NCBI RefSeq assembly: GCF_001625195.1
Contig: NC_054389.1
Coordinates: 12,396,520 to 12,460,519 of the forward strand
Origin: Drechmeria coniospora
Taxonomy: Eukaryota; Ascomycota; Sordariomycetes; Hypocreales; Ophiocordycipitaceae
Direction: 5' to 3'
DNA: 64,000 nt
How positions within the stretch are numbered: position 1 is the first letter of the stretch; every line of letters starts with the position of its first letter. Positions 1 to 64,000 of the stretch are shown one piece after another. The notes under the pieces are model-generated. The model was not told the DNA's origin, ran no database searches, and was given only the letters and a program-made list of their open reading frames with translations. The translations under genes and the position numbers were made by a program.

Positions 1-1062
1 ACCCGGTGCGTGAGGCGGAGGCACCGACGGTGCACGCCGCGAACCCGTCATGTTACGCGAGCCGCCGGCTGACTGGCGGCTTAGGTTGGCGCATACCGCG
101 CTACATCATCTCGCCCTACACGCGCGGCGGCAACGTCTTCACCGAGCGCGCCGACCACAGCTCCGACATTCTGTTCCTCGAGGCCTGGGCCGCCGCGCAC
201 GGCTACGAGGGCGTCCGCAGCAAGGAGCTGACGCAGTGGCGACGCGACCACATGTCGAATCTCGTAAACGCCCTTGACTTTCGCAACGTACGCCGTCCCC
301 TCGCCCGCCGAGCACGCCCCCTTCTCTGCCGTTTCCCTTCCCTCCCCTCCCCTTGCCCCCATCGAGGTCCGCTGGGCGACGCGGGGGCTGACTTGGCCGC
401 CGTTGCAGCCCGATTACTCGTTGCCGTCGATCCACCAGGCACCGACGCCCGAAAGCCTTCCGGATGAGCCGTCGCGGTACACGGGCAACCTGACGCTCGG
501 CTCCCTCACGGGCCCGTGGGTCGGGCCCGCGAGGTGCCTCTCCGACTACAAGATGGCCCAACCCCCGATCCCGTACGGGCCGGACAACGCCAACCAGGAC
601 ATGGCCGCCCTCGTCGAGGAGGGCTTCAAGCCGGTCCGAGGCCAGCTCACCGAGGGCCGCTACCTGACGTTTGAGACGCGCGGCCACGCGCTCTCCAACC
701 GCAACGGGCAGTGGGTGGACATTACGCCCGCGACGGACAAGCACGAGCGGATGGAGCATCGCTGGATCATCCACGCCGTCGACGGCTCGCCCGAGACGTT
801 TCACGTGCAGTCGGCGCAGGACAAGAAGTACATTGCCGGCTTCCCCGTGGTCGGCAACCTCACGACGGACGTGGCGCAGGCGCAGGCCTTTACCATCTCG
901 TACAACCCGCCGGACGGCATGTACAGCATCAAGGTCGGGTCGAAGCAGCACAGCTTCGTCTCGGTCAAGTCGCAGAACCGCATCGCCAACAGCTACTCGC
1001 CCGTGCAGTGGGGGGCCGGCCTCGGATGGTTCCAGGTCTTTAGCGTGTCGTACCACACGTGA
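1..1062 (+). CDS. Phosphatidylglycerol/phosphocholine-type phospholipase C (phosphoesterase family), 5' truncated by window edge
   Basis: Only the C-terminal part is in the window. Exons are ..5, 85-287 and 409-1062. Introns are 6-84 (donor GTGCGT, branch GGCTGACTGG, acceptor TTAG) and 288-408 (donor GTACGC, branch GGCTGAC, acceptor TTGCAG). Joining them gives PGWRIPRYIISPYTRGG followed by NVFTERADHSSD, the block near the catalytic core of PF04185 phosphoesterases. The second join gives DFRN-PDYSLPS. The remaining roughly 200 residues look like the C-terminal domain of fungal phosphatidylglycerol-specific phospholipase C. The stop is TGA at 1060-1062. By family the enzyme cleaves the head group of phospholipids and is usually secreted, but the signal peptide would lie outside the window. 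The family call is good. The exact substrate is inferred from the usual fungal annotation and could also be an acid phosphatase. Confidence 0.8.
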
Positions 1063-1507
1063 GCGCGGTCTCGCCGGCGACGGGGCGATGCGAGAGTCTG
1101 CGTGCAGGGCTAGACGTCGACGGCATCGCCGGGTGTTCCCGTCCGGGTTCCCGTCCAAAGTGCGACGCCATGGCGGACTGCGATGCCATGGCGGACGGCG
1201 ACGCACCGGCCGACGGTGATGCCCCGGCCGACGGTGACGCCCTACGTGGGAATGATGTGCCGTGTTTCCGCGTGCGGCCGCGGGGATGACGTTGCGTGCT
1301 CTGCTTCTGGTGGCCGTCGTCGCCTGCCGAGGCGATGCAGGCTCACGGGATGGGCGGGCAACGGGCGGGGCATCAAACGAGTGGATATTCATTATATAGT
1401 AGACAGGTTTGCAAACGACGACGAGATCCGTCCTCGGCCGCGCGTTGGGGGTAACATTACATTCTTCACTGCCTCGCGAAGCAGGACGCGGCACGGTCCG
1501 GCCAAGA
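1063..1507. other. Intergenic, phospholipase 3' flank
   Basis: No gene is recognised. Positions about 1168-1245 hold an imperfect 15-bp repeat (GCCGACGGTGATGCC-like units). The rest is probably 3' UTR of the phospholipase and 3' flank of the small minus-strand gene that ends at 1508. Confidence 0.5.
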
Positions 1508-1818
1508 TTACTTCTTCATGTGCAGAGCCTCTTTGACCTTGTCCATGGTCGACTCCTTCTTGGCAGGCTTGTCGGCCAAGACGTCGGCGTGATGCGAACT
1601 GTCGTGCGAGACGTTCGAATCGTGCTGATGCAGCTGCAGGGGGGCGCTCGTCAGTACTCGGCACTCACTGTCGTGCACGGCCGGCATAGAGACGGGGAGC
1701 GTGTGCGTGCCCTTTCTTCCTCGAGCCTCTCCTCCTCCAACTCGGCGTTGTGGATGAGGTCGTGGCCCTCGATGGCGGCCTCATCGGTGATGCCGGTTTC
1801 CGCGTGATGTCTGCGCAT
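1508..1818 (-). CDS. Small conserved-looking acidic protein of unknown function
   Basis: On the minus strand an ATG at 1818-1816 opens a frame reading MRRHHAETGITDEAAIEGHD and continuing into a Glu-rich helix-like stretch. After an intron the frame ends in KKESTMDKVKEALHMKK and TAA at 1510-1508. The intron has a perfect GTGAGT donor at 1668 and a TACTGAC branch; the acceptor is either 1634 (35 nt) or 1625 (44 nt), both in frame. That spacing is very short, so the true donor may lie further upstream and the middle of the protein is uncertain. The product is about 90 residues, hydrophilic, with no signal peptide or membrane segment. The amphipathic Lys-ending tail and acidic N-terminus look like a real protein, but I do not recognise the family. 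A further 5' exon cannot be excluded. Confidence 0.4.
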
Positions 1819-2150
1819 GCTGTCGGCAGGTTATCGTAGCTTGTTCCGCGTGTATTTTAGGGTCGGCGCGTGCAAAGGTGTTTAATATGCGTGTGATCCT
1901 CGTGGCAGGCATCGGGGGGTGGACGATGACGCCGAGGGGGGGGCATCCTAAATACCAGCAACACGTCGGCGCCACCTGTCGTCATTCTCACGGCATGATG
2001 TATTGCTGGCGTCATCGTCGGTCGATCGTTACATGTCGTCGAATCGAAAGTGCGGAACCCCGCTTCAAACCTAGCCCCCCATCTTGCCCGCTTGTCGGCG
2101 TTTGGCGGTGCGAAGCAGAGAAGGATGTTTCCGTGTGGCACCGTGTCAGG

Positions 2151-2537
2151 ACTGTGCCAGTGTTCAAGACCGTACCGTCCGTCGTTGGCCATGAAGGCAC
2201 GTGGGATGTTGGCACCAGCGCACGCCGCAGCCCATAGTGTGGATGCTGCTCGCCGTGGTATATCCGGAGCACAGCAGGGGAAATATCGCCGGTCAAGTAT
2301 CTTCCCCACGTCAGCAACAAGGAGAGAGACTTGTGGCGGGAACTGTGCCAGTGTTCAAGACCGTACCGTCCGTCGTCGGCCATATGAAGGCACGTGGGAT
2401 GTTGGCACCAGCACACGCCGCAGCCCATAGTGTGGACGCTGCTCGCCGTGGTATGTCCGTAGCACAGCAGTGGGAATATCGCCGATCAAGTACTGTATCT
2501 TCCCCACGTCAGCAACAAGGGGAGAGACTTGTGGCGG
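2151..2537. repeat. 191-bp direct tandem duplication
   Basis: Copy 1 (2151-2341) and copy 2 (2342-2537) both begin ACTGTGCCAGTGTTCAAG and end near CTTGTGGCGG, with scattered substitutions and small indels between them. No coding capacity is evident. Confidence 0.85.
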
Positions 2538-3180
2538 CATATCCGCCGTTTGCCTCGACTGTAGGTGTATACTGACCTGGGAGGGTCCCGCCAAGTTGAA
2601 GCACGCCCAGCACCCTCTGACCAGCCGGGGCACTGTTTCACCATGACTGCTGAATAACCATCAAATTACGGCTCTCTAGGAGCCCAGTGACTGGTTGTCG
2701 CGGCACCGCCATACCCGCTGGACGGCTGGCCAACCCATCGCTCCTCTGACCGTTGCCGACACCGAACAGGCGGTCTGCATTGGCTGGCCGTGGCATGATG
2801 TCGTTCGTCGTGGTGTCAAATTTCGAAACACTGCCGCTCGAGCTCGTTGCCTTCATCGCGAGCCGTCCATCGAATGGCTCGATGGATCATTCGAGTGTCA
2901 TGCCGTTGCATTGGGGAATGTTGCATCGGGACCGTTGTGTGATGCAGTCATCTGGAGCCTGCATCCCTCCGCCAGGGGTGACAGGGGACCCTCCAGGCGC
3001 TGGAGCTGCCTCTTACAGCGAGCGAGCATCGGCGACTCGGCGCTGGCGCTCCGGACGACAGTGGCTTGTGACGGCCGTCGCGGTGCCTCCTTCCCGGCGA
3101 AACCACCTTCCTTGAGGTGTTTCCGTGTCCGCGCCCGCGGCAGCTGCAGCCGACGCTGCCACTTGCCTCCACGACGATTG

Positions 3181-3299
3181 TCTGCCTGATTGCCTGACTG
3201 CCTGACTGCCTGGATGCCTGGATGCCTGGATGCCTGGATGCCTCGTTGCCTCGTTGCCTCGTTGCCTCGTTGCCTGACTGCCTGATTGCCTGACTGTTT
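3181..3299. repeat. Minisatellite of TGCCTGGA / TGCCTCGT / TGCCTGACTG units
   Basis: Short units starting with TGCCT repeat about 14 times, in runs of 8-bp (TGCCTGGA, TGCCTCGT) and 10-bp (TGCCTGACTG) forms. The array lies about 210 bp upstream of the start of the FAD dehydrogenase. Confidence 0.9.
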
Positions 3300-3507
3300 A
3301 CTGACTGACGACGAGCGAGACTGACTGTTCTTCGCTCGTACAACTCGCCTCCTGGTCCTCCATCTGCCTCTCTCGACCGTGTTCCCTCGACCGTTTGCTT
3401 GCTGTGCAGTCGAGGCCAGCTCGATGCAAGCTGCCCATCGACGAGGCAAGCAACCGACGCCGCCGCCGGATCAGCAAGCAGCCGCCAGTCGTCGACAGCA
3501 CGGCATC

Positions 3508-5199
3508 ATGGCCGACCAGCAGACGCCCGTCGTCATCGTCGGCGCCGGGCTCGCCGGCCTCGTCGCAGCCTTCGAGCTCTCCCAGCGCAAGGTGCCGACG
3601 CTCGTCGTCGAGCAGGAAAACGCCTCCAACCTCGGCGGTCAGGCGTTTTGGTCGCTCGGCGGCCTCTTCGTCGTCGACTCGACGGAGCAGCGCCGGATGG
3701 GCATCAAGGACTCGCGCGAGCAGGCCATGCGCGACTGGCTCGGCTCCGCCCGGTTCGACCGCGAGACGGAGGACTATTGGCCGCGCCGGTGGGCCAAGGC
3801 CTTTGTCGACTTTGCCACGGACGACATGGAGGCCTACGTCAAGGCCCGCGGGCTCCGCTTCATGGCCAACGTCGGCTGGGCCGAGCGCGGGGATGGCTCC
3901 GCCGACGGCCACGGCAACTCGGTCCCGCGGTTCCACATGACATGGGGCACCGGCCCGGAGCTCGTCAAGGTCTTTGCCGAGCCGGTCCGGAAGGCCGCCG
4001 ACGAGGGCCTCGTTCGCTTCCGCTTCCGTCACGTCGTCGACGAAATCATGGTCGAGTCGGGTCGCGCCGTCGGCGTCCGGGGCCGCGTCCTCGAAGCCGA
4101 CGATTCGCCCCGCGGCGTCAAGTCGTCGCGCGCCGTCGTCGACAAGTTTGAGATTCGCGCCAGATGCGTCCTCGTCTCCTCGGGCGGCATCGGCGGCAAC
4201 GTCGACGCCGTCAAGGCCGCTTGGCCCGTCGAAAGCATGGGCCCCAAGGTTCCGGATCACTTCGTCGTCGGCGTCCCCGCCCACGTCGACGGCCGCATGA
4301 TCGGCATCGCCGAGTCGGCCGGCGCGAGCATCGTCAACCGCGACCGCATGTGGCACTACACCGAGGGGCTCCAGAACTGGGACCCCATATGGCCCGGCCA
4401 CGGCATCCGCGTCCTCTCGGGGCCGTCGTCGCTCTGGCTCGACGCCACCGGCAAGAGGCTGCCGCCCTTTCTGTTCCCGGGCTCCGACACGCGTGCGACG
4501 CTCAAGCACATCTGCGCCACGGGCTACGACTACACCTGGTTCATCCTCAACCAGACCATCATGGCCCGCGAGTTCAGCCTCTCCGGCTCGGAGCAGAACC
4601 CGGACGTCACGGGCAAGAACATCTGGCTGCTTCTGACTCGCATCTTCGGCGCCAAGGGCACCGTCCCCGTGCAGAATTTCCAAAAGCACGGCAAGGACTT
4701 TGTCGTCCGCGACACGCTCGAGGCCTTGGTCGAGGGCATGAACAAGCTCGCGAGTGAACGTCGAGGCCCGGCTCTCGAGCTCGACAAGATCAAGGACGTC
4801 ATCGACGCCCGGGACAGCCAGATGAACAACGGCTACGCCAAGGACGCTCAAGTCATGCTCATAAACAACGCAAGGTCGTACTGGCCCGAGAAGCTCAGCC
4901 GCGTCGCGAAGCCGCACAGGATCCTCGACAAGGCCCACGGCCCGCTCATCGCCGTCCGCATGAACCTGCTGACGCGCAAGACGCTCGGCGGCATCGAGAC
5001 GAATCTCGACAGCAACGTCATGCGAGCCGACGGCACCCGCTTCCCGGGTCTGTACGCCGCCGGCGAGGCGGCCGGCTTTGGCGGCGGCGGCGTTCACGGA
5101 TACAACTCCCTCGAGGGTACCTTTCTCGGCGGTTGCATCTTTTCGGGCCGCGCAGCCGGCCGCGCCATGGCCGAGGAATCGGCGCAGGCATCGCCGTGA
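3508..5199 (+). CDS. FAD-binding dehydrogenase, fumarate reductase / 3-ketosteroid dehydrogenase-like
   Basis: A single exon encodes 563 residues. The start at 3508 is chosen because MADQQTPVVIVGAGLAGLVA places the Rossmann FAD motif GxGxxG at residues 12-17, as in the family. The frame is open upstream to 3379, but that sequence is low-complexity. Diagnostic blocks are NLGGQAFWSLGGLFVVDS, the middle block WHYTEGLQNWDPIWPGHGIR, and the C-terminal FAD-contacting segment GGGGVHGYNSLEGTFLGGC. By family it is a flavoprotein oxidoreductase of the FAD_binding_2 / succinate dehydrogenase flavoprotein type; the substrate is unknown. No signal peptide is seen. The whole protein resembles the bacterial 'putative FAD-binding dehydrogenase' group (actinobacteria, proteobacteria) at its usual length. 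With the lack of introns, this suggests possible bacterial ancestry. Confidence 0.85.
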   Translation: MADQQTPVVIVGAGLAGLVAAFELSQRKVPTLVVEQENASNLGGQAFWSLGGLFVVDSTEQRRMGIKDSREQAMRDWLGSARFDRETEDYWPRRWAKAFVDFATDDMEAYVKARGLRFMANVGWAERGDGSADGHGNSVPRFHMTWGTGPELVKVFAEPVRKAADEGLVRFRFRHVVDEIMVESGRAVGVRGRVLEADDSPRGVKSSRAVVDKFEIRARCVLVSSGGIGGNVDAVKAAWPVESMGPKVPDHFVVGVPAHVDGRMIGIAESAGASIVNRDRMWHYTEGLQNWDPIWPGHGIRVLSGPSSLWLDATGKRLPPFLFPGSDTRATLKHICATGYDYTWFILNQTIMAREFSLSGSEQNPDVTGKNIWLLLTRIFGAKGTVPVQNFQKHGKDFVVRDTLEALVEGMNKLASERRGPALELDKIKDVIDARDSQMNNGYAKDAQVMLINNARSYWPEKLSRVAKPHRILDKAHGPLIAVRMNLLTRKTLGGIETNLDSNVMRADGTRFPGLYAAGEAAGFGGGGVHGYNSLEGTFLGGCIFSGRAAGRAMAEESAQASP

Positions 5200-5605
5200 T
5201 GAGTAGCTGTTTGAGACGAGACGGAGTTGATGTCGACGGATGTTGCATCCGATGCACTTGGCGACATTGACATGCTGCCGAATTAGGTTACACTAGAAAA
5301 GGGGGACGTAGGGGTGGCCAAATGCTTCTCGGCACAAACGACACGGAGCAAGCAACGTGGTATATAGTCCTACTATTTCCGCATTCCGTACATGAACGCG
5401 GCGTACACTCATACATGCTACCCAGTGTCGTTTCAGCTTTTCCAGAAGGCCCGTCCTTTGATGCCATGCATGTGGAAAGGCGGCGGCGGCATGCGGCGCG
5501 CGCGTGTCCTGCCTGCGTCGGCGATGCCGACGGCGGTCATTTTCATCGTATCGTATCGTGATCCAAAATGCAACGCTTGCTACGCCAACAAACACATCGT
5601 ACACG
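5200..5605. other. Convergent 3' intergenic region
   Basis: This is the space between the convergent FAD dehydrogenase and the Och1-like glycosyltransferase. I see no gene. It is probably 3' UTRs. Confidence 0.5.
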
Positions 5606-7075
5606 CTACGCCGGGACCTTGGACCAGTCCTTGCAGAGCCCAAACATGGTCCGGCAGAACTTGCCGTACTCGACGACGAGGTCAAAGTGTCGCCAGGAGC
5701 CCAGGGCGTGGTGGTGCAGCCTCGCGTCGGGGTCGGTGACGGGCTTCGAGCCCATGTTGCCGTACTTGCCGCGACCGGGGCTGCGGCGGTTCGGTCAGTC
5801 CACGATGGGTCATCGTCGTCGACGGCGCGGGTCGGCGTACCTGAATCCCGTGATGGGGAGCACCAGCACGTCCGAGACGAGCTTCGACTTGCCGCCGTCC
5901 TTGAGCCCCGTCAAGGCGTTCCACCGGAAGCCGACCTCGGCCTCGAGCCAGGTCATGGTCGCCAGCGTCACGGCGGCGGGGCCGGTGCGCGTCAGCGGGT
6001 CGAGGTCCTCGGTCGCCTCGTCGGTCGCCGACTTGGAGGCGGCGACGTGGGCCCTCAGGTTCGTCATGAACTGGGCGAGGGCCGGGTGCCTCGGAGCCGA
6101 GGCGAGGGCCCACTGGGTGACCTGGACGGGGTACGAGTAGCCCATGCGCCAGTAGGTGTCGAGGTCGGGGTCCGTGTCCGCCTCGAGCCCCCAGACAAGG
6201 CTCACGGGTTGCGTGTTGCTCGGCAGGGCGTCGGGGAAGTCGCTGGGCGGCATCACCATGCCGTAGCTCGTCCCCGTCACGTCGTCGGTCCAGCGGGAGA
6301 CGTCGGACGGGTGGATCCAATCAGCCGGGTGCCTCAGAGGCTCCGTGTCGACGTCGGCGTACTGCTCACGGTCAGGTCAGCTCAGGGTCGGGCCTCGCGG
6401 CCGGTCGGGACGACGTACGACACCGCCGTAGTACTGGCATGCGAGCACGCGGAAGATGTCGGCCCGCTCGACGGGCGTGAACATGGCGTTGAAGTCGTCG
6501 ACGAGATCGGGCTCGCGCTCGCGCATGAAGGCGAGGATCCCTTCGTCGTCCCAGAAGAGGTAGGCCATGGGGCTCGCGCCCTCGGGCTCGACGGCGTGGC
6601 GCAACCACCGCTCGACCCAGGGCAGGACGTCGGCCTTCCACGTGTCCATCCTCGCCGAGCGGGACGTCTGGTGGACGATCAGGGGTATCTTGGAGAGGGC
6701 CACCTGGCGGCCGCGGTGGGAGGAGGCGGCATCCGAGGCCAGACGGGCGGCCTCGAGGATGGTCCGCGGCGGGTGCTGATCCCGGCCGATCCATTCGGGG
6801 GGGATGTACCAGGCTGGACGACGGGGTCAGCATCGAAGCACGAGGCTCGCGGCGGCGTGGGACGGGGCAGGGCAGCACGCACCGCCGCCGGTTCCGTTGA
6901 ACGAATGGACATGATTCCAGGTGAGAGGGAATCGAGCTCGGAGCGTCGCGGCGTCGAGGACACGAGGCCGTCGCCGCCCGCCGACCCAGAGGGACCAGGA
7001 GAGGAAGGAGAAGAGGAGGAGGGAGAGGAGGACGACGCGAGGTCGGGCGCGGACCGAGTTGAAGGAGACGAGCAT
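5606..7075 (-). CDS. GT32 (Och1-like) type II membrane glycosyltransferase
   Basis: Minus-strand exons are 7075-6883, 6813-6419, 6361-5841 and 5780-5606, with introns of 69, 57 and 60 bp (donors GTGCGT, GTACGT, GTACGC). The product is 427 residues. An N-terminal signal anchor (VVLLSLLLFSFLSWSLWVGG) is followed by a stem and NHVHSFNGTGGAWYIPPEW, then IPLIVHQTSRSARMDTWKAD, a typical GT32 start. The third exon opens with the DXD motif YADVDTE at about residues 197-203, which binds nucleotide-sugar and metal. By family it acts in the Golgi lumen, probably transferring mannose in N-glycan or related outer-chain synthesis. Which linkage it makes cannot be told. The ATG at 7075 is chosen because it directly precedes the anchor. 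Another GT32 gene follows 1.1 kb away on the same strand. Confidence 0.85.
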
Positions 7076-8215
7076 CGCAGGCCCGATTCGATGGAGTCTG
7101 CTGCACTCCTGCGCCGGGGAGGGCTGGGTCGTCTCGCGAGAAACTGCCGGAGAGGAAGGGAATATTAAGAGGTGACGGCGGGCAGACGGGCGGCGAGGGT
7201 CGACGTGGAGGGCCGTAGGGATGGTGGTGGCATGGCACACGAAATGACGCAGCGACCGGGAGCAAGGAAAACCCGCGCCGCGACCGCGCCGCCGCCACCG
7301 CCGCCACGGCTCGCTGTGGCTCAACGGACCTCTCCTTTTCGCACTTTTTTGCAGGTACCTTGGCCTCGTAATTTGTTGCCACCGGGCCGCCACGCGGCTT
7401 CTGCCAAGGGCCACGTCGATTGGCCCGCCGGGGGGCTAGCGCCCCACGAGGGCGAAGCGGTGGATGGCATGCCAGGGCACGGAGCCCCGCCGAGGAGCAC
7501 AGTGCAACACAGTGCAGGGTTCGGGGCGGCCGTTTCATGGGCATGTGCGGAAACGGGTCCAACCGGCGACGCAACGACGATACAGCGTGCGTTGTACCGT
7601 GCAGGCACATGCATGCGGCACTGTACGCCGCATCACACTCGACGTCCCGGCACCTAGACTCGGCATGTTGGGTGACCGCTAGCGAGAGCCGGCACGGCAG
7701 TGCACTGCACTTTACCACAGTACACCCCTGCACAGGTACTGTAAGCACACCGCTGCACTCGGCCGCACCGCTGCACTCCACTGTACCGCTGCACTCCACT
7801 GCACCGCTGCACATGTGAGCACACCACTGCACCCCACCGTACGGCACTGCTGCACGCTAAATCACTTACAGCACTTGTCCGTGGGCGTACCGGTAGGCGG
7901 CTTAGGCACACAGCCTCCACTGCACTGCACTCCACGGCATTGCCGCTGCGGCTTAGGGACCACACTGCCTGAACGTCCACTGTACTGGCGGTCAAGCAAG
8001 CACCGTACCTCGCAATGCCGGGTACCATGATTCGTCCGTCACGGGCATCGAGTCAGCACACGGCATCGGCGAGGAGCGGGAGTTTGGATTGCCGCGGCGC
8101 GGACCAAAGAATTGTATTAGTGGTGGTAACATGGTTGATGATGTGCCGCGGCACGTGGTAGCAAAACTCGCTAGAAACCGACTCGGGTCACGACGTCGAC
8201 GTCGACGCCGTCTCG
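7076..8215. other. Intergenic, CACTGCA-rich
   Basis: No gene is recognised. About 7690-7960 is a degenerate array of CACTGCA / CCGCTGCACTCCACTG units. The part next to 7075 is the promoter of the Och1-like gene. Confidence 0.5.
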
Positions 8216-9199
8216 TCACAGGCGCCTGAGGATCGTGCGTCGCCGCCAGAAGAGGCCGAGGGCGACAACGAGGATGGCGAGGAGTAGCAGGAGGTTCCGG
8301 CTCCGGCCGAGGCAGTTGATGAGGCGCGCGTCGTACGAGTGCCAGGACGAGCTCCCGAGGTGCTCGAAGATGGGCGTCGAGACGCGTCCGTTGAGGCTGT
8401 GCAGCGGCGCCGGCAGGATCTTGAGGGCCGAGCGGTCGCCCTCGCGGGCGTGGATGACCGAGGCGAAGTGGCAGCCGGTGCTGAACATGACGGTCGGGTA
8501 GGGCAGGCCGAGCCACTGGCGGTCGTAGGCGGTGAGGTTGCCGACGATGCTGCCGACGAAGCCGCTGCGGCGGCGGGCCATCATGAAGCCGATGGAGAAG
8601 CCCGTCGGGTGGGCCTCGGGGGCGACGAACTCGAAGCGGCGCAGCGGACCGAGGCCGCGCTTGCACTCGAGGTCCATGTCGAGGATGACGCCGCCGTACT
8701 CGTAGAGGACCATGTAGCGCAGGGCGTCGACGCGCTCGACGGGGTACCGGTAGCCGTCCCACGTCGGCTTGAGGTGCGGGAACTTGTCGGCGACGAGGGC
8801 CGCCGCCTTTTCGTCGGTCCACATGTGCGCCTCCCAGCCGGGGTGCAGGTCGACGCAGCTGCGGACCGTCTCCTTCCACTCGCCGCGCCAGTTGTCGCCG
8901 TGGCGACCGAGGGCGATGTGGTGCAGGACGGGCGGCACGACGTCGTCGTAGGGCGCGGCCGAGAGCTGGTCGCGGCTGTAGTTGGCAAAGGTGACGTCGA
9001 AGCCGTCGTGGGCGGCCGAGAGGATGAAGTGGCGCGAGCCGTCGTGCCAGTTGGCGTTGAGGCTGGCGAGCGTCCAGGAGGTGCCGAGGAGGTCGCGGAA
9101 GAACCAGGCGGCGGCGGCGAGGACGAGGAGGGCGGCGGCGAAGAAGAGGCGCAGCTTCCTCGTCCGCGACGCGGCGTTGGGGCGCTGGGACTTGAGCAT
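8216..9199 (-). CDS. GT32 inositol-phosphoceramide mannosyltransferase-like (Sur1/Csg1/Csh1 type)
   Basis: A single exon encodes 327 residues from the ATG at 9199. A cytosolic Arg/Lys-rich start is followed by an N-terminal membrane segment at about residues 17-34. The GT32 core reads PPVLHHIALGRHGDN, then RYMVLYEYGGVILDMDLEC, with the DXD motif at D174-D176. A second hydrophobic segment (LLLLLAILVVALGLFW) lies near the C-terminus. Two flanking membrane segments around a GT32 domain fit the Sur1/Csh1 catalytic subunit, which adds mannose from GDP-mannose to inositol phosphorylceramide in the Golgi. The same frame stays open upstream to 9415 through a minisatellite that would add a repetitive Val-Asp-Ile-Asp stretch. 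I place the start after it because residues from MLKSQRPN onward look normal. The sub-family call rests on topology and motif, so another GT32 role is possible. Confidence 0.75.
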   Translation of the reverse strand: MLKSQRPNAASRTRKLRLFFAAALLVLAAAAWFFRDLLGTSWTLASLNANWHDGSRHFILSAAHDGFDVTFANYSRDQLSAAPYDDVVPPVLHHIALGRHGDNWRGEWKETVRSCVDLHPGWEAHMWTDEKAAALVADKFPHLKPTWDGYRYPVERVDALRYMVLYEYGGVILDMDLECKRGLGPLRRFEFVAPEAHPTGFSIGFMMARRRSGFVGSIVGNLTAYDRQWLGLPYPTVMFSTGCHFASVIHAREGDRSALKILPAPLHSLNGRVSTPIFEHLGSSSWHSYDARLINCLGRSRNLLLLLAILVVALGLFWRRRTILRRL

Positions 9200-9217
9200 G
9201 GCTTCGGCGAGGGGTGT

Positions 9218-9393
9218 GGATGTCGAGGAGGATGTCGAGGAGGATGTCGATGTCGACGAGGATGTCGATGTCGAGGATGTCAATGTCGACGAGGATGGGA
9301 TGTCAGTGTCGACGAGGATGTCAATGTCGACGAGGATGTCAATGTCGACGAGGATGCCAATGTCGACGAGGCTGTCAATGTCGACGAGGATGT
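9218..9393. repeat. 18-bp minisatellite GATGTCAATGTCGACGAG
   Basis: About nine copies of GATGTC(A/G)ATGTCGACGAG and shortened forms start within 20 bp of the start codon at 9199 of the Sur1-like gene. The period is a multiple of three, so the minus-strand frame of that gene stays open through the array. Confidence 0.9.
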
Positions 9394-9559
9394 TCGAGCC
9401 CGGCAGGGGCAGCACGAGAGGGAAGCAGCCGAGAGGGGCAAAGGCGAAAAGGAAGACGGGTGGTGGCCGCGGACGACGACCGGGAGGGAGACCAAGGTAA
9501 TCAGCCGTCGAGAACAGGGTTCATGCTCATGACGCGCAGCGTGTGTCTGTGCCGGTGAA

Positions 9560-9632
9560 GGTGACGCTGATGCTGATGCTAATGCTGATGCTGACGTTGA
9601 TGGTGATGGTGATGGTGATGGTGAGAGACGCG
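9560..9632. repeat. GATGCT / GATGGT hexanucleotide microsatellite
   Basis: Runs of GATGCTGATGCT grade into GATGGTGATGGT. It is simple-sequence DNA with no gene. Confidence 0.85.
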
Positions 9633-9775
9633 AGAAGAGTGGGCGGCTGACGATTGCCACCGAGCCTCCTCCAGGAGGGACGAGGCGGCTGCGTCGTGTT
9701 ATTGGTGCCAAAGCTGGTGGGGGATGGATTTTCACCGTCCCAGCAAGGGGCCACTCACAATTCGGCACCGCGTAT

Positions 9776-10240
9776 GTCGCTGTACTTGCCGCGAATGTCG
9801 CTGTAAGTAAGTGCTCGCTTTAGTTGCCGCTCATGCCGCTGTACTCTACTTGTCACTCATGTCGCTGTACTTGCCGCTCATGTTGCTGTAAGTACTCTAC
9901 TTGCCACTCATGTCGCTGTACCGGCCATGTCGCTGTAATTAACGCCCATGTCGCTGTAAGTAAGCGTAAGTAAGCGCTGCAAGTAAGCACTATACTTGCC
10001 GCTCATGTCGCTGTACCGCCCGTGTGTCGCTGTAATTACCGCCATGTCGCTGTACCGCCCATGACGCCGTGCTCTACTTGACGCTCATGTCGCTGTACCG
10101 CCCGTGTCGCTGTACTGGCCGGCTCATGTCGCTGTACTGTAACCGCCCATGTCGCTGTTCCGTGTCGTTGCATGTACCCCCCATGTCGCTGCAAGTACCG
10201 CTCATTTCTCTGCACCGCTCACTTCGCTGTGCCGCTCCGC
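9776..10240. repeat. Degenerate array of CATGTCGCTGTAC units
   Basis: Units such as CTCATGTCGCTGTACTTGCC recur about 18 times with variable spacers (TTGCCGCT, AATTACCGCC, AAGTAAG). Each keeps the core ATGTCGCTGTA. The array is degenerate rather than exact. Confidence 0.85.
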
Positions 10241-10454
10241 CTCCCACCTCCCCTCAGCACCAGCGGCGGCGCTGCGACGGACGAAGCCGGCCATGGCCTG
10301 CGACGTTGGCCGTGAGAGCGCCGTTTACCGCGACGACGACGCGACACGCCGCTCATGTCGGCGTACATGCACACTCGCCGGTGCTATGCTGTATTTTCAT
10401 ATGCAAGTACTTGCGTGCGGAGTATGCTGTTGTTGAGTCCTGTCGTCGTTTACT

Positions 10455-10646
10455 GCACTGTGGTCGTATAGCACTGTGGTTGTAAAGCACTGTGGTTGTA
10501 AAGCACTGTGGTTGTAAAGCACTGTGGTTGTAAAGCACTGTGGTTGTAAAGCACTGTTGTTGTAAAGCACTGTTGTTGTAAAGCACTGTGGTCGTATAGC
10601 ACTGTGGTTGTAATGCACTGTGCTTGCGTAGCACTGTGGTTGTAAA
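10455..10646. repeat. 16-bp minisatellite, 12 copies of GCACTGTGGTTGTAAA
   Basis: Twelve head-to-tail 16-bp units (192 bp exactly). Variants are GCACTGTTGTTGTAAA and GCACTGTGGTCGTATA. There are no spacers between units. Confidence 0.95.
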
Positions 10647-11012
10647 GCAAGTACTAGGTACTGATACGCAGTGCCATTGCATGTACTCCGTACGCTTATT
10701 ACCCAAGTACTTGAAGTAAACCTGCCGTGCAGAGTACTTACTTCAGTACAGTGCAAGTACATCACTCACTGCACACTCAGTACATACTTACTCCGTACAT
10801 ACAGTGCCATTATGCATGTACGTGTACGTACCAAGCACTACAAGGAGGCAAGCGTTTTTCCCTGCGCAGGGAATACTACACCCCAACACCTGCAGGTGCT
10901 CGGTGCATATTGAGACCAGTACAGAGTACGCGTAATAATAATGATGAATTTTGCTGCAAGCAGTCCGACGTGTTGCGCACTACGTACCGAGTACACCTTG
11001 ACACCGGCGAAA

Positions 11013-11132
11013 AGTGCCGTCTGCTGTACAGTGCCATCTGCTGCACAGTGCCATCTGCTGCACAGTGCCACTGCTGTACAGTGCCGCTGCTGTACAGTGC
11101 CGCTGCTGTACGATGCCGCTGCTGTACAGTGC
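11013..11132. repeat. 15-17 bp minisatellite, ACAGTGCCGCTGCTGT units
   Basis: About seven copies of ACAGTGCC(G/A)(C/T)CTGCTG(T/C). The ACAGTGC core is the reverse complement of the GCACTGT core of the array at 10455. Confidence 0.9.
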
Positions 11133-11753
11133 CGTCGACGGTACGGAGCACACGAGAAAAGGCACGTCCCTCGGCAGCACGCACGGTACGTGGGCATGAG
11201 TACATGAGTACATGAGTGCTAGCGCACCTCAAGTACCGAGTACGAGCGTGCGCGACGACTTGGCATCGGAAACCGCCGTACCGGTACGTGCGTGCCGATG
11301 CTGACTCGGTACTCCGTGCGTGCTTGGCGCCATCGTCATCCGACACCACGTCGAGCGCGGGAAGCGTACGATACACTCATGCATCGTACCGGAACGACAA
11401 AGAGTTCATCACATTCATCACCAACGCATGCCATGCGTGCTTGCCGATGCACTTCCGAGCACGGTGCGGCGTAAACATGTCCCGCGCTCGACGTGGCCGT
11501 CATGCTCCCGTCATGAGCTCGCCATCATGGCCAGCTGGAGTGCCAAGAGACGCGAAGCCGTGCTGGACTCGGCCGGGACCGTCGAATCGCCTACGACAAG
11601 TACGAGCATGCGGCGCAGAGTTGGTTTGCAACCAAGGCATCGCTCCGCTCTGGGGGCATCGTACGACTCACCATGCTATTTCCTGTCGAGCCCAGCACCC
11701 GTCATCATCCCCGTCGGCCGGCCGCCTCGCCTCGTCGTCGTCGACCACCTGCG

Positions 11754-13631
11754 TCAAAACTTCGTCCTGTACGCGTACCCGAGCACGCCCAGCGCCGTCA
11801 CGGTAGGGCCGCCGCAGTCGGCCCTAGGCCACACAAAGTAGTTGTCCGTCTCCGCCCTGTAGCAGGAATAGAGAGGGACTGAATTCGGCACCTCGCTGCT
11901 GTACATCCATCCCACGGGCCCGTACGGAAGCTCGTTGTTGCATGCCGAATCCGTCGTGAGGAACGACGCCGCGTCCCAACGACACTCCCAGAGCATGACG
12001 GTCCCTGGCTGCTCGGAATGGTGGAGGTGCCAGAACCAATCGGCTCTGTAAACTGAGCCATCGGGCGGATTCCGGCTGGTGACGATGTAGAGGTTGCCGT
12101 TGTTCACGAGATTCAACCGCACGTATGGAACATGTGCGAATCCACACATGGTGCGCGGTTCGGAATCGCGGTTCGCCGTCGCCCACGTCGTCCATGCGAC
12201 CTTGGCTGTTCCGTCCCATTGACGCAGACCAAACTCCTGCACCTCGGGAATCTGATCCTGCATGTGGTAGTATATGTAGTTGTCGATGCCGGGCGTGCCG
12301 AGCACGTTTTTGAAAGCAGTGCATAGGGACCTGGACTGCAACTGCCGCTCGGCGGGCCGACCAGGCAGTCCCTGTTCCACAAACTGCACCGTCCGTAGCG
12401 CGGGTGCGTTGGGGAATCGTTGACGCAACCAACCGACGAGCACGCCGACGGTTCCCATGGTGACGTACGGGAAATCATAGTACGAGATTTCAACGAAGCC
12501 CGGTTTGTTGTACGCGTTGATGGAGACGCGCCACGCCCGGCCTCCGGCGTTGGCCGCGAGGCCCTCGAGCACCGTCATGCCGCAGAGCTGGCCGCCAGGC
12601 ACATCTTCGAGCTCGAGGCCAAACTTGTTGTCGATCGACGTCATGATCCTCGCCGTCGACTGCTCGGCGTAGACGGCGTCGTAACCGGCCTTGTAGTTGG
12701 AGGCGATCAGGTCGATCCACTCGGACTTGTCGCAAGCCTTGGCAGGGCCGCAGCCGATGTCGAAGTAGTTGCTGTTGCCGACTTCCCTGTCGAGGACAAA
12801 GTCGGCGATGCGGCCGTGGCCGTTGTGCCCGTTGTAGCGTCGGGCGAGCATGCCGGCGAACCGTCCAAAGTCGACGGCGTCGTCGGGCACGCAGTAGATG
12901 CCGGCCGCGCACCGTCGGCGTCCGCGTGCCCAGGCGGGCGTGCCGTAGACGATGGCCGTCGTCACGAGCTTGCGGTCGCTCCACGCGCCGATGGCCTTGT
13001 CCACTTCGGGCACGACGAGGAAGCAGTGGCCGTCGTATTCCTGCTCGTCGGCGGCGCAGGGAGGCGCCTTGTTGACGGGCTCCCAGTCGGCCCAGACCAA
13101 GTACAACGACTGACCGCCGGGGTTGGCGTCCCAGATGTCGTCCATGTCAGGCCAGAAGTCGGCATAGATGCCCTTGACCTGCTCCGCCGTCCTCGACGGA
13201 TACGGCAGCGGAGGTTGCGTCGTCGTTTCCGACGCAGACGACGAGGCAGACGTCTGCGACGACTGGGACCGCTCGACCAGGATGCGTCGGTGCTCTCGCG
13301 AGTCTGTGTCGGGACCTGCGTTTGCGGTGGACAAGTCTCGCATGCTTTCGTCACCGTCCTGCCTGGACATTAGCCTTTGCTTTCTTCGTCGACCAAGGAT
13401 GGTGACGGCATCGATGGGTCGGCGTCGGGTACGGGCAGGCGGAGACGTCAAGCGTTCGTACCTGGTGATTGTCGTTTGTGTCCATGTCGAGCCGCAGCAG
13501 ACGACATGCATCGGCAGATGCTCCACCAGCACCGTCGAGCCATGCTGCTCTGCGCTCTCTGTGGAGGCGGAGCTCGCAAGAGCGCCGAACGCAAGCCATG
13601 ATGAATAGTGAAGCAATCGAAACGCAGCCAT
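11754..13631 (-). CDS. Secreted glycoside hydrolase-like protein (DUF5722-like barrel plus C-terminal repeat module)
   Basis: The minus-strand frame from the ATG at 13631 encodes 625 residues, or 592 if an in-frame 99-nt intron (13461-13363, donor GTACGA, acceptor TCCAG) is removed. That removal is likely, because it deletes an Arg-rich insert unlike the rest. The N-terminus (FRLLHYSSWLAFGALASSAS) looks like a signal peptide, followed by a Ser-rich linker. The central region contains YGTPAWARGRR, then FGRFAGMLARRYNG and IADFVLDREVGNSNYFDIGC. It resembles the DUF5722 family of TIM-barrel glycosidase-like proteins, in which an Asn-Glu pair follows FVL. Here 'DREVGN' replaces the usual 'NEVN', but a Glu is retained. 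The C-terminal 90 residues (SVPLYSCYR ... LGVLGYAY) resemble the DUF5648 module found beside extracellular hydrolases. No activity can be assigned; an extracellular carbohydrate-related role is inferred. Confidence 0.6.
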   Translation of the reverse strand: MAAFRLLHYSSWLAFGALASSASTESAEQHGSTVLVEHLPMHVVCCGSTWTQTTITRYERLTSPPARTRRRPIDAVTILGRRRKQRLMSRQDGDESMRDLSTANAGPDTDSREHRRILVERSQSSQTSASSSASETTTQPPLPYPSRTAEQVKGIYADFWPDMDDIWDANPGGQSLYLVWADWEPVNKAPPCAADEQEYDGHCFLVVPEVDKAIGAWSDRKLVTTAIVYGTPAWARGRRRCAAGIYCVPDDAVDFGRFAGMLARRYNGHNGHGRIADFVLDREVGNSNYFDIGCGPAKACDKSEWIDLIASNYKAGYDAVYAEQSTARIMTSIDNKFGLELEDVPGGQLCGMTVLEGLAANAGGRAWRVSINAYNKPGFVEISYYDFPYVTMGTVGVLVGWLRQRFPNAPALRTVQFVEQGLPGRPAERQLQSRSLCTAFKNVLGTPGIDNYIYYHMQDQIPEVQEFGLRQWDGTAKVAWTTWATANRDSEPRTMCGFAHVPYVRLNLVNNGNLYIVTSRNPPDGSVYRADWFWHLHHSEQPGTVMLWECRWDAASFLTTDSACNNELPYGPVGWMYSSEVPNSVPLYSCYRAETDNYFVWPRADCGGPTVTALGVLGYAYRTKF

Positions 13632-15079
13632 GGTTGCACACGCATTCGGCTTCGTTCCGCCGGATCAAAGTATGCGAAAGGATAGCCGAAAGAGCCGGGA
13701 GACACAGCAGGCAGGTGCTCACTTAAGGAAGCACGAGATCATGACACTGCGAGCCGTAGTGGCTGTCACGCAGGACGTGTTCTTCTCATGCCCTTTCGTC
13801 GGCTTCTGTTTGACCTTGATTGTCTTCCGAAACTGGTATCTCGGCGTGTCCTCACGTGTGCTGGAATCGTGAGCGCGTCGGTCCTCCATTGGCCGCCAGG
13901 CATGAGGTAGCCATTCCACGACCCTGCGATGGCGGCGTCGCTTTGTCCTCGGGTGAAGCGGCCAGGTTACAACGTAAAATCCGCAGCCGCCTTGAACATG
14001 GTTGAAAGAGAGACAACACATACAAGGCGGGTTAGCTCGACGAGAGACGCATGTTTGGGAGGCAGACTTCTTACTATGGATAGCCATCACGACACCTGGC
14101 GCGAGCTTGCCAGCTTCCAGCGTTGTAAGCAGTTCGCCGGCGGCTTGGCAGGCTCATCGAGGTCGAAGCTGGAATCTTGGCCAAACGTCCGGGCCAGCGT
14201 CGGCTGGTATGCTGCAGCGATCAGCCTAAATTAGCCCTCGGTAAGCTTGATTTTGTCTTTGCCTCACCAGACCACTAGGTTCCTTGGCTGGCATGCACGG
14301 CGGACACGTCCGTTTGACAGGGCGGCGGCCACAGTTGATGTCGTGGATGGTTAGAATAGCACAGGGTGCGTGGTGGAAGCTTCGTCGTCGAGGGCAAATT
14401 CATTGCTATACGCGAGTACTACGTGTACAAGTACAAGTAAACGACGCGAGTACTATGCTATGTAATTTAGCGGTAACTGTACCGGCTACTCGGTCCAAGC
14501 AATATCTTTAGTCCGACGGCAGCACGGAGTACAAGCACGTCGCTCGTCCATCTGACTGAATTCCGTACAGCATCAACTAGATATGCTGAACCGTAGAGTG
14601 CTTGCGAGTTTGCATGTACAGTGTCGGTGCCATAGATGGACTATAGCAGTCCGACCTCATCCAGCGAGTGCAGGGATTTGAAACGCTCGACACCGTACTC
14701 CGTACATGTGTATCGGATGCATCCTGCAACGCATATGGTGCGAGGTAGCATCCAATCATGACCATCGATTCCTCGTTGAATCATACCCATCGAATTGCAC
14801 GGCCGTATCGGTGGCAAGGCCGAAAGAGTTTGGGCACTCGGATGAAGACGTATCGTGGACTAGGCGGGATACCAACGGAAAGGGTGGAAGACACGTCCAA
14901 TCAATCGTCCATGCTCGTACAAACGGATGAAGCGGGTGCCGTGGCGGGAATCTGTCACGCACAACGACCGATGGCGGGGCACAGCAGTGGCAAGCAGTGC
15001 CATGTAAGATTGCAGCGGCCATGTATGCTTCCTCCGACGTCTATGCAAAATTCCCATTCGATGGCAAAGACGAAGCGCG
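13632..15079. other. Intergenic, no gene recognised
   Basis: About 1.4 kb of unique sequence. GTAC-rich stretches lie near 14410-14470 and 14690-14710 (CCGTACTCCGTACATG). Short open frames exist but none resembles a protein I know. Confidence 0.5.
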
Positions 15080-16371
15080 TCACGCCTTGCCGGGTATCCT
15101 CGTTAAATCGTTAAACCACACATAACGGCTCAGGATCATGTACAAGTGCCGGTCCCACGAGTACTGGCTGTCGTGGCTCGCAAAGGCTCTGCGCGTCAGC
15201 AGATAGCGATTCCAGGTGCTCGCGATGAGCGCCTTTGTGCTGTACTGAGCGTCCGCCTCATCCGAGGGAAAGAAGACGGCGGCGAACAGCCTCCAGGTGA
15301 AGGAGAAGGCGGTGAGGGGTAGATCGAGGAGGCCCGAGTACTTGCGAAGCACGGCGGTGGTGACGAGCTTGAAGGCCGGCGGGGCCGAGGCGTCATTCGC
15401 GACGTATTCGCTATCGGCGTACGTTGGTCAGTTGGCCGAGGGGTGGCAGCGGGGTGGCCGAGGGGTGGCAGAGGGGTGGCCGAGGGGTGGCCGAGGGGTG
15501 GCCGAGGGGTGGCCGAGGGGTGGCCGAGGGGTGGCCGAGGGGTGGCAGAGGGGTGGCAGAGGGATGGCAGAGGGATGGCAGAGAGATGACAGAGGGATGG
15601 CAGAGGGATGGCCGAGGGGTGGCAGAGGGATGGCAGAGGGATGGCAGAGAGATGGCAGAGGGATGGCAGAGAGATGGCAGAGGGATGGTGGGCCATACCT
15701 CACGGCAGCGCTCACGGCGCGGTGGTTGATGTGACCCGAGACGCCACCCTCGTCAAAGGTGATGATCTGCGAGACCGTGTCAGCGGCCGACCGCCGGCGG
15801 CGAGGGAGTGGCGAGAACGTACGGCGTTGATGTCCCACTTGGCGACGTGCTCTCCGACGATGGACTCGATCAACGTCGTGTTCCACCAGAGCTTGGGGTT
15901 GTCCTGGAGCTCCGGATGGTCGAGCGCGACGCACCTCGAGGAATCGATGCCCAGGGCCGCGCAGGAACCGAGGAGCTCCTTCTTGCGTGTCTCGCCGATG
16001 CCGTCGTTGTTCCCTGCATCCATCGTCAGCGAGGGCCGCCGCCGGACGGCGAGGGGCGGGGCGAGGACGGGAGACGCACCGGTGGACATGACGAGCAAGC
16101 CGCCCCTGATGCGGTGGTTCCTGTCGAGGACGCCGAGGATGGTGGGCGAGAAGAAGAGACACTCGTCGTCGGGGTGGGCGGTGACGATGAGCACGTTCTT
16201 GGCGTGCTGCAGCGCCGGCGGCAGCAGTCGAGCGTCGCCGCCGAGGAGGTAGGCGAGGACGCATTGCAGGAAGAGGGGCACGACGACGACGAGGGCGGCG
16301 ACGCGGATGAGCACTCGACGACGGGTCCGCGTGGCGACGAGCCACTGGACGGGGTTCTCCATCTTGAGCAT
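15080..16371 (-). CDS. GPI12: N-acetylglucosaminyl-phosphatidylinositol de-N-acetylase (PIG-L/Gpi12)
   Basis: Exons on the minus strand are 16371-16080, 16013-15823, 15766-15699 and 15410-15080, giving 293 residues. Introns are 66, 56 and 288 bp. An N-terminal membrane anchor (VLIRVAALVVVVPLFLQCVL) precedes the metal-binding motif AHPDDE at residues 65-70. After the first intron comes NNDGIGETRKKELLGSC, and after the second ITFDEGGVSGHINHRA, which supplies further catalytic His and Asp residues. This is the classic PIG-L signature. The enzyme removes the acetyl group from GlcNAc-PI on the cytosolic face of the ER, the second step of GPI-anchor synthesis. The third intron carries a large minisatellite. 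The start could also be the Met three codons downstream (16362). Confidence 0.92.
15431..15689. repeat. 11-bp minisatellite inside an intron of the PIG-L gene
   Basis: Units GGTGGCCGAGG and GGATGGCAGAG repeat about 23 times in tandem. They fill most of the 288-bp third intron (15411-15698) of the PIG-L homologue. Splice sites and the conserved exon ends flank it intact. Confidence 0.95.
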
Positions 16372-18081
16372 GTCGTCGCCGCGTTGTAGGCTCGGCGTCG
16401 GAGCAGGACGGACAATGAGCCGCGGGCGAACGAGCAGCACGGCCGACGGAGGCGGATCAACGGTGGTGCGAAAGGCGGCGCGCGGCTGATGCGGATGTCG
16501 ACGGCGACGGCATGGCCCTCTGACGAAGGAGGATGTCGACACGATGCTGCGGGTTTCGCTGCCAAAGGTGACGATGCCAGCGAGATGCTCGGTTTGGGTG
16601 GTTGTTCGGGTCGTGACGAGATCTGCTGGGGTTGCCGCGTAATGACAGTACAGTGTTGATTCGAATCGATTTATTTGCGTGCTTACTGTATACTTACTTG
16701 GTACACTTGATGCGTTGTCAGCGCAAGTAAGTACCTACTTACTCAAGTACTTACCTGCAGTAACTCGACAAAACTAATGGTTCAGTTTTGGTAGCGCCGG
16801 TCCTACAAATTGAATCGACAATTTTGTCTCCCTACTCCCTACTCCGTACTGCGCAAGTAGTTGTACATGAACAGAGTACACCGAACAGTACGGAGCACCA
16901 GTGCAAGTAATACTGTGCAGTAATTACTATGGAATACTGTACGGAGTACATACCCCGTACAAGTGCAAGTACTCCGTACGAGCCGTCCAGTGCCCACAGC
17001 ACATGCGTGCAAGTGCCGTACTCCGTAATGCTCTGGCATTTGCCCTGTATTCTTGTCACTAACCTCCCCTGTCGTACTGTACGGAGTGCTGTAAATTACC
17101 TTGTTCAATCATCATGCACCTGCACGATCCTAGCCAATCCTGTGCCGCCCAGGCCGTACTCCTTGCACAGTACAAGTACGGAGTACACGTATATGCTGTA
17201 TACAGCACAGTACGGAGAACAGTTCGTTCAGGGTACATGTACTTGTAGTAATACTTGCAATTGCGTGTTCATGCAGTACTATTACTGTACAGAGTACAAG
17301 TACTCTGACGTCAATCGTACCGTACAGCAAGTACTTACAGTTCGTTCAATGTACTTACATGTACTTGTAGTACTTGCAATTACGTACTGTGCTCATAGCA
17401 GTACTATTACTGTGCATGAGTACAAGTACTCAACGTCAATCGTACCGTGCAGCACAGTACAGAGAAGCCGTTCTCCGTGGAGGAGCGAAAACTCGAATCG
17501 CCAACATCAATTCACATGGCCGCCATTGTCCCTCCATCCCCGAATGATGCATTCCGTACAATATCACAGACGGTATTTCCTCCTTTGCGTCTCCATCAAG
17601 GTAGCAGAGCCGACTGGATGCGGCGTCAAAGTATTCCCTCTGGCAAAGCCTTGACACGGCCTTGGGTTATGCGCACAGTGTTGGAGGGGGGGCCTTGTGG
17701 AGGATGTGGTCAACCATGATATGCAAGTAACAATAATAAATCGGACAAGTGCCAAGTGAACCAAGAAAGGCTACCAGAGATGAACAAGGTGGGCAATAAG
17801 TACACTTAATTACAAGTAATAATTGTACTGCAAGTGCCGTGCAGTTGTGCTTGGATGGAAAGCGTCAAGTGCCTTTGAATATCGTAATACAATTACTTAC
17901 TCTGTACATAATTAGCACTGTACACCTACACCCACACCCCAACGTTCCTTGCACGTGACACATACTGCTCCAACATGCTGCTCCATGAACGACTAGAAAA
18001 AGTACTCTACGCAAACATGGACTCGTCAAACTGAGAGTCGGTCGTGCATCGACAGCGGCTTCGACGCCCCGTATTCCGGAC
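16372..18081. other. GTAC-rich intergenic region
   Basis: No gene is seen in 1.7 kb. It is dense in GTACGGAGTAC / GTACTCCGTAC, CAAGTACTTAC and TACTTGCA elements, especially 16680-17460. It holds the promoters of the divergent PIG-L (-) and Rieske (+) genes. Confidence 0.55.
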
Positions 18082-18700
18082 ATGTCATGGAATCCATTCA
18101 AGTCACCGTCTCGGCCGGAAGCCAAGTGGTCCTGCGTCGGCCTCGCCTCGTCCTTTCCCGACCTCGGCCTCGAACATGACGACTCGTCGCCTCCGCCACC
18201 CTGCCGCTCGACTCTCCGGGCCGGAGGCAAACTGTTCCAGATGCCGAGCATGGGCGAGCCTCCTCCCTCCGGGGTGCTGAGGAAGGTGGACGCCGACGAC
18301 GACGCGGGTCTCCAGCACGAGCTTCTCGTCTTTCAATACAAGGGCAAGTTTCACGCCGTCGACCATGTGAGTCCCACGCCGCGCCTCGATGGCCGCCGCA
18401 TCGGCTTACGGCGTCCAGCAATGTCCGCACGAGGCCTTTCCCCTTTCGCACGGCGAGCTCTTCGACATTGAGGACTTTGGAATCGTCCTCAGCGCTGGTC
18501 TGACCTGCTCAAGGCACGGTTGGTCCTTTGACTTGTTCACCGGCAAGGCGGATCGCGGCAGCTACGAGCTCAAGGTGTGGGAAGTTCAGCTGCGTGAACC
18601 TAGCGTCGCCCGACAGGAGCTGTCGACGGAAGAGACGAAAGGGGCCTTGCACGATGCTGATAAGGAGGTGTGGGTGAGAAGAAAACAAAAGGCGGGCTAG
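18082..18700 (+). CDS. Rieske [2Fe-2S] domain protein
   Basis: Two exons, 18082-18366 and 18419-18700, are separated by a 52-bp intron (GTGAGT...GTCCAG, phase 0). The product is 188 residues. The join gives KFHAVDH-QCPHEAFPLSHG, so the first cluster half is C97-x-H99. The second half is C125-x2-H128 in TCSRHGWSFDLFTG, completing the C-x-H...C-x2-H Rieske signature that holds a 2Fe-2S cluster through two Cys and two His. There is no transmembrane anchor and no second catalytic domain, so it is a soluble ferredoxin-like or regulatory Rieske protein rather than the cytochrome bc1 subunit. Similar stand-alone fungal proteins exist without known function. A potential partner oxygenase is not in the neighbourhood. 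Confidence 0.8.
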
Positions 18701-19489
18701 AGTTGGATGGATCGCTTGGCGAGGGAACGTCGAAGAAGGTGTATTGCTCCCCCCCCCCCCCCCATGCTGCTTCGTAACGCATGCATGTGTGGTCTCCTAT
18801 TACGCCCAAAGCCCCTCGCCTACGGCGACGCCATGACGGCAACCATGACGGCAACCATGACGGCAACCATGACAACAACCAGTGGGCTTGTATATACGAG
18901 TATAGAGCGCATAAAGGGTCCATCGCAACCACAGATGGATGCATCTCGGGAGGAAAATGGACGCACAAGTACACACTGGGGATCCTCCTCCTCACAGGCC
19001 AGCTTGGCACATGCTTGATCTGAACGTTGGAAGCCATCGACACTCGTCGCTTTCCACCTGCCTCGTTTTCCACCTGACTGGTTCATCTTTCATTTCGGAT
19101 TGTTTCGGGTTTCGGATGGCTTTGTCGTCAAACTCGGCAACGGACGACGTGGCAATCATCGGCAACTCGGAATGCTAGAGACGGCAGATCGCTCGCAAGA
19201 TGCACGACGTGGCAATCATCGGCGACTCGGATTGCTAGAGACGGCAGATCGCTCGCAAGATGCTCGCTCTCCTACTGTGAGGTGGTTGAGGTGGTGGACG
19301 TATTACGTAATCCGGCTATTTCCATGGCTCCCGAAAACAACATCCACCACAGCCTCAAGCCCGACGACGGACGGCCAAACTGTTTCCACCTCATTCACCG
19401 CGACGGTAGCGGCGGCGAGAAACGACGTCCCTTTCGAATTTGATACCCATCCATCGACCAGGGGAACGACAAAGCGACATTTGCCCAAC
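18701..19489. other. Intergenic with simple repeats
   Basis: Contains a poly-C run (about 18750-18762), four GGCAACCATGAC-type 12-bp units (18831-18878) and a 60-bp duplication (19144-19262). The last 230 bp are promoter and 5' UTR of the GRIM-19 gene. No gene is seen. Confidence 0.5.
19144..19262. repeat. 60-bp tandem duplication
   Basis: Two adjacent copies beginning ACGACGTGGCAATCATCGGC, exactly 60 bp apart, differ at only a few bases. Confidence 0.9.
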
Positions 19490-20192
19490 ATGGTGCAGGA
19501 CATGCCGCCAAAGGGCGGGTACGAGCCCGTCCAGTACAAGGTACGCCTGAACGCAGCTCCCGGCATCAGCTCCCGGCCTCAACTGCCAGCCTTCATTCTC
19601 CATCCTCAGCTTCCGCTTGAGCTTCGAATTCCAGCTGCAACCTCGATGGTCGGCGTGAGCCACTTGTGCGCTTGCCCGCCCCGAGGAGCGGAAGCTGCTA
19701 GGATGAAGGAAGCAGAGCAAACGCAGCGGTTTCAAATCAATCTGACAATGCACCGCAGCGCAATCTCCCTGCCAAGGGCTTCCGCCCCGGCATCCTCCTG
19801 CTTGGCATGGGCGCCGTCATGGGCTACGGCTGGTACAAGCTGGTCCACGGCATCCGCGAAGCCAAGTACGTCTGCCCTCCCCCGCAACCCGGCCGGCCCC
19901 CAGTCACTGACATGGACGCCTCCCCCTTCGCAGCGAACTCGCGCGGGAAAAGATGTGGGCGCGCATCCACCTCATTCCCCTCCTTCAAGCAGAGGAGGAC
20001 CGGGACCAGGTGCGGCGCTACTTGGCCGACCAGAAGCGCGAAAAGGCCCTCATGGGCGAGAACACCAAAGTGTACCATAGCGATAGGTGCGCCGCCCTTC
20101 TCCTTCGGTGACGCCGAGCTCCATCACTGACAGGCTCGAGCAGATTTGTGAGACCGACGTTTGCCGTGGCCCCCGCACCGACGGAAGAGTGA
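19490..20192 (+). CDS. Mitochondrial complex I subunit, GRIM-19/NDUFA13 (B16.6) homologue
   Basis: Four exons: 19490-19540, 19759-19865, 19934-20086 and 20144-20192. Introns are 218, 68 and 57 bp, each GT-AG. The product is 119 residues, close to fungal homologues. It reads MVQDMPPKGGYEPVQYK, then RNLPAKGFRPG, a membrane segment (ILLLGMGAVMGYGWYKLV), HGIREANELAREKMWARIHL and a C-terminal RFVRPTFAVAPAPTEE. This matches the GRIM-19 accessory subunit of NADH:ubiquinone oxidoreductase, a single-span protein of the inner mitochondrial membrane. All splice phases agree, which makes the model solid. Confidence 0.92.
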
Positions 20193-20920
20193 TTGGGGAG
20201 GGCGTCATGGACTTGTATATACGGACGGACGGACGAAGCAGGTGGTGAAACGCCGACGTCGATGGCCAAGAAATGTCATTCGCTTTGTCCAACCCCGGCC
20301 ATCTCGACCTACTCCCACGAGCGGTCCCGGGCTCCTCGCGTGACTGCATCCGATTCCGATTCCGCCCTTGTGCCAGTCACACACGGACACGGAGCCTGTC
20401 GGGCCACGGCGAACGACGAACAAGTCGATCATGTTCGTCTCGCATGGCACGTTTCGGCTTGCTCGGCGAACCGATGCGGTGCAGCCGTCAACGACGTCCC
20501 CGCGGCATCCATGGCCGGCTGTCCAGGAGTGTCGCCGTTCACCTACTGTCCGGATGGAACATTGTGTGAAGCAGGCCTTGACGGGCCTTGATAGGCCTTG
20601 ACGGGCCTTGATAGGCCTTGACGGCCTTGACGGGCTCGTCCCAGATGACAACGCCCTCACGTCACATCACCCACGCCGCGGGCATGCACCCAGGATCTGC
20701 ATTCGATGCGGGGTATAATTACTAGACTGCTTCGAACACGGACGAATTTTCCCTGCAAAGCAACGCAATCCAGACTCCGTCGGCCCCCATACAAGACGCT
20801 CCGAAGCCAATCCCATCGCCATGCCGTCGTCTCGTAGAAAACGCAGATCAGATATGCAAAGTTGGTGAAGCCACATGGTCTCGTGAGACGGCGATGCCGC
20901 GGCGCCCGACGGGCTACGCG
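20193..20920. other. Convergent 3' intergenic region
   Basis: Lies between the GRIM-19 gene and the Fcp1 gene. It holds a short array of CCTTGACGGGCCTTGATAGG units at about 20571-20632. No gene is seen. Confidence 0.5.
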
Positions 20921-22168
20921 CTACGCTTCGGCCGCCTCCAGCTCTGCCAGCAGGTCCCTCTCGAGGTCGTCGTCAAAGTTGTCGTGCGTCGTCTGCGATG
21001 CGCCATCGCCGTTGCTCGCCGAATCCCCGTTGTTGAGCGTCTGCACCGACCGCAGCGCCGACGTGCCTCTGCCGCGCGACAGGCGCTGCTTCTTGGCCAG
21101 CAGACTCTCCCCGGCGACGCTGCCGTCGGCGTCCGAGTCGTCGCCGTCGGCCGCCTTCTTCCGCTTCCGGGCCTTGCGTGAATCCGTCGTGCCGACGCTC
21201 GCCGTTTCCGCGTCGCCGCCGCTCTCGGCGCCGTCCGACTCGTCCTCATCGCCGCCGTCGTCGTCGTCGTTGTCGTCGCCGTCGTCGTCGAGAAACTCCT
21301 CGAGGTCCTTGTCGGCCATGTCCCAGTCGAAGCCCTTAAGATCGTTGGCCTCCTCGTCCTCGGCCTCGGACGAGGGCTCCGTCGAGTCGTCCGACTTTTC
21401 GCGGTCCTGGTCGAGAATGTCCAAAAAGTAGGGGCTCTCCTCCAGCCGGCGCCACTGGCTGAGGCAGTCGACGAGCCAGTTCTGGTTCACGATCTTGATG
21501 GTCGGAATCTTGGCCGCCTGCTGCACCTTTTTCGTCCGCGGCCGCGACGTCGAGACGACGAGGTGGGTGACGCGTCGGGAGACGCCGTCGAGCACCTGGG
21601 CGCCAAAGTTCTGGGCCTGCATGCCGATCTCGGAGCTCTCGACGTCGACGCCGAGCGGCACGAGGCCCGAGAGGACGATGACGAGGCCCGAGAGCACGTT
21701 GGACTTGAGCTCGTCGAGGATGTCACCGACGTCGGGCACCATGGACAGGTCGACACCGTCGTCGACGGACCTCCTGCGCACCCTCGCGTGCCCCGGCGGG
21801 TGCGTCGGTTCCGACTGCTTCCGGTCGTCACGTCGCCGGTCGTACGTCTCGTAAAAGGCCGTGTGCAGGTCGGTGAGGTGGTCCTGCAGCGCCATGAGCT
21901 CCTCGTCGTCGTCGCTCAGCAGCCGGTGGCGGGCGTGGTGGGCGGGCGCGCCGCCGGCGTCGTCCGAGGCCTGGGCCGAGAGCTCATCCTCCTTGTCGAG
22001 CTCCTCCTGCATGTGCAGCAGCGGCCGGTCGACGAGCTGCTTCTCGAGCGTCTTCTCCTGCTCCCGCGCCTGCAGCTCGAGGCTCGCCTCGTCGTCGGCG
22101 CCGCCCATGCGCGCGAGCTCGTCGAGGGGCGACGCCTTGGCCTCGGGCGAGCCCCCCTGGGCGTCGGG

Positions 22169-22201
<33 letters not shown>

Positions 22202-23224
22202 CGGTTGGGGCGAGGCGGCCGGGAGGATGTCGGTGCGCTTCGGCAGGAAGCTGGAGTTGATATCGCCAATGCCCTTGAAGAAGTCGTACGGCACGACCTT
22301 GATCAGGTTCGGCCGGTTCCTCGGCCAGACGTCGGCGCGGTCGTCGATGATGACCACCATGTTCGTGCTCACGGGGAAGAGGCGCTGCAGGCTCTTGGAC
22401 GTGATGTTGCCGTTCTCGTCCCGGCTGATGACGCGGTTCCCGAACAGCTTCCGGTCGGGGTCGACGATGCGGGCAATGTTGAGCGCGTAGGCGCGCGTGC
22501 CCATGGTGTATACGTGCAGCTCGTACATGGCGGCCACCTCGCGGAGGAAGTCCCGCAGGCCCGGTCGCAGCTTGATGTAATAGGTGCAGCCGCTGGCGAG
22601 GCCGGCGGGGCCGTCATCGTTGAGCTGGAAGCTCTTGACGTCCTCGACCGACTGGTGGTTCGGGTTCGACGGGTCGGCCTGCCACTCGCCGATGGTCGGC
22701 TCGATGCAGGCGTGGATGATGGTCTGGTCGAGGTCGACGACAAGGCTGAGCTTGCGCTGGCGGAGCAGGCGCCTCTGGGTGTCGTGCTCGGCCTTTTTGG
22801 CCACGTTCTCGCTGACCATGAGGCCCGTCTGGTCGTGCGTCATGTTGATCATGGCCCGGTCCGTGTCCTTTTCCTCGCTCGCCCAGTTGACCTCGGTCAT
22901 GTCGGCGCCGCAGAGGCTGCAGAGGCCCTGGATCTGGACCTCGTGCCCGCACGCCTCCTCGACCGTCATGCAGGGCGTGTCGGCGCCGATGACCTGGCCC
23001 TCGCGGATGCGCCATTCCTTGAGCTTGCCCTCGGCCGGGCTGTCGAACTCGGTGTAGGTCGTCTCGTCGACCCACTCGTCGTCGTTGACGCGGCGCCGCC
23101 AGCCGAACTTGTACTCGACAATGTTCTCCTGCTTCCGGAGGGCGTCGCCGGGCGACTTGAGGAGCTTCGTGATGGTGATGGGGTAGTGCAGGCGGGAGCC
23201 CAGCGAGACGACCTTGTCGTACAT
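20921..23224 (-). CDS. FCP1: RNA polymerase II CTD phosphatase Fcp1
   Basis: One long exon encodes 767 residues from the ATG at 23224. The frame is open to another ATG at 23266, but MYDKVVSLGSRLHYPITITK places the conserved start block near residue 1. A Cys pair region (residues 92-105) precedes the FCPH phosphatase domain with catalytic DLDQT at 164-168 and the second acidic motif VVIIDDRADVW at about 290-300. A BRCT domain follows (VLSGLVIVLSGLVPLGVDVE to IVNQNWLVDCLSQWRRLEE), then an acidic tail rich in Asp. This is the full Fcp1 order: FCPH, BRCT, acidic C-terminus. The enzyme dephosphorylates the polymerase II CTD in the nucleus and binds TFIIF. An Ala/Gly-rich run near codons 340-350 (22164-22200) is a GCC-repeat expansion. 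Confidence 0.93.
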
Positions 23225-26136
23225 GTCGGGTCGGGGCCTGCGTCGATGGGAAAAGATATGGGACAAACGATGTTGGGTGATGCTAGAGAGGGGGGGGAGG
23301 GTTCAATGTCAGCCGTCATCCCGTCCACGTCGGTAGGCGGACGACGCACCTAAAAGACGTCCCCGGTCGCGGTCCTACTCGGCGCACGAGCACGATCCAA
23401 GCCCATGGCCTGCCTCGCCGTCTGTGAGGTCTCTCGAGGAGCGGCAACGATGATGCTCGACGGCCAGCCTCGACGCTGTCGAGGACAGGAGTGCACTAGG
23501 TCGCGGTCGAAGAACCAATCGGTCGGGGCGAGAAGCTCGTCGTCTTCGAGCCCTCGATGGGAAAGAAAGAAATGAACAAAACAAATAGCTCGGTGTCTGT
23601 CGGGTCAGATGATTGTGCCAGTATGTTCGTCGGCCGTGGGCCCTCTCATGAAGAGCTACTTTGGTGGCAGCCGGGTGTCGAGTCGGCAACGAACGTCAGC
23701 TACCGCATCCGGTAGTGCCAAAGGTCCCTCGGGCGCTCGCGAGTCGAGTGGCGAGACAAGCATGACGGCCTTGAAGCACACGTGGAACGTCAGGTGATTT
23801 GAGGGGCTTGGTCTGTGTACTTGTAAGTAAGTACATGTACGTTGTACAGTACGGAGTATGTACATGTACGTTGTACAGTATGTACATGTACGTTGTACAG
23901 TATGTACGTTGTACAGTATGTACGTTGTACAGTATGTACATGTACGTTGTACAGTATGTACTTGCTACTACTGTACGGAGTACGGAGTACGGAGTACTCT
24001 ATTGGAAAAACACTCGGTACTAGGTGTAGGAACTTGAACTTGTAGCCTGGGGTTGCACAGAAGGGATTTAATATCTGTTCAGAGCATGCTCGTGCATGTG
24101 TTTGTTGTATTCATTCTGTAATACTGTACTCCATACTGGTGTGCACAGTAAGTACTTGCTTGCTGTGCAGTATCAATACTGGTAGGTGTACGGATTAATT
24201 ACTTACATGTACTATTACTTGCACATGTACGGGGTACACCCAACTACGGTAAGTACCAGTACAGGGAGATGCAAGTACTCCGTACTCCGTACTCAAACCT
24301 ACTATTACTTGCACGTACTATACTTGCACGTACTACTCCGTATTACTTGCACCTAACCAAGTACCTGTACGGGAGACGCAAGTACTCTGTACCGCCTGTT
24401 AACACCTACGACACTGCTAGGCAAGTACTGTCCAGTGCTGTAAATTGGTCGTTTGCACGGAGGATATAGCAGCACATCATCGACGAATACATCACGTCGT
24501 ACTCACCAAAATTGTCGGGCTACGCAGCCGATGCTCCATAGACGCTGGCATACGGAAGAAAGTCGTTTGGATTATCTGTGTGGAAGCAATTGAGTAATGG
24601 CGAGAGATGGCGCTGCTTGTTCTGGCTCGTCCTGGCCTGCACGGTGAACGATGCCACAGTCACTATTTGCACTTGTAGAGCTGCACGGAGTACTTGCCAG
24701 CGGAACGAGCACAAGTACATGCAAGTATACAGTACTCCATCACAAGTATAAATACGGAGAACCAGCGCAGAGAGTACGAAGAAGACGATGATGGGGAGGT
24801 CGCAGAATCTACGCCACAGCGCAACAGCCACCTCCCCCTAGTGCGCCCCTGGCTTGGATTAGGTAATACGGGATCCGGCGCCCTGAGTGGCAAGGCGGGC
24901 GAGATGGTTGCCGTCAACGGACACCTATAACTACTAGGTAGCTAGTACTGTGAGTGCTGTAACTACAGTGGCACAGTACTGCACATACTTGCATGTACGG
25001 AGCACACCTACCAGCTCCTACAGTGATGCTGCTCGTGTTGCTCCATCAAGTTGCTCCATCAATCTTGCTCCATCAATTCTTGGCCATGTTTCGAATGACC
25101 GTTATTCCAGAGGATGCGTTGGGCCATCTTTCGCCCGAAGGCCTGCCTCTATGCCCTGTCGTCCATTTTGCTTCGTGACTCGGATGGCCTTTGCTGCTGT
25201 TCACTTTCATGTGCCTCGGGGCCAGAGCTTTCTGCGAGGCATCCAAGCAACCTAGATAGTGACGGCTACAGCACGAGGCGAGCACCTGTAGATCAAGTTC
25301 CGCACCTGTTCGTCTTTGGTCTGGGGAGTTTGGGACAGCAACGCTGCATGGTTGATGAGTGCTCTGTTCCAACGTACTCCTACTGCCAGGAGTCATATAT
25401 ATGGGTCATGTGACGAGGCTGCTCATAAGTACAAGGCTAGCCTCTAGGAGACAGTCTCTCACGGGAGAAGAGGGGCTCCTCATGGATCAATAAATACGAT
25501 GGTAGAAATCATCATGTTGGCTTCTACATGCAACTCCGACCTGTTGGCGCTTCCCGAGTTGAGAGCCATCATTGGCGGTACAGGATGCACAAAGGTAAAA
25601 TAATCATGTATTCATCATCGCACCGTTGACCGTTTAATTGACATCTCCTTTTGCCGTACGACGGCGGAAATCTTCCTCTCCGTACTGAGTAGTACGGCTA
25701 GCATCGGTACGGGCGCAGCCAGGGAAGCTACCCTATACACGCTGGTCATCGTCCTACAATGGACGAGCAAATAGGCACATGCTTCTCATGATAGAATTCA
25801 TCAATGACTGTGCATTCATCGCTCTACTGCAACTTGTTCGCTTCCCTTCTCTACTGCAAGGAGTGGCACAATGTCAACGGCATCCTCGGTGACGCATTCA
25901 ACAATAGTGTATGGTGACGCTTCATGTCCTCCCATTCAATAAGACCACGTCGACGTCGGCCAGTCTTGGATATATCTCGTCCAACTGCACGCGTACGACG
26001 GGAAAGAATTGGTCATGCCATGTGCGTAAATCGATTGTACTCATGAGCAGCCCACAACGTCAGCTTGGTAAGTGTACATGTCGTGTGAAAGCAACCAAAC
26101 TCCGTCCACCATGCGACATGATGCCCGTCATGCGCC
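23225..26136. other. Gene-poor GTAC-rich intergenic region
   Basis: No gene is recognised in 2.9 kb. 23835-23965 is an array of TACATGTACGTTGTACAGTA units. 23960-24450 is full of TACGGAGTACGGAGTAC and ACTTGCACGTACT elements. 24900-26130 is unique sequence with only short, unconvincing frames. Confidence 0.55.
23835..23998. repeat. ACATGTACGTTGTACAGTATGT array plus TACGGAG triplication
   Basis: Five to six units of TGTACGTTGTACAGTATGTA, a sequence rich in self-complementary GTAC and TGTACA, are followed by three TACGGAG units at 23974-23996. Confidence 0.85.
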
Positions 26137-29100
26137 CTACGCGGCCGTCTGGACGACTCGGAACCCGTCCGACACGAGCTTCGATATCTCCTCGTTCTTG
26201 TGCGGCAGCAGCCCGAGCGCAAAGGCGACGTCGTTCCACTGCCTCTCCGTCTCGCAGCGCGCCAACCTTGCCGCGAGCTTCTCGGCGAGCTGCTTGGCGT
26301 GCTTGTCCTGCGGCCGTCGGTCAGCGGGCGAATTCGTCCGAGCGGAGCTGGTACTTGCCTTTTCCACGAAGCCGAGCAGGAAGCGGATGATGCGCCGGAA
26401 GGCTTCCTCGTCCATGCGGCCGCCGGCGCTCAGCAGGCTGAACATGTCGACAAAGTGGTTGTACACGGCGTTGTCCTTGGTGCTGAGCTCGGTGAAGAAC
26501 ATCCTCGCGAGGTCGGCGATCCGCCGGTCCTCGTCCTCGAGGCACTTGGCCATCTCGCCCAGCTGGCCCTTGACCTTGACCTGGCCGGCGAGGATCAAAA
26601 AGGTCAGCGTCATGAGGCAGGTCCGCTTCACCGACGCGTCGTCGTCGGCGAGCCGGCGGTAGAGAAAGTCCGTGTTCTCGTCGATGAGGTGGTTGAAGCA
26701 CACGGCCATGTCGCCGAGGGCGATGACGGCGTTGGACCGCACCGTCGCGTCGGGCGAGCGCTCCATGATGGTGATGAGGAGCGGCAGGTTGGCCTCGCAG
26801 TACTCCGACGACACGCACATGAGCTTCGCGAGGCACAGCGTCGCCGCCGCCTGCAGGCCCTTGTCGGCGTGCACGTTGTTCTTGGCGCAGACGTCCGACA
26901 CGAGCGGCCCGAAGAGGGCGAGCAGCGAGCTCGGCCCGTACAGCAGCTCGCGCTCCCGGATGTGCGCCATGGCCTCGGTGAAGTCGTCCTCGGTCGTGCC
27001 GCCGATGAGATCCAGCTCGTCGGCGTCCTCCTTTTCCTTGTCCGTCTTGCCGCCCGCCATCTTCTCCTTCTCCTGCTTCCTGCGCTTAAAGTCGAGCTCG
27101 CACAGCTCGAGGTGGACAATCTGCTTGATGGCGACGTGGCCGACGACGAAGAGCAGCTGCGAGAGCGCGACGGCCTTGTCGCGCTTCCTCGGCGGCGACG
27201 GCGACGGCGACGGCGCCTGGTGGCCCGGCTGCGTCGTCGCGTCGGCGAGGTCCGGCACCGGCCGCGTCTCGTCGCTCGTGGCCGGCCGCGCGGGCGACGG
27301 CGACCGGCCGCGGCCAAACACCTGCCGCGTCTTGCGCCGGATCATGGCCGAGCAGAGCGTGTCCGGGTGCTTCGAGATGGCGTAGATGGCGTTGATGGCC
27401 TGCTCGGCGACGCCGTACCACTCCTTGCTGTCCGACGGCACCTCGCTGATGGCCGCCAACCGCCGGCAGACGGCGTGGTCGTTGGGCAGGCGGGCAAACT
27501 TGGCCGTCGACTCCTTCGCCTGGCGGCCGACGGGGTTGATGCGGCGCAGGGCGATGCACGTGTACTTGGCCAGCTGCAGGTCGTCGCGGCCGTGGGACCC
27601 GAGCCCGGTCCGCAGCATCGTCTCGATCTCGCCGATGACGATCTCGGGGTTCGCCGTGGCGAGCATGCCGAGCACGATGATGGCGCCGCGCCGCTGGGTC
27701 CGCGAAATCTCCCGCCTCTGGACGCCGTAGACCTGCCACAGCTTCGAGACGACCACGTCGGGGATGATGCCGGCGTCCATCATCGTCGCCAGCAGCTGCT
27801 CGAGCGACGTCAGCTCGGCCGGCGTGGCGCCAAAGGTCAGGCTGATCATGTTGCGCGCGACGTAGTTGGCCGCGTCGTTGGGGCTAAAGGTCTCGGGCGC
27901 CTCGAAGAAGAGCCTCCGGTAGCACTCGATGAGGTGCATCTGCACGCCCTTGCCCTCGTCGCTGTTGCCCTTGGTCCAGATGAGGCGCAGCATGCGTCTG
28001 ATGCCGAGCTTGTTCTGCTCGATGTTGTAGGCGTCGCCGATCTCGAAGTAGTCGATGGCCTCGATGACCTCGCTCTTGTTCTTGGAGCCGAGCAGCTGGC
28101 AGACGATGGCCGTCGCGTCGTGCAGCACGTCGATGAACTTGAGGGCCTCGTTGTAGTACCGCCTCGTGAGCGTGAGCTTCTCGATGGCCTCGCCCGTCGC
28201 CGCATCCTCCCTCGCCTTGCGGACGGCCGCCGCCCTGTCCTCGTCCGTCATCGGCCGCTGCGGCTTCTGCGGCGAGCCGACCTCGGTGGCCTCGTCTAGG
28301 AGATCGTTGTCGACCGTCACGTTGGCCTCGTTGACGCCCCCCAGGCCCGGCATGCCCGGGGGCGGCTGCAGGGCGTTGAGCTCCTCCTCGACCTTGTCGT
28401 GGCGCTGCTGCCACTCCTTGCGGGAGAGCTGGGCGCCGTGCATGACGGTGAAGGGGTGCGTCTTGACGAGCGTGCCCAGCAGCTTGATGGCGTTCCTGCG
28501 CACGTTGCTGCTCTTGTCCTCGAGGCTCCGGCACGCGAGCTCGGCCGCCTTCTGCCGGCGCTTGGGGAACTTTTGCTCGAGCTCGCACAGCCTCATGTAC
28601 ACCTGCAGGGTGCGGCAGCGACAGTAGGGGTTGACGTCGAGGAACCGCTCCTCGAGCACGTCGAAGAAGGCGTTCAGCTGCGACTTGTGGTTCTCGCTGC
28701 GCTCGTCCTGCCGGCTGAGGTGGGCGACCATGTTGCCGCAGACCTCGATGAGGGCGCAGCGGAGGGTGTGAGACTCGCTGTCGAGCTGCTTCGCGAGCAT
28801 GGTCATCTGCTTGATGACGAGCCGAGGCGCGAGCTCCGAGAGCTTCGCGATAAAGGCCGAGATGGACTTGGGCCCCCGCGTGTCGTTGGAGTTGAACTCC
28901 TTGTTGCTGATTTCCCTCAGCAGCTCGTCGGTGAGCTGGGGGTAGTCGTACGTCTCGGCGAGGATGTGCAGGAACTCGGCCATGGGCTCGGAGAGGTGCT
29001 CAAAGTACGTGAGGTTCTGGATGACGTTGATTTGTGCCGCTATGCTCGTCAGCACCGCGCCTGACGCCGAGGCATCGCCGTTGGCCGACGGGGGGGGACC

Positions 29101-29889
29101 TACCGTATCCGTGACCGTGATGCTTGACGGCGACGCAGAGCACCTTGAAGCAGTGCATGCGGATCGGCGTCATCTTGGTGCGCTGCTCGCTCTCGAGGAT
29201 CATGTAGACGGGCCGGGTGAGCAGGCCGATGAAGGTGTCGCGCTCGCTCGTGGTAAGGAAGATCTTGGCGAGCTTGAGCTTCAAGACCTTGCACATGACC
29301 TCGAGTGCCGCCTGCAGCTGCGTCGCCGAGTCCCACGAATCGTCCTTGGTGCCCTTTTTGGGCTTGCCTCGGCTCCGGGCGGCGGGTACCGACGACTTCT
29401 CGGCCGCCTTGGCCTCGACGGCGGCGATGGTCCACTGCAGCAGGAAGCCGTACATCTCGAGAAGCTGCTTGTGGTGGGCGAGCGTGTCCTGCTCGTCGGG
29501 GGAGTCGATGTCGTTGCTGATGGCGTCGGCCTCGGCGGCGAGCCCGCTCATGACGAGGTCGAAGATCTTGCTCAGAGCGTGCGTCGGCAAGACGGACGTG
29601 TACCTGACGGGTCAGCGGGCACGTCGAGGGACGAGGCGAGCAAGCGGCGGGCTCACTTGAGGAGAAACTGCAGCGAGTCGACGTGCTGGGGACGCATCAT
29701 GGCGTCGGGGTTGTCGGCGACGGCATCGATGATGGGGTTGAGGACCGGATTGATGACGGGATTAGTGAGGCCCTCGGGGTCGTTTTCGCACTCGAGGAGG
29801 GCGCCATCGGCTTCGGGCGTCGATATCGTCGTCGGATCCGACATGTAGTGCTTGAGAGCATCGTTGATGTCGAAATTCATCATGGCCAT
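26137..29889 (-). CDS. Condensin complex subunit 1 (Cnd1/Ycs4, CAP-D2)
   Basis: Exons on the minus strand are 29889-29657, 29603-29104, 29060-26359 and 26307-26137, giving 1201 residues, a normal size for this subunit. Introns: 53 bp (GTGAGC), 43 bp (GTAGGT, very short) and 51 bp with a GC donor (GCAAGT...GCAG). The start MAMMNFDINDALKHYMSDPT, HEAT-repeat-like helices throughout, and CRTLQVYMRLCELEQKFPKR with SSNVRRNAIKLLGTLVKTHP are characteristic of Cnd1. The C-terminal DKHAKQLAEKLAARL join depends on removing the GC-AG intron. It is the HEAT subunit of condensin, which compacts chromosomes in mitosis. It is divergent from Cdc7, with 814 bp between start codons. Confidence 0.93.
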
Positions 29890-30703
29890 GGCGGCACACC
29901 GGCGGCGGTGCACTGGTTTCGATGTCGTTGCGGGACCGTCTCCGCGGGCGGCTGGGACGGACGCGATAACTCTCAATCGCCTTGTCGTGATGATGATGAT
30001 TTCGTGATGCTGAGGGGGAAGATTGGTGGTGGTGATGGTGGCATGTCCCTGGGCAACGCAGGGGTGTTTTTGTTTTGTTTCGCGCTGTCTCAAGCCCCCC
30101 GCAGCCTGCCACTGAGCCCTGGCGCGTCAGGCCCAGCCAACGGCCCAGCACCAACCAACACCCCTGTCCACATCCACCACGACCACCACACTTAGTGAGT
30201 GCATTCGCACTGTATTAGTGAGTGCACCCGCGCTGTACGTGCTGCAAATGTACACAGAGTACATCTCGCCTGCTAGTCCATGCGGTACATTCATTACTAG
30301 GTACACAACTGCATGGCACGCAACGGTATACTGTACATGTATCTGCCGACGCTTGTACGGAGCACAAGCGCATCTCCACCACAATGGCATGTACCTGTAC
30401 CTTTAGCGTGTGGCACTCATAACAGTCATTACAGCACACGCAACTAATCAACACCACGTCGATACGCCAAAGGCACACTGTACGGTACAGAGACAGCCCC
30501 GCCACACAACCACCCACCATCTGCTGCGGCAAGGTTCCCTGCTTCGAGGATCGATGCGGCTGCAACCCTTGCGTCGTCAACATAACAAGCTCAGGCCAAT
30601 TGCTTCACCGCGGGCACATCCTCGATCCTGCTGATAAGCCGAGAGCGTCTCGCCGCTTCTGCGGATGCCCAGGGGCAGACTTCATCCCGGAGACGACACC
30701 ATC
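29890..30703. promoter_or_regulatory. Divergent promoter region, condensin Cnd1 / Cdc7
   Basis: An 814-bp non-coding interval separates two divergently transcribed cell-cycle genes and must hold both promoters. It includes a GTAC-rich centre (30190-30400). I do not see a clear MluI-type ACGCGT box, so shared cell-cycle control is only a possibility. Confidence 0.5.
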
Positions 30704-32275
30704 ATGGGCACGACTTTCGAGCCAGGCTGGCTCATGCAGCCTCAGGAGCCGCCGTTTGACATCCACGAGGACGCTCGGACGGAAGAAACAGAGGTCATGA
30801 TCGACGATGACGCACGGGACGCTACCGAGGAGCCCCGGTCGGAAGACGCCGAGCCCCAAGAAGAGGAAGCGGCGGGAGAGGAGGACGAGGAGGACGAGGA
30901 GGACGAGGAGGACGAGGAGGATGAGGAGGACGAGAGCTCCGACGACGAACACGTCGAGAGCAGCGTCCAGGCAGACATGGACAATTTGACGCGAGACTTT
31001 CCTGGCTTCCGGGACAAATACCGTCTCATCAAGCGCATCGGCGAAGGTCAGCTTCCCTGGTCCCGTCCCATCCCGTCCCGTCCCATCCCATCCGCCATGC
31101 CTCCGTACTGACGCCGGCGTCCAGGCACCTTCTCCACCGTTTTCAAGGCCCAAGACATCCACTACAGCCGTTACGACAACAGCTGGGACTTTAAAGACGA
31201 CGCTTCCAAATGGACCCCCCCTCCGCTGAGGCGCCAGCAGCGATCGAGCAGTCGCTCCTCACCGCGCCGTCACCACCGCCCTCGGTACGTGGCCATCAAG
31301 AAGATATACGTCACCTCGAGCCCTGCTCGCATCCTCAACGAGCTCGAGCTCCTCCACGACCTGCGTCTCTGCGCCTCCGTCTGCCCGCTCATCACGGCCT
31401 TCCGCCACGCCGACCAGGTCGTCGCCATCCTACCCTACTTCCGCCACGGCGACTTTCGATCCTACTTCCGAGACATGACCATGCCGGACATTGGCATCTA
31501 CCTACGCTCCCTCTTCACCGCCCTGCAAGGCGTCCACGACCACAAGATCCTCCACCGCGACATAAAGCCCACCAACTTCCTCTACGACCCGGCCTCGCAG
31601 CACGGCGTCCTCGTCGACTTTGGGCTCGCCGAGCGCGAAGGCTCCGAGTGCAAGCCCTGCCTGTGCCACGAGCCGCGCGAGGTCCGCAAGCAGCGCCAGG
31701 CGAACTCGGTCTGGGCCCAGTCGACGGCCCTCGCTCAGCCGGGCTACCCCAAGAACGACACCCGCCCGTCGCGCCGAGCCAACCGCGCCGGCACGAGGGG
31801 CTTCCGCGCCCCCGAAGTGCTCTTCAAGTGCACCGAGCAGACGACGGCCATCGACATATGGTCCGTCGGCGTCATCCTCCTCACCATCCTCTCCAAGCGC
31901 TTCCCCTTCTTCAACTCGGCCGACGACGTCGAGGCCATGATCGAGATTGCCACCATCTTCGGCTCGAAGCGCATGAAGGCCGCCGGCCTGCTGCACGGCT
32001 GCGTCTTCGAGACCACCATCCCCACCATCGGCACCCAGGGCTTCACCATGGAGAAGATCATCCTCTGGAGCACCTGTCGCGGCGAGGACAAGCCCCTCGC
32101 GCCCGACGAGAAGCTGGCCGTGCGTTTCCTCGAGCGGTGCATGGAGCTCGACCCCTCGCGGAGGATCACGGCCGAGGAGGCTCTGCAGCACGACTTTCTC
32201 GCCCTTCCTCGACAGGGGAGCCAAGAGCACGGGCCCGACGACGACGAGGACGAGGTGGACATGCTGCAGGCGTAG
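30704..32275 (+). CDS. CDC7: Cdc7/Hsk1-type DDK serine/threonine kinase
   Basis: Exons 30704-31046 and 31125-32275 are joined by a 78-bp intron inside the glycine loop (RIGE-GTFSTVFKA), giving 497 residues. The N-terminus carries an acidic run of Glu/Asp codons (about 30885-30930). Kinase motifs are GEGTFSTV (113-120), VAIKK with Lys near 173, the catalytic loop HRDIKPTN (Asp 260), DFGLAE (279-284) and GTRGFRAPEVLFKC. The insert between DFG and the APE motif, containing CLCHEPREVRKQRQ, is typical of Cdc7 kinases. The enzyme, with its Dbf4 partner, phosphorylates MCM helicase to fire replication origins. The start at 30704 is the first ATG giving a plain N-terminus; 30665 is in frame but is not preferred. 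Confidence 0.92.
30878..30930. repeat. GAGGACGAG microsatellite in Cdc7 coding sequence
   Basis: Five to six GAGGACGAG units encode an alternating Glu/Asp tract in the N-terminal extension, outside the kinase domain. Confidence 0.9.
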
Positions 32276-32898
32276 GGGATATGGGACTGACATGTGCCGG
32301 GCATGTTTTGGAGATGCAGAGGATGAAAATACCACGTCATATTACGATATACCAAGCAAGGCGCGCTACTTGCCATTACTGTAGTGCTAATGTGAGAAAA
32401 CCATGAATGGTCGAGACATGAAAAACAAACACGGCGCTGCCGCATGTGCATGCCCCCGAGCGAGGGGCATGATGGCGTGCCACTTTACCTCCCGTCTCTT
32501 CCGACCGACGATGGGATGCCGGCCTCGGTCGCACGTTCTGCCGTCGTTGTTTTCGTACCGCCGTTGTTTTCGTACCGCTCTCGATGTTCATGCCGCATCA
32601 CGACGATTCACCCGCTGCAGACGCCCTCCAACTGGCAGATTTGTGTGTATTCGTTAAGACTCCGTCTCGGAGTCCCGATGCAATGCTTGAACCGACCGAC
32701 CCAGAATGTTCCCCTGCGAATCACGCCTCGGGCGCCGTGGGCGAAACATGCAAGAAAGGCCAGGGGTAGAGGATGCCATGGAGTTGACATTTTTCCGCCA
32801 TCAAGACTGGCCCCGAATTGTTATCCCGCAAGCAATTGAACCCCGACTCCTAGCGCACGACCAAGGCACGTTGTACTCGTGACCGCCTTGTTGGTAAA
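32276..32898. other. Convergent 3' intergenic region
   Basis: Between Cdc7 and the L27a gene. No gene is recognised. Confidence 0.5.
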
Positions 32899-33694
32899 TT
32901 ATGCCACCAGCTCGACGACACCACCAGCCTCCTTGATCTTCTTCTCCGCCAGCTTGCTCACCCACCGCGCGCGCACAACCAGGGGGACTTCGGGCAGGCG
33001 GCCCTTGCCGAGGACCTTGGAGTAGCCGAGGGGGAGGAGGTCGAGGACGGGGACCGTGTCCTTCTTCTGGCCGGAGACGTACTGGTCGCGGGTCTCGGCG
33101 GGAACGAGAGTCCACAGCTGTCGAAATGTCAGCGATTATTCCCCCGTCGCCAGGTAGCGACTGATGCGGATGTTTGGATCTTGAGCTGCCGCTGCCGCTG
33201 CCACTGCCGCTGCCGCTGCCGTCGCCGCCGTTTCTCCAAACAACCGCATCACGCTGTTCCGAGAGATATATACCTTGTCGAGGTTGATGACGGGCTTCCA
33301 GAAGTGGTTCTGCTGCTTGTGGAAGTACCGCATACCGACCTTTCCGAAGTAACCGGGATGGTACTGCCGCGGAGTCAGCCCTCGTCCTCGTCGCTCGCGT
33401 TTCTGCGTCGTCGAACCTTGTCCATGTTGGTACGGTGGTGGTGCTGACCACCGGCGAGACCACGACCACCGGGGTGCTTGCGGTGCTTGCCCACACGGCC
33501 CTTACCGGCCGAGACGTGGCCGCGACTGCGAACAAGTTAGCCCAACATATCCTCCGGCGATTGGTGTTGCCTCCATTCCCGCCGATGCGGAGAGTCGAAA
33601 TCGACGGTCCACCGCGCTCGAATCGACGCGGGTCGAAGGAGAAACCATCCAGGGAAACGTACTGCTTGCGGGTCTTCGAAGTTCGGGTAGGCAT
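32899..33694 (-). CDS. 60S ribosomal protein uL15 (L27a/L28)
   Basis: Exons on the minus strand are 33694-33663, 33525-33417, 33363-33274 and 33117-32899, giving exactly 149 residues, the standard eukaryotic uL15 length. Introns are 137, 53 and 156 bp. The joined protein reads [20 protein letters not shown], continues through [20 protein letters not shown] and [20 protein letters not shown], and ends in [15 protein letters not shown]. It is a structural protein of the large cytoplasmic ribosomal subunit. The early-intron layout is typical of fungal ribosomal protein genes. The third intron contains a GGCAGC-type microsatellite (about 33184-33228). Confidence 0.96.
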
Positions 33695-34196
33695 GGCGAC
33701 GTCGGTGCTGTTGTCGCTTTTCCGATGTTTTGCGTCGAAGGCTGCTGGAAGTGAGTGGTTATGATTTTACGCCTGCCTAGCCCTTGGATGGCTCGGATCG
33801 GAAAATTGTTACGCGAGAGGGCAGCACAGCCCTAACCTGAGGTAGGGACGGGCTGGTGGGGGGGATGGATGGGGGGGGGGGACGTCAGGTGACTTGCCGC
33901 CTGACAGCAGCCCCACAATCGACGAACGGCAATGAGGGGCATCTTGGATTCAGCCTCGTCATCTCGGCACTCCGTATTAATTACATACTTACTTACTCCG
34001 TACAACAACTACAGTAATCCTCGTGCTTGCTCCATGTTAATTACTTACTTGTGCACCTAACTGTACACCCACTTACCAACTACTGCAACTATTGTTTCTA
34101 CTGTTGCTACTTACGTACAGTAGAGCCCATTCGCCGTATAGAGATTGCACTTTCCAGCGCCTTTCGGCAGCATGACGTTGAAATTGGTTGGCAGTC
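33695..34196. promoter_or_regulatory. Divergent promoter region, L27a / Chl1
   Basis: A 502-bp interval between two divergent start codons. It holds poly-G runs at 33858-33880 and a TACTTACTTACTCCGTAC stretch at about 33983-34000. No gene is seen. Confidence 0.5.
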
Positions 34197-36981
34197 ATGA
34201 ACGATACCGATGGCGCTGAAGTGGTCGCCCATCGCATGGAGAAGCTGGACTTTCACCATCCGTACACGCCCTATGATGTGCAGAACGACTTCATGAAGAC
34301 CGTCTACCAAGTCTTGGAGGCTGGCAATGGACAAGTCGGTATACTCGAGAGCCCAACGGGAACGGTACGCGTGCCAGCCATCGGCTCGCCCTCTTCGTCT
34401 TCTCCCCCTTTCCTGCTGACAAGCATCAGGGCAAGTCTCTGTCTCTCATATGTGCCTCGTTGACGTGGCTGCGGAACCACAAGGCCACCCGACACGAAGC
34501 CGAGCTGCGAGCGGCAGGCGAGGCACTCAAGGGTGAACCGGCGTGGCTTGTCGACCAGCTCCTGCAGCGCAAAAGAGACGAGCTCGTTCGTGCGTGGGAA
34601 GACCGAGAGAAGCGACTGGTAGCCCTTCAGGTGAAGGAGAAGGCCCTCGAGCAGCGGGCTCGGAAACGAAGGCGTGTCGAGGTGGCGGCCGACGCGGGCG
34701 TTCCGAAGAGCGCCGAGGACGAGGACGCCGAGTGGCTCCTCGACGTCGAAGGACCGGACCTCGCGAATGATCCGCTCTCCGGCCTCAGCAAGGAATCGCG
34801 CGAGGTGCTGGAGAGGATGGGCCTCGGGGGGCCGAAAAAGCGCGACGACGACGAGGGCATGCCAAAGGAAGACATCAAGGTGCGAGGACATCACGAGCTG
34901 CGCATGCGTATCCGATGGTAACCGGTCGTAGATCTATTACACCTCGAGAACGCACTCGCAGCTCTCGCAGTTCATCACCGAGCTGCGTCGACCGGCGTTT
35001 CCATCTTCGCTGCCGACGTCGGTGGCCAAGGATCAAGCGGCGGCATCGGAAAGCGTCAAGATGCTACCGCTCTCGTCTCGGCAGCGGCTCTGCATCAACC
35101 CGTCGGTGTCGCGGCTAGGGTCCGTCCAGGCCATCAACGACCGGTGCGCGGAGCTGCAGCAGAACAAAGGGGGCAAGAAGTGCGCGTACGTGCCTAGGGA
35201 AGAGCTCCTCGGCCAGACGCACCAGTTCCGCGACACGGCCCTCGCGACGCTGCCGGACATTGAAGACCTTTTCCGGCTCGGAAAGTCGCTGGCCGTCTGC
35301 CCGTACTACGCCTCGCGCGCGGCACTCACCGGCGCCGAGATCATCACGCTGCCGTACCCGCTGCTGCTCCAGCGGAGCGCGCGAGAGGCGCTGGGGATCA
35401 AGCTCGAAGGCAACGTCGTCATCATCGACGAGGCGCACAACATCATGGACGCCGTGGCCAACGTGCACGCGGCGGAGATGAAGCTCAGCGAGCTACGCAG
35501 GGCGAGGAGCATGCTGGCCGTCTACGTGAAGCGATTCGGGAAGAAGCTCAAGGGCGAGAACCGCGTCAACGTCGGGAGGGTCGGGCGCGTCATCGACGGA
35601 CTGAGCGAGTGGATGGAAAAGGCGCAGGGTCTTGAGGTGAGGAAGAGGAGCGAACGACGGACCTTGGCCGACACAGGCTGACGCTCGGCAGCACGAAAAT
35701 GGCATCGTCGACTCGAACGAGCTGACACGACCGAAGAACATTGACCAGATCAACATGTTTGAGCTGATCCGGTACATTCAAGGGTCGAAGCTGGCGTACA
35801 AGATCGAGAGCTACGCGGCGCACGTCGACAAGGACAAGGACGGGGCCGAGGCGCGCGCCGGCACGCCCGTCCTGCACTCGCTGGTGTCGTTTCTCGTGGC
35901 GCTCACGAACCCGAGCTCCGAAGGGCGCATCTTCTACGCGAAGCTCTCGACGTCGGACGTGCAGCTGTCGTACCTGCTCCTCTCGCCGACGCACGCATTT
36001 GCGTCGGTGGCCTCGAGCGCGCGCGCCGTCATCCTCGCGGGCGGCACCATGTCGCCGTTTGACGACTACAGACACCACCTGTTCCCGTCGCTCGAGGCGC
36101 GCAAGCTCACGACGCTCAGCTGCGGACACGTCATCCCGAAGGAGAACCTGTGCGTCTGGACGCTCGCGGGCACGCGGCCGGGCGCGCCGGCATTCGAGTT
36201 TAGCTTCCGGCGGCGGCGCGACGAGGCCATGATCCGCGAGCTCGGGCTCGCCCTCGTGAACCTGTGCGCCGCGGTGCCCGACGGCGTCGTCGTCTTCTTC
36301 CCCAGCTACGGCTACCTGGACGAAGTGGTGGGCGTGTGGCGGGCGAAGGGAGGGACGGCATCGATATGGGAGCGGCTCGAAGGGCGGAAGACGGTGCTCA
36401 GGGAGACCAAGGGCGCGTCGAGCGACGAGGTGCTGAGGGAATACTCGGACGCCATCCTCGGCGGCGAGGCATCGGCGGCGGCGTCGGCGGCGACTCGAAG
36501 CGGGGGCGCGCTGCTCCTCAGCGTCGTCGGGGGCAAGATGTCCGAGGGCATCAACTTCTCCGACAGGCTGGGCCGGTGCGTCGTCGTCGTCGGGCTGCCG
36601 TACCCCAACGCCATGTCGGCGGAGTGGAAGGCGAAGATGGAGCACGTCGAGGCGACGGTGACGGCGCTCAACCTCGGCCGGGGCGTGGCCGGGGAGGCGG
36701 CGGCGGCGGCGGGCAAGCAGGCGGCGCGGGACTTTTACGAGAACGGCTGCATGCGGGCGGTGAACCAGAGCATCGGCCGGGCCATACGGCACCGCGGCGA
36801 CTACGCGGCGATTGTGCTCGCCGACCGGCGCTACGGCACCGACCGGATCCGGGGGAAGCTGCCGGGGTGGATTCGGGGGGCCATGAGGGCCGAGACGGCC
36901 GACGGCGGCAACGCGAACATGCTGGGTGGCTTGATGGGCGCGCTCGGCGGCTTCTTTCGGCGGCACAAGCAGGGATCATGA
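34197..36981 (+). CDS. CHL1: ATP-dependent iron-sulfur DNA helicase Chl1 (DDX11/ChlR1 family)
   Basis: Exons 34197-34364, 34430-34879, 34932-35636 and 35692-36981 give 870 residues; introns are 65, 52 and 55 bp, all phase 0. The N-terminus [20 protein letters not shown] is the Q-motif region. Walker A ESPTGT-GKSLSLI spans the first intron. [15 protein letters not shown] opens motif Ia. Four Cys in RLC, RCAEL, KKCAYV and AVCPYYASR form the 4Fe-4S domain. VVIIDEAHN is the DEAH box, and [12 protein letters not shown] and [14 protein letters not shown] are the C-terminal helicase motifs of the XPD-like superfamily 2 group. By family it acts in sister-chromatid cohesion at replication forks. It could be confused with Rad3 or Rtel1, but the Glu/Lys-rich insert before IYYTSRTH favours Chl1. 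Confidence 0.92.
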
Positions 36982-38261
36982 GGCCGCGGAAATTTCTGAC
37001 ATGATCTTGTTGAATGAGATGCGACGGTGGTGTCGAGACGATGTGACGGAAGCATCGGGGCGGGGTTGCGTGGCATTCTGTTGGTGTTGGCTGCCGGGCG
37101 AGCCAACAGTTGAAGTTGTGTAAGTAAGTACTGAACTTACTGTTGCAAGGATTATTACTACCTATAAGTGTCGGTAAGTAAGTATTGGGGTGGGTGTGCA
37201 AGAAGTTACATCGTCGTGTACTTGTCAGTACCACAGGCGGTCCAATTTGCCTAGCATTACAAGTACATGTACTTGTCATTAGTGTCTTGGTTGTCTCTGC
37301 GCTCACTGGAAAAGGCTGCTTCACCGTCAACAGGCACGCCGTGAGCAGGGTATGAAGCCGGTCGTGTCAACAGAGTGCACTTGCATCCGTCCCGTTCCTG
37401 AAGAAAATGGCCGTCTTTCTCTGCCATTCTCGTACCCAGTACGGAGTCCATGCCGTTCATGGTGTAGGTTGTGGGTGATGGACGGTGTTGTTGACGGTGT
37501 TGTTGATGGCCATGCTAAGAACACGCACTGCATGTACATGTACTTACTGTGAGCAGGTATCCAGGTACCTACAAGTACAGGCAAGTAAGCACAGTAATAC
37601 AGCAATAATACAAGGAAAAATGCCAGCAATAATGCCAGCAATAATGCCAGGAATAATACCGGGAATAATGCCAGGAATAATGCCAGGAATAATACTCCGT
37701 ACACCGCAAGTACGGAGTACGGAGTGCTGTATCAGTATTACTTACTCTGTTCAGCGCAACTTGATAATAATCCAAACTTGTTGTACTTACTTGTACTGCA
37801 AGTACATGCAAGTGTACATGTACTGTAAGTAATATGTTGTGATACTCCGTACTCGCAGGTCTTATCGTGAGCGAGTGGATGAGGATTCTCCAGGCCGAGT
37901 GGTTGGAGCGCAGAGGGACCCCCCCCACCATCCAGCACCTGGACGGGTTGGTGTTGTGGGTATTAACCGCCCGGCGCTGCAGAATAACGAGGAGAAAAAA
38001 TGATAAGAGGATGTTGTATAAGTATGAATCCTGTTGCGCTCCATGGGACGCCCGGGGCCGGGTGGTATTCCTTGTAGTCCTCGTCGTGGTGTCGTCCTGG
38101 CCGTCGATCCGGTGGCAACAAGTACGGGTGATTCGCATCTCCTCGGGGCCATGATCGTTCCATGCTCATCATAAATAACCTCGTCCATCGATCGCCGTTC
38201 GTTGCTGCTGCTGACTCGGACGTCCTTTGCGGCGACAGCATCCCACGCGCACGTCGTCGCC
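36982..38261. other. Intergenic with microsatellite
   Basis: No gene is recognised. It contains a 12-bp array at 37620-37693 and GTAC-rich sequence (37260-37280, 37500-37860). The last 100 bp are promoter and 5' UTR of the permease. Confidence 0.5.
37620..37693. repeat. 12-bp CCAGCAATAATG / CCAGGAATAATG array
   Basis: About six tandem units, ending at ATACTCCGTACACCGC. Unlike most arrays here it is AT-rich. Confidence 0.9.
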
Positions 38262-39823
38262 ATGACCGTCGACGTTATTGACAAGACTTTGTCGGCGCAA
38301 GGCCAGGACCATGAGGCGCAGGCAGACGTCGAGCGGCCGTCGCTGCTGCGCAAGGTCCTTCGCATGGGCCGCGTCGAGGAGAACGGCATCCGTCCGCTGG
38401 CCGTCGAGGAGCGCACCAACACGCGCTTCTTCAACATCTTTACCGTCTGGTTCTCCATCAACTCCAACATTCTCGGGTGAGCCGCGTCGTCGCTCTCCCT
38501 CGGGCGTCCCCCCCTCTCGACTCGCGTGCGTGCTGACCCGGTCCGTGCCGGTCGAGTAGAATCTTCTTTGGCATGCTCGGCCCGACCATCTACGGCCTCA
38601 GCCTGCGGGACTCGGCCCTCGTCATCGTCTTCTTCGGCCTCGTCACCACCATCCCGCCCGGCTACCTCACCGTCTGGGGTCCCAAGACGGGCATGCGGCA
38701 GATGGTCCAGGCTCGCTACAGCTTCGGCCGGTACGCCGTCTCGATCCCGGTGCTGTTCAACCTCGTCACCATGATGGGCTTCACCGTCATCGTCCTCGTC
38801 CTCGGCGGCCAGTGCCTGTCGGCCGTGTCCGACGGCCGGCTGACGGCGACGGTCGGCATCGTCATCATCGCCGTGCTGTCGCTGCTCGTCTCCTTTGCCG
38901 GCTTCAAGGTGCTCCACGCCTTCGAGACGTACGCCTACCTCGTCGCCCTCGTGAGCATCCTCGTCACCGTCTGCATCGGCGGCAGGGACCTCGACGAGCA
39001 GTGGGAGCCGCCGCAGCCGCCGCGGGCGCGCCAGGTGCTCGACTTTGGCATGGTCGTGGCGAGCTACCAGATCCCCTGGGCGCCGCTCGCGAGCGACTTC
39101 ACCACCTACTTCGACCCCAAGGTGCCCTCGTGGCGCGCCTTCCACTATGCCTACTGGGGCCTCCTGCTGCCGACCGTCGTGCTCATGATCCTCGGCGCGG
39201 CCATCGGCGGCGCGCTGCCGCTGCACGCCGACTGGACGCTGCAGTTCCACGAGAACCTCGTGGGGGGCGTCCTCTCGGCCATGCTCGCGAACGTGCACGG
39301 CTTTGGCAAGTTCCTCGTCGTCGTGCTGTGCCTGACGCTGCTCGGCAACACCTGCGGCACCTTTTACGCCATCACCCTCAACCTGCAGACGCTGGCGCCG
39401 GGGCTCTCGAGGGTGCCGCGGTACGTCTTCTCCATCGTCACGACGGCCATCATCGTGCCCATCGCCTCGCTGGCGCTCGGCAACTTTCTGCAGAACCTCG
39501 AGAACTTCATCGCCCTCATCGGCTACTGGTCGGCCGCCTTTGTCGCCGTCGTCATGACGGAGCATCTCGTCTTCCGTCGGGGGCGCTTCGATTCGTACGA
39601 CCCGGCCGCGTGGAACAAGGCGAGCCTCCTGCCGTGGGGAGCGGCGGCCATGGGCGCCTTTGTCGTCGCCTTTGGCTGCGTCGTGCCGTTCATGAACACC
39701 AAGCTGTGGACGGGACCGGTTGGCGAGAAGACGGGCGACATCGGCTTCGAGGTGGCCTTTTTCGTCGCCGCGCTGGCCTACCTGCCGCTACGCTGGCTCG
39801 AGAGGCGCGTGTCGGGGCGGTGA
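38262..39823 (+). CDS. NCS1 family purine-cytosine permease (Fcy2/FcyB-like)
   Basis: Exons 38262-38476 and 38560-39823 (83-bp intron, GTGAGC...GAGTAG, phase 2) encode 492 residues. The join gives WFSINSNILG-IFFGMLGPTI, the first membrane helix. The hydrophilic N-terminus ends in RPLAVEERTNTRFFNIFTVW, and the protein then shows about 12 hydrophobic segments. The loop GPKTGMRQMVQARYSFGRY is the NCS1 signature, and VVASYQIPWAPLASDFTTYF is the substrate-region block seen in fungal cytosine/purine transporters. The protein is expected in the plasma membrane, taking up nucleobases with protons. Specificity (cytosine, adenine, guanine or hypoxanthine) cannot be read from sequence. A 70-bp repeat array starts 105 bp after the stop codon. 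Confidence 0.88.
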
Positions 39824-42148
39824 CGGGGCGACGGGGGGTTGACGGGAGGACCGAGGGTGCCGGGAGGACGAGAGGATGAGAGGACGAGAGGACGAGAGGA
39901 CGAGAAGGCGAGAGGGCGACAAGGATAGAGCCATTCCTCGCCTCCGTCCGTCGCAGGTGAAAGGAGGGGGCTCCGCGTCGAGGGGACGAGAGGACAAGAG
40001 GACGAGAGGACAATAAAGAGAGAGCCATTCCTCCCCTCCGTCCGTTGCAGGTGAAAGGAGGGGGCTCCGCATCGAGAGGACAAGAGGACAAGAGCCATTC
40101 CTCCCCTCGGTCCGTCGTAGGTAAAAGGAGGGGGCTCCGCGTTGAGAGGACGATAAAGAGAGAGCTATTCCTCCCCTCCGTCCGTTGCAGGTAAAAGGAG
40201 GGTGCTCTGCATTGAGAGAACGAGAGGACAAGAGCTATTCCTCCCCTCCGTCCGTTGCAGGTGAAAGGAGGGGGCTCCGCGTTACGAGGGACATGGCGAC
40301 GGTGCGGAAACGACGAGCCGAGCGAAAGGTAGGCGGTACGGAAGCTGTCCACGTACGGCATCGACGAGTGAAGCCGTGCATGATGAATCACGGAAACTCT
40401 TTGGGCCATTTCCCGTTTGCCGACGGCATCCCGCGATGCCTCGTGATGAAAATTCGACGAAGCGTTGGCCGAGGCCGTGGCGAATCCGATTCTGACGTGG
40501 CGGTAAAGGAGCTTTGTCGCACCGCCCTTGGCCGTCTCTTCCTCCTCACTGCTGCCTTTGTGTGTGTCTGCGGCGCCGGTACCATCTCTGCCCGAGACGA
40601 AGTGCTGACGATGGGGAAATGCTGGCACGAGGAAGATTATGGTAGACGCCCAAGACGTTGTGTGAAGTGGTGATGTTTGCCTTGCCTCTCGTACGGAGCG
40701 CTCTTGCCCGTGTTGTCGTGCACCAGCACCAGCACCGTACGAGTAACGACGTGTCGGTACTGTACATGTACTCGCACTTGCCAGGCCATCTTGTGCATAT
40801 ACATGTTGCCGTGCACATCGCCAGTACGCAAGTACTGTCAGGAGGCGCACGTAAGTACGATTTGTAGGTGAACATGTAAATGTACATGTAGTAATTACTT
40901 GTCCAGAGTACTTGGTATCTTCCGACTGGCGGAGTATTATGGACAAAGTAACAATCATCTTGCGTGTACTCCGTACAGTGTGAGTGTATTCCTCTGTATC
41001 CCTCAGCGTACAACGTCAACTACATATCGGCAGTATAATATACTTGTAGATATATGCACAGTAATACCCCCCCCCCAGAACATGCATGCCAACAAGTATC
41101 AAATGCCGTTGGCTGCACTGCAAAGTTTGTACAACGTCGGAGTGTAAAACTCTGTGCCGAGTACTCCGTACATTTACTGTATAAGTACTCCGTATTCGTA
41201 GCCATGGGCCCGAGTGCTCAGGTACCATGGCCCAGGTCCCACACAGAACCGTGCTGCTGGAAATTCAGGGGCTCGGTACTACTGAACGGCACAGTGTAAT
41301 GTGCAACTACACGTAATGACAAGTAAGTACACCTCCTACGGAGTACATATAGTTACATGCGCCTGCACCTACTTACTGCACCAACTTACAGTACGTCTGC
41401 GTTAGTACCTAGTACCGTGCACCTAAGTACTGACTGCACACCAACTTACTGCACACCTCCGCTTCTAGGAACTACCTTACAGTACCTACTTGGGTACTAG
41501 GTACCTACTTACTTAGTACTTCTCTGTACTGCCATCCAGCGAGAACAACCCCCGCACCGCCGTAATTACTGTACAACTACTCCGTAATTACTCCGTGCTC
41601 CGGACAGTACTTACCGTTCTGTACTATGTACTAGTCAAGTACTAGGCACGTTACGGTGCACTTCCATGTCCTTACACCGACATGGCAGTACAAGCACGGC
41701 AATGCAAAATCTCTCGAAAGCCATCGTGCGTCCATTGCAAACGGCCACAACACTTTCTCGCGCCGAGCACCACCTCATGTCGTAGGTCCAAAGTGTTGGT
41801 ATTGTAAAAGTAATACAGTACATTTGTACTGGCAATGGTACGCTGGAACGGATGGATGGTGAGTACTAGGTAAGTAAGTACTAGGTACATGCTAGTACGC
41901 TGAACTTGGTGACTCACACCGACCGTTGAGCGACGGAGACGGTGCCAATACGGTGCCGTTTGCACAGTACGCCCGCGCTGCACCCTACTTGACCGTTGCT
42001 TCCTCCTCGCCTCGACATATTTCTCACCCTCCAACATACACCACGAGCGGCCCTCCTCCGCATCATCCATCCTCCTCTTCCCCAAGCACCTCACGGTAGG
42101 AAGAAACAGCCTCTCCGTCGGCCGGGAGAGGCGTCGCACCTTGCATTC
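39824..42148. other. Intergenic with 70-bp array and GTAC-rich DNA
   Basis: No gene is supported. 39928-40282 is a tandem array. 40660-41900 is rich in GTACATGTAC, TACTTACT and ACTCCGTAC elements. The end holds the likely 5' leader of the bZIP gene. Confidence 0.5.
39928..40282. repeat. Five-copy array with 70-bp period
   Basis: A 50-bp conserved unit beginning GAGCCATTCCTCCCCTCCGT and ending GGGGGCTCCGCG starts at 39928, 40022, 40092, 40162 and 40232. The last four are exactly 70 bp apart. Purine-rich GAGAGGACGAGAGGAC spacers separate the units, and a pure GAGAGGAC run precedes them at 39870-39900. Confidence 0.95.
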
Positions 42149-43127
42149 ATGGACACCGCCACCTCAACAACCGTCGTTGCCGTTTCTCAGAACCGAGTCG
42201 CCTTCTTCCGGCCGCAGCAGCGAAAGGCGCCCGTCCCCCCTTGGTGACGAATCGCCGTGGTGGTCCTTGCTGTCCGCCGCAGCGTTAGTCGAGCCGGCCG
42301 AGTGCCAACTTTCCAGTCACGATTCGTTCCATTCGTTCGTCGGTCCGCTCGCAGCCGCCGTCGACCGTACGACGCACCCGCAGCAGCTGCTTCTCAGCCA
42401 CCAAGATATCTATCCTTCGCTAGAGGAGCCATCTCTTTCTCTTCCCGCCATCTGTGACGAACTTTGGGACTGCTTCTTAACCGCATCGGATATGAGTCTC
42501 GTTGCGTCGGCACCTACCGGTACCATGGTTCAGAACGGTACGTCAAGCCAACGCCGGTACATGTCTGAACAGCGTGCCAACATGGACCATCATGTAGCCG
42601 GCGGGCCATCTCTTCACCAACACCATCACGACAACATTTCTCCCAACGGCCTTTCAATTTTGGATACTTTCAGCCTCGACCACCTGATGAGTTCGCCACA
42701 TGTACATGACGACACGACCTCGTTGAACGCCATGGCCGATGCCTCTACTTTGTTTGCCTCGCCCGAGCCAATCGTACCACCATCCACATCTGCCACGCCC
42801 CTGTCTCTACCGCTGCCTCCCATGCACATCGCACATGCTCAAAAACCGTCCGGATCACCGTCTTCCTCGAATGAGGGAATCAAGGGAAACCCCAAGCAGC
42901 CGCCGGCTGTGCGCACCGAGCGAGGTGATGTCTCGTCGCTGAAGCGCCATCGCAACACCATGGCCGCCCGCAAGTCCCGCCAGAAGCGCCTCGACCACAT
43001 TGCCGACCTCGAGCACACGCTAGGCGAGGTCAGCCGAGAAAGGGATGAGTTGCGGTTGCAGTTGGCCCGGAGAGAGGCCGAAGTTGAGACGCTGAGGGAG
43101 GCGTTGAGGGGGACGTCGCGACCATGA
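42149..43127 (+). CDS. bZIP transcription factor
   Basis: The C-terminal half is clear. A basic region (KRHRNTMAARKSRQKRLDHI, with the Asn-x7-Arg core) is followed by a leucine zipper (ADLEHTLGEVSRERDELRLQ onward) up to the TGA ending at 43127. The 5' end is less certain. The zipper frame has no early ATG, whereas an ATG at 42149 in another frame starts MDTATSTTVVAVSQNRVAFF. An intron 42244-42316 (GTGACG...TTCCAG, 73 bp) joins the two, giving 301 residues, which is the model used here. The region between is Ser/Thr/His-rich and probably an activation domain. By family it is a nuclear, dimeric DNA-binding regulator. The basic region does not mark it as Cpc1/Gcn4, Yap1 or HacA, so targets are unknown. 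Confidence 0.7.
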
Positions 43128-46100
43128 AGTAATCCAGACGGATGCTTTCCGTTAGCCTCCATTGCCGACCAAAATATAATAAACAGAGCGCAGACGTTTC
43201 TCGACCACTCAGACGATGTCGGTTCTCTTCCTTTGCTGTAAAGCAACTCATTGTACGCTATCGTCGAGCATGTCCGCATCACTGTGGCGCGTCTTTTCCA
43301 TGACCTTGGCAATGCCCCGACACGGCACCCGGATCGGTCACTGATGAGGGATCCAGGCATTGGTGAGGTGGGGGCGGGGGCGGGGAGGGGTCATTTGTGA
43401 AGGACTTACAGAGTACAACGTCTCATGGCGTTTTCCAAACCGTCACCATGCAACGACGATAATCCATCTACAAAGTTGTTGTCTGAGTTGACATGGCAAC
43501 ACTACTGAACGAGATTCATGCTTTTTTATATAAATTTCCATGCAGAAATGCCCTGTTTACTGACGCCGACGTACACGTAGACTCATGATCCGTCACCCTC
43601 CGTCATGGACGATGCTATTCGGCACCAACTAATACGGAGAGTCCCAGTTCGCGGAGGGAGATCGAATCAACCTGACGCACAGTGCGAAGCACCCGCACAA
43701 CGCAGATACCAGCATCGTAGTGTACCAACAATGTCAGCCTGTAGCATAATCTACCCGTTGTGATGGATGTGCCCCTTGACCAGCAAGAGCAGTCGCTCAT
43801 GGCGCCGAATGAGTCGGAATGACTCATGATGGGTCACGGCTGCGAAATGATGCATAACATGGAATAGTGTGATTCGTGCTATGAAGTGTTATGTGCAGGG
43901 CACGTTGGAGAACAGATGGTCCGTGCGCGTTTCGGTCGGGATGTGGGATCGGGCCGAGATCTATGGATAAGTAGGGAGTACGAAGTACTGAGTACTTACA
44001 GTACAGCTAAGTACAAGTACTTGGGGAGTGCTCCGTATAACTACTTGTATGGCAGTACTCTGTACTCCGTACGGATACACAACGCCTCATAAACTTAGGT
44101 GTACTTACTGTATTAATCCTCGTCCACGCCGTACAGCACATCCTGGGCGCAGTGCAAGCCCATATCACAAACCGTTGTTCGCAATGAGATGCCACTTGTT
44201 AGCATGGGAATCAAGTTCTGCATAAATGACCATGGGCCAAGTGTTTTGCATCATCTTATATATGCTCCTGCCCATATTATTTCTTCGACTTGGCAGTTTG
44301 CGCGTGCACAGCTTGCACCAATGTCGACCGAATGGGCCTGGGTCGCTGTAGGATTCGTTCGCTGGCATTGACAGTCATAACGGTGCACGAGGGAGTTTGC
44401 ATCTTCGGATGATTCTGCTAATGCCATTCTTGCTCCCGTATATTATATACTGCAAGAGATTGGCCGTTGGAGAATGGCGCCTGGGAATCATGTTCCAATG
44501 TCGAGCACGGCGAGGGGAGACCGGCCAGCAAGTGACGAGATGCCGGCAATTGCGATTCGATGGAGAATGGTGGCGACGAGTGCCTTGCGCGAATCCATGG
44601 GCTTGTGGCCAGTGAGCCAACGATGAGTGGGTGTGAAGCGGAGATCATCCGCCGCGAAAGTATGCACCCGTGATCCGTCACCGATGCGCCAATTGCCCCT
44701 TTCAACACCAGAGTCTGGCTGCCTCCCTGCTCGGCGACGGCTGGACAGGTATTTTCGGCATCGCAAGCTGTCCGTTTGCCGCTACCAAGTCGGATACTGG
44801 CAGTGCAGAACTTGTTTCGCGTCAGAAACCCTGGCCGTTCGTAGTGTCTCCGAAAAAAGCTGCGCCATCTAGTGGAACAAACTCTCGTCCATGCAACCTG
44901 GCCGCCTCTCGACGAGCAAGGACGGTGGTGCCGTTGTATGTCGCTCCCGTCAAACTTGAATTGCCGCGTCGTCACACCACCCACTCGTCGAGTTAATTAT
45001 AGAGTGGTGGGCGACAAAGGCTGCGGACTAGCCCGCCTGGCTGATGCTGGCGCCATTGGCGGAATGCAACAGCCACGAGAGTTTTCAGCTCCGACTTTGC
45101 GAGACAGGGCGCGTCGCATTGTATTGCATCTGCGACAACGTCAAGCGATGGCGGAAACCGACCCCCACATGCGCAGAGTACTGTCGTGCCAAGTCAGTCA
45201 ACCGTCCGAGACAAGTATGGCATGGTCCCGAGACCACCCAGGTGTGTCATGGATGGAAATGACATCTGGTGGCGGCGTCGTTGGGCCCGTGACTTGTGCC
45301 CGTTGGAGAGGCTCTCGGCTCTTGGTGTGATCCATTCATGCCAACAGGTACGGCGGGTATGATGAGAACTGGTAATAGCCCCCAGACGACATTGTGAGTA
45401 TCCTTCAGAAATCCGGAATTCTTTTTAATCCAAAAATCGTTTGAGCGTCTGGACCAGGAGCTTGTCAATTCTGGCTGGTGCGTGCAGCGAGTCACAATGG
45501 CCGCCATGGCATGGTGCGACATGGGCATTACCGTCGTTGAGCCTGTGGCTGGTAGAAAACAACATCAGCAGGTGAGAGAATGACCATCTAAGCGTTTTTA
45601 GCTCGAGGACCATGCACGAGTGGCACGAGCGGCACTCGAGCAATGGCCCTAGGAGATTGGTCGAAGCCTCCACTCAACTCTGCGGAAGCATTCCCGCCAG
45701 CCACTCCATGGCCCCTTTGGCCCCCTCCCCGTCAAGCTCGACGATTCGTCGTGACCCTCCCATCGTGCGTGCATCGACGTTGCCGACAAGGGCAGGCCGC
45801 TCAGCAAGCAGCTAGAAGCTGATGCGATCTCAAAGTGGCAGCTTGGCAAACGCTCAAGAGTTGGGATGGGTGCCGATGACGGCTAGAAATTGGCTGCGAG
45901 CCTTGAACCTGGTGCACGTCCGACGAACGCTCGCTGGGGTTGATGCTTCAATGTTTGTCATTGATCCGCGCGTGAGCCGTCGCCGAACCGGTCAACCAGT
46001 TGGGAACATCGAAGCGTGTCATTGGGCGAGTCTGGGCACTCGCGGGACCTCCCTCGTCTCCCTCTTGGGCATTCGAAGCGGTTCGACAAGTGGCCGCAAG

Positions 46101-48679
46101 GTCACGTTGGCTTGAATCATGACGTAAAGTCCTGCCCATCAACCGTTCGGGTCGTGGTTGGATGAAGCAGCTGCGGCACTATTGGCTGCTGGAGCAATTT
46201 TTCGACCCAGGCAGAACCAAGTTTGCAGCCCGTGACGCAGGCGTCTGCAAGATCTGGTGGGATGGAGGGAGAGGGGTGTATTGCTGGTGATGGTAAATGT
46301 GATGGTGATGGTGATGGTGATGGTGATGGAGTCAGAGGCGAGGGGGTGTCAAGACGACGCAAATGCCAACAGTGGTAGGTGTACTCCATGTACTCTTTAC
46401 ACTGTAATGCGCCTCGATAGGTACATGAATTCCGTCTCTCGCTGCTGCATCTTGGTGGGTTGATCGGAGGCCAAGGGTGGAAGGAGCGACAAAACGCATC
46501 CTCAGGCCGAACAATTAAGGTGGCAAGGTGCCATCGTAGGCCTCGGTGTGCAGCAGAGCATCCGCATCGCCACCCGCATCGCCACCCGCAAGAGGCCCTC
46601 GGGGTGAAAATTGCATCGTTTTTGCCTACTCTTCCGCACTCTCGCAGTCCATGTCGGCGTCACATTGAAGAGTATCTCGTGTGGGTTGCACTGCATCGGC
46701 AATGGCACAAAGACGTACGCCGGCAACTGCTGCAACAGCCTGACCGCGACGGGTCAGCGGGTACCTCGCAATTACCTGGTAGGAACCTCATGCCTGCTCC
46801 TAGCTGCTGCAAGGATCACGGTGCCTCGTGCTGCGCTGACATAGGTAGGTACCAGGAAGATACTGTTGCATCCCACCTCCAGATCGGAACGAGACATGCC
46901 AAACCAGGTATTCGGGCATCTGCCCGCATCGCCTCGATGCAACCGCATCCATCCATCCGATCTCGACATCACTCACAACACAAACCACGAGAATTCCCTG
47001 GCTGCTGGAGTGGGCGAGTCTGTCTGCCCTTGGGCCGGCATGGCACGGCAAAGTCGAGATTCTTCAGGGACCTCCGACGGCCATGGGCCTTGGTGCATAG
47101 TTCCAGGACCTCACTGGAATCTGGAGGCGCCCTCGGACGAAGCAGACAAGTCCTCCCTGGCTCTACCCAACGCCATGAACGGACAATTCAGCTCGTCGAG
47201 TGACTCGGCCGACGTCGGTTACCTCCCATCTTCCGCCGTGCCCGAGGCAGGCCGCTCCCGGATTGCAAGCCTGCACGGCTCCACGTAAGCGGTCGCCTGA
47301 CAGGCCAGCAGCCCACCATCGGATTCTACACCCACTGTACGGCTACACCCACTGTACGGCTACACCCACTGTACGGAGTGCATGTAGGCTGCATGTACAT
47401 CTGAACAGCCGCCATTCCCCACCAACCTGCCGTCCGGCGCTGACGACTGGTGTTGGTGTGCTCGTTCAAAGGTGAGTTGGACAAACCGACGCTCTTCCTG
47501 TGCTTCAGACGTGCAATACCTGTGGTGACTGACTGCTATATAAGTGGAGAATTGATGCCTGATCTCACCCTCATCCTGCTCCCTCGAGCTTTCACGTCTC
47601 GGTGCCGATCAACGGCAACCATGGTTGCCTCGTCTGTGTGAACATCGTCAGCCGGCCTCGAATACGTTCAACACTACCAGTGGAAAGCAGGTCACGGACC
47701 TTTCTTGAGCTGCTCCATCGTCTAGTCCGCGATACGGCTCAAAGCTTCCGCCTCGACGTCACCTCGGACGTTCGCAGTCTCGCTGGTCGGTCGCACTTCT
47801 TGGCCCTGTCTCACTTCCAGCTCTTCTCGCCAGCACGGCCTCGTCAGTACCAGTGTTTCACTCGAGACCACAATGCGCATCCAAGCCCAGGAGAATCGGA
47901 GCTTTCACCTCCTCACTCGGATAATAACCTAATTCATGCCAACTGTCCCTTGAACAAAAAGTGCCAGCAAACCAAGTACACGGTACTCGTACTCCGTACT
48001 AGTTGGAGTACAGTAAGTATTATACGCATACTGCATGGTACCGTTCTCACTACTGTTGGTACTTGTACTGTACCTGTAAGTAGGTAGGTTCTCGACACTG
48101 GCAAGTACCAATAACTTACACACTATTACCCACCAGTAGGAGGTACCAAACTCCCGGTGATGCTCGCGCACTCCAAGGTAGAGGTATGCTTACTCTAGGT
48201 ACTACCAAGGCCTACTAATAATACCTGGGCAGTAAGTACATACAACACTGTGCTCCATACTCCGTTCGTTCGTCTAGGTTCAGCAATCATCCAATTCTAC
48301 GCAGCACTCCGTACTAGTACCATGAATGCTAACTCTTTCTACCTGTACATCAAAGTGTACTTACTACTCCATAGGTACCTTACACTTGCTAGTAGTACCG
48401 GCGGAATTGCAAGTACCTCTCGCTCCTGGGCGGTGCCAGCTCGCCTTCGATGCCCCACCGTTGCTGGCCACTAAAACATTTGCATCACTGGCGCACTTAC
48501 TGAAAGCGGTCCAGTCCCCCCGCTGAAGCGAGGGGCAGCGCCTCATGACGCCCACCGAGATGCCCGTTGCTGCCAGCGAGTCAGCCTTCTCATCTCTGCC
48601 AGCGCATGCAACTCTACCTCTTCCTTCACCCTTTGCCAAACGGCGTCCTCACGCGCGACACTCGATCCCAGCCGTCGTC
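43128..48679. other. 5.5-kb gene-poor region
   Basis: No gene is recognised on either strand. The sequence looks less GC-rich than the gene blocks. It contains a GATGGT microsatellite (46290-46330), three CTACACCCACTGTACGG units (47323-47375) and GTAC-rich stretches (43975-44070, 47975-48400). Frames of 100-250 codons at 44418-44984 (-), 46460-47203 (+) and 46866-47288 (+) show no family resemblance and are not called. Confidence 0.5.
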
Positions 48680-50723
48680 ATGCCCGAGTTTCGACACGCC
48701 CGCAGCGGCAGCCTGAACATCCCCTCGGCTTCCCCCTCGGCTGCCCCGGGCCCTCATGGCCAGATGACCCCCCGAAGCCCTCCCAGTACGTCGTCCCCTT
48801 GGTTGTTCCCTTGGTCGTCCCCTTGGTCCTCCCCGATCTTCATCCCCTCGGCCGTCCCCTTTGGTCGTCCCCTCGGCCGTCCCCTCGGCCGTCTCCTTGA
48901 TCGTCACCTCGATCGTATCTTTGGTCGTCCACGGGTCGCCCCGCCGTGATGGCGATGCCACTCCGGCCGGGTCGGTCAACGACGGGAACCTGCAAGAGGG
49001 GGTGCGGAAGGATGGATGGAAACTCCCGCTGACCATGGTGCTGCGATCCCTAGACACCTCACACGTACCCTGCAAGTTCTTCCGTCAGGGGGCCTGCCAG
49101 GCCGGTGCCGCCTGTCCCTTCAGCCACGACATCGGCACGTCGACCGAAACTGTCTGCAAATACTTCGCCAAGGTGCGTCCGGACCCCGAACCGCTGCCAT
49201 TGGCCTCGTGCCGAGTCCCCCCCGTCACTGAACCCCGACTCCAGGGCAACTGCAAGTTTGGCCCCAAGTGCGCCAACGTCCACGTCCTCCCCGACGGCCG
49301 CCGCATCAATTACGGCAAGAATGGCGTCACCATCGGCTCGACGCCCGTGAGCCTCGCCGGCCGACCCTCGCCGACGCCCACCTCGCCGACGCCGGTACCG
49401 GCCAGCGCCTACCATCAATCCTCGGCCAGCGCCCTCACCTCGTCGCTCTACGCTGACCAACCCTCGTACCCGATTGGATACCCGACCGACGCCGACCGTC
49501 ATCGCCTCGCCCGCCAGCCGAGTCTCGACATCGGCATCCCCGCCATCGACACGCCCTTCACCACGACCAGCTACGGCTCACCCCGCGACGACGACACCCT
49601 GCGCCTCGCCTACGGCCTTCCCTCCCTCAACAGCAAGGGGCTTTCCGTGCTCGACGCCCCCCTGCCCTCCTCGTTCGACTCCAACGGAATCTCAAACGCC
49701 GCCCGCTTCCCCTCGGCCCCCTGGCCGTCGTCGGTTCCCTCCAAGTTCGGCCTCGAGTCGCCCACGCCATCCCTCAACAACGCCAAGGACTCGCGCACCT
49801 CCGAGACGCTCAAGTTGCTCCACACCTCGGCCTTTGGCTCCTCCGACTTTTTGGTCACCGCCATGGCCAGCGGCAGCCCCCCCAACTCGCAGCCCGTCAA
49901 TGGCGAGGAGTACTTTGGCAAGCGAGCCATGCACTCGTCCAGATACTCGAGGCCCAGGATGCTGAGCGCGAGCCTGCCCAAGACGTCGGTCGACCACGAC
50001 TGGGAAGCCGAGTTCGTCTTTGGCGACGACGGCGACAATGGCCCGGAAAACTACGTGCCCGAGAACCTGCAGGATCTCCTGACGCCGGCCGAGAAGGCTC
50101 GACGTGGCTCCATTCGCGACACCGATCCCGTCGTCGACAGCATTTCCAAGTACGGCAGTCCGATCGGATCCAGCCCGAGTCGGTGGGGCTCCCTGTTCCA
50201 GCGCCAGAAGGAGGAGGAGGAAGCGGCGCGGGCGGCCAGGAACGCCGGTTCCGCCTTTGGACACGTTGGCAGCCCTCTGCGGAAGTCGACGCTGGCTCAG
50301 GAGATGGGCAAAGGCTCCAAGGGCGCCAACGGAGCCTCGCCACGCCTCTCGGCCTCGCGCTCCGCGAGCGAATCCATGTCTGTCCTATCCCAGCAGTTCC
50401 AGCGCAGCCGGCTCGACGACGGCTCCGTCGGCTCCCCGCTCCTTCACCCCACGACGACGCGCATCGGCAAGGACCGAGCCATGGAGCGGCACGTGTCGAC
50501 CGGCAGTATCGGCTCCTCCGTCACCGGTCGCTTCACCACGCCGATTGATGAGGAGGACCCCGATTTCGTCTTCAGCATGGAGGAGGAAGACGACCCCAGA
50601 ACTGCGAGGGTGCGGAAGCGGGCTTCTGCCACCCTGAGCATCGGCGGCTTCGCAAGCTACGCCGCCGCCGCCGGCAAGGGCACCAAGGAGCCGCGCGACA
50701 CGGCTCCCGTCGGCGGTCGGTGA
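48680..50723 (+). CDS. CCCH zinc-finger protein, Lee1-like
   Basis: Exons 48680-48785, 49054-49172 and 49245-50723 encode 567 residues. Intron 1 is 268 bp (GTACGT...CCCTAG) and intron 2 is 72 bp (GTGCGT...TCCAG). Joins give SPP-NTSHVPCKFFRQGACQ and CKYFAK-GNCKFGPKCANVH. Two C-x7-C-x5-C-x3-H fingers result, at residues 42-60 and 70-88, directly followed by VLPDGRRINYGKNG. This tandem-finger start is that of fungal Lee1-type proteins. The remaining 470 residues are Ser/Pro-rich and disordered, with short conserved-looking segments such as DHDWEAEFVFGDDG and NLQDLLTPAEKARRG. Fingers of this type usually bind RNA, so a post-transcriptional role is inferred and not shown. The start at 48680 is the nearest in-frame ATG before the conserved join; an upstream ATG cannot be excluded. 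Confidence 0.85.
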
Positions 50724-51910
50724 CGTTGCGAAGAGCATGCCATCTCGGTCGGCGAAGGCGATTCGTCGAGAGCGCATGCGAAACGGACTGACGATTTACG
50801 ACTTGCCCTCTACCACTTGCCTTCTTGCTCCAGGGAGCCTTCACTTGATTCGGTTGGTTTAAAAGTGAAAAACACGCTGCGCGCGAAAATTAATTGGACA
50901 CTTTGCGATTATCTGGATCTCGAAAAGGACACCGGCGAAAGACTTTGAATTTGAAACCATACTTTGTATTTATTTCAGCCGTGCGATCTGCGCTTTCCCC
51001 TTCACTACCGATTGCACACCGCCATATCTGATCAAAGCGAGCAATGAAGCGAGCACTCGCGCTGCGCATACACACACGATCGCTCCTGCTGGTTTCCTTT
51101 TTACTCTCTCTTGTTTGCGTGGTACTGACGCTGTTTTACCGGCCAAGGCACTGTTTAGGAAGCATGGCGGGTGGGTGGTGGACGTCCGGAGAGGGATTGA
51201 TATGACGACGCTGTTTTGGGAGAACTGGATGGCGCTTGGAGAGGTTCTTCATCCTAGAGGATGGACGTTTAGACATTGAAGTTTCTGCAATCCTAGATCC
51301 GGGCCGAGGGGGGAGGGGGGCAGCAGGATGCCCTGAGAATGTCATGGAGGGTATGAGGATATCGTGGAATAGCCGGGTTTGAATACAACGGCGGCTGCTT
51401 GTTTGCGGCTGTAGTACGACTTCCCTGCAGCTCATCTTTCCTATTATCTTGGTGTTTCCGTTTCTCGTATGCAGATGTAGGAGCATCAAAGACAAGGGCA
51501 AGCAGGTGAAGAAATGACGCAAGTGGTGAGCAACATTGTTTTATTACACTGGTACACGGGTAGCGGCAGCGTTGCAGAGCTGGCCGTGACTCCCGGAGGA
51601 CCTAAATCTACCGGCTTTTCTTCGCACCGCTTCCCTCCCTTTCCACTGGTTTTCGGGGTCCCAGAAGGCCAACGGCATGCTCCCAGTCAGAGAGTGGCCG
51701 GGTACGACTCTTGCGTCGCTTGCTTTTGCATCCGTTCAAACGATCTAATGTGCGATGTGTATCCGTGCATGCCCCAGGGAAGGCCCCAGTCGTACGCCTA
51801 GGTCCCTGCATCTGCGCATGGGAAGAAATTTCCCCATGCAATATCTACAGCTTGGATATTCTGACAGGATGACCGAGGGAGGATCGACTGGGCGACGGAA
51901 AGCAGCCGGT
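50724..51910. other. Convergent 3' intergenic region
   Basis: Between the CCCH gene and the ACP gene. It is unique sequence, with likely 3' UTRs at both ends and no recognisable gene. Confidence 0.5.
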
Positions 51911-52577
51911 TTAGTTGGCGTCAGGCTGGCTCAGGATATACTCCACAGCCTTGTCGACTACGCTGGGTCAGCATTGCCCTTCCTGGCATGGGATAGGGGT
52001 ACGAACCAGAGTGGATTGTGTCTGCGTCCTTGTCGGGGATCTCGATGCTGAACTCCTCCTCAATCGCCATGACGACTTCGACGGTATCGAGGCTGTCGAG
52101 GCCAAGGTCGTTGGAAAAGTGGGAGTTGGCCTTGATCTGTTGGCAAGTTAGACGGTAGTCGTGCAAGGTAAGGGGTTCGCGGGATGCCCTGGACGTACGC
52201 TGGAGGTGTCCTTGACCTAGGGCACGGGTGTTAGCTATTTTGAACCCAACGACGAGATTGCACGCGGGGGCAGCCCAAGCTTGGCAAAACATCTTGATGC
52301 CATATCCGGGCAGCTTCCGCTTCTCCCATGCTCAAACTTCTGACTGGCATTGGGGAGGGGGGCTTCTTACCTTGTCAAAGCCCTGCAACAAGCTGATGAT
52401 GCGACCCTCGACCTGCTCCTTGCCCAGGCCGCTGGAGGCGCCATACATCCGCACGGCAATAAGGCTCTGGACACGGGGCACAGCAACTCGGGGCGCCGCG
52501 ACGAGCATAGACCTTGCCGGGACGGCGGGACGGCTAGCGGCGCGGACGGCCGAGCGGAGGATGGCGGTGCGGAACAT
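51911..52577 (-). CDS. Mitochondrial acyl carrier protein (ACP1/NDUFAB1)
   Basis: Minus-strand exons are 52577-52371, 52216-52199, 52136-52007 and 51957-51911, giving 133 residues. Introns are 154, 62 and 49 bp. The first exon encodes an Arg/Ala/Val-rich mitochondrial presequence ([20 protein letters not shown]). The second is only 18 nt (VKDTSS). The third holds the ACP core [20 protein letters not shown], with Ser90 of DSL as the 4'-phosphopantetheine site, and [14 protein letters not shown]. The fourth ends [15 protein letters not shown]. It serves mitochondrial fatty acid synthesis (octanoate for lipoate), Fe-S assembly and complex I. Its complex I role relates it to the GRIM-19 gene elsewhere in the window. 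Confidence 0.94.
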
Positions 52578-53755
52578 GATGATGATGGCCGTGTCTGGAA
52601 AATACAGGTGAGCAAAAGTCAATTGACAGAGAAACAACGGACTGACTGGCTGGCTGTGGTGGGTGGTGGCGGAGACGGCGTGGTTACAGCAACGAAGTGA
52701 CGATGATAAATTTCTCGTTGTTTGTTGGCTCTGCCACTGGGCCATTTCGACGTCGCAGCTGACGCATCGGATTCGCAAGAGCTGGCAGGATAGAATCACG
52801 TGATGCTTCACGTCCTAGCTAGCTTCTTCGTATTAAGTAATATTGCTTGCTTACTTAAGCACTTGTGCATCAACGGACTTGTGACTGGCTGGAGCGATAT
52901 CTGGCCTACCCTATACAGAGTGCTGAGACTTGTTATTGGGAGTAAGTAATAATACAAATACAGCCTTGCTTCAAGGGGTTATGTCAATATGAGTTGGGCA
53001 ACCTCGGATTCGACGGAACGAACAATGTACTCTTATGAGGCCAACCCAAAGTTTCTCGTGTCGATTCTCTACTTGGTATAGTTTCCAAAGAGAGAATTCA
53101 TGAAGCTGGCCAGACACACCTGCGTCCCCACTTGGCACTTGATGCCGAAGAGTCATCAGGATAACCTACCATGCAAGTATTTACGGCAGTAATATGGATA
53201 AAGGATGGGAACGCCGTGAATGATACATAAGAAGAAACCACGTGCAACCTGAAGAACCCACAGGTGACCAAACTGCCCATATTTGTGATGAGAATACACT
53301 CGACACGGTGTGTGCGCATATTCATCTAGGCTACGAACGCATAAATTTCCTAGTCGAACATTGTTGAAGGAAATGAACGAGAGATGCATCAAGCATCACT
53401 ACTCGGCCTCGCATGCACTTAGGATTACCGTTTGGTCCATCGCAGGAGGGCTCTTTGACCAGTACAGTGACGCTTCTCGCGTCATGTCGACGCGATGTCA
53501 CGGACTCGCTGCATTTCTGAGCGAAATTGATGTCTCACCCTTGACCTGCAGGGCGGCGAATAGGGTGTCGCGCACGACGCAGGCTAGGGGGCATTGCCGA
53601 CCCTTATTATATGAAGGCGTCCCGGCCAGCGGTCTTCCCATGTAGGGTGTCCAGCCGGACAGAGGACAGCTACCCACAAGCACAAGGTCAAACGATAGGA
53701 GCTCTCTCTCCCTGACGGTGCAGAGCGCAAAGGCCAGCGACATCGCAGCATCACC
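52578..53755. promoter_or_regulatory. Divergent promoter region, ACP / KP4-like gene
   Basis: A 1.18-kb non-coding interval between divergent start codons. A TATA-like TTATTATATG lies at about 53604-53613, 145 bp before the KP4-like start. No gene is seen. Confidence 0.45.
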
Positions 53756-54258
53756 ATGCTCCTACTCGGGATCCTCGCCGCATGCATCGCCAGCGCTTCC
53801 GCGCTCGGCATCAATTGCCATGGCACAGGCTGTAATAAAAAAGGTCCCAAAATGGAGGACCTGTTGGCCCAAGTGCAGCAAATTCAAGTCCAAGGGGAGG
53901 GATCTCGTCACTACGCACCTGGCGGTAAGCACTTTCCGCATCTGCGTCGGCGGCATTGCTGCGTGGCCCGGATTTCTAACCGTCGGTTCGGGCACTTTCA
54001 GAGCAGCTTGCCTGCGTTCAAGGCAGACGCACTTCGACGTGCGTCTACTACCAGAATGGCGATGGTGGCACCGCCGACATGGCGGTCCCGCTGATCGAAG
54101 GACTGATTGCATTTGGGTGCAAGAATTGCGGCAGCAATCCCTCCGTCAAGGGCGAGGACGTCTGGAAGGGCCAGTTGTCTGTCAATGTGGTCAAGGGTCC
54201 TTGCTGTGCAGGGGACTGCGTCTGTCCGTACAACGTACTCGACGTACAAGCACTCTAA
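53756..54258 (+). CDS. Small secreted cysteine-rich protein, KP4 killer-toxin-like family
   Basis: Exons 53756-53924 and 54002-54258 (77-bp intron, GTAAGC, TTCTAACC branch, TTTCAG, phase 1) encode 141 residues. A signal peptide of about 17 residues ends after an Ala-rich stretch. The mature part opens with a Leu-Gly-Ile-Asn-Cys motif and carries ten cysteines. The second exon has the family layout: an Ile/Leu-rich helix, a Gly-Cys-x2-Cys-Gly-Ser segment, and a Gly-x-Leu-x-Val-Asn-x-Val strand. These are the marks of the KP4-type killer-toxin family (PF09044), first known from a smut virus and present as genomic copies in many fungi. Such proteins are thought to affect calcium uptake of competing fungi; for genomic relatives the role is largely inferred. 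The gene looks intact and ends 1.7 kb from the 3' end of the convergent poly-lysine synthetase-like gene. Confidence 0.78.
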
Positions 54259-55998
54259 TGTTCCATCGACACAGTAAGCATGATGGAGTCCATGTAATGC
54301 TGATCCAATTGTGGCGTCCTATTGTCGCCTTTGTCTCCTAGTTTCGTCATCAGTGCTGCGCCAGCTCCCAAGCTTCTGATCGTCTCCAGACCATGACAGC
54401 CTTGGGCTCCATCGCAGTTTCGGCCACCACTCGGTCTTCTATAAACGACACAAGCTGCGACGACGGCTCAGGAAGGGGGGGTTCATAACGACCCTCTCAT
54501 GATCGATGTGGCTGTCCACTTGATATGTATTGCGAGGCACAGGCTCAAGCATGGACCAAGGTCGCAGCTGTCGGCGAGTGATCGAACATGGCCAGATGAC
54601 GACGACAACATGTCATGATTGGTAGACGAGCGAGATGCTCGAGAGTGATGCTTACGTACCGGCTAGCTGACGGCAACCCGACCAACTTTGGTCACGGCCA
54701 AGGATGTACCTCGACGACTTCGCACCTGGCGGCAACCGAGCCGTCGTCGTCGGGTGGCGTTCGGTGGATGAAATGGACTGGGGTTGAATAGGATACGTCG
54801 AACTCAGATTTCCCGGATACTTTCATCGCTGAAGGTACCCAACACGGTCATCATCATTTGTTCTTTCTGGTGTCATCCTGTGAATTCCAGTACCCGCTCT
54901 CAGCCGCTCAGGGGTTGTTGGACATGTCCGCCGTCCGCCGATGCACCAAGGCCCGCCCGACAACTCTGACGATGGATCAAGGAGAATGCAGCGAGCGATA
55001 CAAAAAGAATCCAGTGGCGAAAAACAATCGTTCGGACGGCGGTTCGAGGCACTGACAGTCATCCGGGTAAGGCCCATGACGATCGTCCGAGGTCCAAGGC
55101 CGCTAGGTGAAGGGGAATAGGCGGAAGAAAAGGGCAGAGAGGCGCGGCCTTTTGTACTTGCAGGTGTGTAGGGCATCGAGGAAAAAGTCATCAAGCGATG
55201 CTCGTGGACAGTTAACATCCTGCACTGTTGTACCTTATTTTGCACCAAGCGGCTGAATCGACGACGAAGCGAAACTGTCGATTTCCCCTAGGCGTCAGCA
55301 TATGCAAGGACTGGGTTTCGTTCAGGGCTGAAATGGATACCATACCAAGATTGTGTAATTGCCATGATGCCGACTTCAACGAGCACAAGCTGGTAGCGAG
55401 GATATATGCAGGAAGCGAGGCAAAAGTGCGCGGGGAATCGGACAACCGGGCAATCGGACAACCGGGCAATCGGCCAATCTGTGACTCCTCAGGCAGGAAC
55501 GGGAAACGAAATTGAAGGCAGCAACGGTGAACTGGCAGGGGACGCGACGACGTGTACGTACTGCCTGAGGCAAATTTTCACCCCCTCACCTGACGTGACG
55601 TGGACATTTTGTCGTCTGCAAACCTACTTGGGCACCATCGCTTCCCTCCATCCCTCGACCGCTCCATCGTCGATGCATGCTCTGGTATTGGCAGCCGTCA
55701 TCAATTTCACCATGAATGCAAATTCCCGAGGCCAGCATGGTTGATTGTCAAGAACTTTTATTTATGATCCAAACGCCTTCGCCTTGTGCCAGTGGCTATT
55801 TGCTCACCTTGGCGAGCTACCTCCGATGCGTAATTATTTTCCCTCGCTATTGAATCAGACAATTCTCGTCCATCACGACTATCCTTTGAGCCTTTCTCCC
55901 AGAAATAAAGGCAAAAACGAGAAAACGGAAAAGAAACGGAGCAAGAAGAAAAAACATGACGACGTGAAAGCGTTGAAAGTGTGCTCTCTGGCACGAGA
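54259..55998. other. Convergent intergenic region
   Basis: Between the KP4-like gene and the NRPS-like gene. A 10-bp direct repeat (CGGACAACCGGGCAATCGG-like) lies at about 55438-55480. No gene is recognised in 1.7 kb. Confidence 0.5.
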
Positions 55999-58900
55999 TC
56001 AGACGATGGATGCGTTGAAAGCGTCCCGCTGCGTCGACGTGCGTGTCACATCCGATCTCCAGTCCGAGCTGTCGACCAACGTATCCACCGCTTCCTCCTC
56101 GACCCAAGGCCGTACCGGATTCCCCCGCCAGCGGGTGCCGGCTGGGATGTGCTCGCCGCGCATGACCAGCGAGGACGGTGCGACGGTGGCGCCGGCACCG
56201 ATGGTGGTGCCCGGAAGCGTAATCGCGCGTGGGCCCAGCGTTGCCCCTGCCTCGAGATGGACCGTGTCCAGGCGCATCAGCCGGTCGTGGAAGAGGTGGG
56301 TTTGCAGCACGCATCCTCGGTTGACGGAGGCGCCGGCGTCGATCTGGATCAGCTCGGCCTCGGGGAGGAGGTGGCTCTCCAACCACACTCCACGACCAAT
56401 CTTGGCCCCCAGCGTTCTCATCCACATGGACAGCATCGGAGTTCCGTAGCACGCCTGAGCGAACCAAGGCACGCCGAGGCACTGGACGAAGGTGTCGGCC
56501 AGCTCGTTGCGCCAGACAAAGGAGCTCCACAAGGGACGCTGCTTGCCAGGTTTGATGACGGGCGTCAGCAACCACTTCGCCAAGGTCGTGATGGCGCTCG
56601 CGACGAGTCCGGCGCCGATGACCATGCCGCTGCCCGCCAGGACCGACCACCCGATGCCGAAGGTGTTGAGGAACCACAGCATCGTGAGCCCGCTCAGCGT
56701 CAGGATCATGCCCGAGATGAGCAGGGGGATGAGCCTGCAGGACTCGACCAGGGCTCTCGCCAGCACGAGTCGTCGAGGCGGCTTAAAGGTCAAGGCCTCG
56801 TCCACGGGCGAGTCGACGCGGCGGGGGAGAGACATGGGCGGTCGCCCGAGCCACGACGAGCCGGGCTTGACGTCCTTGGGCGCCGTGCCGAGAACACCGA
56901 TGAGGACGCCATCGGGCACCCGGATATCCGGCTCGACGATGGCCGAGTTTCCGACAAAAGTCTTGAAGCCGACGGTTGAGGGACCGAGCCGAATTTGTCC
57001 GTGACCGAGCTCGAAGGGTGAGAGCAGCACGTCGTCGGCCAGGAACGCACCGTCGTCGACCTCGAGGAGCGACGGCACGGACACGATGGTCGACGCCTCG
57101 ACGTTGCGCCCGATGCGCGCACCAAGCATCTTCAGCCAGATGGGCGTCAACAAGCTCGCGTAAATGGGAAACAGCGTCGTCCGCGCCGTGATCATGAGGC
57201 CGTGCGTCCACCACGCCGCCCACGCCGTCGTGCTGTGCCAAGAGTACACGCCCGGCTTCATGGCCAGGCTGAGCAGTCGCGTGAGGGAGATGACGAAGGC
57301 GCAGTAGAGAATGATGCCTATGGCGGTGCCGGGCAGCGTCAGCTCGACAAGCGCGAGGCACACGGTGTTGAAGTCGGCGTAGTCGCGCACGAGCAGGGGC
57401 GTGAGCAGCAGCGTGGGAGCGATCATGAAAAGCGGGAAAAAGTCCATGACAAGCAGCGTCGTCGTGTACCGGAACCCCGACCAGAACGTCTGGCCTCTGG
57501 TCGCCGCCATCTTCTCGTTGGGCGAGGGCACGTGGTCCGGCCCCTTGACGGTTCCTTGAACGCAGGTGCCGGGCGGCACGTCGGCGTATGCCTCGAGCAC
57601 CGTGTTCGGCATGAGCGTGCTGCGACTACCGACGCGGGCGCCTTCGCCGATGGTGATGGAGCCGACGTGCAGGATGTCGCCGTCGAGCCACCATCCAGCC
57701 GTGTCGACCTCGGGTTCGATGGCGCACCCGGCGCCGAAGCTGGCGAGGCCCGTCGTCGGTGGCAGGCCGTGCAGCTGGGCATCCTTGCCGACCTGGCAGC
57801 CGAGCATGCGGGCGTAGCGTCGACACCACTGCGTCCCGCCGATGGAACCGATGTTGCCGAGTCCGGCGAATCGCTCCGCCGCCCACAGCCGAATGTGCAG
57901 CCATCCGCCGCGAGGGTAACTGCCTGGGGTGATGCCGATGGTGAGCAGCCGCGCCGCCAGGGCGGTGGTGAGAAGACGGCCGGGAAAGGAGAGAAACACG
58001 GCGGAGCCGACGGCGAGCAGCCACCACGGCATATCGCCGGTGAACTGGCCGGCCCAAGAGTTGGCACCGAGACGGAGGGTGAAGAACTTTTTGGTGAGCC
58101 CGACGGCCGTGAGCCAGCGGAGGCCCTGAAAGCTGAGCTCGAAAAACAGGATGAACAGCTGGACGAGCACGACCCAGCGCGGAGTCGGCTTCACGAGACG
58201 CTCCGAGTGCTTGATGCCGGAGAGGTCATCGATGCGCGTCGCCATGGCCTCGAGGGCCGGGTTCTCGTACACGTCGGCGACGGAGAGGGTCGGCACTCGC
58301 TCGCGCAGCTGCGACACGAGCTGGGCGGCGCCGAGGCTGCTGCCGCCGAGATCGAAGAAGTGGGCTTTGGGCGAATCCGGCCCCACACCGAGAACACGGC
58401 CCCACCTTTCGGCGAGCCAAGCCATGGTGCCGACAAAGGCGGAACGACCGTCAGCATCCTTTGCGGGCAACGATGGCGGCGGCCACGGCAGCGCTTTGCG
58501 GTCGACCTTGCCCGAGGTGCGAACGGGTAGGTCGTCGACGGCGACGAGCATGGGAACAAGACCGGCCGGCAGCACGTGCTTGAGCAGCTCGCGGTCGGCG
58601 GCGACGTCGACCTTGTGGCCCTTGTCCCGGACGACGTAGCCCACAAGCACCTGCATGCCGAGCTCGCTACGACGGATGGCGCTGGCTGCTGCGCCGACGC
58701 CGGGGAGCGTCATCAAAGCTGCGTCGATCTCGCCCAGCTCGATGCGGCGGCCGCCCAGCTTGATCTGCTCGTCGTTGCGACCGATGAAGACGAGCCCTTC
58801 CCGCTCGGCTCTGACCAGGTCGCCGCTGCGGTACGCCCGCTCGCCGTCGAAGACGCTGGCCGGTGCAAACTTGACCTTGTCCTTCTCGAGGTCAAGGTAG

Positions 58901-60009
58901 CGAGCCATGCCGACGCCGCCGATGACGAGCTCGCCCTCCTCGCCCCATCGCACCGGCCGGTCGTCGGACCCGACGACGGCCATCTTCCAGCCGACGAGGG
59001 GTAGACCGATCCGAACGAGGGGCTCTCCGGCCACCAACGGGGCCGCGCACGTCACGACGGTTGCTTCGGTCGGACCGTACGTGTTCCACACAAACTCGAC
59101 CGTCTTGGCCAGCCGACCGGCGAGCTCGGGGGAGCAGGCCTCGCCGCCGAGGATGAGAAGTCGGACGCCGCGGAGCGTCTCGGTAGGCCACAGCGCCGCG
59201 AGCGTCGGCACCGTCGACACTGCCGAGATGCGTTGCGCCGTCAGGAAGGTGCCGAGGTCGGCGCCGGCCTTGACGAGGGACCTCGGTGCGGGCACGAGAC
59301 AGGCACCATGGCGCCAGGCGAGCCACATCTCCTCGCAGGAGGCGTCAAAGGCTACGGAGAGACCGGCGAGCACACGGTCGCCCGGTCCAAGGCGCCGATC
59401 CTGGGGCATGAAGAGCTCTGTTTCGGCATCGACGAAGGCGGCCGCGCTTCGGTGGCTAACGGCGACGCCCTTGGGCTTCCCGGTCGAGCCCGAAGTGAAG
59501 ATGATCCAGGCGTCGTTTTCCAGGCCCGGCCGGCTTTGCGGCCCGCCTACCGGCACGCCGTGTTTTGTGAGAGTCGCGTTGTCGGTCAGGACGGTGCAGA
59601 CCGAAGCTTCGGTCCAGACGATCTCGGCGCGCTCATCCGGATCGTCGACATCGACCGGGACGTAGGCCGCGCCGGCCGTGATGATTGCGAGAATGCCGAC
59701 ATACAGGTCCAGGGTTCCCGAGGTTACTCGAATGCCGACCCGATCGCCGACGCCGACGCCGACAGCTCTCAGCTGCTCCACGCGGGCTGCTATTCTCTTG
59801 GCCAGCTCGGCATAGGTCAAGCTCGACGTGCCGTTGTCGATGGCGAGGGCGTCGGGGTGAGCCGACGTGGACGCATCGAGTATGTCGACGAGCGTACGAG
59901 ACTCGGCCGGTTGCTGAAAGGGGTATATGGCCAAGTCTCCGCCAAGCACGGGGGACGGCACTTGCGTTAGGGTTTCTTGGCTCATGTCTGCGAGTTGACT
60001 TGCTGACAT
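55999..60009 (-). CDS. NRPS-like epsilon-poly-L-lysine synthetase (Pls/EplS family)
   Basis: One intronless frame encodes 1336 residues. Residues 1-510 are an NRPS adenylation domain: A3 FTSGSTGKPKG (171-181), A4 FDASCEEMW (221-229), A5 NTYGPTE (309-315), A7 YRSGDL (393-398), A10 SGKVDRKAL (499-507). A carrier domain follows with DLGGSS and the pantetheine Ser at 558. From about residue 600 membrane segments alternate with three left-handed beta-helix-like domains (hexapeptide repeats such as ITIGEGARVGSRSTLMPNTV and TTIGAGATVAPSSLV). No condensation or thioesterase domain is present. This A-T-membrane-C1/C2/C3 order and length match bacterial epsilon-poly-L-lysine synthetase (about 1319 residues), which joins lysines at the epsilon amino group at the membrane, and a fungal homologue reported from Epichloe. 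Pocket residues favour lysine. A related beta-poly-amino acid product is possible. Confidence 0.88.
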   Translation of the reverse strand: MSASQLADMSQETLTQVPSPVLGGDLAIYPFQQPAESRTLVDILDASTSAHPDALAIDNGTSSLTYAELAKRIAARVEQLRAVGVGVGDRVGIRVTSGTLDLYVGILAIITAGAAYVPVDVDDPDERAEIVWTEASVCTVLTDNATLTKHGVPVGGPQSRPGLENDAWIIFTSGSTGKPKGVAVSHRSAAAFVDAETELFMPQDRRLGPGDRVLAGLSVAFDASCEEMWLAWRHGACLVPAPRSLVKAGADLGTFLTAQRISAVSTVPTLAALWPTETLRGVRLLILGGEACSPELAGRLAKTVEFVWNTYGPTEATVVTCAAPLVAGEPLVRIGLPLVGWKMAVVGSDDRPVRWGEEGELVIGGVGMARYLDLEKDKVKFAPASVFDGERAYRSGDLVRAEREGLVFIGRNDEQIKLGGRRIELGEIDAALMTLPGVGAAASAIRRSELGMQVLVGYVVRDKGHKVDVAADRELLKHVLPAGLVPMLVAVDDLPVRTSGKVDRKALPWPPPSLPAKDADGRSAFVGTMAWLAERWGRVLGVGPDSPKAHFFDLGGSSLGAAQLVSQLRERVPTLSVADVYENPALEAMATRIDDLSGIKHSERLVKPTPRWVVLVQLFILFFELSFQGLRWLTAVGLTKKFFTLRLGANSWAGQFTGDMPWWLLAVGSAVFLSFPGRLLTTALAARLLTIGITPGSYPRGGWLHIRLWAAERFAGLGNIGSIGGTQWCRRYARMLGCQVGKDAQLHGLPPTTGLASFGAGCAIEPEVDTAGWWLDGDILHVGSITIGEGARVGSRSTLMPNTVLEAYADVPPGTCVQGTVKGPDHVPSPNEKMAATRGQTFWSGFRYTTTLLVMDFFPLFMIAPTLLLTPLLVRDYADFNTVCLALVELTLPGTAIGIILYCAFVISLTRLLSLAMKPGVYSWHSTTAWAAWWTHGLMITARTTLFPIYASLLTPIWLKMLGARIGRNVEASTIVSVPSLLEVDDGAFLADDVLLSPFELGHGQIRLGPSTVGFKTFVGNSAIVEPDIRVPDGVLIGVLGTAPKDVKPGSSWLGRPPMSLPRRVDSPVDEALTFKPPRRLVLARALVESCRLIPLLISGMILTLSGLTMLWFLNTFGIGWSVLAGSGMVIGAGLVASAITTLAKWLLTPVIKPGKQRPLWSSFVWRNELADTFVQCLGVPWFAQACYGTPMLSMWMRTLGAKIGRGVWLESHLLPEAELIQIDAGASVNRGCVLQTHLFHDRLMRLDTVHLEAGATLGPRAITLPGTTIGAGATVAPSSLVMRGEHIPAGTRWRGNPVRPWVEEEAVDTLVDSSDWRSDVTRTSTQRDAFNASIV

Positions 60010-62504
60010 AGCCAGCCGGCGACTTGAGGGTAGTCGACGCCTTTTTGCAAGTGCTTATACGGCGGCACGAGAGGACATGTGCTCCGAGGGAAGACGATGG
60101 ATGGGATCGACGACCTCACGACCGGCGGACTCGCGACATTAAATTGTTCTCTGCACGGGTACACAAGTACATGGTGTACTATTCTCGTCAAGAAGCAATC
60201 CTTCCTGAAGCCAGCGGGTCCCTTCATCCGCGGGACAGAGCAAGCGCAATAACAGATGATTGTCTCAACCGCCCCTGGCAGGGTATTCTTGGCATCCGGC
60301 ATGTCCTTTTTTCTCCGCAGGATCGTGAGCATCTGAGGCCACGATGCTGACGGTGTCCAGGATGCCACGCCAGGGGTATGGGGCACGGGCTGATTCAGGC
60401 ATAAGCGGGCAAGTGAGGGAAAGGCAAGTCACGAAAGCGGTAGCAGACTGTAAGTACGACGTGCTAGAGCAGCAGAAGGACGGGGCTAACCAAGGTGGGT
60501 GTAGGTGTATACGGAGCAGAGTCGACGGACGTGTACGGCCACGACGAGACTCGCTGCTGGCAGCCGTTGCATGCACTAGTTGCATGTACTTTATTTATAA
60601 GCGTGCATGCGCAACGGCCTGCCTGCCTACCGTACCGTACTGGTAGGTGCGCAGTGCCGTTGTATCGACGAGCGGAGCTGAGAGAGCCGGCCTGCTCGTA
60701 GCGGCATGGTGTTGTCTTGACGGCCTACGACCAGGGGCTGAACGATAGGGCTTCATTTGGTGGCGGCATTAGCCGCGGCATTAGCCGAACGCCTACACGC
60801 GGGCCTCGACTTGGACGGCGACCTCGTTCGACGTCGGGCTTGAAGGAGGCTCGATGGGTGCGGGATGCTACGCTCGAGTGCCCGTAGGGCGTGGGAGGCA
60901 CGAGGGTCGTTGGTCAGCTGCCAAGTCTCCAATAGCTGACAGTGCATACACGAAGGTAGGGTGTGCTCGAGAGGTACAAGCAACGGGCGACTCTGACGGT
61001 GGCGTGACTGGGATTCGAAGCACCATATCCTGCGCCGTCGACAGTTGGCCTCGAGCTCTGGGAATTTCCCGATGGGGTCAAGCCAGTAATCGAAACTCGT
61101 CGCGGAAGGTGGTACGAATATGGGCACTTGAAGGAGAAAACCGGCGAGGCTTGCAAAGGATTCGGGCAAGAAGGCATCGGCGGACGCTCGAGGCATCGGA
61201 TCAGCACTAAGAGGTTCGGGAAGCGCATACGGAGACTGGCCGCCGCTCGCGGCATGCAGCTCGCCCCAGCATCGTGCAGCGGCAACTCGGGCTCGTTCCA
61301 AGCTCGAGGAGGAGGATACGGCGACGATGGGCGGGTATGCGCGGAGCCGGGCGTCGGCTAGACCGGCCACCCTTGCGCCGGTGGTCGGGTGTCATTGGCG
61401 AGACGTCGCCTGCCTCTGCCCGTTCCGCCTCTGCTGTGGAGCCTTCCCGGCGCGGCACGACGAGGCAAGGCTTTGATTAGGCCTGTTGTGGCTATTGTTT
61501 CGAAAAAACCCGTGGTATAATTGCTCGAGATATTTTCAGTCCAGGATGCAACCTGTCCGTCGGTGGCACAGACGTCGTCGACGGCAAGCAATTTGCCGGG
61601 CACAGTACAAGCACAAGTACGGCGCGGGTGCGGGTGCGAGCGCGCGCAGGCAGGGCAGGGAGGTGGTACATTGGCGGCACAGGGCGCCGCGATAGCGAAC
61701 CCTCGGCTCAACATATGTCCCGGGCAGCGACGTTGACGAGGTCGTCGAGGCCGGCGAACGGTGACGATGGCCGGTACGTGCGGACGGCAGCGAGCACAAG
61801 GACGGACTGATGGACGGACTGGCGGCACCAGCTTGATCTGCCCAAGCGCGAGCCGGGTTCGTCAGATCAGCCTTACCGGACCGAGGCGCGCAACGTACGG
61901 TCTGCGTTGCCGCGAGGGAGAAGGGCGCGGAGTCGAACAATTGGGCAGAAGATACGGCCCGGCACTGCGCTCCGCACACCCTCAGCACTCGCACGGGACA
62001 TGCGCAGCATGCACTCGGTACACCTGCTTGCAAGCACTCGGTACACCTGCTTGCAAGCACCCTACTTACACCCGCAAGCACAGCACAACTCCGCACGTGC
62101 GAGCACCGTTCGGTGGTGGGCGAAGCTGACCGCTCCGGTCGCACGCAGCCCATTCCGGCAATGATTGGTGCGAGGGACGGCCAATGGCTCGACAGGGTAA
62201 GGGTACATGGCAAGCTGCAGACGGCTGATCCGGGCAGACGAGTGAGGGCGGAGATGGCATCGGTGTCAGCCGGCAGCAGCGTGAGAGTGCCGTCCGGCAT
62301 GACACGCACCCGCTCTGCACCACGGACGGAGACGTACCAGCACTCGTCGAGGCAGGTGCACGAGCACGCATGGCGGCGTCGGAATTTTGGGCGTCGCAAG
62401 AAAGCTACGCTGAAGCGAAGTGAACTGCAGCGGACCAAGGGGGGCAAAAGCAAGGCTTGCCGGGGGTGCTGATGGCAGGGATATCCGGGGAAGGGGGAAG
62501 GGGT

Positions 62505-62632
62505 AGGGCAGGGGAAGGGCAGGGGAAGGGCAGGGGAAGGGCAGGGGAAAGGCAGGGGAAGGACAGGGGAAGGACAGGAGAAGGGCAGGGAAAGGACAGG
62601 AGAAGGGCAGGGAAAGGGCAGGGAAAAGACAG
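62505..62632. repeat. 11-bp G-rich minisatellite, AGGGGAAGGGC units
   Basis: About eleven units of (A/C)AGGGGAAGGG(C/A) lie in tandem. Every unit has two G runs on the plus strand. Confidence 0.93.
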
Positions 62633-63674
62633 AGGGGCTTCTGGGGCGTTCGTCGTACAGGTGCCTGGACGAGCACGCACAGGTGTCTGGACGAGCACGG
62701 TAGTGCACGGGGTCCCGGCACCAGCGGCATCTCGATGCGCAGGAGCTTAATTCGATGCCAAGTGGATGGGGGGAGCGTTCCTGGCCGTCGTCCGCTTAGC
62801 GCTCCGCACTAGCCGTTGGAGCCAGTACCGACGCTCGACGGAAGCAGCTGATTCGCCGTCGCGCCTCGGCCGGCCGCTACGGAGGTCGCTAGCCGCATGG
62901 GGCACCGCCAGCCGCCCTGGCGGGTCCTGCGCAGGGGGCATGCGCCGGACGGCATACGAGGTGAACGGCTCGTCGTCGGGCGGCCAAGTACTGCAATTTG
63001 ATGGGCAATATTCCCCATCCACAGGCAATACGGAGCACTCGGCGCAGTATTAATAGCATGCTGGCTGCGCGCACCTGTCCTGCGCGGACGAGCGCTGGTC
63101 GCAGGCAGTGCGGAGTCGCGGCATGCGGCACCCGCATCAACCGCTAGGCGGGTGTGCACCGATTTGTGCATGCACACGGTGCAAGTATTGGCGCGCCGTG
63201 CAGGTATTGGCGGCACGGATCACGAGCACGGGTGCATGATTGCTTACATGCAAGTACAGCGAGAACGCTACTGGTCTCACGGGTCGAGGTCGGCAAGCAC
63301 ATGCACGTACCGGGGGAGCGGCGAGCGAGGGCATGTACCCGCGAGGATAGGCGCTCCGTACCTGTACATGCAGGCGTCGGTGCTGTACATGGAGGGTACC
63401 GCAGGAGGTGGGTCCGGCGTGAGACGGTACGAACTTTGCACAGCAGCGTCGATGCGAGATCGCGTACCGACCTACCTACTTGGGTAGCTACATTGTATGT
63501 CTCGTCGGTCGCTCGTACATGCATGTACGGAGTACCTGCACGGTATTGCAGTACAAGCCATGCCACGCGAGTGTCGGTGCCGGCGCTCGTACAGCAGATG
63601 GCTTGCACAGTACAGAGTACATTGCTCGTACTTGTACAATACGCGCAAGTACATGCTCGCACTCGGCACGTTGC

Positions 63675-64000
63675 TCAGAATAGCCTGCACGTTGCTCAGA
63701 ATAGCCTGCACATGGCTCGTAGTTGTGCGGAGTAGATGGCTCGCAGTTGTGCTGCACATGGCTCACAGTTGTGCATGGCTCGTAGTTGTACATGGCTCGT
63801 AGTTGTTCAGTACCTGGCTCGCAGTTGTACATGGCTCATGGATGTACAGTACATGGCCCGTAGTTGTACATGGCTCGTAGTTGTACAGGGTCGTAGCTGT
63901 GCAAGGTCGTAGTTGTACAGGCTCGAAGGTGTACAGGCTCGTAGTTGTGCAGGCTCGTAGTTGTGCATGGCTCGTACTGTACATGTACATGGCTCGTACA
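63675..64000. repeat. 17-18 bp degenerate array, ATGGCTCGTAGTTGTAC units, cut by window edge
   Basis: Around 16 units with core GGCTCGTAGTTGT(A/G)C, preceded by two TGCACGTTGCTCAGAATAGC units at 63677-63712. The array continues past the end of the window. Confidence 0.9.

Follow-up and report, generated by a model that had tools for sequence, protein, structure and literature searches.

Epsilon-poly-L-lysine synthetase (Epls) has been described in the fungal endophyte Epichloe festucae (EfM3.024590; BBU42014; MIBiG BGC0002174), and, according to PMC7179176, its overexpression led to epsilon-poly-L-lysine (epsilon-PL) in a strain where none was otherwise detectable, so that the Epichloe homologue invoked in a preliminary description of the DNA analysed here is a real precedent. 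Fungal Epls homologues have also been published across the Hypocreales, as stated in three reports (PMC10989895, PMC11050985, PMC11457142). The antimicrobial polymer itself is more familiar as a product of soil bacteria. In bacteria, the Pls enzymes of Streptomyces and Kitasatospora are of the TIGR02353 kind, and PosA and other cationic homo-poly-amino-acid synthetases fall under the same family model. The gene treated here lies in a stretch of 64,000 nucleotides of Drechmeria coniospora (NC_054389.1, positions 12,396,520 to 12,460,519; hereafter the window) and is a new example among fungal epsilon-PL genes, whose kind is known; Drechmeria was not found paired with polylysine in the literature searched.

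The window gene very probably encodes a fungal Epls, and the Pls/Epls-type identity proposed earlier is supported by a score above the family cut-off, a lysine-type pocket, conserved residues, the modelled fold and kinship. By its published description, Epichloe Epls has the same adenylation (A) domain, carrier (T) domain, six transmembrane segments and C1-C3 domains; both genes are fungal and belong to Hypocreales, but their hosts differ in family and life style. The Pls proteins of Streptomyces and Kitasatospora, bacterial whereas the window gene is fungal, have the identical pocket code and about 50-54% identity to the window protein over nearly the full length. On one Streptomyces plasmid, an M1 metallopeptidase gene comes after pls. 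No peptidase gene such as M1 was found among the window ORFs scanned, which do not amount to a complete annotation, and this counts against the assignment.

The frame starts with ATG, contains no internal stop and measures 1351 aa from stop to stop (Table 1). The single exon of the preliminary description agrees with this uninterrupted frame and with its gap-free coverage of the TIGR02353 model, but two candidate introns with consensus-like signals, of 108 and 73 nt, lie inside it; moreover, a single exon taken alone is poor evidence of the transfer for which it had been offered as a sign. Four Pfam families are listed for the protein at E <=0.01, namely AMP-binding (PF00501, 190 bits, residues 46-370), AMP-binding_C (under its own cut-off), PP-binding (PF00550, 46 bits, residues 531-593, in single copy) and Hexapep, with no condensation or thioesterase family among them. 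One A domain and one carrier domain with neither a condensation nor a thioesterase domain are thus borne out by Pfam, and the protein differs from a canonical NRPS, for which a condensation domain is expected. The C-terminal half matches positions 2-695 of the 695 in TIGR02353 at 571.4 bits (E 2.6e-171; 574 bits in the profile search of the genome), above the curated cut-off of 423.1 bits, which places the protein in the Pls/PosA family; the domain whose absence had been named as grounds for giving up the assignment is present. Membership was judged on the cut-off because matches by E-value are widespread, 13 of 14 named control genomes matching at E <=0.001 and 1/14 exceeding the cut-off.

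Table 1. Position in the window of the epls-like gene and of its domains, pocket residues and modelled elements.
Feature	Position	Strand	Residues and basis
epls-like gene	55999..60009	-	single open frame, 1336 aa; coordinates include the stop codon
Adenylation domain	58471..59928	-	28-513; 7wew alignment (28-513 = 22-508), PF00501; predicted to activate L-lysine
Pocket positions D A E S I G T V V	59053..59346	-	222, 223, 226, 265, 286, 288, 310, 318, 319
Tenth pocket position	58507-58509	-	K501
Carrier (thiolation) domain	58231..58419	-	531-593; PF00550; GGSSL motif 555-559
Pls/PosA C-terminal polymerisation domain	56113..58164	-	616-1299; TIGR02353
Membrane helix pair 1	57940..58176	-	612-690; model; hydropathy backs the first helix only (612-631)
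Left-handed beta-helix 1 (C1)	57526..57810	-	~734-828; model
Membrane helix pair 2	57268..57498	-	838-914; model and hydropathy
Left-handed beta-helix 2 (C2)	56845..57132	-	~960-1055; model
Membrane helix pair 3	56566..56775	-	1079-1148; model and hydropathy
Left-handed beta-helix 3 (C3)	56119..56418	-	~1198-1297; model; PF00132 best stretch 1250-1282

In the AlphaFold2 prediction of the C-terminal half (pLDDT 87.2, pTM 0.88), three helix pairs alternate with three beta-helices, whose left-handedness is adopted from the published model of the family (PMC10522769), and the C-terminal layout of PosA described there resembles this model. All three hexapeptide domains claimed earlier appear in the model, but Pfam does not show each of them, as PF00132 reaches 40 bits summed over the whole protein and no individual stretch passes alone. 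A simple hydropathy scan gave 12 windows merging to six stretches, five of which fall in the C-terminal helix-pair regions, and it did not call the second helix of pair 1. The remaining stretch, residues 99-121, is surely a false call, lying inside the soluble A domain.

The origin of the gene was addressed with three trees, built with 49, 30 and 22 bacterial epsilon-PL-type rows and 4, 2 and 3 outgroup rows, respectively, and excluding L110, which is without a usable frame. In all three the window protein groups with the bacterial epsilon-PL-type rows, either inside or beside them, and apart from the outgroups of other homopolymer synthetases. Its nearest row is each time a putative Pls-like protein of Kutzneria buriramensis (L042, 55% identity), with SH-type support of 99, 98 and 99%, and the branch placing this pair on the Streptomyces side receives 82, 91 and 88%. 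That the fungal gene represents a lineage sister to all bacterial epsilon-PL synthetases, not transferred from within Actinobacteria, is unlikely but has to be reckoned with: AU tests do not reject trees whose bacterial rows were all held together in one clade apart from the window protein (p 0.317, 33 of 86 rows; p 0.106, 26 of 89 rows), the Streptomyces-side branch is only as well supported as given above, and fungal genes are present in many Hypocreales according to PMC10989895, whereas the Kutzneria pairing and the lead of the free tree over the constrained one, by 8.5 log units in the first test and 12.7 in the second, speak against it. The second set adds the bacterial epsilon-PL-type L108 and L111 and the outgroup L109 and omits other rows, so the two p-values, coming from different row sets, are not directly comparable, and long outgroup branches remain in both tests as a flagged caveat. 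Nesting of the window gene within Actinobacteria is the placement favoured by likelihood, but it is not significant in the two AU tests; the old transfer from bacteria proposed earlier therefore stands as a direction to which the trees point, and its nesting component does not reach significance.

The Hypocreales might have gained an actinomycete-type polymer antibiotic from a Kutzneria-like actinobacterium, with which this nematode-killing fungus would hold the worm carcass against rivals, a combined scenario that we put forward as tentative and rather doubtful. In Drechmeria coniospora, a cationic antimicrobial polymer that is secreted and so far undescribed would have consequences for how the fungus competes with other microbes in the worm. 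The gene would add a nematode endoparasite to the hosts from which fungal epsilon-PL genes have been published, and it offers a clear test case for fungal gain of this antibiotic from Actinobacteria. Drechmeria coniospora is widely used with Caenorhabditis elegans for immunity studies (PMC7500977), and the activity tests described in PMC4792172 were done on methylene-chloride extracts and their fractions, from which a cationic polymer would be expected to be lost, so that it could have been missed.

The gene might instead be a decaying or silent relic without a product, which we consider improbable. Among 251 residues invariant across 81 bacterial relatives (the best 80 of at least 592 listed plus one plasmid gene), eight are altered, including positions 293 and 1150, which are invariant in four outgroups too, and residue 1150, in the C-terminal half, is changed from G to P; in wild-type Epichloe Fl1, too, epsilon-PL was undetectable unless epls or vibA was overexpressed, as given in PMC7179176. 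On the other hand, the 1336-aa frame is intact, the other 243/251 invariant residues are retained, and codon usage resembles that of other host genes (correlation 0.98), all of which argues against a relic.

The substrate of the putative synthetase is suggested by its A domain, whose best PDB match is 7wew, the A domain of epsilon-PL synthase (614 bits; next entry 357 bits). The ten pocket positions were picked by the PheA (GrsA) numbering, and they spell DAESIGTVVK, a code with Asp, Ala and Glu at positions 1-3 that is common as a whole to 81/81 of the same actinobacterial relatives, again the best 80 of at least 592 listed plus one plasmid gene; the 7wew letters, read by eye from the alignment, match it. 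The outgroup codes obtained in this way agree with the published codes, exactly for L099 and L100 and to one letter for L098. In PMC10522769, Ala at code position 2 is associated with lysine enzymes, Met with ornithine and Phe with diaminopropionate, and Glu at position 3 is assigned to the side-chain amine. Polymers of ornithine, diaminobutyrate, diaminopropionate or beta-lysine are made within the family, and most fungal sequences in one tree branch with ornithine-type enzymes (PMC10522769); nevertheless, it is highly improbable that the window enzyme polymerises such another diamino acid with its architecture unchanged, given that all ten of its pocket positions are lysine-type and differ from the codes of four outgroup homopolymer synthetases (DMEHNGTVTK, DSECYGGVTK, DLEDIGTVVK, DFECLSVVTK), and that its identity is 48-55% to epsilon-PL-type bacterial proteins versus 27-31% to those four.

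Polymerisation of L-lysine via its side-chain amine is thus the most likely activity, and substrate, reaction, product, export and antimicrobial role are predicted here from the characterised relatives. The A domain would convert L-lysine and ATP into lysyl-AMP, and the lysine would then be loaded onto the phosphopantetheine arm of the sole carrier domain, which could be armed by one of two putative PPTases (PF01648, two matches over the cut-off in the genome). The membrane-bound C-terminal half would add each lysine by its side-chain amine, with neither a conventional condensation domain nor a thioesterase domain, to yield a cationic homopolymer, of 8-34 units in Epichloe, that would act extracellularly against competing fungi, oomycetes and bacteria. 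By analogy with Epichloe Epls and Streptomyces Pls, this product would be epsilon-PL.

That the stretch is bacterial contamination of the assembly can practically be dismissed, for although the closest sequences compared are bacterial (in a comparison set without fungal homologues), the gene sits within a 12.5-Mb contig among fungal-type genes, including those for a condensin subunit, a KP4-like protein and a WD40 protein, the best bacterial identity is 55%, and the codon correlation of the gene is 0.98 with nine host frames pooled versus 0.73-0.90 with three bacterial pls genes. No bacterial signature is left in the codon usage of the epls-like gene, which is therefore uninformative on the donor. 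The distance from the gene to the end of its contig, C1, is about 86 kb; the last 501 bases of this contig carry no telomere repeat, and four TTAGGG units as an exact pattern were not found in the assembly by a search that skipped simple repeats. A subtelomeric placement was considered and is not claimed. The Kutzneria buriramensis genome has further TIGR02353 matches, two over the cut-off and one below. In Drechmeria, a second match (contig C2, 1.70 Mb) was rejected as a second synthetase, as it consists of three pieces of 99.9, 66.2 and 34.1 bits, and the Pfam content of its larger frame suggests a different NRPS-like membrane protein.

The product of the epls-like gene (epls) joins an adenylation domain (190 bits) to one carrier domain (46 bits), with a weak AMP-binding C-terminal match (19.8 against a cut-off of 24.5) and hexapeptide repeats that reach 40 bits summed over the protein, single stretches all being below cut-off. 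No further Pfam family, condensation and thioesterase domains included, matches at E up to 0.01, and the domain content and length given in the preliminary description thus stand. The family test proposed there also came out positive, as the NCBIfam model TIGR02353, which describes the Pls/PosA C-terminal domain, is matched in full by residues 616-1299 (571.4 bits, E 2.6e-171; cut-off 423.1 bits). The D. coniospora genome holds six TIGR02353 matches, with epls alone above the cut-off; since 13 of 14 named control genomes match at E up to 0.001 and one of the 14 exceeds the cut-off, it is the cut-off and not the E-value that discriminates members. By analogy with characterised relatives, the adenylation domain would form lysyl-AMP, lysine would then be loaded onto the carrier domain, and the membrane half would polymerise it through the side-chain amine.

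By sequence, the closest match of known structure is the adenylation domain of an epsilon-poly-L-lysine (epsilon-PL) synthase, 7wew (614 bits; runner-up 357). Ten pocket positions, which we take to be those of PheA numbering, were located by aligning the window protein with 85 bacterial proteins. The resulting code, DAESIGTVVK, is identical in 81/81 bacterial epsilon-PL-type proteins, a set skewed to close kin because it was drawn from the best 80 of at least 592 relatives, plus one Streptomyces plasmid gene annotated pls. The codes of the four plasmid-encoded outgroup synthetases all differ from it, and their agreement with published codes serves as a control on the pocket reading: DSECYGGVTK (L099) is the Bdellovibrionales code, DLEDIGTVVK (L100) is consistent with the Rhizobia type, and DMEHNGTVTK (L098) is one letter off the PosA code DMEHNGTVSK (PMC10522769). 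The same source assigns Ala, Met and Phe at position 2 to lysine, ornithine and diaminopropionate enzymes, respectively, and a contact with the side-chain amine to Glu at position 3. It also groups the majority of fungal sequences in its tree with the ornithine type, which counts against lysine as the substrate, but the code of the window protein is not of the ornithine type. As for L099, a plasmid homopolymer synthetase of Streptomyces sp. NBC_00648 (NZ_CP109039.1), the Bdellovibrionales enzyme sharing its code is reported to favour L-arginine (PMC10522769), and a possible arginine-type synthetase in Streptomyces is suggested.

The C-terminal half (residues 596-1336) was modelled with AlphaFold2 from a 40-row alignment, 39 rows being actinobacterial, giving a mean pLDDT of 87.2 and a pTM of 0.88, with the final 39 residues modelled poorly. 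A helix pair followed by a beta-helix occurs three times, matching the alternation of membrane segments with three hexapeptide-repeat domains described earlier, and the layout agrees with the published PosA model, in which six helices and three left-handed beta-helices of five turns each pack into one domain (PMC10522769). The best 50 of 493 Foldseek matches are beta-helix proteins, chiefly hexapeptide acyltransferases; TM-scores normalised by query length are 0.08-0.14, so the resemblance is limited to single beta-helices. The best 60 of 113 matches in a PDB sequence profile search are acetyltransferases, gamma carbonic anhydrases and a few nucleotidyltransferases, and neither of these two sets contains a solved structure of the complete C-terminal half.

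Of the alignment columns that do not vary among the 81 bacterial proteins, the window protein retains 243 of 251; once the four outgroups are added (85 proteins), it retains 92 of 94, differing at residues 293 and 1150. Codon usage correlates at 0.98 with nine other window frames pooled. Candidate partners in the genome are two phosphopantetheinyl transferase family matches and four matches, at three places and one with an internal stop, to the NDT80/PhoG family, which includes Epichloe VibA.

Fungal epsilon-PL synthetases (Epls) are already known, and the Epichloe homologue mentioned in the preliminary description is indeed characterised: a strain otherwise without detectable product made epsilon-PL chains 8-20 units long when epls was overexpressed, overexpression lifted the yield of a second strain 6.7-fold, and at 1-10 micrograms per ml the polymer inhibited spore germination in three plant pathogens (PMC7179176). 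Homologues are reported from Claviceps, Metarhizium, Beauveria, Aspergillus, Hirsutella, Ophiocordyceps and Cladobotryum (PMC10989895), from Fusarium, Emericellopsis and P. chlamydosporia (PMC11457142), and from two Polycephalomycetaceae (PMC11050985). Hirsutella (PMC10989895) and D. coniospora (PMC4859500) both belong to the Ophiocordycipitaceae, so the D. coniospora gene is an expected addition. The assembly (32.83 Mb, 28 contigs; C1 12,542,233 and C2 10,204,147 bases, the window at C1:12396520-12460519) stands beside a published ARSEF 6962 genome whose three chromosomes (12.5, 10.2 and 9.8 Mb) make up 32.5 Mb and for which 11 NRPS genes are counted (PMC4792172); another account gives 10 NRPS and 9 NRPS-like genes, and mentions an NRPS-like gene expressed in mycelium, g3889, which could be epls (PMC4859500). 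The term 'lysine' is absent from the main text of PMC4859500 and 'polylysine' from that of PMC4792172, and none of the papers searched in their main text pairs Drechmeria with polylysine or poly-l-lysine. Metabolite activity was tested in methylene-chloride extracts and fractions (PMC4792172), and a cationic polymer would probably not carry over into these.

Over nearly its full length the window protein is 48-55% identical to the 81 bacterial epsilon-PL-type proteins, compared with 27-31% for the four outgroups. Three trees, of 54, 33 and 26 rows, make it the sister of a Kutzneria buriramensis protein (SH-type support 99, 98 and 99%), and the branch placing the two on the Streptomyces side is supported at 82, 91 and 88%. 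Keeping the fungal protein outside all bacterial ones costs 8.5 and 12.7 log units, but such trees are not rejected (p 0.317 and 0.106). An exchange of the gene between Actinobacteria and fungi is thus likely on these phylogenies, in either direction. Near-full-length matches occur in 8 of 149 drawn actinobacterial genomes, one of the eight being the centre genome, picked for having one; two more match over an NRPS adenylation region only. An old transfer from bacteria had been proposed from the lack of introns; the single frame is confirmed, but exon count alone says little about transfer, as long genes of one exon are no rarity in such fungi. In the K. buriramensis genome three TIGR02353 matches exceed the cut-off and a fourth reaches 366.7 bits, so a single strain may produce several of these polymers.

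No gene cluster is apparent around epls among the open reading frames scanned, 19 + 1 in the window and six past its end, which fall short of a full annotation. The convergent KP4-like neighbour is of interest because such proteins are hypothesised to target competing fungi (PMC9506348).

Features of the window and of contigs C1 and C2
Feature	Position	Strand	Remarks
epls	window 55999-60009	-	one open frame, 1336 residues, ATG start
KP4 killer-toxin-like secreted protein gene	window 53756-54255	+	two exons, searched singly against PF09044: 27.7 bits (just under cut-off 27.8) and 45.7 bits; downstream of epls, convergent, 1.7 kb apart
Acyl-carrier-like exon	window 51924-52331	-	acyl-carrier motif; downstream of epls, past KP4-like gene
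CCCH zinc-finger gene	window 48768-50720		downstream of epls, past acyl-carrier-like exon
bZIP gene	window 42141-43127	+	PF07716, 32.9 bits; ~13 kb from epls
WD40 gene			upstream of epls, ~7-8 kb past window's end
Imperfect short tandem repeats	window 62480-62620, 63650-64000		GGGGAAGGCA-like, CTCGTAGTTGTACATGG-like, by eye; upstream of epls
Second large NRPS-like gene	L007 (stretch of C2):1810-7099; C2 about 1.698-1.704 Mb

The acyl-carrier-like exon probably encodes, judged by eye, the mitochondrial acyl carrier protein. The bZIP basic region presumably resembles the GCN4/CPC1 type, again by eye, and a link of this gene to lysine supply is speculation. The NRPS-like gene on C2 has a carrier domain, hexapeptide repeats, hydrophobic stretches and a TIGR02353 match of 100 bits or less; an intron apparently splits its adenylation domain, and it looks like a separate fungal family distinct from epls. 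Close to the end of contig C1, a CAGCAA repeat was seen by eye.
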